DNA of 36,205 bases from Brasilonema sp. CT11. GTDB lineage: Bacteria; Cyanobacteriota; Cyanobacteriia; Cyanobacteriales; Nostocaceae. The stretch is taken from NCBI RefSeq assembly GCF_017982655.1, contig NZ_JABXYX010000078.1, positions 1 through 36,205 of the forward strand, given 5' to 3'. Below the pieces are notes generated by a model. The model did not search any database. It worked only from the letters and a program-made list of their open reading frames with translations, and had not been told where the DNA came from. Positions 1 through 36,205 of the stretch are shown here, piece after piece. Position 1 is the stretch's first letter. Each line of letters opens with the position of its first letter. The translations under genes were made by a program, and so were the position numbers.

Positions 1-66
1 GGATTGTTATCAAATTATTTAGTTCAGCAACTAAAACGTCCTGATGTTCCCATGTTTATCACCTAG
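1..66 (+). CDS. C-terminal tail of an unidentified protein (5' end outside window)
   Basis: Frame 1 is open from the first base and ends at a TAG at 64-66, giving 21 residues (ending in RPDVPMFIT). The codons read as ordinary protein, with a leucine-rich stretch followed by a polar end, but the piece is too short to assign to a family. A GC-rich hairpin follows 14 bases after the stop and could end transcription. The alternative is that this is chance open frame. Confidence 0.45.
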   Translation, partial: GLLSNYLVQQLKRPDVPMFIT

Positions 67-79
67 TTGTTTGGCGTGC

Positions 80-98
80 GGCGCAGCTACGCTGCGCC
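80..98. repeat. GC-rich hairpin downstream of the first gene
   Basis: GGCGCAGC (80-87) and GCTGCGCC (91-98) form a perfect 8-bp stem with a TAC loop. There is no T-run after it on either strand, so it is better read as a piece of the genome's GC-rich palindromic repeats than as a classical terminator. From 99 to 341 no convincing gene was seen; a 31-codon frame at 210-305 has no recognisable content. Confidence 0.5.
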
Positions 99-341
99 AT
101 TGCTTGTGACAGTTGCGTAAGTCCTGGCTACGTTTGATTGCAACTTGATATAAGTTGTTGTGCAAATGTTTCGCAGCGGCAACAAAAGACCCCACAACCA
201 CGTCGGATTATGGGGACTTACAACTACTATGAACAAGATGTACCAGGGTACCCCGCCCAAGGACAGCGGGGTGCGTGTCATCATTATTTAGTTAGGGATG
301 AGTGAAGTGATTTATGCATTTCTGACTCCTGAGTTCTTTTA

Positions 342-2684
342 TTAAATTTCAAACGTCAACTGACGTGCAGCCCCATCATCGACAAAACTCTGTTCGCCAA
401 CACCAACTAGTTCCACAATGACTTCACGCGTTGCGGGTGAAAAGTTACCTTCTCGTCCTCCAATCTCAACAATCGTTCGTTGCCCTTCTGAACAAACCTG
501 GTAAGTTGTTGTGCAAAAGGCTCCTGTTTTGTGCTCAAAGGTATGACCGTCATCTTCATAAAGTGTAAACTCACCTGTCCCCATCCAGATCCGAAGCCTG
601 ATCTGGTCTAAGGGACGTTCATCTACGTATTGCATGACTGGTGCCATCGGAATAATCGAGCCAGCACGAACATATAATGGCATTCGCTCAAGTGGTGCGT
701 GTGCCAGAATGTGAATTGGTCCTTGAAAAGTCTCGCCACTCCACCAATCGTACCAGCAACCTTCAGGTAAGTACACGGCACGGTGTTCAACACCTGGACG
801 ATAAATTGGTGCTGCTAATAATGACGGACCAAGCATAACTTGGTCACACAGAGTGAATGTTTTCGGGTCATTGGGAAAATCATACAGCAGGGGGCGCAGA
901 ATTGGTGAGCCAGTGGTTGCAGCTTTCCAGAAGAGAGTGTAAAGGTAGGGCAGCAGTTGGTAACGCAGTTCGATGTACTCGCGGCAAATTTTTTCAACGC
1001 GATCGCCAAACACCCAAGGTTCATGCTGTGCTGTCGTTAATGCTGAGTGTCCCCGCATCAAGGGGTAAAGCATTCCTACCTGCATCCAACGAGCAAATAG
1101 TTCAGCCGTCGCGTTACCCGCAAACCCTCCAATATCACTACCCACAAATGCGACGCCCGATAGACCCAGGTTACACATCATCGGTAAGGACATTTCCAGG
1201 TGTTCCCACAACGATTGATTATCTCCCGTCCATACTGCAGACCAGCGCTGAATCCCAGCGTATCCAGATCGTGTCAGAAAAAACGAGCGTTCTGTCGGAC
1301 GAGATTTTTCAAGTCCCTGATAAGATGCCTGTGCCATCATTTGTCCATACAGGTTATGGGTTTCGGTGTGGGTAGTTCTCTCGTCAGTTGGTCCCTCGGC
1401 AGCATCAAGGGGAAACGCAATCTTCTCACCAGGATCACCGAATGGACGGTCATCAAGTGTCGGTTCATTCATGTCATTCCAGATTCCAGCAACACCCACG
1501 TCGGTGAGACTGTTTAGCAAATTTCCCCACCAATCTCTAACTTCAGGGCGCAGGAAATCAGCAAAGACGGCTTTATCGGGCCAGACATAGCCGTGAAATA
1601 GCTGACCATTCGTTTTCCGAATAAAATAGTCGTTTTCTAATCCCTCATCAAAGACTTTGTAATCTGCTTCTGGCTCGTACTTGACACCTGGGTCAACAAT
1701 TGTCGTTACCTTGAAACCATCTTGCTTGAGATTGTCTATTAATTCTTTGGGGTTACCAAATCGCTTCTGACTCCAGGTAAAAACCCGGTAGCCGTTCATA
1801 TAGTCAATATCGAGATGGATAACATCACAGGGAATGCGGCGCTGACGAAATTCATTCGCCAGTTTGCTTACTATATCTTGTGACTCATAACTCCAGCGAC
1901 ACTGGTGGTAACCGAGTGACCATTTGGGCGGTAACGGCATCCGTCCGGTTAGCTGGGTGTAAGTCTCAAGAATTTTTGCAGGTTCTGGTCCATAAATAAT
2001 GTAGTAATCCAGTTCACTCCCCTGAGTTTCCATCCGCCAGACTCCAGGTTGTTCTGCACCCAAATCAAAGCGACTCCAAAAAGTCGTATTGAAGAAAAGC
2101 CCGTACCCCAATCCAGGACGCAACGCGATGAAAAAAGGAATCGCCTGGTACATACTGTCTGTCAGGATACCATAATCAATCGCATCAGATGTCCAGTTGG
2201 TTTTGACTTTTGAACGCTGATCGAGCAAGCCAGTGGGTTCACCGAAACCATAAAAATGTTCATCAGCTTCAATCCGTTTCCAGCCAGCAATAGCACCAGT
2301 CCGCCACCCCATCCCTGAGTCGGCATCTTGAGCAAAGGGCTGTCCGGATTTGTCAAAGCACTGGATACGACAAGGATTGCGGGACACAACGAGGCGCAGC
2401 TGCTCAGTTTCAATTTCTATAGCCTCTGCTTTTTCTCGCACCTCAAACGCCACAGTCGGCCATTCTTCATCCGCCTGTGCGACTGCCCACGATCGCCGGG
2501 GTAGGAATTCACTCGTTGGCGTCATTCGTACCCGAATTAAGTTCGGGGCTAACACGCTAACCCTTAAACAGGGATCGCCACACTTGAAGAGAATATGGCG
2601 ATCGCTCTGTTGTATTGTTTGCACTCCCTCAAGAATTGACCAAGCCGGTTCGGTTGTGTGCAGTTGTCCAAAGTATTGCGGCAT
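342..2684 (-). CDS. Glycoside hydrolase family 31 alpha-glucosidase
   Basis: A 780-residue cytoplasmic enzyme (no signal peptide) expected to release glucose from the non-reducing end of alpha-glucans or malto-oligosaccharides. The order is that of GH31: an N-terminal beta-sandwich (about residues 30-230), a (beta/alpha)8 barrel (about 250-600), and C-terminal beta domains containing GSIIPMAPV. The signature WNDMNEP places the catalytic nucleophile at D404, and VGSDIGGF places the acid/base at D517. MRGHSALTTAQHEPW is a typical substrate-binding stretch of the family. The start is the ATG at 2684. Length is normal and all key residues are present. It is monocistronic, diverging from the small gene at 2797. 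GH31 also contains alpha-xylosidases and transferases, so the exact substrate is inferred. Confidence 0.93.
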   Translation of the reverse strand: MPQYFGQLHTTEPAWSILEGVQTIQQSDRHILFKCGDPCLRVSVLAPNLIRVRMTPTSEFLPRRSWAVAQADEEWPTVAFEVREKAEAIEIETEQLRLVVSRNPCRIQCFDKSGQPFAQDADSGMGWRTGAIAGWKRIEADEHFYGFGEPTGLLDQRSKVKTNWTSDAIDYGILTDSMYQAIPFFIALRPGLGYGLFFNTTFWSRFDLGAEQPGVWRMETQGSELDYYIIYGPEPAKILETYTQLTGRMPLPPKWSLGYHQCRWSYESQDIVSKLANEFRQRRIPCDVIHLDIDYMNGYRVFTWSQKRFGNPKELIDNLKQDGFKVTTIVDPGVKYEPEADYKVFDEGLENDYFIRKTNGQLFHGYVWPDKAVFADFLRPEVRDWWGNLLNSLTDVGVAGIWNDMNEPTLDDRPFGDPGEKIAFPLDAAEGPTDERTTHTETHNLYGQMMAQASYQGLEKSRPTERSFFLTRSGYAGIQRWSAVWTGDNQSLWEHLEMSLPMMCNLGLSGVAFVGSDIGGFAGNATAELFARWMQVGMLYPLMRGHSALTTAQHEPWVFGDRVEKICREYIELRYQLLPYLYTLFWKAATTGSPILRPLLYDFPNDPKTFTLCDQVMLGPSLLAAPIYRPGVEHRAVYLPEGCWYDWWSGETFQGPIHILAHAPLERMPLYVRAGSIIPMAPVMQYVDERPLDQIRLRIWMGTGEFTLYEDDGHTFEHKTGAFCTTTYQVCSEGQRTIVEIGGREGNFSPATREVIVELVGVGEQSFVDDGAARQLTFEI

Positions 2685-2796
2685 AATCCTGATTCAAAGA
2701 CAATGACTTCGCCTCATTGAGATTTACACGACCTACTGGCAAAAAGCTTGTATCATTAGGCATATATAGACTACACTGGCTATCTTCACATCAACC

Positions 2797-2985
2797 ATGA
2801 CTGATACACAAACTTGGTATATTGTCAAGCATTCGGCTGGTCATTGCGAAATTATCCCCAGTGATGAAGCGATCGAGGAAAATAATCCAGAAATTATTGA
2901 GCAATGGGGGCCGTTTAGTTCCCAAGGAGAAGCCATTGCCCGCCGCGTAGGACTGATTAGATCTAATAAGTGCCAACCTGTCTGA
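2797..2985 (+). CDS. Small conserved cyanobacterial protein of unknown function (62 aa)
   Basis: A 62-residue acidic, soluble protein opening MTDTQTWYIVKHSAGHCEI and closing with an EAIARRVGLIR helix. The beta-rich start followed by an amphipathic helix suggests a compact alpha/beta domain. It has no signal peptide, membrane span or cysteine pair. It resembles small hypothetical proteins found across filamentous cyanobacteria; this is from memory, and no function is known to me. It has its own ATG and a short divergent promoter region (2685-2796) shared with the alpha-glucosidase. The 3' side runs into repeat DNA. Confidence 0.75.
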   Translation: MTDTQTWYIVKHSAGHCEIIPSDEAIEENNPEIIEQWGPFSSQGEAIARRVGLIRSNKCQPV

Positions 2986-3026
2986 AGTCAAAAGTTAAAG
3001 GTCGAAAAAACTTTTTTGACCCTTGA

Positions 3027-3205
3027 CCCCTATGCCCAGAGGGCACGCTACGCGAACGGGGTTCGCCCTTCGGGTTCGCAGTCGCCTACGGAGGGAGACC
3101 CTCCTGCAGCGCTGTCTCACCAGTCGCTTTATGCCGGGGAACCCTTTCAGCAGTCACCTACGGAGGGAAACCCTCCTGCAGTGCTGCTTCACCCCCGCGC
3201 TGGCT
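3027..3205. repeat. Composite GC-rich intergenic repeat with two direct copies
   Basis: The gap between 2985 and 3219 is filled by palindromic repeat DNA. Two 35-bp direct copies lie at 3080-3114 and 3152-3186, differing at only a few bases. Each contains CCTACGGAGGG, a short purine loop and CCCTCCTGCAG, so each folds into a small hairpin. The same CTACGGAGGGAAACCCTC core recurs near 30969-30987 in this window. A second hairpin-like piece (GGGTTCGCCCTTCGGGTTCGC) sits at about 3059-3079. Open frames through it are artefacts. Confidence 0.85.
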
Positions 3206-3218
3206 CACTTTTGACTTT

Positions 3219-4505
3219 TTAATTTTTTTCTGCCCTGCTGTTTCCTTTCTGTGCAATTTCTTTGCCGATCACTTCAACAGCTTTGGCAAATTGGGGATCT
3301 TGTAAGGTGGCAATTTTGTCGCGCTGTTTGAGCCATAGCTCCTCTCGCTGAGGAGTCGTCAACTCCACTTTGACATCTGGGTCAATTCCATGATGATTGA
3401 TATCACGATTATTAGGAGTATAGTATTTCGCAATTGTCACCGCCATTCCGGAACCATCGTCGAGAGGACGCACTGATTGCACTAAGCCTTTGCCAAAGGT
3501 CTGACTACCGACTATAACAGCACGCTTGTTATCCTGCAAAGCTCCGGAGAGGATTTCACTAGCACTTGCTGAACCTTTATCCACTAATACCACCAGCGGT
3601 TTGTTTGTCAAAGCACGTCCATTTGCCACTTCTCGCTCTACTTCTGCGAAGCGGTCTTTGGTGGAGACTATCGTGCCCTTATCCATCCACATTCGGGCAA
3701 TTTCGACGCTAGAGAAAAGTAAGCCACCAGGATTATTACGTAAATCCAGGACATAACCAGCGACTTGCTTATTCTCTAAATTTGTGATTGCTTGTTGCAT
3801 TTCTTTACCAGCGTTGGCGCTAAACTGCTTCAAGCGAATATAACCAAGATTGCCTGCTGGAGTTTGTTTTTGAGAGTACTCGACTGGATGAATTTCAATC
3901 TTAGCTCTTGTAATGTTAAATTGTTTTTCCTGACTATTGCGCAGAACTGTCAAGTTGACCGTTGTTCCTGCTGTACCTCGGATTAAGGATACTGCCTGAT
4001 TGGTATCCATACCCTCGGTACTTTTTCCGTTGATTTTGGTGATGATATCTTTTGCCAAAAGACCAGCTTTTGCAGCAGGTGTATCCTCAATCGGCGCAAT
4101 TACAGTCAGCTTCTTCGTTTTCTCATCTAAACCAATTTGGATACCAATACCTGTCAGTTCTCCAGAGGTATCCACTTGCAGACTTTTAAACTCCTCTGGA
4201 TCCATAAACCGAGTGTAAGGATCACCCAGCTTTTTGAGCATTTCGCGGATCGACTTGTAAGCCTGCTGCTTGTCGCTGTAGGACTTATTCAGGTACTCAC
4301 GACGAACAGCCGCCCAATCTAATTTATTAAAAGTACCATCTACATATTGGCGATTAATAACTTGCCAAACTTCATCTATTAATTCCTTAGGACTTTCTTT
4401 AAATAAAGCTTGTCCTTGTGAGTGAATACCCAGGCCAGTGACTGCTATTGTTGTCAGTGTCACCGCTGTAGCACCCAAAACAAGTCCACTTCTTGTAATC
4501 ACCAT
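3219..4505 (-). CDS. ctpB: Carboxyl-terminal processing protease (S41 family, CtpB-like)
   Basis: A 428-residue S41A serine protease acting in the periplasm or thylakoid lumen, where Ctp enzymes trim C-termini (CtpA matures photosystem II D1). An N-terminal hydrophobic segment (residues 7-26) looks like a signal or anchor. A PDZ domain spans about 110-195, and the protease core contains LDLRNNPGGLL. The Ser-Lys dyad is readable: GSASASEI gives S314 and FGKGLVQ gives K339, 25 apart as expected. It lies 162 bases downstream of ispG on the same strand, an arrangement I recall for the CtpB paralogue in Nostoc. The paralogue label is less certain than the family, since CtpA and CtpC share all these motifs. 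Confidence 0.9.
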   Translation of the reverse strand: MVITRSGLVLGATAVTLTTIAVTGLGIHSQGQALFKESPKELIDEVWQVINRQYVDGTFNKLDWAAVRREYLNKSYSDKQQAYKSIREMLKKLGDPYTRFMDPEEFKSLQVDTSGELTGIGIQIGLDEKTKKLTVIAPIEDTPAAKAGLLAKDIITKINGKSTEGMDTNQAVSLIRGTAGTTVNLTVLRNSQEKQFNITRAKIEIHPVEYSQKQTPAGNLGYIRLKQFSANAGKEMQQAITNLENKQVAGYVLDLRNNPGGLLFSSVEIARMWMDKGTIVSTKDRFAEVEREVANGRALTNKPLVVLVDKGSASASEILSGALQDNKRAVIVGSQTFGKGLVQSVRPLDDGSGMAVTIAKYYTPNNRDINHHGIDPDVKVELTTPQREELWLKQRDKIATLQDPQFAKAVEVIGKEIAQKGNSRAEKN

Positions 4506-4667
4506 AATGACAGCTGTGCAAGACGCAAAATTTTCTAATCAGTATGCTCAATCTAACACAGGGTTTTGCACTAAAGACTGAGCATATTTTTTTATTTCAT
4601 AAAAATGCTTTGTCATCCGGCGACTACCGATGTCGGCGGTACAAAATTTGTCGAAATTTTGAAAATT

Positions 4668-5900
4668 TTATGGATCTATCCAACGTCCATCTATCTTAAT
4701 TAAGTTGATCAATTCTTCCACTCCTTTATCTTCTGGAACTTTTTTAATTTCTTCTCTTCCACGGTAAAGAGAAATGTATCCAGGCGTTTTGCCAACATAA
4801 CCGTAATCAGCATCAGCCATTTCCCCAGGTCCATTGACAATACACCCCATGACTGCCACATCGAGTCCAGTGAGATGTTTAGTCGCTTCGCGGACTTTGT
4901 GCAGAACTTCTTCTAGGTTAAACAATGTCCGTCCACAAGAAGGACAAGCAACGTACTCCACCATTGTTTTGCGCAATCCCAAAGCTTGCAAAATACTGTA
5001 GCAGACAGGGATTTCTTTCTCTGGTGATTCCGTTAGTGACACGCGAATTGTATCGCCAATACCATCAGCTAAGAGAGTGGCAATACCAGCGGTAGATTTA
5101 ATCCGTCCATACTCGCCATCACCTGCTTCGGTGACACCCAAGTGCAGAGGATAATCCATACCCAGTTCATCCATCCGCTGTGCCATGAGACGGTAGGCGG
5201 CTAACATCACTGGCACTCGTGAAGCTTTCATAGAAATCACCAAATTGTGGAAATCTAAAGATTCACAAATGCGAATAAATTCTATTGCTGATTCCACCAT
5301 ACCTTCTGGGGTATCGCCGTAGGTGAACAGCATTCTTTCACCAAGAGAACCGTGATTTACCCCAATTCGCATAGCTTTTCCTTGATCACGTAAGGAAATC
5401 ACCAATGGAGCCAAAGTTTCACGAATTTTTTCGCCAATTTCGTTAAACTCAGTTTTAGTGTATTCGGTTCTGTTGGGGTTTGGCTTTTCAAATACATACA
5501 ACCCTGGATTAATCCGCACTTTTTCTATGTGTTTGGCGACTTCCAAAGCGATTTTCATACCATTGTGATGTACATCCGCCACAATTGGCACATCCTGGTA
5601 GGTTTTGATTAATTTTTGTTTAATCTCTGCCAGCGCTTTGGCATGAGCCATACTGGGTACAGTAACGCGAACAATTTCGCAGCCAATTTCATGAAGACGG
5701 CGAATTGCCGCGACTGAACCATTTATGTCTAGGGTATCTTCGTTAATCATTGACTGCACTACCACAGGGTAGCCACCCCCAATGATGACATCGCCTACTT
5801 TGACTGGACGGGTTTTGCGCCGTTTGATCGTGGTGTCAAAGGTGGGTTGAAGATTTGCAGTGTTGGAAGTTGTTGTTGTTAGCGTAGGCAGGGTTTGCAT
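4668..5900 (-). CDS. ispG: 4-hydroxy-3-methylbut-2-enyl diphosphate synthase (IspG/GcpE)
   Basis: A 410-residue cytoplasmic iron-sulfur enzyme of the MEP isoprenoid pathway. It reductively converts 2-C-methyl-D-erythritol 2,4-cyclodiphosphate to HMBPP, in cyanobacteria with ferredoxin as donor. The N-terminal TIM barrel begins around [19 protein letters not shown]. The C-terminal cluster domain carries CPSCG (C319, C322) and GCIVNGPGE (C353, E360), the four ligands of the [4Fe-4S] cluster. Length is typical of the bacterial form without the extra plant domain. It starts at the ATG at 5900. The ctp gene follows on the same strand, 162 bases after the stop, so co-transcription is possible; no strong terminator lies between them. 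Another MEP gene, ispD, lies 11 kb away. Confidence 0.97.
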
Positions 5901-6149
5901 ATCCTGTTAAGTAAAATTTTGGTAGCAAAGATATCCAGTTGGAAAACATTCTGTTTCCCAGATTGCCACATGAAGGGGTAGTTTGAGTAATGAAGTTGAA
6001 AAAAAAGCAGGAAAAAAGTGAAAAAATGAGTGGGGGAGGAGAGGGAGTGGAGAAACAGGTAAAAATGACTATTGAATCATCTAAAAACCAAAATTCAAAA
6101 TCTCAAATTCCTCTCAACGATAGATGTTATCAGTAGCAGCTATGATTAT

Positions 6150-6773
6150 ATGAACCAATTATTAATTTCTGTCATTCATTCTATTCCTGACAGTGAGGCT
6201 TTAATTGACACTGTACTGCGCCATTACCCCATCAGCGATATCCGTAACTGCAAACTATACAAACGAGGATTAAACGATACGTATTTGGTGGAAACTGAGC
6301 AACAAAGATATATTCTACGAGTTTATCGACGTGGGTGGAGAAATAAGCAAGAAATTGATTTTGAACTGGAACTGTTAGCGTTTCTACACGAGCAGAAACA
6401 GTCGGTTGCATACCCCATTGTAAGAAAAAATGGCGTTTTGACAACAGAAATTGCCGCACCAGAAGGAACGCGTTACGTGGCTGTGTTTTCCTATGGCGAT
6501 GTTTTGCCGTATTGCTGGTTCACTGAGGAGTGGATTGATGAGCGTTTAGTAATGTTAAAAACTTTGTCAGAGAATGAATTGAAAAAAATACTTTTTTTGT
6601 ATATTGAAAAAAATGTTAATAGTAAAATTTCGTTTTCAAGAACTTCAAAACGTAAGATTAGCAGGTTATATTTGTTTTCCTGCTTAGTATGGAAACGAGT
6701 AAAAGCTAGATACAATGATGGAAAAAATTTTAAAAAAGGCGGTATTGTGCCTAAAATTACTATTGAACTATAA
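6150..6773 (+). pseudogene. Truncated aminoglycoside-phosphotransferase-like kinase
   Basis: From the ATG at 6150 the first 110-120 residues look like the N-lobe of the APH/choline-kinase/homoserine-kinase-II family: YKRGLNDTYLVETEQQRYI (a GxNDTY nucleotide loop), ILRVYRRGWR (lysine-equivalent strand) and EIDFELELLAFLHEQ (alpha-C glutamate region). After about position 6510 the sequence turns AT-rich and low-complexity. The catalytic HGD loop, the DFD metal site and the whole C-lobe are absent, and intact members are usually 320-340 residues. It is therefore most likely a remnant that lost its 3' two-thirds. Codons upstream of 6150 in the same frame begin with TTG and carry no family features. 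Confidence 0.65.
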
Positions 6774-6978
6774 GAAAGGTAAACCCCTCTCAAACCCTTA
6801 CCAATGACTAATGACTGCCAAAACTCGTTAACTTTATTTGTACCGACCTACTTATCAAGATAAAGATATACACACGCGAGTGGACAGGCGCGGGCATCGC
6901 CACAGCTTAGCGCCCCGCACCCGCCCACACACGTGCTTTTAAACAAATATTTAATTTGACGATATTTAGGTCAGGATA

Positions 6979-8730
6979 CTAATATAATATACGTAAATAT
7001 ACGTATTCACCTGATGGTTCTCTCAACTTTAGAGCCTTCACCTGACCGTTCTCCATGACAAACTCAAACATATTGTCAGAGAACTTTTCGTTTTGGAACG
7101 TAAGGTTTTTGTAGGGAATCAGCTTTGATTCCGTCTCTCCTGGGAATACTAGATAGAGAAAATTATCATCTTTGAGAACGACCTGTAACTTCCCTTCTGT
7201 TGGTGTTTTGTATGTTCCTGCAAGCTGTGTTAAAACTTGCGAGTCTAGAATTTCTGCCTGACGGGTAAACGTTGCTTCTGCTTCGTCGATCGACATTACT
7301 ACTTTGTTCACGTCGCCTTGGGGATTGGTAAGGAAGTTTACCGATCCCTTGCCATCAAGCTCGTCATCGGGTGTATCAAAACGGTTATAGTGAAAATGAG
7401 TCAGAGGCAGCTGAATCCTTCCCAAGTTGAATTGAAGTTCGCTATTCTTCATTTCGATCTTAAGAATGCCGTAGACTGGGTGCGCGTATTCGCCCACGTA
7501 GTCAGCTAGGGAATGAGAGGGGGTGGTATTAGAAACCCGATCTGTGCCTGCTTTTGACCGCGCCTGCTTGTCTGCTTGTTTAGCCTTAAGTCTGACATTC
7601 AGCCAGCGATCGCTCCAAGGTGTTTGAGTCAGACCCAAAAGACGTTCGTAAACGTTGTAAGTAATTATATCTCGTAAGACAGCACAATGATCGCCAATTG
7701 TGAAGACAATCACACCGAGTTTATTTTGAGGAAGAAAAGACATCTGGGAATGAAATCCTTGAATATCTCCCCCGTGATAGGTTAACAGATGTCCTCGATA
7801 AGATGCAGTCTCGCGACCCATTCCATAAACAGGGTTAAGCAATTCCCACCAGCCCCTTGTTTCGCCTAACACGTTTGGCAGTGCCATTCCCGGTTCTATG
7901 GTTGCCTTAAGTATGTTCTCAGGAATCACCTGCTTACCGATATAAGTGCCATCGTTCATCAATGCCGCGAGCCAGTGGGACATTTCTTCGATGTTGGAGA
8001 TGATCGCCCCACAGGGAGCTATGGCACCTGTTTCCTCATTGTATGGAATCTTGTAAATCTCATTGCTTTCTCGTTTTTCGGTAAATGGTACGCCGTAGTC
8101 AGACTGCTTCAACATCTCGGCAATGCTATAAATAGTGCTGTGCATGGACAGGGGTTGGAAAATTCTCTTGCAGACAAACTCTTCCCAGGTTTTTCCCGAC
8201 AGCAACTCAATAATGTACCCAACAGCAGTATACATATTGTTGTTATAGATATAAGCTTCTCGCAGTGATACCTCTGGTTTCATGTACTGAATCCGATCAA
8301 AGACATCTTTGCGAGTCAGAGAGTCCTGTTTATACCACATACTGTCGTGACGAGTTATGCCCGTGCGGTGAGCCAGCATATCCCGCAAGGTAACGGTGTT
8401 ATTTAACTCATTGTTGTAGAAGCGGATTGTCGGAACAGCATCACGGATCGGTTTATCCCACGTTAGTTTACCTTCTTCTACCAGCATTCCCGCAGCTATA
8501 GCGGTAAAGAGCTTAGTATTAGAGGCTATTGGGAAGAGCGTTTTAGAAGTGAAAGGCAGCTTCTCCTCATAGTCCCGGTAGCCATAACCTTGGGCAAAGA
8601 TGAGTTTATCCTTTTCTACAATTCCTACACAAAATCCTGGTGCGTTCCAGTCTTTCAGGAGCTTCTCCATATCAATGTCAAAGTCTTGAAGCAAAAGAGC
8701 GATGTCCGTCTCCTGTGTCGTAAGTTGCAT
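6979..8730 (-). CDS. Serine beta-lactamase-like hydrolase (class C / PBP4*-type) with C-terminal DUF3471-like region
   Basis: A 583-residue serine hydrolase of the beta-lactamase/transpeptidase-like fold. Catalytic motifs are intact: S70-N-T-K73 (SxxK), Y162-N-N164 (YxN), and HGG at 319-321 in place of KTG. Family members include esterases, D-amino-acid peptidases and beta-lactamases, so the substrate cannot be read from sequence. Residues 1-390 form the catalytic domain; about 400-583 form beta-rich repeats resembling the DUF3471 tail of such hydrolases. No clear signal peptide is seen (it begins MQLTTQETDIALLLQ), so it may be cytoplasmic, unlike many relatives. It stands alone, flanked by two gene remnants. 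Confidence 0.88.
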   Translation of the reverse strand: MQLTTQETDIALLLQDFDIDMEKLLKDWNAPGFCVGIVEKDKLIFAQGYGYRDYEEKLPFTSKTLFPIASNTKLFTAIAAGMLVEEGKLTWDKPIRDAVPTIRFYNNELNNTVTLRDMLAHRTGITRHDSMWYKQDSLTRKDVFDRIQYMKPEVSLREAYIYNNNMYTAVGYIIELLSGKTWEEFVCKRIFQPLSMHSTIYSIAEMLKQSDYGVPFTEKRESNEIYKIPYNEETGAIAPCGAIISNIEEMSHWLAALMNDGTYIGKQVIPENILKATIEPGMALPNVLGETRGWWELLNPVYGMGRETASYRGHLLTYHGGDIQGFHSQMSFLPQNKLGVIVFTIGDHCAVLRDIITYNVYERLLGLTQTPWSDRWLNVRLKAKQADKQARSKAGTDRVSNTTPSHSLADYVGEYAHPVYGILKIEMKNSELQFNLGRIQLPLTHFHYNRFDTPDDELDGKGSVNFLTNPQGDVNKVVMSIDEAEATFTRQAEILDSQVLTQLAGTYKTPTEGKLQVVLKDDNFLYLVFPGETESKLIPYKNLTFQNEKFSDNMFEFVMENGQVKALKLREPSGEYVYLRILY

Positions 8731-8829
8731 TGTGCTTTTCCTTTTAAGTTAATTTTAATAGTTGGCAGTGAAACCAGCTTATGCAGTGAATAAAGGGAAC
8801 GGGTAACTCTTAACTCTAGCCTTGTCAAC

Positions 8830-9126
8830 GTGGCTATACTTTTCCAGTTTTTACTCAGCGCCGGTTTTGCGACAGAAGTGGTGGTACTCCATGCGGTACG
8901 GGAAGCGATGCTCCAGCAGGGAGCCGCCCAAGGGGCGATCGCTGCTGGCTATCAGGTGTATGTTCCCGTAGACGCATGTGGCGGGATGTCGGATCGAACC
9001 GAAGAGGCAGCCTTCCGAGAGATCGAGGCTGCAAATGGAGTTACCACTTCTGTGGTGACTTTAGCCACAGGAATGGCTCCTGACTTTACGACTGAGTTAG
9101 GCAAACAGATGTTTGCTATTAGCTGA
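8830..9126 (+). pseudogene. C-terminal remnant of an isochorismatase-family hydrolase
   Basis: About 98 codons match the C-terminal half of isochorismatase-like hydrolases: AGFATEVVVLHAVREAML, then GYQVYVPVDACGGMSDRTEE and ELGKQMF at the end. The N-terminal half with the catalytic aspartate and lysine is absent: directly upstream there are only about ten unrelated codons after a GTG. The position where the family usually has its nucleophilic cysteine reads TEVVVL, with valine. Between AMLQ and GYQVYV there is an extra stretch (QGAAQGAIAA) containing GGGCGATCGCTGC, a HIP1 octamer. I regard it as a non-functional fragment. Confidence 0.7.
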
Positions 9127-9461
9127 ATTTGTGCTTTCATTTAGTATTTTTAAAAAGTTTATAAACACCCTATTCTTTTCGTTTATATCTCATTTTATAC
9201 TTTCGATATATTGTAGCTCTTATAAAGAATCCTATAATTCTTAGTATGAATTAGAAAAAGATTAAACAATTCTGTTGTGTCTAAGAAGCAGGCTTTGAAA
9301 AAGCCAAAATTAGTCGAAATGAAAAATTGCGTGGATAGCGTTTATGCAGCTTTGCTTTGACCAATAATCAACTGCCTTAATTCTGTGTAGAACTGGCATG
9401 ATTGAGAAAAACAGAGGTAATTATAGTTAATCCTGAAACGAGAATTGATTGCGTGGCTTAT

Positions 9462-9588
9462 GTGATAGCGATCGCAAGGGAGCGCAGCAGCGTTTGCGCA
9501 GCGCCAAAGTCTGCCGGGGGGATACTCCCCCCGGCGTTAGCGAAGCGAGCCTTGGCTGCTTTGCCCTTTAGGGGCTAGCTATCGCCCT
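9462..9588. repeat. GC-rich palindromic intergenic repeat
   Basis: The 9127-9967 gap has no convincing gene. Its core is this GC-rich element. GATAGC at 9464 and GCTATC at 9578 bound it, and in the middle GCCGGGGGGA (9513-9522), loop TAC, TCCCCCCGGC (9526-9535) form a perfect 10-bp stem. It contains GCGTTTGCGCAGCGCC and TTTAGGGGCTAGC, pieces also found at about 16371-16405 and, inverted, at 30928-30953. The rest of the gap (9127-9460 and 9590-9767) is AT-rich with nothing recognisable. Confidence 0.8.
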
Positions 9589-9767
9589 AATTTCCATGCT
9601 AAGTAAACTGCTCAAAGTTGCAAATCAATCAGAAAACTAGCGAGACAACCATCGTTTTCCCAATTTTGTAATTATTACGATTTCCAAAAATTGAGATTCA
9701 GACATTTCATGACTCATTGATATGTCTGAAGAAGCTTTTAGGTTCTCTGGTTAGACAACCGAATAAA

Positions 9768-9884
9768 GCAATACAGTTCAGAGAAGACCAAAACCGTTAC
9801 CACAAAGACAATGTAGAGATGTAGCATCCACTCTCACTACACATCAACAAATCTCACAAAAAATCCTTAACTGAACCGTATTGC
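9768..9884. promoter_or_regulatory. Inverted repeat ahead of the orphan glycosyltransferase
   Basis: GCAATACAGTTCAG (9768-9781) and CTGAACCGTATTGC (9871-9884) are complementary over 14 bases with one mismatch, separated by 89 bases. The right arm ends 83 bases before the ATG at 9968. A smaller pair, TTCTCTG (9743-9749) with CAGAGAA (9779-9785), overlaps the left arm. This could be a leader RNA structure or the ends of a small mobile repeat; function is not shown. Confidence 0.4.
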
Positions 9885-9967
9885 CTAATCAAAGGGGATT
9901 TGAACATCAAAAAAAAACCCTATTTTTGCTTTCTAGTTTTGATCCTTTTGAGACAATTAAACCCATT

Positions 9968-11410
9968 ATGAAACCGAAAGAGACAATCTTTGTTATCCCG
10001 ACTTATCGACTAAGAGATGTAGCAGAAACGATTGAAAAGTACGATGATAATTTCTGGGTGAACGGACATGCTCCAAAAATCATTATTTTTGATGATTCAA
10101 GTGTTGCTAACTACGAAAAATACTATCAACTCCTAGAGCAAACTAAAACCGTCAACGACGTATTTTATGTCGGTCCTCGTGAGAAAGAACAGTTTATCAA
10201 TTTCTTAAACCAGAGACTTCGCGATAAGAAGCTTGAGTCACTCGTCAGAAACCTGTTTCGACCCAGTTATGGCGGAAATCGGAATTTTACCCTAATGTAC
10301 ACACTTGGACATTTAATGGTGAGTTCAGATGATGACATGAGACCGGATGCATTAATCGAAAATAGCCCAGAATCTTTATTAGCAGATGAAATCTGTCGAG
10401 GCAAACTATTCAAGTCCAAGCAGGATGGTTTCGTCCATCGTTCCTATGATTTGCTCACCTGTTTTGAGGATGTTCTCGGTCAGAAAGTCAATATGATACC
10501 GGAGAATTTCGAGAAAGGAGAACTAGTTGTAGATACAGCTATGGAATTAGAAACCAACACAACAAAAGGTTTTTTCAAAGAAAACTCTCTCTTACTGCAA
10601 CGAAGCAAAGTCTCTAATAGTGCTGTTGTCAAAATTGCCCAGACTTTTCGGACAGGAACTCACGATATTGATACGCTCGATTTTATTCACATGTATCTGA
10701 ATGATGAAAACCAAATTAGTCTAGACGAACTCAATGATATTTATGTTCTCGTAAATTTCAGACCAGTCGTTACCAACAAAAATTGGAGGATGGATTGTGG
10801 GGTCGCGGGGTATGATAATCAGTTTGGTTTGCCACCCTTTTTCCCGACTCGACTGAGGTTCGAGGATTACATCTATCGGCTTTGGATACAGCAAGAAGGG
10901 ATAGTAGCTGCACACGTAGATGCTGCACAGAACCATATTCGGAATAACTATATGCGTAATCCGATTGCAAGTGAAATTTTCAATGAGGAGATATGTAATT
11001 TACTCAAAAAGAAGATCAAGAACGGTATTTCTGAACTTGAAGATCTTACGATCAAGTTTGACTATTCCGGCGAAGTAACTTCACAAGACTCTGAAGAAAT
11101 CTTGGAAAGAGTCGGCGACATCTATAATCAAGTGGTCAAAGCTTCAATATCCACTCAGAATGAAGAACGTAGACAATCTCTCCAGTTCTTTGCTGACAAC
11201 CTATCGCGCGTCTTTTATGGGTTTGAACCCGATTTCTTTCAGCAAAATGTCTCTCGGATTGTTGATGACGTTATCAGTCAATTTCAGGCATCTTTAGAGA
11301 TATGGCCCACTCTCGTCGAAATCTGCTACTTTCAGAAGGATAAGAAAGATTTACCGCAAACCAGAGTCAGGAATAAAAAGTTAAAGTCTAGAAATGGCAA
11401 TCGACTTTAA
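9968..11410 (+). CDS. Orphan GT-A-like glycosyltransferase of unknown specificity (480 aa)
   Basis: The N-terminus opens as a nucleotide-sugar transferase fold: ETIFVIPTYRLRDVAETI, then PKIIIFDDSSVANY. The acidic DxD-like metal/sugar-nucleotide motif is SSDDDMRPD (D121-D123). This order (strand, IPTY, DDSS, DDD) is that of GT2-like GT-A enzymes. A later stretch, FPTRLRFEDYIYRLWIQ, contains a Glu-Asp pair where GT2 enzymes place their acceptor base. The C-terminal 150 residues are helical and charged and match nothing I know. There is no signal peptide or membrane helix. I chose the ATG at 9968 because the upstream in-frame codons start with TTG and are not family-like. Its neighbours are a hydrolase remnant and a cysteine hydrolase, which do not reveal an acceptor. 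Low GC and isolation fit acquired DNA. Confidence 0.7.
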   Translation: MKPKETIFVIPTYRLRDVAETIEKYDDNFWVNGHAPKIIIFDDSSVANYEKYYQLLEQTKTVNDVFYVGPREKEQFINFLNQRLRDKKLESLVRNLFRPSYGGNRNFTLMYTLGHLMVSSDDDMRPDALIENSPESLLADEICRGKLFKSKQDGFVHRSYDLLTCFEDVLGQKVNMIPENFEKGELVVDTAMELETNTTKGFFKENSLLLQRSKVSNSAVVKIAQTFRTGTHDIDTLDFIHMYLNDENQISLDELNDIYVLVNFRPVVTNKNWRMDCGVAGYDNQFGLPPFFPTRLRFEDYIYRLWIQQEGIVAAHVDAAQNHIRNNYMRNPIASEIFNEEICNLLKKKIKNGISELEDLTIKFDYSGEVTSQDSEEILERVGDIYNQVVKASISTQNEERRQSLQFFADNLSRVFYGFEPDFFQQNVSRIVDDVISQFQASLEIWPTLVEICYFQKDKKDLPQTRVRNKKLKSRNGNRL

Positions 11411-11524
11411 TAACGACAAAATCTGTTACTAAAATAGAGTTATCCACCCACCACAAACCTATTCAAGTCGCCCAGACATTGCAAGCTTTGGATTGCGGTT
11501 TAGATAGAGGTTGCAATTTAACTT

Positions 11525-12565
11525 ATGAACACCCCAACAAAAACCCAACTACCTATTCCCCCGCATTTCAACCCTGAAGAAGTCGGCTATGTCTGGCGCG
11601 TACCTTACCAACAACGTGCAAAAGAAGCGAGAGAATGGGCAAACAAATATAATATGAAACCATCTTCAGAAGATAAAACACGCATTTGTTTACTTCTGAT
11701 TGATGTACAAAACACATTTTGCATTCCGGAGTTTGAATTATTTGTAGGTGGTAAATCTGGAACAGGTGCGGTAGATGATAACGTCCGCTTGTGTGAGTTT
11801 ATCTATAACAATTTGGGAGTTATTACTAAAATTATCCCGACTATGGATACTCATACAGCAATGCAAATTTTTCATCCCATTTTTTGGGTAAATACTGCAG
11901 GTGAACACCCAACTCCTTCTGCTACCAATATTACACCAGCAGATATTGAAAAAGGGGTTTGGAAAGTTAACCCGGGAGTAGCCGCGAGTCTTGGATATAA
12001 CTATGATTTTTTAGAAAAACACGCTTATCACTACGTTAAGCAGCTGAGTCAAGATGGCAAATATCCTTTGACTGTGTGGCCTTATCATTCTATCTTGGGT
12101 GGTATAGGTCATGCATTAGTTTCTGCTGTAGAAGAAGCAGTATTTTTCCACAGCATTGCTCGTCAGACTCAGACACAATTTGAAATCAAAGGTAATCACC
12201 CTTTAACAGAAAATTATTCAGTCTTACGTCCAGAAGTTTTGCAAAGTTTTGATCAACGTCAGATTGGACAAAAGAATACGCCCTTAATTCAACAATTATT
12301 AGATTTTGATTGTGTGATAATCGCAGGACAAGCAAAAAGTCACTGTGTTGCTTGGACAGTGGATGATTTACTAACAGAAATTCAACAGATAGATTCTAAT
12401 TTAGCGAAAAAAGTTTATTTGCTAGAAAATTGTACTTCTCCAGTTGTTGTTCCTGGTGTTGTGGATTATTCAGAAGCCGCAGATGCTGCATTTGAGAGAT
12501 TTGCAGCTTCTGGGATGCATCTGGTTCAATCGACTCAATCTATTTTGAATTGGTTTGAAGAATAA
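11525..12565 (+). CDS. Cysteine hydrolase, isochorismatase/nicotinamidase-like
   Basis: A 346-residue enzyme of the cysteine hydrolase superfamily, larger than the usual 180-220 residues. [12 protein letters not shown] gives catalytic D60, and [11 protein letters not shown] gives nucleophile C274 in the usual cis-peptide region. The metal-site-like [17 protein letters not shown] follows the order of nicotinamidases (D and two H). A likely catalytic lysine is in EIKGNHPL. Extra sequence between the strands explains the size. Possible reactions are hydrolysis of nicotinamide, another amide or an isochorismate-like ester; the substrate is not determined. It starts at an ATG 114 bases after the glycosyltransferase. 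It is not a near copy of the remnant at 8830. Confidence 0.85.
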
Positions 12566-12666
12566 TTATTGAGTACTTTATCTACATCTTAGGGGAGAAT
12601 GTGAAACGAAGCCTGAAGGTCGGCATTCCCAGACTCTCTGTGCCTAGAAATGAAAGAATAATACTC

Positions 12667-13551
12667 TCACTGCTGTAAATATCCTCTAGGATCTTGAGCC
12701 GCCCAACCTAGGGATGAGCTAGAACGCACTTCAAAATGGAGATGGGGTTGGTTTGTGGTAGGTGTTCCAGTTGTACCCACAGTTCCGACGATGTCTCCTT
12801 TCTTCACTTGTTGACCAAGGTCGACTTTGATATTTTCAAGATGGGCGTAGCGGCTTTGCAATCCCCCAGTGTGATTGATAATGACTAAATTACCATAAGT
12901 CCCTTGCTCACTGGCAAAAGCGACTGTCCCATCAGCGATCGCTTGCACAGGCGTTCCTTTTGCTGCTAACAAATCCACACCACTATGAAAAAAAACTTTA
13001 CCGTTGGTAGGATTAGTCTGCCAGCCATAAGGTAAAGCCACAGTTGTGGCTTCCGCTAATGGATACCCAGCTAATTTACTTGGAGTAGAAGTTGGTGTGA
13101 CAGATTCTGTTATGGGACGATTGGGTGAGCGTTTTACCTCTGGAACAAACACAAATCTGGAATTTTTCTGACAGCCATTCACCTCAAATAAGACATCAGG
13201 ACGGATTTTATATTTTGCCGCTATTTGTCGCCAGTTTTGACCAGGAGGTACTTCAACAACAATCCCATTGTAGGGAGGTATTTGAATTTCGCGACCAATA
13301 GCAATTTTATTGTTTCTTAAGGTCGGATTCATGGCGATAATAGTAGCTGGTGTGAGATTATAACGCTGGGCTATACTCTCCACAGTTTCTCCTGGTGCAA
13401 TTTTGTGTCGCCCGAAGCGTTCAAGGGCTGAACTCTGACAACCAGTGATAGTCTGTTGTGCTAGTGCAGAGTATGGGCTAGTGTGTATAAGCCCAAGGGT
13501 GCTGGTGACTATGCTAATACAGAAAAAGAGTAAACGATAGCAAACAGTCAT
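12667..13551 (-). CDS. LysM and M23 (LytM) peptidase-domain cell-wall protein
   Basis: A 294-residue exported protein acting on or regulating peptidoglycan. After a signal peptide (CYRLLFFCISIVTSTLG, cleavage probably near SALAQQ) come two LysM modules: one around IAPGETVESIAQRYNLT and one around VPPGQNWRQIAAKYKI. The M23 domain follows, with HSGVD (H189, D193) and HLHFEV (H270, H272), so the zinc-binding set looks complete and it may be an active endopeptidase. The start is taken at the ATG at 13551; seven upstream codons begin with TTG. It converges on the cysteine hydrolase gene. The cysteine-containing VNGCQKN in the second LysM is unremarkable for cyanobacterial homologues. Confidence 0.9.
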   Translation of the reverse strand: MTVCYRLLFFCISIVTSTLGLIHTSPYSALAQQTITGCQSSALERFGRHKIAPGETVESIAQRYNLTPATIIAMNPTLRNNKIAIGREIQIPPYNGIVVEVPPGQNWRQIAAKYKIRPDVLFEVNGCQKNSRFVFVPEVKRSPNRPITESVTPTSTPSKLAGYPLAEATTVALPYGWQTNPTNGKVFFHSGVDLLAAKGTPVQAIADGTVAFASEQGTYGNLVIINHTGGLQSRYAHLENIKVDLGQQVKKGDIVGTVGTTGTPTTNQPHLHFEVRSSSSLGWAAQDPRGYLQQ

Positions 13552-13739
13552 GTATACAAAGGAGGCACTCAATTACTCTAGATTTTAAATCGCAACAGCA
13601 GGCGATCAGAGGTCGTGAGTCCTTAAGCAGTGCTTATTTGTAACGAAAACTTACTGATCAGCAATGAATCTTTGAGAAGAATTCAGAATGCAGAACACAA
13701 AACCCAGTTGGAACTCTAAAGGATGAATCAGCTACCACT

Positions 13740-13810
13740 TATCAGTTACCAGTGATTCAGTTAGCAATTTTCTTGTTCACTGTTTACTAGTCACTGTTCA
13801 CTGTCCGTGA
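13740..13810. repeat. Degenerate heptamer repeats upstream of htrA
   Basis: The 13552-13907 gap between divergent genes contains imperfect repeats of the CAGTTAC/CACTGTT type (TTATCAGTTACCAGTGATT, then TTCACTGTTTACTAGTCACTG). This resembles the heptamer arrays elsewhere in the window but is eroded. It must also hold the promoters of both flanking genes; I could not assign -10/-35 boxes with confidence. Confidence 0.6.
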
Positions 13811-13907
13811 GTTCTGACTCTACCAGTTCCGGGTTCTTGCTTAGTCAACTATCCCCTAACTTGACTACACTTAGAAGTTAGCATCTGCATTGCTGTCCTT
13901 AAATATA

Positions 13908-15125
13908 ATGATTATGAAATTATCTTTATCTTTAAAGCAACTGGTTATTTATTTATCTTTATTGACTATCGGCGGCGGTGCAGGCTTGTTTGGTAGTCGC
14001 TATTTTATACCACAAAACACTTGGTTTAAAGAGTTAAGAAATGTAACAGCATCTTCATCCTCGGAAACCCCAGTTTCAAATCCTGTTCAAAGTCAAGTTG
14101 GGGCTACTATTGGCGATAACATGAATTTTATTGCTAGTGCTGTTCAAAAAACTGGACCAGCAGTCGTCCGAATTAATGCAACCCGCAAAGTGGCGAATCC
14201 TATTTCTGATGCTTTAAAGAATCCTCTGTTGCGGCGGTTTTTTGGAGAAGAAGAGCAACCATTCCCCCGAGAACGAATAGAGCGTGGTACCGGTTCTGGG
14301 TTTATTTTGAGTGAAAATGGACAAATACTAACTAACGCTCATGTGGTTGCAGATACTGACACAGTATTAGTAACCCTCAAAGATGGTCGGACTTTTGACG
14401 GTACGGTAGTGGGAGTTGATTCTATAACAGATGTTGCTGTTGTCAAAATTTCGGCTTCTGATCTGCCAACTGTAAGAATAGGTAATTCACAAAACTTAAT
14501 ACCCGGTCAATGGGCGATCGCCATTGGTAATCCTTTGGGCTTGGACAATACTGTGACAATCGGTATTATCAGCGCTACAGATCGTACTAGCGCTCAAGTT
14601 GGTGTTCCAGACAAGCGAGTCAGTTTTATTCAGACAGATGCAGCTATTAACCCTGGGAACTCTGGCGGACCATTGTTAAACGCTCAAGGCGATGTTATTG
14701 GCGTAAACACTGCTATCCGCGCCGATGCTCAAGGGCTTGGTTTTGCCATCCCAATTGAAACAGCAGCCCGTATTGCTAACGAGCTTTTCACTAAAGGGCG
14801 TGTACAACATCCTTTCTTAGGGATTGAAATGTCAGATCTTTCTCCTGCCAAAAAACAGCAGATTAATCAAGACAAAAATCTCAATATTAAGGAGAATGTT
14901 GGTGTCGCAATTACAGGAGTTTTAGAAAAGTCTCCAGCACAACGAGCCGGACTCCTTCCTGAGGACATGATTCAAAAAGTTAACGCTAAGCCGGTGAAAA
15001 CGTCTGCTCAAGTACAGAAACTAGTAGAGTCTAGTAGTGTAGGCAAGATTCTGGAAATTGAGGTCAACCGCAACGGGGAATTTAAAACATTTCAAGTACA
15101 GTTAGGAACCTATCCCCAGAAGTAG
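13908..15125 (+). CDS. HtrA/Deg-family serine protease with PDZ domain
   Basis: A 405-residue S1C protease for protein quality control in the periplasm or lumen. A hydrophobic N-terminal segment (KQLVIYLSLLTIGGGAGLF) is a signal-anchor. The trypsin-like domain contains TNAHVV (H145), SITDVAVVKI (D175) and GNSGGPLL (S252), a complete catalytic triad. One PDZ domain follows at about 300-400 (ALEKSPAQRAG-like stretch: VLEKSPAQRAGLLPEDMI). This is the architecture of cyanobacterial HhoA, HhoB and HtrA; the three cannot be told apart by eye, so no symbol is given. I place the start at ATG 13908 (or 13914); the upstream in-frame TTG at 13890 is less likely. Confidence 0.93.
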   Translation: MIMKLSLSLKQLVIYLSLLTIGGGAGLFGSRYFIPQNTWFKELRNVTASSSSETPVSNPVQSQVGATIGDNMNFIASAVQKTGPAVVRINATRKVANPISDALKNPLLRRFFGEEEQPFPRERIERGTGSGFILSENGQILTNAHVVADTDTVLVTLKDGRTFDGTVVGVDSITDVAVVKISASDLPTVRIGNSQNLIPGQWAIAIGNPLGLDNTVTIGIISATDRTSAQVGVPDKRVSFIQTDAAINPGNSGGPLLNAQGDVIGVNTAIRADAQGLGFAIPIETAARIANELFTKGRVQHPFLGIEMSDLSPAKKQQINQDKNLNIKENVGVAITGVLEKSPAQRAGLLPEDMIQKVNAKPVKTSAQVQKLVESSSVGKILEIEVNRNGEFKTFQVQLGTYPQK

Positions 15126-15158
15126 TCCATAGTCTAGGAGTCTAATAATTTTTGACAC

Positions 15159-15183
15159 TTGACACTTAAGCGTTGAGTGTTGA
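15159..15183. terminator. Putative bidirectional terminator between converging genes
   Basis: TTGACACTT (15159-15167) and the run TGAGTGTTGA (15174-15183) pair over about nine bases including G-U pairs. The hairpin sits exactly in the 59-base gap between the htrA-type gene and the minus-strand DUF760 gene. There is no long T-run, so the assignment is tentative. Confidence 0.35.
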
Positions 15184-15184
15184 C

Positions 15185-15532
15185 TTACGGATTGTTATTC
15201 AAATGATCTAACTGCATCCGTTGTTCCATTTGGCGAAGAAAATAACCCGTCATCATAGCCGAGGCTAAAAGACCCGCCAGATTGTCTCGATCTGTTGTAA
15301 TTTGCACGTTAAAATTTTCAGCGGGTAACATACCGACTAGCCCTTGGACATTTTGGGAAATGATTTGTTTAATTTCGGGGCTGACGGACTGAGCGACGCG
15401 GGCTAGAACCTCAGGAGACTGGTGCTGTAGATACTTGAGTAAGTGGTTGGGGTGTTCCTCAAAGCTATCAGAGATAAGCTGATTGGGATGTTCCTCAGGG
15501 TAATCATTCAAAAAGTTAGGATCAAACACCAT
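15185..15532 (-). CDS. DUF760 family protein
   Basis: A 115-residue acidic soluble protein. The conserved part begins at about residue 30: LLKYLQHQSPEVLARVAQS, then ASAMMTGYFLRQMEQR near the end, which is how I recognise the DUF760 family shared by cyanobacteria and plastids. Arabidopsis DUF760 proteins have been reported as substrates of the chloroplast Clp protease; the cyanobacterial role is unknown to me. The N-terminal 28 residues contain a near-repeat (EEHPNQL / EEHPNHL). It lies 83 bases upstream of the scpB stop-side gap on the same strand, and the two could be one transcript. Confidence 0.75.
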   Translation of the reverse strand: MVFDPNFLNDYPEEHPNQLISDSFEEHPNHLLKYLQHQSPEVLARVAQSVSPEIKQIISQNVQGLVGMLPAENFNVQITTDRDNLAGLLASAMMTGYFLRQMEQRMQLDHLNNNP

Positions 15533-15615
15533 TGGCTGTTTTTGTAGCTGAGTTTCTTATTCTACTTTAAACCATACTAGAAGGGTCATGCATCTGGGCA
15601 CCTCTTTCTGAGGTA

Positions 15616-16185
15616 CTAGGATTGTTTCACAGTAGCAGAACTGCTGTTGGATTCTGCTGCTATGAGTTCTAGCTCTAGTTGTTTTTGCTCCTGTCCGTTG
15701 GACAATAATGGCGGAAGTTGCTCGATTTGGAAATACTGGTGAAATTTTGAGGTGATTTGTAATGAATACGAGCGAGATTCACTGTCTCGGCGTTTTCTGA
15801 CAAAACCAAGTTCGACAAGTTCTTGAACGTGTTGATATGCTCCAGAACCGCGCAGGTTAATCAAGTCGCTTTGGAGTATTGGACTATTTAGGGCAATACC
15901 TGCCAAAGTCCGCAATGCTCCCACGCCCAATTCTACTGGAATCAGAGTTTGCACTAAGTCATGAAAATCTGAGCGCAGTTGCAAACTATAACCATTTGGA
16001 GTTTCAACAACTTCTAGGGCGCTATCTCGGCGGGCATACTCATCAATGAGTTCTATGATGCCTTCCTCAGCTGTCGCGCGATCGCAAGCGGCATACTCAG
16101 TAATTTCACTGATAGACAGGGGCTTACCCTTCAAATAGAGAATTGCTTCTATCTTGGTCGCTGCATTTATCACGGCATTAGTCAT
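15616..16185 (-). CDS. scpB: Segregation and condensation protein B (ScpB)
   Basis: A 189-residue subunit of the SMC-ScpA-ScpB condensin-like complex that organises and segregates the chromosome. Two winged-helix domains are visible: the first begins AATKIEAILYLKGKPLSIS and the second contains LRTLAGIALNSPILQSDL, with SGAYQHVQELVELGFV as the hallmark helix-turn-helix. The C-terminal 35 residues are a low-complexity Gln/Glu/Ser tail. Length fits ScpB. The start is the ATG at 16185, preceded by repeat DNA. The scpA partner is not in the window. Confidence 0.92.
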   Translation of the reverse strand: MTNAVINAATKIEAILYLKGKPLSISEITEYAACDRATAEEGIIELIDEYARRDSALEVVETPNGYSLQLRSDFHDLVQTLIPVELGVGALRTLAGIALNSPILQSDLINLRGSGAYQHVQELVELGFVRKRRDSESRSYSLQITSKFHQYFQIEQLPPLLSNGQEQKQLELELIAAESNSSSATVKQS

Positions 16186-16235
16186 TGGTCATTAGGCCTT
16201 AAATATTAGGCATTAGTCATTAGTTGCTGGTATAG

Positions 16236-16475
16236 CAGGGAACAGGGAACAGGGAATAGGGAACAGGGAACAGTAAACAGTGAGTCCAGTGCTGCAGGAG
16301 GGGAGCCACTGCGTTGGACGGGTTTCCCGGCTTGAAGCATGTGGCGTTTTCCCGACCTAGGCATCTGGCGTTAGCGTTTGCGCAGCGCCCCCTTAGGGGC
16401 TAGCGGAACCGAAGGTTCTCCCCGAAGGGTGAACAGTGAAAACTGGTAACTGGTAACTGGTAACTGGTAACTGCT
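16236..16475. repeat. Heptamer arrays flanking a GC-rich palindromic repeat
   Basis: Three parts fill most of the scpB-ispD gap (16186-16611). First is a tandem array of AACAGGG units at about 16236-16273. Next is a GC-rich core (about 16274-16430) with GGTTTCCC, GCGTTTGCGCAGCGCC, CCCCTTAGGGGCTAGCGG and AACCGAAGGTTCTCCCC, which itself pairs internally. Last is a second array of CTGGTAA units at 16443-16473. The same core occurs in reverse orientation at 30880-31005, also edged by heptamers. These are the short tandemly repeated sequences known from heterocystous cyanobacteria. Confidence 0.9.
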
Positions 16476-16611
16476 ATACAAAGAAAAAATGACAAATCAC
16501 AAAAGAGAATCACAGGTGTTTGGAAAGGTATCATGTTTAATGACATAAGTCAAGGTAATCATTGATATCACCAAAGGTGAACCTTCGGCAATACCCAAAA
16601 ATTGTTATGAC

Positions 16612-17301
16612 TTACTGCTCACCCAGCCTGGTTTTTAGAATAAATTCAGCGATCGCCAAATCTTGTGGAGTTGTTAGCTTCAAATTCGTCTCCTCTCCTT
16701 CGATAACTCGCACAGGAAAGCCGCACTTTTCAAACAAAGCAGCATCATCTGTCACTTCCCACCCTTGACGGACACCTTCGGCGTGACACTGCTTGAGCAA
16801 CTTAACATCAAATCCTTGAGGAGTTTGGGCTGCCCATAACTGTCGTCGGTCAGGCGTGCTTTGAATAATGCCATTTTCATCTACGACTTTAATCGTGTCT
16901 TTAACCGGGACGGCAGCAATCAAACCAGGACAGTCTCGAATTGCTTGAGCACAAGAGTTGAACAAATCTGGTGTGGCGAGGCATCTAGCTCCATCATGAA
17001 TCAAGACTTCCCTAGCGGAGTGCGATAACGCCTGTAATCCATTGTAAACCGATTCTTGACGCGTAGAACCCCCTTGAATCAGTTCCACAGGCTTAGAGAG
17101 CTTTAATTGAGTAAGAATCGTCTGGAAATCTTGCCAGTCAGAAGGTTGAGAGATAATACCTATCCAACTGATTTGACTTGCCGCTTGGGCGGCGAGAAGA
17201 GTCCACGCGATAATAGGCTTAGAGCGCACCACAAGTAGGAGTTTATTGCGGTCACTCCCCATTCTTCTTCCGGTTCCAGCGGCTGGAATTAATAAATGCA
17301 C
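16612..17301 (-). CDS. ispD: 2-C-methyl-D-erythritol 4-phosphate cytidylyltransferase (IspD)
   Basis: A 229-residue cytoplasmic enzyme of the MEP pathway that joins MEP to CTP, giving CDP-methylerythritol. The nucleotide loop HLLIPAAGTGRRMGSDRNK is at the N-terminus. HDGARCLATPDL carries the conserved Asp-Gly-Ala-Arg, and RRQLWAAQTPQGFD and VTDDAALFE are further family signatures. I set the start at the GTG at 17301, because homologues begin right at this loop and GAGGGA lies just upstream as a ribosome binding site. The longer frame to 17376 reaches a TTA/AT-rich stretch without family features. It is separated from the divergent family-9 glycosyltransferase by about 370 bases of repeat DNA. 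Confidence 0.95.
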   Translation of the reverse strand: MHLLIPAAGTGRRMGSDRNKLLLVVRSKPIIAWTLLAAQAASQISWIGIISQPSDWQDFQTILTQLKLSKPVELIQGGSTRQESVYNGLQALSHSAREVLIHDGARCLATPDLFNSCAQAIRDCPGLIAAVPVKDTIKVVDENGIIQSTPDRRQLWAAQTPQGFDVKLLKQCHAEGVRQGWEVTDDAALFEKCGFPVRVIEGEETNLKLTTPQDLAIAEFILKTRLGEQ

Positions 17302-17377
17302 AGAATCCCTCAATTTCACTATAGGGGATAGGTTAGTGGTTAGTAGTATGATTTGACAACTAACTTCAAGAAACACA

Positions 17378-17580
17378 CGGGTGTAGGGGTGTAGGGGAGC
17401 CAGTACTGTTGGCGTTCGCGTAGCGTGGTCACTGAGCTTTGTCGAAGTGTGTCCCCTTGGGACTCAGCCTGCCCGTAGGGCATAGGAGAGTTTCCCGACA
17501 GAGGATAAGAGCGTGTGTAAGGGAAAAAGGTGTTTGTTTCATTCGTAGGGGGTGGTGCGCCGCCTGTGGGGGTGCTCACA
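17378..17580. repeat. Intergenic repeat patch upstream of ispD
   Basis: The 17302-17670 gap contains a GGTGTAGG-type minisatellite (about 17387-17396, with the same unit as the array at 35030-35226). It also holds a TCACTGAGCTTTGTCGAAGTG element (17430-17450), which shares GAGC...CGAAG with the element at 22016-22075, and CGTTCGCGTAGCG. Open frames across it are composed of repeat DNA. Promoters for ispD and the 17671 gene must lie at the two edges; none was assigned. Confidence 0.7.
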
Positions 17581-17670
17581 ACTGACCAGTTCTAATCCTT
17601 AATTTCTAATTCCTAATTACTAAGCCAAATCTCCCCTAAAATAATTAGCGAGTAAGCGTCAATATATATT

Positions 17671-18630
17671 ATGCGAATAGTAGCCCTTGTCCCTGGCGGA
17701 ATTGGCGACCAAATTCTGTTTTTCCCGACCTTAGATGACCTGAAGCACTATTACCCCAATGCTCAGGTAGATGTTGTTGTGGAACCCCGCTCAAAGACTG
17801 CTTACCGGGTGAGTAAGTCAGTCCATGATGTACTGGCGTTTGACTACAAAGACCGTAACAGTATGGCAGATTGGGGCAACTTGATAGGCACGATTCGCGA
17901 TCGCGAGTACGATGTTGCCATTGCTTTAGGGCAAAGCGCTTTAGTGGGCGTTTTGCTGTGGCTGACTGGAATCCCCACGCGAATTGGCTACAAGAGCAAA
18001 GGATCTATTTTTCTCACCAATTCAGTTCCTTTGAAAACAGAACAGTATGCTGCTTGCATGTATCATGACTTGCTGCAAGGGTTAAGTATTAACTCCCCAA
18101 CTCCCGAGTTAGCAGTAAATGTACCACTACCAGATATTGACTGGGCAACTAAGGAGCAACAGCGCCTGGGGATCAAGGAAACTGGCTACGTTTTAATTCA
18201 CGGTGGTTCTAGCGCACTTGCCAAAACCAAAGGTCTGGATAAAGTTTACCCTGTGGCAAATTGGCGGCAGATTATTCAAGACTTCCAACAAAAGCAGCCA
18301 GAAATGCCCGTAGTAGTCATCGAAGGACCAGAGGATGGAGAATTTGTCCGCAGTCTCAAACAATCCGTACCCAATATCAAAATCAGTAGTCCGGATGATA
18401 TTGGCAAATTGACAGCGATGATTGCTGGAGCAAATTTAATGCTGTGTACCGACAGCGCCCCCATGCACTTGAGTGTGGCGGTACAGACTTATACCATTGC
18501 CTTGTTTGGTCCGACAAACCCAGCAAAGTTGTTACCCACGAGTGATAAATTCCTCGCCATTAAATCTTCTACAGGTAAAATGGCAGATATCTCGCCTCAA
18601 CTCGTGTTGGAGAAAATTTGGGGTGGGTAA
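17671..18630 (+). CDS. Glycosyltransferase family 9 (heptosyltransferase-like)
   Basis: A 319-residue GT-B enzyme related to the ADP-heptose:LPS heptosyltransferases. The N-domain opens RIVALVPGGIGDQILFFPTL with the family's Gly-Ile-Gly-Asp loop, and the C-domain has YVLIHGGSSALAKTKGL and CTDSAPMHLSV (the nucleotide-sugar binding TDSAPMH motif), then TIALFGPTNPAKLLP. It would add a sugar to a lipopolysaccharide or another glycan on the cytoplasmic face of the inner membrane. The 3' end overlaps the next gene by 8 bases, which implies translational coupling with the GmhB-like phosphatase. That supports a heptose-type donor, although cyanobacterial LPS often lacks heptose, so the true sugar is uncertain. 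Confidence 0.9.
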   Translation: MRIVALVPGGIGDQILFFPTLDDLKHYYPNAQVDVVVEPRSKTAYRVSKSVHDVLAFDYKDRNSMADWGNLIGTIRDREYDVAIALGQSALVGVLLWLTGIPTRIGYKSKGSIFLTNSVPLKTEQYAACMYHDLLQGLSINSPTPELAVNVPLPDIDWATKEQQRLGIKETGYVLIHGGSSALAKTKGLDKVYPVANWRQIIQDFQQKQPEMPVVVIEGPEDGEFVRSLKQSVPNIKISSPDDIGKLTAMIAGANLMLCTDSAPMHLSVAVQTYTIALFGPTNPAKLLPTSDKFLAIKSSTGKMADISPQLVLEKIWGG

Positions 18631-19204
18631 ACCAGCTGTATTCCTAGATCGCGATGGAGTATTAAATGTTGAGGCTGGCTACATTGACCAACAAGAAGAT
18701 TTACATTTAATTCCTGGGGTTGCCAAGTCCCTGCGCCAGCTCAATGACCGAGGTATTTTTTGCTGTCTAGTTTCAAATCAATCGGGACCTGCCAGAGGTT
18801 ATTATCCAGATAGTCACGTACAAGCGTTACATCAGCGGCTTTGCCGACTCTTGGCACAGGAGGCTGGAGCAAAATTAGACGCTTTGTATTATTGTCCCTA
18901 CCTCAGCCCACCAGAAGGAGGACTAGACCCCGCGTACACGCGCTGGTCTACCTGGCGCAAACCCAATACAGGCATGTTGGTCGCAGCAGCTTGGGAACAC
19001 GATTTAGACCTCAACCACAGTTTTATGGTGGGGGACAAAGCAACTGATGTGGATATGGCACACAATGCTGGCTGTGTGGGTATTTTGGTGCAAACAGGTT
19101 TTGGCGATCGCGTTTTGGTGGGTGATTACCAGCACCACACAAAACCGGATTACATCGCCAAAGATTTAGCTGTAGCTGTTGAATGGATTTTACAGCAGTT
19201 ATAG
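18623..19204 (+). CDS. gmhB: HAD-IIIA phosphatase, D-glycero-D-manno-heptose-1,7-bisphosphate 7-phosphatase-like (GmhB)
   Basis: A 193-residue HAD phosphatase, in Gram-negatives removing the 7-phosphate of heptose bisphosphate on the way to ADP-heptose. Motif I is FLDRDGVLN (D9, D11), motif II is LVSNQSG, the lysine motif is RKPNTGM and motif III is MVGDKATDVDMA. The start is the GTG at 18623, inside the end of the preceding glycosyltransferase; the upstream frame is the glycosyltransferase's own DNA read out of phase. Unlike E. coli GmhB, the zinc loop with CxH...CxC is absent: it reads YYCPYLSPPEGG...TWRKP. Substrate specificity is therefore inferred mainly from its neighbour; a related histidinol-phosphatase-type HAD role is possible. 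Confidence 0.82.
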   Translation: MGKPAVFLDRDGVLNVEAGYIDQQEDLHLIPGVAKSLRQLNDRGIFCCLVSNQSGPARGYYPDSHVQALHQRLCRLLAQEAGAKLDALYYCPYLSPPEGGLDPAYTRWSTWRKPNTGMLVAAAWEHDLDLNHSFMVGDKATDVDMAHNAGCVGILVQTGFGDRVLVGDYQHHTKPDYIAKDLAVAVEWILQQL

Positions 19205-19282
19205 ATTAAAAAAAATACAAAAATACAAGTGCTACCGAGCTTCACTTCGGCACAGCTTGTCTCAAAAACTTTTGTTACTATC

Positions 19283-19311
19283 TAAAATCCGCTTTTTAAA
19301 GGCGGATTTTA
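19283..19311 (+). terminator. Rho-independent-like terminator after gmhB
   Basis: TAAAATCCGC (19283-19292) and GCGGATTTTA (19302-19311) form a perfect 10-bp stem with an AT-rich loop, 78 bases after the gmhB stop. The right arm carries four Ts but there is no longer T tract, so strength is uncertain. Confidence 0.6.
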
Positions 19312-19374
19312 GCTTATTAACTTTACTAACGAGTCAATACCATTATTAGACGCATAATAGCTTGACCTTTTATT

Positions 19375-19399
19375 CTTTTGCAAAATTTTTTTGCAAAAG
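19375..19399. repeat. AT-rich hairpin in the 19205-19849 gap
   Basis: CTTTTGCAAAA (19375-19385) and TTTTGCAAAAG (19389-19399) are perfectly complementary around TTT. It lies in a 645-base stretch without a gene, upstream of the orphan at 19850. Confidence 0.6.
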
Positions 19400-19533
19400 G
19401 CTAGTAGAAATAAGATATTTTCGGTAGATTTTTGATAGAGCAAATTTTTTAGGTAATCTACTACACATTTATCGTGTTTTGTCATTCTTGGGCATAAGTT
19501 GGAAGTTTAGCTTGGGTATAGCTTCTAGCCTAA

Positions 19534-19566
19534 TTTAATAAGATAACACTGAGTTATCTTATTAAA
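19534..19566. repeat. 14-bp stem-loop in the 19205-19849 gap
   Basis: TTTAATAAGATAAC (19534-19547) pairs perfectly with GTTATCTTATTAAA (19553-19566) around a five-base loop. Neither side has a long T-run. It is a second strong structure in the same gap. The remaining sequence up to 19849 is AT-rich with no gene seen. Confidence 0.6.
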
Positions 19567-19849
19567 AACCTTGAAATGACAAAGAAAATTAAAAAAGTAA
19601 CGAGTTTTTTATCTTGTTACGAAACTAATTCACGGGAACCAAAAATTTACGCTAGAACAAAGAATAGTAACCTTAGTGCAGCAAGCTCAGGATTCTCGGC
19701 TGCATGGCAACAAATACTTGCCATTCTTATCAGGTGTGGATAGCTTACCGATAGATCTAACGCGCCATGTTATGTGTTCCTTAACTTCCCTCTTGCTGTC
19801 AGGCTGGTGCATCTAACAAGAATGTGACGAAAAATACAAGGAAAAACAG

Positions 19850-20617
19850 ATGGCGATTCGAGTACATGGCTTCATGAGCAGCGGAAAACGTTACATCCAA
19901 GTAGAAAACCAACCTCACCACATCACTGGGATTTTCAAAACGCTCATGCACTTTTCAAAAAATATGCATCACTGTACGCTAAAAGATGCGGAAAATGCCT
20001 ATTTTAAACATGAGGAAGATGGAACAATTACTTTCTATCAACGTGAAAACTCTGAAGTTTGTGATTCAGTAGGAATTTGGACATATCTTGTCTATGAATG
20101 TCCAGAGGATGAAGAAAAAGTTTTCCCTGACTTATCTATTGATACAAGTGCAAAATCTTTGAAGCAATTGTTTGCTGGTTACAAAATTGTTCAAGTAACT
20201 GTAGACATAAAGGATTATCTCAAGTATCAATATATTCAAGATGAATATCTAGATGTTCAACTACCCTGTGATTGGAATACATCAGAAGGTAGAAAAATTG
20301 CCAACCTTCTTTTAGAAGAATTTAAGGCCTTTAAATCATCTACTATTTTTACAGAACGTGCTGGTCAAGAATACGGAAAAACCGTTTTAGACGGTTTTAT
20401 CAAAGCTGCACAAGAAGTTTTGGAAAACGGTGGAACTCTTAGAGACTTTGAATCTGCTCAATACGATGTGCTAAAGAAAATTAGAATTGATGACATGGCA
20501 AATTTAATTCTTGAGTATAACGATTATCGCATCTGGCAAGCGGCATTACCGAGTAAATCAAAAGCAGTTGAATATGCTTTTAGTACAGCATTAAGACTGA
20601 TATGCCGTATTAAGTAA
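19850..20617 (+). CDS. Unrecognised soluble protein (255 aa)
   Basis: I do not recognise this protein. It starts at an ATG with AAGGA about 10 bases upstream, and its codon use looks protein-like throughout. The first 110 residues are beta-rich with many histidines and aromatics (YIQVENQPHHITGIF, HCTLKDAENAYF). The middle is acidic (YECPEDEEKVFPDLS). The C-terminal 120 residues are helical (IANLLLEEFKAFKSS, VLDGFIKAAQEVLENGG). There is no signal peptide, membrane helix or catalytic motif I can name. It stands alone between an AT-rich structured gap and repeat DNA, with low GC, the look of an accessory or acquired gene. Confidence 0.75.
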   Translation: MAIRVHGFMSSGKRYIQVENQPHHITGIFKTLMHFSKNMHHCTLKDAENAYFKHEEDGTITFYQRENSEVCDSVGIWTYLVYECPEDEEKVFPDLSIDTSAKSLKQLFAGYKIVQVTVDIKDYLKYQYIQDEYLDVQLPCDWNTSEGRKIANLLLEEFKAFKSSTIFTERAGQEYGKTVLDGFIKAAQEVLENGGTLRDFESAQYDVLKKIRIDDMANLILEYNDYRIWQAALPSKSKAVEYAFSTALRLICRIK

Positions 20618-20642
20618 GTTAGTGGACAAAAGTGTTTCATGT

Positions 20643-20912
20643 GCGTTGTAAGCGAAAGGAAGCGAGCGCAGCAGTTTGCGATTGCTTCAGTCTGCCCAAC
20701 GGCAGATCTGTGTGCCAGCAGCAAAGGCTCGTGCTGTATGCGCTTTGCGCGCGCCCAGAGGGCGTTGCAAGAGCGTAGGCGTGCAGGAGATAAGAGTTTG
20801 CCAGTGGCATAAGGATGGAGATGTCGGTGCAGCACTGGCTGAGTGCGTTCCGTATGTTCACAGGGCACGCTACGCAAACGCAATTGCCTTGATTACGATT
20901 ATTTATGTCCAC
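20643..20912. repeat. GC-rich repeat patch
   Basis: This stretch contains GCGAGCGCAGCAGTTTGCG, GCGCGCGCCCAGAGGGCG and CACAGGGCACGCTACGC, fragments shared with the repeats at 3027-3205 (AGAGGGCACGCTACGCGAAC) and 9462-9588. Frames open on both strands because of the skewed composition; none looks like a protein. It fills the gap between the orphan gene and the remnant at 20927. Confidence 0.75.
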
Positions 20913-20926
20913 TGACTTAGTCTTGA

Positions 20927-21153
20927 TCTAAAGCACTTACAAGTAATAGAATACCCAGCCGTCGTGGTTCAGCAATCCTCAAAGAACTGCTCAAAAATCA
21001 TCGGTTTTACCTAGATATATATGAAACGGCTGGGCATTTGATTTTTTGCATCTCTCTAAAGATGAGAAAAAATTAGTCATAGTTACTAGTGATTTTAAGA
21101 TTCCCGACTTCGCCAAAGTTGTCGGGAATCTTGTTATTCACGTTCATGGGTAG
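20927..21153 (+). pseudogene. Possible frameshifted small gene remnant
   Basis: Two adjacent frames read like one protein. Frame A (from about 20957) gives SRRGSAILKELLKNHRFYLD, IYETAGHLIF. Frame B continues from 21046 as LHLSKDEKKLVIVTSDF, KIPDFAKVVGNLVIHVHG and stops with TAG at 21151-21153. They join if one T is added to the T6 run at 21042-21047. No ATG start is visible, since frame A is closed upstream by a TGA at 20924. I do not know the family. It may be a broken gene, or a sequencing-error frameshift in a short real gene. Confidence 0.4.
21097..21132. terminator. Stem-loop serving the minus-strand CRR6-like gene
   Basis: AAGATTCCCGAC (21097-21108) and GTCGGGAATCTT (21121-21132) form a perfect 12-bp stem with a 12-base loop, 50 bases beyond the stop of the minus-strand gene at 21182. 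On the minus strand it is followed by AAAATCAC, not a T-run, so it may be an intrinsic hairpin or repeat. It also overlaps the remnant above. Confidence 0.5.
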
Positions 21154-21181
21154 GATGCCCGTAGGGCTTATGATTTAATGA

Positions 21182-21655
21182 TTAAAACATTTCAAAGAAG
21201 GCATCATCTAACTCATAACCTAGGAGTTGTGCCATCGACTGGAGGCGAGATTTACTATGAATACCCTGCTGTTGTAACCAGTCGTTTAAAGCAAACAGCT
21301 TGTGCATTAAAAAGATTTCTAAAGCTTCAGGATTATACTGAATTCCTTCTTTGGTACTGAACTGGTGCGGGACAAGCATTGCTGCATAACGGGCAAATTC
21401 GCCAGTTTTCCAATCAAGTAAAAATACTAACCAGGGATAGCGAGTATCTAGACGGATAAACCAGAGGCGTACTTCTGGAATTTCTGAAAGTTCCCGTGGA
21501 TCGCCTGGTTCCAGAGTATAGTCGATATCAAAATGCAGTTGCTGCTCGTAGGATGCGATCGCCCCCTCTTGCAGCAATTTTTCAATCTCTGTGACTACGG
21601 GGGACAGATCCAAGGAGTTAATGCAGTCGGTGTTGAGTGGGATAGTGATTGTCAT
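21182..21655 (-). CDS. CRR6-like NDH-1 (NdhI) maturation factor
   Basis: A 157-residue soluble protein that I assign to the CRR6 family (formerly DUF1817). In Arabidopsis stroma, CRR6 is needed to assemble subunit NdhI into the NDH complex of cyclic electron flow. The stretches supporting this are LSEIPEVRLWFIRLDTRYPW, LLDWKTGEFARYAAMLVPHQ and EALEIFLMHKLFALNDWL. Length fits. The start is the ATG at 21655; eight upstream codons begin with TTG. It is monocistronic on the minus strand. The assignment rests on remembered family sequence, not a search. Confidence 0.75.
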   Translation of the reverse strand: MTITIPLNTDCINSLDLSPVVTEIEKLLQEGAIASYEQQLHFDIDYTLEPGDPRELSEIPEVRLWFIRLDTRYPWLVFLLDWKTGEFARYAAMLVPHQFSTKEGIQYNPEALEIFLMHKLFALNDWLQQQGIHSKSRLQSMAQLLGYELDDAFFEMF

Positions 21656-21822
21656 TGAAAGAGCAGCAGTGGTGCTCAAGAGTATGATCGAGAATCCACA
21701 GTAGCAGCTTTCGACTATTCACGCTACATATACTGTCAGATTGTCAACTAAAACGCCAATCACTGCAAAAATTCTCGCTTCATAGGTTAGCTGATAGAAA
21801 CATGATAGCATTTAAGTGGCGC

Positions 21823-21836
21823 TTTGTGTACACAAA
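21823..21836. promoter_or_regulatory. Perfect 14-bp palindrome abutting the start of the RHH gene
   Basis: TTTGTGTACACAAA is a perfect palindrome ending one base before the ATG at 21837. It occupies the place of a ribosome binding site, and no Shine-Dalgarno is seen. Ribbon-helix-helix proteins bind short palindromes and often repress themselves, so this is a candidate operator. Confidence 0.5.
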
Positions 21837-22010
21837 ATGAAAGAAAAATCGTTACGATTTAGGATGTCTGAACGTCGATACAATAAGCTGAAGCTATATG
21901 CAGCCAAAAAAGAAAAGACAATGACGCAACTAATAGAGGACTGGGTTGATAGGTTACCAAGCTTAGAAAATGGAGACTCCTCTATCACTCCTGGCACTGA
22001 ACAACCGTAG
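21837..22010 (+). CDS. Small ribbon-helix-helix DNA-binding protein (57 aa)
   Basis: A 57-residue protein opening MKEKSLRFRMSERRYNKLK followed by YAAKKEKTMTQLIEDWVDRL. A beta-strand of alternating basic and hydrophobic residues (SLRFRMS) followed by two helices is the CopG/Arc ribbon-helix-helix pattern. The tail (about 15 residues) is acidic and disordered. Such proteins are often antitoxins or plasmid-type regulators, but no toxin gene lies next to it: the downstream DNA is repeats. I chose the ATG at 21837 over the in-frame GTG at 21816, because the latter places the palindrome inside the coding region and adds residues outside the fold. Confidence 0.7.
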   Translation: MKEKSLRFRMSERRYNKLKLYAAKKEKTMTQLIEDWVDRLPSLENGDSSITPGTEQP

Positions 22011-22015
22011 GTTGT

Positions 22016-22075
22016 TGACCCTTCGACTGCGCTCAGGATCAACGGTGAGCGAAGCCTAACCGTTGACATTTAGGG
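22016..22075. repeat. Dispersed repeat with CTTCGACTGCGCTCAG core
   Basis: The stretch contains CCTTCGACTGCGCTCAGGAT and GTGAGCGAAG, and it is bounded by GGTTGTTGACC and CCGTTGACATT, which are partly complementary. A related core is at 17430-17450. It lies directly after the RHH gene stop. Confidence 0.65.
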
Positions 22076-22091
22076 GTGATTCGTCGCCTCC

Positions 22092-22146
22092 CGTCTTATA
22101 TCCCGACGCTATAACGGTATTCCGTTTAGCGTCGGGATATAAGACG
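22092..22146. repeat. Long perfect hairpin (19-bp stem plus inner stem)
   Basis: CGTCTTATATCCCGACGCT (22092-22110) pairs perfectly with AGCGTCGGGATATAAGACG (22128-22146), and the loop holds a further AACGG/CCGTT stem. There is no T-run after it. It is too long and regular for a simple terminator and looks like a MITE-type element or an RNA structure. Confidence 0.8.
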
Positions 22147-22652
22147 AAGAAGTTAAACTCTTGCCTTGCCTTCTGGATTATTGCCAAAAACTCTGGATTC
22201 ATGCTTAGGGATAATGACTGTTATCGGAATCTATAGCGAATTGCATCTGCATAAAATACAGCCCTCGCTAACCCTCCACTTGGTAAAGGACACAACAGAA
22301 GACAATTGACTGAAGACAAAACACTATTACAACAAGACAAAAATAAAAAGATGTGATTTTACTTATTTGGTGATGGTAGCTTTATTTGCTACGCCCGACG
22401 TACTAGCAGTAAAGTAGACGTTTGCAGCCATTTTAAGCTAAAGTTGTAATGAGTTCATTTTATATTGAGAGGGTGAAAAACCATTACTCAACCAGCACAA
22501 AAACTCTTCACCCTCACCTGTGATGTCCGCACTCATCAACAGCAAAAACACTGCTAAAGCGGAGCTAACAGGGTGCAAAATGTTGGATATATAAAATAAC
22601 AAATAAACACTTCCCAGGGAAAATTAACCCATCAGTTAATAAACTTTAAAAT
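22147..22652. other. Gene-free stretch ahead of the Fur-family gene
   Basis: I see no gene in these 506 bases. The DNA is AT-rich and unstructured apart from the candidate operator at 22623-22640. Short pieces such as CCACTTGGTAAAGGACACAAC have no recognisable meaning. The promoter of the Fur-family gene should be near the 3' end. Confidence 0.6.
22623..22640. promoter_or_regulatory. Candidate operator upstream of the Fur-family gene
   Basis: ATTAAC (22623-22628), six bases, GTTAAT (22635-22640) form an 18-bp 6-6-6 inverted repeat that ends 12 bases before the ATG. The AT-rich form and position suit autoregulation by a Fur-family dimer, but this is not a match to a known box that I can verify. 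Confidence 0.4.
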
Positions 22653-23102
22653 ATGCAAAAGCAAACGATATCAACAAAACCTATTCGTTCACTGGAAGAT
22701 GCTCTTGAGCAGTGTCAGGTACTGGGTATGCGCGTTAGCCGTCAGCGTCGCTTTATCCTAGAACTACTTTGGGAAGCAAGAGAGCATCTTTCTGCCAGAG
22801 AAATTTATGATCGCCTGAATCACGAAGGTAAAGAGATTGGGCATACCTCTGTTTATCAAAATTTAGAAGCGTTATCCAGCCAAGGCATCATTGAATGTAT
22901 TGAACGCTGTGATGGACGTTTATACGGCAATATTAGTGATTCCCACAGTCATGTTAACTGCTTGGATACCAATCAAATATTGGATGTTCATGTAGAACTA
23001 CCAGAAGAATTTATCCGTCAAATTGAAGAAAAAACAGGAGTACGGATTACTGAGTATAGTATTAACTTTTATGGTTACCGTAATTCGCAAGAAAGCACAT
23101 GA
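22653..23102 (+). CDS. Fur-family metal/peroxide regulator, PerR (FurC)-like
   Basis: A 149-residue repressor with an N-terminal winged helix (RVSRQRRFILELLWEAREHL, IGHTSVYQNLEALSSQGII) and a C-terminal dimer and metal domain with DSHSHVNCLD (H98, H100, C103). Cysteines are C21, C82, C86 and C103; there are no CxxC pairs, so the usual structural zinc site of Fur and Zur is missing. It resembles what I remember of the PerR/FurC branch of cyanobacteria, which controls peroxide defence. The subtype is less certain than the family. It is monocistronic. The downstream gap (23103-23320) has no gene. Confidence 0.88.
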   Translation: MQKQTISTKPIRSLEDALEQCQVLGMRVSRQRRFILELLWEAREHLSAREIYDRLNHEGKEIGHTSVYQNLEALSSQGIIECIERCDGRLYGNISDSHSHVNCLDTNQILDVHVELPEEFIRQIEEKTGVRITEYSINFYGYRNSQEST

Positions 23103-23320
23103 AGGTTGATAGTGAGTTGCGCCCAAGTGCAACCACTATCTGTTACCGATTACCAGATTCACTTTAGTTATCGTCATCGCCTACAACCGTTTTACCATCT
23201 GCATTTTCAATGACTCCAGAAGGGAGTGGATTGTGAAATAGTTCCAAGCAAAGAAACTACGCTCATTTGTCAAGCTTATTTACGACTAAAGTAAAAAAGC
23301 TTGCGTTTTTTAAGCAGATT

Positions 23321-25120
23321 ATGAGCGATCGCCCTTTAAGATTATTGTTAATAGATCAGGACCCCATCTTCCGATTAGGGCTAAGAGTAGCTTTGGAAGA
23401 ATTCCCCAATTTACAGGTGGTATCGGAGGCAGAAACAGACACTGCTGCATTGCAGATTTTAGCCAAACTTGCACAAGAAAATCCAAACCAAGTCAATTTA
23501 GTCGTTTTGGAATTGGGGAATAGTCGCTTTGTTTCTAGCCAGCAACTGGGTTTACAACTCTGTCGCCATTTGAAAACCCAGTACCCCAATCTGCCATTAT
23601 TACTTTTAAGTTCTGTTCAAGAACAAGGACTACTTCTAGCAGCAAAAGCTGCTGGGGTCGATGCTTACTGTCCTAAAGGAACTCCTATTTCTGAATTAGT
23701 GACCATTATGCACGATGTGGTGGCAGGTGGTTCATCCTGGGATTGGGAGATGGGAAAACAGAACATGAGGATTTACACAAACGAGGATGCAGGATATGCT
23801 CTTGAAAACCTCACGTCTTCTGAACTTCCTTTTGCTCAGTTACGCAAGCGTCTACGGTTATCAGGGATTGGGTACATCAACGTCACTTTGACACAAGTGA
23901 CAGCACAATTACAAGTTCCCGGATTAGCATTATTAGATCGGGCAGTGTTAGCTGGGCAAAGACGAGAATTGCTAGCAGCGCGTTGGCTGCTGAATCGATT
24001 ATTAGCTTCATCACTGGAAAGGCGACAGGAGGTACAGTCGCATTCACGTAATGTTTCTGCAAGCAATAATTTCGCATCTGCACAGTTGCAGTCTCCGATA
24101 AATTCTCTGCCAAGTACTTCTGTTTCCAAATTTGACTCACCAGCTTCTGTGCTGAGTCCTAGATCATTACAAGCGGCATTATTTGCATCCTGTCTTACCA
24201 AACTTCAGCTTCCTTTACAAAATGTGACAGCTACCCCTTTAGAAATTGATATTTTACGTGAAGACAAAAAACGTGATTTACTTTATCTTATTTTACAAAA
24301 AATTGCAGACGCACTAGATGAAATGCGTGCTTCTGTGGTAGAGATAAGCCAATTATATGAATTAAAAAGTACTGTGTTGCTGGATGTATGGCAATCAGCA
24401 ACTACGAGCTTTTTTGGCAAATTTTATCGGGTGCGAGTAGACAATAATAATTTAGAAATAGTTACTTTTCTTCTGCAAGATGCTGCTGTGGTGCGAGCCG
24501 AAATCCTCAATAAAATTCCTCTGATTGAGGAGTTATTTTCTTATCTCCTATTTCAAAGAAATTTGCAAATTGATAATACTTCCTATCCAGCAGCTAGCTT
24601 TGAAGCAAAGGAGTATGCAGAAATGATTCTGGAGAATCTCTTGATTCAGGTAGGCAATGGTGTTATGCAACCGTTGCTCAACTCTTTAGCAGATGTAGAA
24701 GAAGTGAAGCAAAATTTTTATGATCGTCAATTGATTTCCATACGACAAATTGAACGATTTAGAAATAATTTGTCGTGGAGATATCGCATTAGGAATTATG
24801 TGAATGAGCCAAAAGCAATTTTTGAAAGCCGCTATGAGCTATTTGTCTTTGCACCTCGCGGTATTGCCACAACTTCCATTTATGCGCCGCGTGGACAAGA
24901 GTTAACGCAACTTTCTGGTATTCCGCTAGTGGTCACGCTAGCAATAGAATTTCGTGATGCGATCGCTCCTCGTATACAATCGCTCTTATCCTTGTTTGGC
25001 ACTGGTGTTGTCTTTGTTCTCACGCAAGTTATTGGTCGTGGTATCGGTTTGATTGGTCGTGGTATTCTTCAAGGAATTGGCAGTGTTTCTTTAAGGGAAA
25101 AAAACAATAAAAAGTTATGA
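23321..25120 (+). CDS. Response-regulator-like protein with C-terminal DUF3685 (Ycf55-like) domain
   Basis: A 599-residue protein. Residues 5-135 form a CheY-like receiver: RLLLIDQD gives acidic D12 and D14, LLLLSSVQ gives S97/S98 and CPKG gives K119. The phosphorylation site, normally Asp in a VVLDL strand, reads VVLELGN with E64. The centre is long and helical (about 170-470). The C-terminal part includes RGIATTSIYAPRGQEL and a hydrophobic end (SLFGTGVVFVLTQVIGRGIG), which I assign to DUF3685, a cyanobacterial family related to plastid Ycf55; its function is unknown. The start is the ATG at 23321, with an in-frame non-ATG extension upstream. It has no DNA-binding output domain. A strong hairpin follows the stop. 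Confidence 0.83.
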   Translation: MSDRPLRLLLIDQDPIFRLGLRVALEEFPNLQVVSEAETDTAALQILAKLAQENPNQVNLVVLELGNSRFVSSQQLGLQLCRHLKTQYPNLPLLLLSSVQEQGLLLAAKAAGVDAYCPKGTPISELVTIMHDVVAGGSSWDWEMGKQNMRIYTNEDAGYALENLTSSELPFAQLRKRLRLSGIGYINVTLTQVTAQLQVPGLALLDRAVLAGQRRELLAARWLLNRLLASSLERRQEVQSHSRNVSASNNFASAQLQSPINSLPSTSVSKFDSPASVLSPRSLQAALFASCLTKLQLPLQNVTATPLEIDILREDKKRDLLYLILQKIADALDEMRASVVEISQLYELKSTVLLDVWQSATTSFFGKFYRVRVDNNNLEIVTFLLQDAAVVRAEILNKIPLIEELFSYLLFQRNLQIDNTSYPAASFEAKEYAEMILENLLIQVGNGVMQPLLNSLADVEEVKQNFYDRQLISIRQIERFRNNLSWRYRIRNYVNEPKAIFESRYELFVFAPRGIATTSIYAPRGQELTQLSGIPLVVTLAIEFRDAIAPRIQSLLSLFGTGVVFVLTQVIGRGIGLIGRGILQGIGSVSLREKNNKKL

Positions 25121-25151
25121 TTTGGCAATACTTGAGAAAGACACACAACAC

Positions 25152-25200
25152 AGAACTTTAAGGCAGAATGAAGCACTGGACAATTCCGCCTTAGAGTTCT
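25152..25200. terminator. Bidirectional terminator between converging genes
   Basis: AGAACTTTAAGGC (25152-25164) and GCCTTAGAGTTCT (25188-25200) pair over 13 bases with one mismatch. It lies between the stop of the DUF3685 gene (25120) and the stop of the minus-strand GT2 gene (25242). Confidence 0.6.
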
Positions 25201-25241
25201 TAGTACTGAGTTTTACCCAGTTTTTCACTTTTCAAAAATGC

Positions 25242-26123
25242 CTAATCAACGGAAGTTGATACTAACTGCGTAGCTTGATTCCCAGACACTTCTGCATCCA
25301 ACTTGGGTGTTGGCATATGCTTCATTTCCCAAACTTTTAGCAGAATTAGGTATTCGTAGAAAGCTTGCAACGTACACCAAGTAAACCCAGCGCGTCCGTC
25401 TAAGCAGCCACCTAAGATAAAATACATATACAAAAAACGTATAAGTGGTCTGGCTGGTAAGCGCAAGGACAAATTTTTTAAGGCGCGGCGTCGTTCGACT
25501 TCTGACTTCCCAAAAAATAAATCTTTCCAGCTAACTGTTCCGTTTTGTAACTGATGAAGGGTTTCTCTGGCTTCATCTGTGGAGTAACGGTTGTGTTTAT
25601 CAATCCAGCGGCTGAACCCCTTGCCAGAAGTATAATGAGGGTATGTTTCTTTCAAAAAGCTTGTTGAACCGTCACAAACTTCTCGTTCTGTATGACCGTA
25701 GTCTGTAAACCAGACTTTACCGTGGCGGAAAAGGCGCAGTTGGTAACGAGGATATTGGGTACTGCGGCGAATCCAAGAATTCATGAACATGACGCGTTCA
25801 GCGGCGTAGTAACCGATGTAATCTGGATTACGACTCACTTTTTGGCATTCCGCGAACAGTTCTGGCGTCATGCGTTCGTCAGCTTCTAGAATATAAACCC
25901 ATTCATACTTGGGAGATATATTTTCTAGCATCCAAGTACGTTGACGACCGTGGCTTTCAAAAGCGTGCTGAACCACACGAACTGGATAGCGGTTGGCTAT
26001 TTCGACGGTGCGATCGCTACTGCATGAGTCTACAACAATAATGTCATCTGATAGCATCGCCGATTCAATACAAGCGGCGATGTCTATTTCTTCGTTATAA
26101 GTCAATATGTAAATTGAAAACAT
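25242..26123 (-). CDS. Glycosyltransferase family 2
   Basis: A 293-residue GT-A enzyme in the WaaE/KdtX-like branch of GT2. MFSIYILTYNEEIDI is the nucleotide strand, IIVVDSCSSDRTVEIA follows, and YILEADERMTPEL carries the acidic E80-A-D82 in the DxD position. A likely membrane-associated region is LIRFLYMYFILGGCLDGRAG. It adds a sugar to a lipid-linked or polysaccharide acceptor; the sugar is not known. The start is the ATG at 26123; the 24 residues upstream in frame are not family-like. It is the last gene of the minus-strand block that includes HpsJ and the pseudopilins, so it may act in the same polysaccharide, but a terminator hairpin separates it from HpsJ. Confidence 0.9.
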   Translation of the reverse strand: MFSIYILTYNEEIDIAACIESAMLSDDIIVVDSCSSDRTVEIANRYPVRVVQHAFESHGRQRTWMLENISPKYEWVYILEADERMTPELFAECQKVSRNPDYIGYYAAERVMFMNSWIRRSTQYPRYQLRLFRHGKVWFTDYGHTEREVCDGSTSFLKETYPHYTSGKGFSRWIDKHNRYSTDEARETLHQLQNGTVSWKDLFFGKSEVERRRALKNLSLRLPARPLIRFLYMYFILGGCLDGRAGFTWCTLQAFYEYLILLKVWEMKHMPTPKLDAEVSGNQATQLVSTSVD

Positions 26124-26228
26124 TCGCAATCTTAAATTGATATGACTTGTCTTGTGCGGAATTTTACTTTGTTCTGGTAAATATATGCAAGTCAACTAAG
26201 ATCATCTTCATCAGGAATTAATAAAAGT

Positions 26229-26270
26229 GGCAGTATGAGCTTATGAGAATGTATGATGCATCGTACTGCC
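26229..26270 (-). terminator. Terminator after the HpsJ-like gene
   Basis: On the minus strand a stem of GGCAGTACGA against TCATACTGCC (26261-26270 with 26229-26238, one G-U pair) is followed by CACTTTTATT, a T-rich run. It begins 15 bases after the HpsJ stop, so it fits a rho-independent terminator that would separate this gene from the GT2 gene. Confidence 0.65.
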
Positions 26271-26284
26271 TTCAAAATAATGGA

Positions 26285-27118
26285 CTAGCGTGCAGGCATT
26301 TTGCGTTTACCACCTAGAGCATTCAGACCTTTTAATCCTGACCAGCCGATAATAATGTAAGCAATAGACAACAGCAAACTGCCTATAACAATTCTCAAAC
26401 CGGGCTTCCAATTGTCTTCAGCTTGTTTTATCAGTTCATCGCGGCGAGCGCGAATTTGCCCTAATCTTTGATTTGCCAGTTGCTGTGGATCACTTTGTTG
26501 GGCTATGAATTTGTCAAGTTCTTGAGGATTGGCTTTGAATTTCTTGAGCAAATCTTTTGTCGCTTGGGGAATATTGGGGTTATTCAGTGCTTGCTGATAA
26601 CGCTGATCATCTTGAAGAAGTTCAGTATATTGTGCTTTGACTTGGGCTTTCTGCTTCTCTACAGATGCTTTGACTTGATCGTTACCAAGTTGAGCTTGCA
26701 CTTGGTTAAGCTGACCTTTCAATTGGTTTTCTGCTAGTTGTGCATCTCTGGTGATTTGATCAACTGTTTGAGTTCTTTGATTAATGATATTCCCAGCATG
26801 GACAGGAGCAATAATCAAAAAGAGTAATCCCAAGATACTTGATATCACAAGAGCTGGCATTCTCAAGTCTATAGACTGGCGTTGAGTACCATCATCAAAA
26901 CTGTCAATCCAATAGCCAGTAAATAGCATACCCAATGCGACTAATGGCACGACTCCTCGATCAACCAAACTTGCTGCCCATCTGAGTTGCAACAGCCTAT
27001 CGGTTGGGCTGAAGTCAAGGCTTATAATCAAAAAATCAATCAAAAAGGACAATATTAAAATTATCCCAATCACTTTGAGTGTGCGGGCTGCGATCGCAGC
27101 ACCTAAACGGTTATTCAT
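26285..27118 (-). CDS. hpsJ: HpsJ-like membrane protein (hormogonium polysaccharide)
   Basis: A 277-residue protein with four predicted membrane helices: VIGIILILSFLIDFLIIS (about 17-34), VVPLVALGMLFTGYW (56-70), LVISSILGLLFLIIAP (90-105) and IVIGSLLLSIAYIIIGW near the C-terminus. Between helices 3 and 4 is a 125-residue soluble Gln/Lys-rich coiled coil (QLAENQLKGQLNQVQAQL; VKASVEKQKAQVKAQYTEL). This matches what I recall of HpsJ family proteins encoded near hps genes in Nostoc and implicated in hormogonium polysaccharide production. HpsJ variants also occur with cyanobacterial exosortases, so the exact role is open. Strand and neighbours support the hps role. The 27119-27447 gap upstream may carry its own promoter. 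Confidence 0.72.
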   Translation of the reverse strand: MNNRLGAAIAARTLKVIGIILILSFLIDFLIISLDFSPTDRLLQLRWAASLVDRGVVPLVALGMLFTGYWIDSFDDGTQRQSIDLRMPALVISSILGLLFLIIAPVHAGNIINQRTQTVDQITRDAQLAENQLKGQLNQVQAQLGNDQVKASVEKQKAQVKAQYTELLQDDQRYQQALNNPNIPQATKDLLKKFKANPQELDKFIAQQSDPQQLANQRLGQIRARRDELIKQAEDNWKPGLRIVIGSLLLSIAYIIIGWSGLKGLNALGGKRKMPAR

Positions 27119-27447
27119 AGTTTTTCGTTTTGTAGTTGACTGAAGTCAATATTTTATATAAAGGTACTGGAATATTGTTCCTATTCGGCTACCTATTATT
27201 TCTGTTTGAGAGATTCTTTTTTGGGTGATATATTTTCTACCCTTTAATGTAAGCCACACCACGGTAGCATCTCGATTCTAGGTTGTCTTCAGAAAAACCC
27301 TTGTGTAAAAAAAAACAAAATTAACACTGACAACGTTGATAGCTGTAGTAAGTATTCCATTAGAGGGGTTTGAGATACATTTTTATGGTGTGATGGGTGG
27401 GGTGTAGGGCAAAAAATCACTACAGACTCTCGTCACAACAAATCAGT
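27119..27447. other. Gene-free stretch between HpsJ and the TIGR04282-type gene
   Basis: These 329 bases hold no gene that I can support. There is an A-run (27308-27318), a short GGTGGGGTGTAGGGC piece of the GGTGTAGG minisatellite type, and otherwise AT-rich sequence. It probably contains the HpsJ promoter. Confidence 0.5.
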
Positions 27448-28089
27448 TTAGTGCTTAAGTTTGAGAATCTCTTCCCAAATTGGCAAATCCTCTGGACGAT
27501 CAATATCAGCCAAGTGAGGTAAGTCAGCGACTGATAAATTTAACGTCTGAGCAATACTTATAGTCTGATGGAACACTTGAGAGGTTCCCCAGTCTATATT
27601 GATAAATAATTCTGGCACAAGACGTTGCAAACCAATTAAGTAATAGCCACCATCTACCGCAGGACCAAGGACAAGCTCGCATTGCACCAGTCGTGCAAAA
27701 GCTTCTGCTAAAATCTGGTTATTGACACCAGGGCAGTCGGTACCGATAGTCACGACTTTTTCTGCACCTGATTGAAAGGCATTCAAGAAAGATTGTGCCA
27801 TCCGCAAACCCAAATCTCCTTGCCCTTGAGGTTGGTAAATTAAGTCATATCCTAGCCACTCTTGCATAAGTTGCAAATTCCCACCTGCAAAGCGTACTTC
27901 AAAAGATATGGCGGAAGTCTTTTGCAACTGTTTGACTTGAGATAGTGTGTGCTCTGTCATTTGACGCTGAAGATTTGCCGCACCTTCAGTTCCCAAAGCA
28001 GGTATCAGTCGAGTTTTTGTCTTGCCTGGTTCTGGATAGCGCGTGAAAATGATCAGATGCTGTTTTGCTGTTTCTGGTAGATTTAGCAC
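27448..28089 (-). CDS. TIGR04282-type glycosyltransferase (DUF2064)
   Basis: A 213-residue GT-A-like protein opening HLIIFTRYPEPGKTKTRLIP. KVVTIGTDCPGVNNQI supplies the acidic motif, and LVLGPAVDGGYYLIGL is the hallmark loop of the family. TIGR04282 is named for arsenosugar biosynthesis, but members are common without arsenic genes, and none is seen here. Its position after HpsD suggests a part in building the secreted polysaccharide instead. The start is set at the GTG at 28089. The longer frame to 28212 is translated intergenic repeat (residues such as FLRALCVLAVRFF), so it is rejected. Confidence 0.83.
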   Translation of the reverse strand: MLNLPETAKQHLIIFTRYPEPGKTKTRLIPALGTEGAANLQRQMTEHTLSQVKQLQKTSAISFEVRFAGGNLQLMQEWLGYDLIYQPQGQGDLGLRMAQSFLNAFQSGAEKVVTIGTDCPGVNNQILAEAFARLVQCELVLGPAVDGGYYLIGLQRLVPELFINIDWGTSQVFHQTISIAQTLNLSVADLPHLADIDRPEDLPIWEEILKLKH

Positions 28090-28142
28090 GAGATACCTTC
28101 TTGAATCAATTAAAAATATAGCAATCCTAGATAGGTAGTGAA

Positions 28143-28200
28143 CAAAAAAACGAACCGCCAAGACGCAAAGAGCACGAAGAAAAGAAAGAGAAGAGGGAGA
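28143..28200. repeat. Dispersed intergenic repeat between hpsD and the TIGR04282 gene
   Basis: The sequence ACGAACCGCCAAGACGCAAA followed by GAGCACGAAGAAAAGAAAGAG matches a motif common in cyanobacterial intergenic DNA (from memory). Read on the minus strand it gives the pseudo-coding stretch removed from the downstream gene. It lies in the 28090-28233 gap. Confidence 0.6.
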
Positions 28201-28233
28201 AGGTGTGTACATCCTATTTAGGAAGGCTGTATA

Positions 28234-28788
28234 TTAATAGCAATACTTACCACCGTTGTCGGGTTTATCGTTTTCTTTTGCCGTTCTCATTGCACCTAAG
28301 ATTGTAGAAATATAGACGCAACGCTTAGCTTTACCACCAGACTTACTAGATAAAGTTATTCGTCCTAACGGGGGTTTCCTAATATTACCTTTGTCATCAA
28401 ATTCGATGTGCCTAACATCATTTGATTGTTGTAAGCTTGTTTCCGCATCCAAGCGCACATTTGGATCTAAATTATTCCAAATAGCGTTAACTGGGTTAAC
28501 TGTAGCTTGATGAACTGCCCATTGCACAATATCGTTTTGTTCGCGAAAACTAACTTGCCAGGTTAATTTATTTTTGGTAGCTTGGCTTTGAGCTTGGCGT
28601 ATAGCAAGATAAACTTCGTTTTGAGCAGTGTTGAGGCGCTGAGTATCGACAAAAGCTAGCCAACTTGGAATTGATATGGCAGCTAAGATACTAATTATGA
28701 CAACACTTACTAAAAGTTCTAGTAGCGTGAAGCCATTGCTAGAACAATTCTGCTTATCCTTGAACTTATTTAGCAGATAAGAACCCAT
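28234..28788 (-). CDS. hpsD: Pseudopilin, HpsD-like (GspH type)
   Basis: A 184-residue prepilin-like protein. After a short basic leader is the prepilin peptidase site G19^FTLLE with glutamate at +5, then a hydrophobic helix VVIISILAAISIPSWLAF. A soluble beta-rich domain follows, with a C-terminal cysteine pair (KRCVY ... KYCY) that may form a disulfide. It would be cleaved by a PilD-type peptidase and assembled in a type II/type IV-like filament. Its ATG at 28788 overlaps the end of hpsC by 23 bases, suggesting translational coupling; a longer start at 28839 is possible. HpsB/C/D are the pseudopilins of the Nostoc hps locus, and the D label follows gene order. Confidence 0.8.
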   Translation of the reverse strand: MGSYLLNKFKDKQNCSSNGFTLLELLVSVVIISILAAISIPSWLAFVDTQRLNTAQNEVYLAIRQAQSQATKNKLTWQVSFREQNDIVQWAVHQATVNPVNAIWNNLDPNVRLDAETSLQQSNDVRHIEFDDKGNIRKPPLGRITLSSKSGGKAKRCVYISTILGAMRTAKENDKPDNGGKYCY

Positions 28789-29701
28789 TTTCTTGGACTC
28801 GTATACTTGCCTGAGGAAAATATGTTTTATTATTCTCATTTAAATCTATATTATTGTTTTGAAGACGAGCGAGGGAATTACCACGTAAATAAATTTCTGC
28901 TACGGTATTTTCTGAATTGACACAAACGTAAAAGCCTCGTGTTCTAACATTTTTAGTTGCAACAGCATCTCCACTGCCATAAAATTGTGGCAACTGTTGA
29001 CCTATTGTGCAATTAGAAGGTGCTGGATTGGTATTATCATTTATTGTAGTTTGATCAATGTAATCAACTAAAGGCTCAATCTTTTGTGTGTACTTCTCAC
29101 CACTCTTTTTTGTCCATTGATTCATCTTACTCTTAAGATTGCCTAAGCCTTGCAGATTAAATATCTGAAAACCTTTGTCTCGCTCATTGTCTTTCTTATC
29201 AGTCTTAGGAGGCTCATAGCCATCGCTTATTTGAAATCTACCGATTCGAGCAGCTTTAGACCATGTAGAGTCATTATCTTTAATCAAATAATAGGCAACT
29301 AAAGAGTAGAAAAAGGTATTATCTTTCAAGATAGTAGAATTTTCTTTTGAAACAAATGTTCGCTTCCAAAAGACAAGAACAGGAAAAAATGTATTTTTAT
29401 CACCATACCTTGGTAGTTGTTGCCTGATTGCATTAATGCCATCAGCATCATATATATAGACTGACTGTTGCAAGTCTCGCGCGATATAGTCAAGTGCTGC
29501 TTTGATTTCTTGCTCGGTATCTGCCTTTGCTTGCTCTTGTCGTTCAGTTGTCATAATATTAATCATGAATCCTAGCAAAGGTGTGATAACAAGAGTAGCT
29601 ATGATGATGCCTACCAGTAACTCAATCAAGGTAAAGCCATCACATTTATTTTTCTGGCGAAAAAGCTTTAACTGCTTAATGAAAAGCCATAATAAATTCA
29701 T
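28766..29701 (-). CDS. hpsC: Pseudopilin, HpsC-like
   Basis: A 311-residue prepilin with the cleavage site DG22^FTLIELLVG (glutamate at +5) and a hydrophobic stretch IIIATLVITPLLGFMIN. The soluble part is large for a pseudopilin: ALDYIARDLQQSVYIYD resembles GspJ/PilW-type proteins, followed by a charged insert (PPKTDKKDNERDKGF) and a C-terminal part with cysteines in CTIGQQLPQF and GFYVCVNS. The start is the ATG at 29701; in-frame codons upstream reach a TTG inside hpsB. It begins 32 bases after the hpsB stop. Order and class match hpsC of the Nostoc hormogonium polysaccharide locus. Confidence 0.82.
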   Translation of the reverse strand: MNLLWLFIKQLKLFRQKNKCDGFTLIELLVGIIIATLVITPLLGFMINIMTTERQEQAKADTEQEIKAALDYIARDLQQSVYIYDADGINAIRQQLPRYGDKNTFFPVLVFWKRTFVSKENSTILKDNTFFYSLVAYYLIKDNDSTWSKAARIGRFQISDGYEPPKTDKKDNERDKGFQIFNLQGLGNLKSKMNQWTKKSGEKYTQKIEPLVDYIDQTTINDNTNPAPSNCTIGQQLPQFYGSGDAVATKNVRTRGFYVCVNSENTVAEIYLRGNSLARLQNNNIDLNENNKTYFPQASIRVQENGFLSAK

Positions 29702-29733
29702 AATATTGATTTGCTCGGAATAGTTACCGAGAT

Positions 29734-30441
29734 TTAGCAATGAGACTTAGGATTAGGATTAGTAGCAGGAGGTTTCAGGCGCTGACAGAAATCACTAAAT
29801 GTTGTTACTTTACTTGATATTTCTGTTGTCATTTCTACTAAAGGTGCTTGTTTTGCTGTTAAACCTGTCCCTTTAGTGAAAGTTTCTGCTTGTTTAATGT
29901 CTGGGTCTTTCGATGCCTTTAATGTGATGCTAGGCTTATTGAAAGCGTCTGCTCTGTAGACTCGCAACCCCAATCTATAGCCATCCTCGGGATTGTTGGA
30001 AGTAGGGTTATACCCAAATCCCTGAACAATCATGTCTTTGAAGTTATCACTTGTACAACCTCCCGTTTCTCCATCGACGCAATATAACTGAGATGATGGA
30101 GTTGCAGGAGAGATTTCACATAAGCCAGTTCCAGTTGTAGGACAAGTCAGGGTTCCTGAGGGTGCATCTGGCGAAGGTGAATCGGTCGTTGTTGCCGCGC
30201 TGTTCGTTATGATGGGTGGTGGTGGAATTGTGCTTGATTTAATGCCATCAATATAAGTTTGAGCAGCGTTAGTTGCTAACTCAATACGCCTTGCTTGTAA
30301 GCGTGTTGCGACAGAGAAGATAATAAGAGGTGCGATCGCCACTAGTAAAATGCCAACAACAACGACTGCTATTAATGATTCAATGATGGTAAAACCTGAC
30401 TGACTAGATAAAGATGTTTGTTGCTGTTTGTGGTGAATCAT
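29734..30441 (-). CDS. hpsB: Pseudopilin, HpsB-like
   Basis: A 235-residue pseudopilin with site SG16^FTIIESLIAV (glutamate at +5) and membrane helix VVVVGILLVAIAPLIIF. The mature domain has a Ser/Thr/Pro-rich linker (SPSPDAPSG) and cysteines in TLTCPTTGTGLCE and LYCVDGETGGCTS, plausible disulfides outside the cytoplasm. The start is the ATG at 30441. Upstream lies a heptamer array rather than a recognisable promoter, and the gene is separated from hpsA by the four-helix-bundle gene. It would be part of the secretion filament for hormogonium polysaccharide. Confidence 0.82.
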   Translation of the reverse strand: MIHHKQQQTSLSSQSGFTIIESLIAVVVVGILLVAIAPLIIFSVATRLQARRIELATNAAQTYIDGIKSSTIPPPPIITNSAATTTDSPSPDAPSGTLTCPTTGTGLCEISPATPSSQLYCVDGETGGCTSDNFKDMIVQGFGYNPTSNNPEDGYRLGLRVYRADAFNKPSITLKASKDPDIKQAETFTKGTGLTAKQAPLVEMTTEISSKVTTFSDFCQRLKPPATNPNPKSHC

Positions 30442-30445
30442 AACA

Positions 30446-30480
30446 TTATCAGTTATCAGTTATCAGTTATCAGTTATCAG
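30446..30480. repeat. TTATCAG heptamer array
   Basis: Five head-to-tail copies of TTATCAG lie between the start of hpsB and the stop of the four-helix-bundle gene. A perfect 7-bp period is the short tandemly repeated type of heterocystous cyanobacteria. Confidence 0.9.
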
Positions 30481-30490
30481 AGATTATAGT

Positions 30491-30823
30491 TTACTTGAGG
30501 ATTGAGAAAAGGATTTTTGCTATCTCTTCAGCATCTTCATGGATACTGCTAAATGCTTGAGCATCAATATACCCTGTGTCTTTTAAAAGGGACAACCAAT
30601 ACTTACTTTCAAGACATTCTTTGTAAGCAATAGAAATTTTTGCAGAAAATTCTGCTGGTGATATAGCTCCATTTGCTTCCGCAATATTGGCTCCAATTGA
30701 TGTTCCACTTATAATTAATTGTTTTGATAAAATAAATTCTTTTTTCTCTTGAGTCAAATATTTATAAGCATTTACAATCCTGATAGCAAACTTATACGCC
30801 TTCTCATATACCAAACTGTTCAT
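30491..30823 (-). CDS. Four-helix-bundle protein (23S rRNA intervening-sequence family)
   Basis: A 110-residue all-helical protein: LVYEKAYKFAIRIVNAYKYL, QLIISGTSIGANIAEANGA, AKISIAYKECLESKYWLSLL and AEEIAKILFSILK are four amphipathic helices. The SxGANIAEA helix start is the mark of the S23/TIGR02436 family, first found in intervening sequences of 23S rRNA genes. The biochemical role is unknown. It starts at the ATG at 30823. It is in the same orientation as, and lies between, hpsA and hpsB, with heptamer repeats on both sides, so it looks like an insertion. Confidence 0.9.
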   Translation of the reverse strand: MNSLVYEKAYKFAIRIVNAYKYLTQEKKEFILSKQLIISGTSIGANIAEANGAISPAEFSAKISIAYKECLESKYWLSLLKDTGYIDAQAFSSIHEDAEEIAKILFSILK

Positions 30824-30831
30824 AGCTTACT

Positions 30832-31013
30832 GTTCACTGTTCACTGTTTACTGTTCACTGTTCACTGTTCACCCTATGGCTAACGCCACGCCTTACGGCT
30901 ATCGGGGAGAACCTTCGGTTCCGCTAGCCCCTAAGGGGGCGCTGCGCAAACGCGCTCCGCCAGATGCTACGGAGGGAAACCCTCATCAAGCACTGGACTC
31001 ACTGTTCACTGAT
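30832..31013. repeat. Heptamer array plus GC-rich palindromic repeat
   Basis: ACTGTTC-type heptamers (about 30832-30873) run into a core with TAACGCCACGCCTTACGGC, GGAGAACCTTCGGTTCCGC, TAGCCCCTAAGGGGGCGCTG and CTACGGAGGGAAACCCTC, then another CACTGTTCACTG. It is the reverse complement of the element at 16236-16440. It ends exactly where the hpsA stop begins. Confidence 0.9.
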
Positions 31014-34000
31014 TTAAGAACATGTACCGCGTTGATCTTGGCTAATGGTGTAGTTACCATTAGGATCTTGAGCACACAACAAAGTTTTTATCCAAGCATC
31101 GTCTCGTCCGACTTCTCTGTAAAACTCATTCGGCTTGTTTGTTGCGGGTGTTGTAAAGTGTAGAGAGAATAAGTCAGGTGGCTGATTCAGCAAGGCTGTA
31201 TCATAACTCCAGAAACGATTGGGCGGAGTAAAAAAAGACGTACGATTTAGATTTGGATTGGAAGGATTGCTTCCATTAATAACTGTTTGCCAAGGAGCAG
31301 TGGCATAATTACTGTGTTTAAATTGGATAAAAGAACCAGCTACTATGTGGCTTACGCCTTCCCAGCGTTCTAAGTAACGTACAAAGTTTTCCAAACCACC
31401 ATTGCTTTCTGTTGGGCGTCCCGGCGTGTTACCTTGAGCGAAGATGAGATTTGTTTGTGTGTTTGTGGCAGTTTGCATCGAATTATAGTCACTATCTTCA
31501 CGAAACCTAAAGCGAAAATTATCAGATAAAACTGTAATTGCATCAGCTACAACTACTGCTGAACGCCAAGTTTCGCCAGTGTTGCAACCAGGAAATTGAC
31601 CTGGGCGACAGCCGAAGTTAGAATTTAGTGATTGACGTGCGTAGAATTTATTACTCCAGTCCTTTTCCCCTTTTAAGGAGTTGTCTGTGAACTCTTCTTG
31701 GGTGTGAACATTGAAATTTCCTTTGATGTAAACTGGCACGTTAGATACTAAAATGAGTCCTTTTTCTTCTGAGTTATAGGTAGCGTTACGGCTTAAGTTA
31801 CTCCCATTAATCAGCATAATGGCATTTGGTCGGCGAGTTGAATCTAATTTGAAGTCAGTAGCACTAACATCTAAATTGTTGGGTTCACTATCGTCGGGGA
31901 GTGCATCATCACGAGTGGTGTAAATAATTCCACTATTTGGAAATAGAAACTCACCACCACTTTTTGATTTTCTGCGTAACAAATCCAAATCTAAGATAGT
32001 GGCGCGAATTTCTAACGGTTCACGCGATTCAACTGCTTTAATCTCTCTTGCATCAAGAAAAGCAGTTTCCATAATAGCGCCATGAGGAATAACAGTATCT
32101 GTAGGATTACCGATAGTACCGTCTAAAATTTTCAAAGCGCAAATAGCAGAATCAACTGCTGATTGTTCTGCAAGGGTAAGAGGTTGACTAGCTGTGATTT
32201 TTTTCCAAGCATTTTGAAGTGGTTTATTCACCAAGCGTCCGTTTGGGTATTTCAGCTGTGCTTGGTAATTCAGCACATTCTCGTAACCTGTGGTTGAGAG
32301 AGATGAAGCTGAGTAGACAACACCGTTGTTAGAGTCACCTGGATTATTACTAATCTTAGGTAGCCCAGTTAAGTCTCTGTTTGTATTTCTTAAGCTAACG
32401 TCTGGTAAATCTTTCTGGTTTCTGGCTGTTGTGCTATTTGTAGGGTTGTAATAGCTGCTGACACAAGCAATTGGTTTTTGATAGTCAGTTGGAATCTTTG
32501 GATTGTAGGAGTCATCTTGGTAGTGATAAACTGCTGTAGCCCGCATTCGTAGATAAGGTGTCTTCTCATCGGGCATAGTATCTGGTGGATCTGCTATGGT
32601 ATCTAGTTTTGGATCTGCGATCGCACTAGCAAATTGAGCACTACCGCCACCAGAAGTGTAACGACTAGATAAATAAATTCCTGCACCTGTGACAACTCGC
32701 AAACCTCCGACGACATCCAAAGAAGTTTGTGGTTTTTGTGCTGCTGACTTTTCCCAAAACTCGTCTCGACCTGTGGCTTCCAAATCCTCTAACTGGTATG
32801 CTTGGGAGAAGCGCTTACGAGTTACAGTACTATTCTTTCCCTTGCTATCAACATCCCATTCCTTACCAGTAATAGTCTGTCCTTCGTCTGGTGAACTGAG
32901 AAATTTGCCTTTGGTTGTGTCATACCATAATTGAGGTAAATTATTGCCAACTAAAATGCGATCGCCTATTTTTTGCTCTTTATCTGCTTTTGCTTGTTCT
33001 ACTGGTTCTGTTGCAGGTAGATAAAGTTTACTACCGTTATCTTTAATTCCTATTTCGGCATAATTAGTAGCAGTTTTACCATCAGCAGGATTGAAGGGAA
33101 ACACCCATTCATCCACTGGTCTTAAAGAGTTTCCATTTCCTTGAAGAGGACTATTTGTTTCATAGTCGGAACTTCGATATTTTAGTGGATTACTACCTTG
33201 TGGTATTTCGGCGTATGGAACACGACGTGTTCTTTTTTTAAAGTAAGCTTTTAGCTTTTTATCACGAACTTTAGCAGGATTTAAAGTGTAGTCCTCTGCT
33301 AAATCTCGTTTTATTTCCTGTTGGACTTCATCAGGAAGGTCTGCGTTATTTGGATATGCAGTATTTGTTGCTTGCACTAACCTGCCAATTCGTTTTGTAT
33401 ACGCCTCATCATTATAAGCTGCCGTGTTTCCGTAAACAGATGTAGGTACAGTTTTATTTGTGTTGTTTATAACCTGACTTTCAATTGTGCTGTTAGGTAC
33501 ATAAGATTGATCAAACAAATCTACTTGCACATCACCATGACTGGAATTGTCTGTTACTCTACTATCTATTACATTTCCAGCGACAATAATTTTGCTATTT
33601 ACCTCTTTGAAATAGCATGAATTTGGACTACTAACTAGATAGAACTTGATAGGCTGAGCCAGTCTTGTTGTTAGCAAATTACCATTTGTGAAGACACGTC
33701 CATTTAGACTGATACCTTCTTCAGAAGCAATTTCTAAATCATCTTCATAGACAACCCCATTGTTAGTGAGGGGTATTCTTTCTTGCTCTCGATCTTGCTG
33801 ATATTCTAGAGCGACAAAGCCTTTATTACCTCTAAAAATTTCATATTTATTAGTATTTAATATTGTTAAGTCTGTAATTGGCACAGTCGTACTATAAACA
33901 AAAATACTTTTTTTTAGCTTTTCACCGACTTTATACCAACCATTAGTACTTACTAAGTTCGCGCTAGTGGTAGCTAAATTTTGACATTCGTTACCAACAG

Positions 34001-34631
34001 TATCTGTGTCCATCGGTTGCGTTCTTGCTTTTAAGAAATTTCCGGGTTGATTACTAGTTGGAGTCCGAAAGTAAAGACCATAGAGAGTGTAACTATCAAA
34101 CTTACCGTTATTGTCCGTATCTACAGGATATTTCCAAACAGTTTGTAGAGTCTCGTCGCCTTGAACAAGTTTTAACTGTGTCTCATCACCAAAAGTAAAT
34201 TCGTTAAGGTTATTATTGATAACTTGTTCCAGTGAAAAATCTGAAGGAATTGAGGACTCTAACCTAGAATCTCCAAATAACTGTTCTATTTTTGCTTTTG
34301 CTCTTTCAATAGCAGGGTTAGCTGCATTCAGGACAGCCTCATTCACTCGGACATTACTAGCATTTTTTGCCCTTTCAAAAGACCGAAATAAAATAGCAGT
34401 TGTTATTAACACAACTACCAATGCTACCATTGCGACAGTTGGTAACACAAAACCAGCATTTACACTTGACTGTTGTTTTTTCTTATTGACTAGTATTGCC
34501 CGTAATAGCTGAAGAATTTGTTTTTTAATTGTAGATACAAATATTTTACTAATTTGTCTATAAAATCTCTTGATTTTCTTTAATCTCCAACGATAGTGAA
34601 ACATAAGTAGTTGACTGCTAAAATTTCTCAT
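31014..34631 (-). CDS. hpsA: HpsA-like giant prepilin-type protein
   Basis: A 1205-residue protein recognised as HpsA-like from its place ahead of the pseudopilins and its design. A basic cytoplasmic leader of about 60 residues ends in VNAG60^FVLPTVAM. A hydrophobic helix (ALVVVLITTAILF) follows, then about 1,100 residues of exported, Asn/Thr/Ser-rich, low-cysteine sequence without membrane spans. Unlike HpsB-D, position +5 after the cleavage glycine is Thr, not Glu (FVLPT). The C-terminal part has repeated short beta motifs (LSRNATYNSEEKGLILVSN). In Nostoc punctiforme, hpsA belongs to the locus required for hormogonium polysaccharide and motility. I start at ATG 34631 (34604 is an alternative). 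The promoter lies in the repeat-rich 34632-35606 gap. Confidence 0.8.
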   Translation of the reverse strand: MRNFSSQLLMFHYRWRLKKIKRFYRQISKIFVSTIKKQILQLLRAILVNKKKQQSSVNAGFVLPTVAMVALVVVLITTAILFRSFERAKNASNVRVNEAVLNAANPAIERAKAKIEQLFGDSRLESSIPSDFSLEQVINNNLNEFTFGDETQLKLVQGDETLQTVWKYPVDTDNNGKFDSYTLYGLYFRTPTSNQPGNFLKARTQPMDTDTVGNECQNLATTSANLVSTNGWYKVGEKLKKSIFVYSTTVPITDLTILNTNKYEIFRGNKGFVALEYQQDREQERIPLTNNGVVYEDDLEIASEEGISLNGRVFTNGNLLTTRLAQPIKFYLVSSPNSCYFKEVNSKIIVAGNVIDSRVTDNSSHGDVQVDLFDQSYVPNSTIESQVINNTNKTVPTSVYGNTAAYNDEAYTKRIGRLVQATNTAYPNNADLPDEVQQEIKRDLAEDYTLNPAKVRDKKLKAYFKKRTRRVPYAEIPQGSNPLKYRSSDYETNSPLQGNGNSLRPVDEWVFPFNPADGKTATNYAEIGIKDNGSKLYLPATEPVEQAKADKEQKIGDRILVGNNLPQLWYDTTKGKFLSSPDEGQTITGKEWDVDSKGKNSTVTRKRFSQAYQLEDLEATGRDEFWEKSAAQKPQTSLDVVGGLRVVTGAGIYLSSRYTSGGGSAQFASAIADPKLDTIADPPDTMPDEKTPYLRMRATAVYHYQDDSYNPKIPTDYQKPIACVSSYYNPTNSTTARNQKDLPDVSLRNTNRDLTGLPKISNNPGDSNNGVVYSASSLSTTGYENVLNYQAQLKYPNGRLVNKPLQNAWKKITASQPLTLAEQSAVDSAICALKILDGTIGNPTDTVIPHGAIMETAFLDAREIKAVESREPLEIRATILDLDLLRRKSKSGGEFLFPNSGIIYTTRDDALPDDSEPNNLDVSATDFKLDSTRRPNAIMLINGSNLSRNATYNSEEKGLILVSNVPVYIKGNFNVHTQEEFTDNSLKGEKDWSNKFYARQSLNSNFGCRPGQFPGCNTGETWRSAVVVADAITVLSDNFRFRFREDSDYNSMQTATNTQTNLIFAQGNTPGRPTESNGGLENFVRYLERWEGVSHIVAGSFIQFKHSNYATAPWQTVINGSNPSNPNLNRTSFFTPPNRFWSYDTALLNQPPDLFSLHFTTPATNKPNEFYREVGRDDAWIKTLLCAQDPNGNYTISQDQRGTCS

Positions 34632-34636
34632 AAAAA

Positions 34637-34720
34637 AACCGCAGATGCACGAACTTTGCACACAGATAGTTTATCTGCGTACCCTGCGGGAAGTCGCCCA
34701 GAGGGCGTCTACATCTGCGG
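34637..34720. repeat. Inverted-repeat element upstream of hpsA
   Basis: AACCGCAGATG (34637-34647) and CATCTGCGGTT (34710-34720) bracket 62 bases that include ATAGTTTATCTGCGTACC and GTCGCCCAGAGGGCGTC. It sits just ahead of the hpsA ATG, so it is probably transcribed in the leader. Related AGAGGGC pieces occur in the repeats at 3027 and 20643. Confidence 0.6.
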
Positions 34721-34849
34721 TTCTAAATTCCTCTAAACCAGTATTTCAACTTCAGCTAACTTTGTAAAAATACTATGAAAGCAAGCTTATATTACCCACT
34801 TTTAGAGAAAACATACCAATCTCGCAAAAATGATTACTTATCTCACATC

Positions 34850-34990
34850 TTGCACCTAGCCCTAGCGATTAGAAATCGCGGCTATACAAACGAAGTCCGC
34901 CTGCGCGGACTGACGGAAAATCAAGGGTTTAGAACCCGCGCAGGCGGGTTTTGCCTGTGTAGCCGCGATTTCTAATCGCCCGGCGCAAGA
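34850..34990. mobile_element. MITE-like palindromic element
   Basis: GCGATTAGAAATCGCGGCTA continues to 34888, and its reverse complement lies at 34956-34979; the two 24-base arms differ at one position. Inside, GTCCGCCTGCGCGGAC and CCCGCGCAGGCGGG form further stems. Outer flanks (CTTGCACC before, GGCGCAAG after) are also partly complementary. It has no coding content. Confidence 0.8.
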
Positions 34991-35029
34991 TCTGCGCTAT
35001 ACGATTTCTCAGGAAGCTTGCACTATATC

Positions 35030-35226
35030 GGGGTGTAAGGGTGCAGGGGTGTAGGGGGAGTAATTGGTGGGGGAAATGATTTATTCGTTAGTTTCGACAA
35101 CGAGCGAAATTTAGGGGAAAAAAGTAAAACACTCTTACCCCTTACACCCTCACACCCTTACACCCCTTCTTCCTCTCCCTTGAACCCTACACCCTTACAC
35201 CCTTACACCCCTACACCCCTACACCC
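35030..35226. repeat. GGTGTAGG/ACACCCCT minisatellite in inverted halves
   Basis: The left part (about 35032-35061) reads GGGTGTAAGGGTGCAGGGGT. The right part (about 35131-35226) is its reverse-strand form, many copies of TTACACCC and CTACACCC with 8-base periods. Together the halves can pair. Short fragments of the unit occur at 17387 and 27398. Confidence 0.85.
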
Positions 35227-35261
35227 CTTTCTGCAGAAGTATACGTAAGATAACAAAAATT

Positions 35262-35442
35262 AGAAAAACACTGGAGTATCCCTGTTCTCCAGTGCTTAAA
35301 GGCAACAACTCTTACTCAAAATTAGAATACCCAGGAAAATATAATTAGAATTGGAGAAAAAAAAGCACCGGGTACGGATAAACCCCAGTGCTCAAGGACG
35401 ACTTACACGATTTACTATCAATCCAGAATTAGAATACCCATA
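35262..35442. ncRNA. Duplicated hairpin unit, candidate tandem small RNAs
   Basis: Two related units follow each other. Unit A has CACTGGAG...CTCCAGTG (35269-35294) and then ATTAGAATACCCA (35321-35333). Unit B has GCACCGGG...CCCCAGTGC (35365-35391) and then ATTAGAATACCCA (35428-35440). After each hairpin comes GCTYAAGG and an AC-rich stretch. Stem bases change in a compensating way (GGAG/CTCC against GGGG-type pairs). TAGAAT could be a -10 box in each unit, as in promoter-bearing sRNA arrays such as NsiR1; identity with a known RNA is not established. Confidence 0.45.
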
Positions 35443-35480
35443 CAAGTGCACGGGTTAAATTAACACCGAATCAAGGCTTG

Positions 35481-35496
35481 AACGTGTTGACACGTT
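35481..35496. promoter_or_regulatory. 16-bp inverted repeat upstream of the truncated gene
   Basis: AACGTGT, TG, ACACGTT (35481-35496) is a perfect inverted repeat 110 bases before the ATG at 35607. It resembles a dimeric-regulator site, but no regulator can be named. The 35443-35606 interval is otherwise without a gene. Confidence 0.35.
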
Positions 35497-35606
35497 AGGG
35501 CTAGCCTTTGCCCCTACCGCAGGTGTGTATTTTATGCAAGTTAGAAGCGCGATCCAAAGCTTATGTCTTTAGCTAAAATAACTTAAGAAGCTTGCTACCA
35601 CAGTGT

Positions 35607-36116
35607 ATGGACTCTTTAAACGGCGACTCCAAGTCAAGATTCCTAGAAGATTTACAGTCAGCGGTAAATAATCGCGAAGATGACAACATTCTGGATTTGA
35701 GCGTATTATCCGATACTATAGAACTTATAGAAAAAATTGTCACCCGAATCAGTCAATCTGCTCAGATAGGTGAGCAAAGCGAAAATACTAAACACAAAGA
35801 TAGTCTGACAATAAGATCCCTTGAGCTTAACTATAGTGAAAGACCAGGAATGGAAGAGACAGTAGAGCTTTTGTGCGAGCAAGTAGAAACTTTCAAGCAA
35901 CTGCTGTACCACAAACACTTAGAACAGCAAGAGATACAGCAAGAGTTGGATCAGACAAACGAGGATTTGTTCATTGCACTTAATTCACCGTGCCTAACAC
36001 TTAATTCGGCGATAGTATTAGTTAAAGAAATTTTGGTCAGTAAAAAGCCGATAATTGCTGAAACTTTCGCAACACTCCTTAGAGGATGTTTGGAAAGTAT
36101 TAAAGGAATGAATTAA
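35607..36116 (+). pseudogene. Coiled-coil protein of unknown function, 3' end probably replaced by an insertion sequence
   Basis: A 169-residue frame from the ATG at 35607 (a TTG at 35592 is an alternative). The first 75 residues are acidic and helical (FLEDLQSAVNNREDDNILD). Residues 85-125 are a likely coiled coil (VELLCEQVETFKQLLYHKHL, QQEIQQELDQTNEDL). I do not recognise the family. The last 12 codons (from about 36082, GCLESIKGMN) overlap what looks like the end of an insertion sequence: GAGGATGTTTGGAAAGT resembles an IS5-group terminus, and the transposase tail on the other strand ends at 36113. The real protein was probably longer and is now a hybrid. Confidence 0.5.
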
Positions 36117-36205
36117 GCGAGCCTTCTAAGCATTAACCGAATCATTGCAACCTGGACAAATGTTTCATGGGTCTGCGGTAAAATCTCGTAGTCCTTGCTC
36201 AAGCG
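36082..36205. mobile_element. End of an IS5-like insertion sequence (continues beyond window)
   Basis: The element is inferred from the transposase tail and the terminal motif GAGGATGTTTGGAAAGT at 36082-36098. TA at 36080-36081 would be the target duplication, which IS427-like elements make. The second end is outside the window. Confidence 0.5.
36113..36205 (-). CDS. C-terminal 30 residues of an IS5-family transposase (5' end outside window)
   Basis: The minus strand is open from the window edge and reads RLSKDYEILPQTHETFVQVA followed by MIRLMLRRLA and TAA at 36113-36115. This is the usual C-terminus of IS5-group DDE transposases in cyanobacteria, the segment after the last catalytic glutamate (RRLSKDYE following an ERTFAW-type motif outside the window). 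The stop codon overlaps the TAA of the plus-strand frame at 36114-36116. Confidence 0.8.
   Translation of the reverse strand, partial: RLSKDYEILPQTHETFVQVAMIRLMLRRLA

Follow-up and report, generated by a model that had tools for sequence, protein, structure and literature searches.

The gene cluster described here raises the question of whether pilin-like proteins and sugar-transferring enzymes encoded side by side make up a secretion module with new parts, or a form of the hormogonium polysaccharide (hps) locus known from Nostoc punctiforme. We analysed a window of 36,205 nucleotides from Brasilonema sp. CT11. An earlier note, made from the letters of this window, had proposed an hps locus; all of its features were recovered on the minus strand, at the coordinates given below, with matches to curated families. 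HpsA, HpsB, HpsC, HpsJ and a TIGR04282 protein matched above the curated cut-offs, accompanied by a GspH-like pseudopilin and a GT2 glycosyltransferase. We conclude, with a probability of about 0.86, that the cluster is the known hps locus in its Brasilonema/Scytonema-clade form, with the order hpsA-B-C-H-I-J-K, from which hpsD and hpsE-F-G have been lost.

For comparison, the surroundings of hpsC homologues were collected. After removal of five duplicates (L002, L003, L004, L005 and L007, of L096, L095, L102, L099 and L097, respectively), 81 of 86 loci were kept, the window included. The relatives' stretches came from 77 places, which cover nearly all of the better matches; weaker pilin-only matches, G112 and G054:C13 were left out. 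In the map of the 86 loci, the usual gene order was A-B-C-D-E-F-G-H-I-J-K. Locus L094 has this order; its enzymes include a TuaG-like GT2 and two members of the HpsE family, which score 519.0 and 471.3 bits. The Nostoc punctiforme locus (hpsA-K, Npun_F0066-F0078), as described, shares with the window the families and order of A, B, C, H, I, J and K, a likeness of class and not of aligned Npun sequences. The names H, I and K used here were likewise assigned by order and class (H also by the tree described below), not by Npun protein alignment. In contrast to that locus, the window lacks hpsD and hpsE-F-G, and has an extra ORF between hpsA and hpsB. Downstream, the window has a gene for a DUF3685 protein and another that, judged by eye, encodes a Fur-like protein; the canonical-type L094 carries at this place an ORF of no assigned family together with nusB and ftsY.

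The extra ORF (30491–30823, minus strand), absent from the earlier note, matched the four-helix bundle family of 23S IVP type (PF05635/TIGR02436; 101 bits with Pfam). In the near relative L096 the ORF is missing and the spacer is 36 bp; L098 and L102 have shortened copies. We judge this ORF to lie outside the hps system.

Three consecutive genes with prepilin sites had been reported, and the sites could be read in all of them: GFTIIE in hpsB (29734–30441), GFTLIE in hpsC (28766–29740) and GFTLLE in the GspH-like gene (28234–28839, the start of which likely lies nearer 28788). All three proteins matched Pfam N_methyl (PF07963), indicating a class III (prepilin) N terminus, above cut-off; the third also matched PF12019. 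Their naming as HpsB, C and D was correct for the first two (NF038303, 253.3 bits against a cut-off of 150; NF038304, 398.1 bits against 200) and not for the third, which groups with HpsH. A quick tree of 116 rows placed it with the H copies at the D/H split (SH-aLRT 98); the tree was made without bootstraps, left out copies shorter than 110 residues after trimming, and had 50 weak forks among its 113 inner ones. In this tree the first copy was D and the second H in 35 of 40 two-copy loci, and 33 of the 34 copies directly before the TIGR04282 gene were H. All 11 Brasilonema/Scytonema-clade loci had a single copy, in each case H. The window locus has one GspH-like copy, on the H side, and no HpsD.

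HpsE, HpsF and HpsG glycosyltransferases were also not found at the window locus, which was for this reason filed as a variant and not as a full hps member. Within the clade, hpsD is gone in all 11 loci and hpsE-G in 10 of them. It might be argued that hpsE-G have moved and are not lost, lying diverged or unassembled elsewhere, with the polysaccharide being the usual one. The genomes are drafts, and in G062 HpsE is found a short way beyond the hps block, in G068 on another contig. Moreover, a 127-residue HpsG-like piece with 61% identity, which may be a true hpsG, was found on a separate contig of G155 among the best 31 or 37 candidates. Against this, no HpsE above cut-off was detected genome-wide in the 10 clade genomes, out of 11, whose loci lack hpsE-G. 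The best score in the CT11 genome was 100.7 of 300 bits, with all 46 first-look candidates scored. None was above cut-off in seven of seven genus genomes and G155 (best 31 or 37 first-look candidates per genome, as also in the HpsG search), or in G357 and G358 (all candidates scored). Among the HpsE-less genomes are G149, which is in 3 contigs and 99% complete, and Scytonema NIES-4073, judged from its title to be nearly complete; the model used is wide enough to catch also the HpsF-like copy of L094. HpsE was counted as present in G161, yet with six stops. The best HpsG match in the CT11 genome was 34% identical and scored 184.6 bits, against 184.9 bits for the query genome's own second match besides the query itself. 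Relocation of hpsE-G is, in our opinion, distinctly unlikely.

HpsN was found in the CT11 genome (626.5 bits, cut-off 425, at G000:C173), and an HpsN search of eight clade genomes gave a match above cut-off in every one. Among 35 same-family genomes, 32 had HpsN above cut-off, and the eight of these without HpsE above cut-off (best 31 or 37 candidates) were exactly the clade members. Loss of hpsE-G does not extend to every member of the wider clade: HT-58-2 (L009/G359) keeps one HpsE in its locus, with another above cut-off nearby. In Nostoc punctiforme, hpsE-G are described as required for HPS (slime) and motility (PMC12188702, PMC10581220); therefore, the clade either manages without these genes or has replacements for them.

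Alternatively, the locus might be a decaying remnant in a lineage for which HPS is no longer necessary. Four genes are missing, the operon is interrupted by an ORF of foreign appearance, and hpsA is broken into two frames in G150, from the same genus. However, all seven hps genes of the window are open frames, and the matches of HpsB, HpsC, HpsJ and TIGR04282 cover almost the full length of their models. The DNA of hpsJ and hpsK is 92–98% identical to that of four relatives, and HpsN is retained. Decay appears highly implausible in the face of these observations.

The remaining genes of the cluster encode two enzymes and a membrane protein. The hpsI gene (27448–28212) encodes a TIGR04282/DUF2064 nucleotide-diphospho-sugar transferase-like enzyme (225.7 bits, cut-off 134) with a solved relative, 3cgx (E 9.1e-29). 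Its ORF is probably over-long at the start, since the domain begins about residue 50. It is followed by hpsJ (26285–27118; NF050014, 322.5 bits, cut-off 260), the membrane protein, and directly 3′ of it by the conserved GT2 gene hpsK (25242–26195; PF00535, 53.5 bits, cut-off 23.3), which probably starts at the ATG near 26123. Assignment of the GT2 to TIGR04283 was ruled out (32.1 bits against a cut-off of 182).

When gene order was compared across relatives, as the earlier note had advised, the three genes were seen to recur beside the pseudopilins. On the hps strand and within the stretch examined, the TIGR04282 gene was present in 34 of the 81 non-duplicate loci, hpsJ in 33 and the GT2 gene in 32, and all three occurred together in 30. 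A lack of conservation of this neighbourhood, named in the earlier note as speaking against its reading, was thus not what the comparison showed. The idea that the TIGR04282 enzyme and the GT2 are new parts of the system has to be given up, as they occupy the places of hpsI and hpsK, already named in published hps lists. One of these counts five glycosyltransferases, HpsE, F, G, I and K, and four pseudopilins, HpsB, C, D and H (PMC4284469); in another, hpsI, J and K are Npun_F0075, F0077 and F0078 (PMC10581220).

Clusters of the HpsA-B-C-GspH-like type (e.g., L073 and L075–L086) likewise have a large HpsA-like protein and two or three pseudopilins but, unlike the window, no hpsI, J or K in the stretch examined. 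Their HpsA-like proteins score ~610–720 bits, compared to ~1280–2000 bits for the unbroken HpsA of hps-type loci. The pilA9-type cluster of Synechocystis is presumably of this kind, with no hpsI-J-K beside it.

In Pfam and NCBIfam searches, the seven hps proteins gave no match to a type II secretion secretin, motor ATPase or platform protein, and the term 'secretion module' in the earlier note exceeds the sequence evidence. The same result argues against a type II secretion-like piston, in which the pseudopilins would push HPS out and the enzymes would be dedicated new parts. Such a piston would agree with the presence of at least one of hpsI, J and K on the same strand within the stretch examined in 36 of the 81 loci, and with export via the pilus pore, as proposed in early literature (PMC12288463, PMC12188702). 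In the other 45 loci, however, none of the three lies beside the pilin set in the stretch examined, some stretches stopping at contig ends, and a Wzx/Wzy-type locus with a Wza-like protein has been proposed as the exporter from co-occurrence, a proposal still unproven (PMC12288463, PMC12188702). A 2025 review leaves the export route of HPS open (PMC12288463). We consider a piston very unlikely.

The 1205-residue HpsA-like protein reported upstream proved to be HpsA (31014–34661; NF038301, 1499.8 bits, cut-off 400). Its ORF has 1215 codons for amino acids from the first GTG and 1205 from the ATG at 34631. The N terminus, read by eye, carries a conserved G-F-V-L-P-T, in which threonine replaces glutamate at +5; G51, F52 and P55 are invariant in 24 homologues. 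A Pfam search gave no family, and so no pilin match, for the window HpsA. Among the 24 homologues it gave nine families, each in a single protein and none of them credible (best E 0.038), and a chance-level pilin match (ComGE, E 0.28) appeared in one of the 24. An HpsA profile compared with PDB sequences returned six rows, all at chance level (E at least 0.46), and the AlphaFold model from eight close sequences was unusable (mean pLDDT 30, pTM 0.30). Judging by eye from the N terminus, HpsA may be a minor pilin of the GspK/PilX-like type.

Returning to the clade form of the hps locus as our preferred reading, we suggest the following working. HpsB, HpsC and HpsH would be minor pilins, and HpsA their giant prepilin-like partner. 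A general prepilin peptidase and the type IV pilus machine, encoded elsewhere, would assemble HpsB, C and H into a priming or tip complex, and this complex could link the activity of the pilus with the handling of the polysaccharide. HpsI and HpsK would help to build the glycan, with HpsJ as a membrane partner. Without E-G, the clade may make a simpler or different polysaccharide, or other glycosyltransferases may substitute.

Upstream of hpsA, between it and the divergent gene and in the orientation of hpsA, lie two tandem units, each made up of a word resembling the J-box, a brief conserved segment and a hairpin of terminator-like form. Unit 1 (35357–35439, minus strand) has the word GGGTATTCT at 35439–35431 and a predicted RNA at ~35424–35357 (fold −20.4 kcal/mol). 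Unit 2 (35264–35332, minus strand) has the same word at 35332–35324 and a predicted RNA at ~35317–35264 (fold −16.0 kcal/mol). With the model R1 they scored 82.4 and 80.9 bits, respectively, both being among the copies from which the model was built. The family has four copies in each of five genomes, and the R1 search gave just three weak matches in 212 others; in the genome searches, scoring covered the 3 or 22 best first-look candidates of each genome, with stricter filters for R1. The second pair of units lies elsewhere in the genome, before a ribokinase gene in four of the five genomes, with no hps gene in a flank of about 1.5 kb.

All 20 units have either GGGTATTCT or GGGCATTCT, each matching 7 of 9 letters of the GGGaAtacT-like extended −10 word, with GGG, A5 and T9 kept. 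Single J-box-like matches mean little, because GGGNATNCT is over-represented in the whole window (11 against 3.06 expected); it is conservation of sequence that argues for the units. As a general hpsA promoter element the J-box was rejected: of 54 loci, 8 carried a match on the hps strand against 15 on the opposite one, with no enrichment. The frame, 100–800 bases before the prepilin site, did not take in either site of the window, nor the sites in L096 and L098. Two-sided change was seen in 0 of 13 pairs, so the stem is not independently supported by covariation. An RNAalifold helix (columns 5–19) is probably meaningless, since it includes the promoter word, and the terminator stem is damaged in the unit-1 copies of L131 and L133. 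A generic terminator scan, which gave no excess (9 against 8.4), misses both hairpins because its loop limit is 8 and their loops are of 10–11. Rfam gave no match at E ≤ 1.

The units could be tandem attenuators or leader terminators setting hpsA expression, as their orientation and their placement between hpsA and the divergent gene would allow. However, the second pair stands before a ribokinase gene in four of five genomes, with no hps gene in the flank of about 1.5 kb, and the spacing between the nearer unit and the start of the listed hpsA ORF ranges from 322 to 745 bases, although the units themselves are 95–99% identical; attenuation seems to us somewhat unlikely. Tentatively, and at below even odds, the units may represent twin small RNAs of a new family, driven by the hormogonium sigma factor SigJ and regulating slime and motility genes as hormogonia develop, much as NsiR1 acts for heterocysts, beside a rebuilt hps pathway whose polysaccharide is made without HpsE-G. 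NsiR1 of Nostoc PCC 7120 is described as a small RNA of ~60 nt whose tandem copies, each with a promoter of its own, lie upstream of a gene for development (PMC9045159). The likeness lies in tandem copies upstream of a gene, and is one of description, not of compared sequences. The units differ in having J-box-like promoters, a direction sense to hpsA and two copies per site, where the NsiR1 account gives DIF1 promoters, NsiR1.1 antisense to hetF and twelve copies. A narrow literature search found no described example of small-RNA control of hormogonia, for which the twin units offer a precise candidate.

The enzymes HpsE-G are regarded as necessary for the motility polysaccharide. In the Brasilonema/Scytonema clade, the pilin module and part of the glycan module have come apart. 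With its pilins, I-J-K and HpsN, and without E-G, this clade offers a natural test of which sugars and enzymes are truly needed for gliding.

The hps genes of the window are read from the minus strand in the order hpsA (31014-34661), an ORF of the IVP/four-helix family PF05635 (30491-30823), hpsB (29734-30441), hpsC (28766-29740), a GspH-like pseudopilin (28234-28839), a TIGR04282/DUF2064 enzyme (27448-28212), hpsJ (26285-27118) and a GT2 enzyme (25242-26195). The products of hpsA, hpsB, hpsC and hpsJ and the TIGR04282/DUF2064 enzyme scored above the curated NCBIfam cut-offs. The host genome (8.79 Mb in 411 contigs) is close to Brasilonema: among eight HpsC relatives with a species name, that of Brasilonema angustatum ranked first (86%). 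The three prepilin sites reported in an earlier note were present, and the Pfam N-methylation motif was matched in all of them. HpsA could be assigned to no class by family, PDB sequence or model; its start, G-F-V-L-P-T, appears prepilin-like by eye. In G150, a metagenome-assembled genome of the same genus, hpsA (L099/L005) occurs as two frames, 543 and 989 aa long, which reflects either a true break or an assembly error. The PF05635 ORF sits amid heptamer repeats; it is missing from the 36-bp hpsA-hpsB spacer of a near relative (L096) and is shortened in L098 and L102. Short intergenic tandem repeats with units of 7 or 8 bases were seen at 30446-30480, 30815-30872, 35129-35226, 16236-16273 and 16441-16473.

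Maps were made of 86 loci that surround hpsC homologues (the window, eight HpsC relatives and 77 stretches fetched from homology matches), and removal of five duplicates left 81. In the usual Nostocaceae-type order, hpsA, hpsB and hpsC precede two genes for GspH-like pseudopilins, which flank one to four ORFs of ~315-345 residues; after the second come the TIGR04282 enzyme, hpsJ and the GT2. The middle ORFs were scanned in one locus of this type, L094: two encode members of the HpsE family, at 519.0 and 471.3 bits against a cut-off of 300, and another a TuaG-like GT2; 3' of that cluster lie one ORF without family assignment, nusB and ftsY. The Nostoc punctiforme locus is described as encoding the pseudopilins HpsB, C, D and H, the glycosyltransferases HpsE, F, G, I and K, and HpsA and HpsJ of unknown function (PMC4284469); hpsA to hpsK are tabulated as Npun_F0066 to F0078 (PMC10581220). 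In the usual order, as in the window, a TIGR04282 enzyme occupies the place of hpsI and a GT2 that of hpsK. Since order and class match the published names, the TIGR04282 enzyme and the GT2, which had been proposed as new parts of the system, are hpsI and hpsK, named by order and class rather than by alignment to the Npun proteins. A solved relative of HpsI, 3cgx (E 9.1e-29), bears the name putative nucleotide-diphospho-sugar transferase. An hpsI-like gene was found in 34 of the 81 loci, hpsJ in 33 and hpsK in 32, all three together on the hps strand in 30.

Several further features were also recorded. At 22653-25120 on the plus strand, a DUF3685 protein with a response-regulator-like N-terminus is convergent with hpsK and is accompanied by a 149-aa ORF that is Fur-like by eye; both recur at the same place in the clade loci. 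The hpsA-B-C-D/H quartet is doubled in tandem in L060 (G005, contig C93) and L061 (G044, contig C486). HpsA, B and C are of a distant type in L074 (G062) and L119 (G152), with HpsE genes close by in both and hpsI-J-K in L074; here the pilin set was possibly replaced beside a retained glycan locus.

The third pseudopilin had been called HpsD. In a quick tree of 116 GspH-like copies, made without bootstraps and weakly supported at 50 of its 113 inner forks, a D side (47 copies) separated from an H side (69) with an SH-aLRT of 98. Among 40 two-copy loci, the first copy was D and the second H in 35; the exceptions were four H/H and one H/D, four of these five lying outside the family. Copies directly before the TIGR04282 gene fell on the H side in 33 of 34 cases (exception, L103). 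The window and the ten other loci of the Brasilonema/Scytonema clade (L096, L098, L102, L095, L099, L109, L097, L006, L008 and L009) each carry a single copy, on the H side. By its place in the tree, the window's third pseudopilin is HpsH.

Upstream of hpsA, at 35264-35439 on the minus strand, lie two tandem units, each with a J-box-like word, a short conserved stretch and a terminator-like hairpin. Both minus-strand sites, 35439 and 35332, carry GGGTATTCT, which agrees in seven of nine letters with the SigJ J-box consensus GGGaAtacT (PMC6495340); the units end 83 and 69 bases from the start of this word, each in a G+C-rich hairpin with a T run. No ORF was seen by eye inside the units, and covariation gave nothing in favour of the stem. 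The ~60-nt NsiR1, encoded by 12 tandem copies that precede hetF (PMC9045159), is a precedent for such a tandem layout upstream of a gene. Among 217 family genomes searched with BLAST, only five, all of the same genus and including the window's, had the twin pair; the congeneric G150 and G151 are without it. Each of the five has a second pair elsewhere, 78-85% identical and of the same layout (G000:C298:35347-35521 in the window's genome), with a wider gap between the units in G149. A covariance model built from these 20 units recovered, as expected from its making, four units in each of the five genomes; beyond them it gave three matches of 28-30 bits, each in a different genome, and none in the other 209, its filters losing some weak matches. 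By genes named by eye, the second pair precedes a ribokinase gene in four of the five genomes and follows a hydrolase gene in three, neither being found beside the pair of L131; the hydrolase carries a PEP-CTERM-like tail at its end.

The hpsA-site units of four relatives are 95-99% identical to those of the window, whereas hpsC and hpsA DNA are 85-90% and 87-95% identical. In two of these relatives, sequence immediately upstream of the units is unmatched and most of the downstream sequence unaligned. Conservation of hpsJ and hpsK (92-98%) roughly equals that of the units, which limits the contrast to hpsA, hpsC and the flanks. The twin units, whose transcription is predicted, are the newest element here and an uncertain one.

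The simplest reading of the system is a minor-pilin complex with separate glycan enzymes: HpsB, C and H with HpsA would form the complex on a pilus machine encoded elsewhere, and HpsI and HpsK would act in glycan synthesis. The hpsA-D genes are reported to depend on SigJ, less so on SigF, and may act in export together with the type IV pilus (PMC6495340); a 2025 review, which refers to minor pilin genes, does not settle on a route of export (PMC12288463). An hpsE-G mutant was HPS-deficient and regained motility on addition of HPS (PMC12188702). Of the 81 loci, 45 have no hpsI, hpsJ or hpsK adjoining the pilin set in the stretch examined, some stretches ending at a contig end; therefore, at the least, the pilin and I-J-K modules are not always linked.

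hpsD was absent from all 11 clade loci, and in ten of them nothing resembling E-F-G stood between hpsC and hpsH; HT-58-2 (L009) keeps one HpsE there. With a model that also recognises the HpsF-like copy of L094, scoring of all 46 candidates in the window's genome turned up no HpsE over the cut-off (top score 100.7 bits). The same was true of the remaining six genus genomes and of G155, where the 31 best-ranked candidates per genome were scored, and of the L006 and L008 genomes, in which every candidate was. One of these genomes, G149, is 99% complete in 3 contigs. The best HpsG match in the window's genome was 34% identical (184.6 bits), comparable to a second match in the query's source genome (184.9 bits). 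G155 has an HpsG-like piece of 127 residues at 61% identity, possibly a surviving hpsG. HpsN, another pathway enzyme, exceeded its cut-off in 49 of 59 relatives; all eight clade members of that set were among the 49, as were 32 of its 35 same-family genomes. Of these 32, exactly the eight clade members were without HpsE over the cut-off, the G161 copy, with six stops, being counted as present. G022, also of the family, is without D-G between hpsC and hpsH and gave no genome-wide HpsE match at E<=1e-60; the loss may therefore have occurred more than once. D-G loss is lineage-specific, extending across the clade with one HpsE retained in L009. The window cluster is a known system in reduced form, and its loss of D-G throughout the clade makes it a useful variant.
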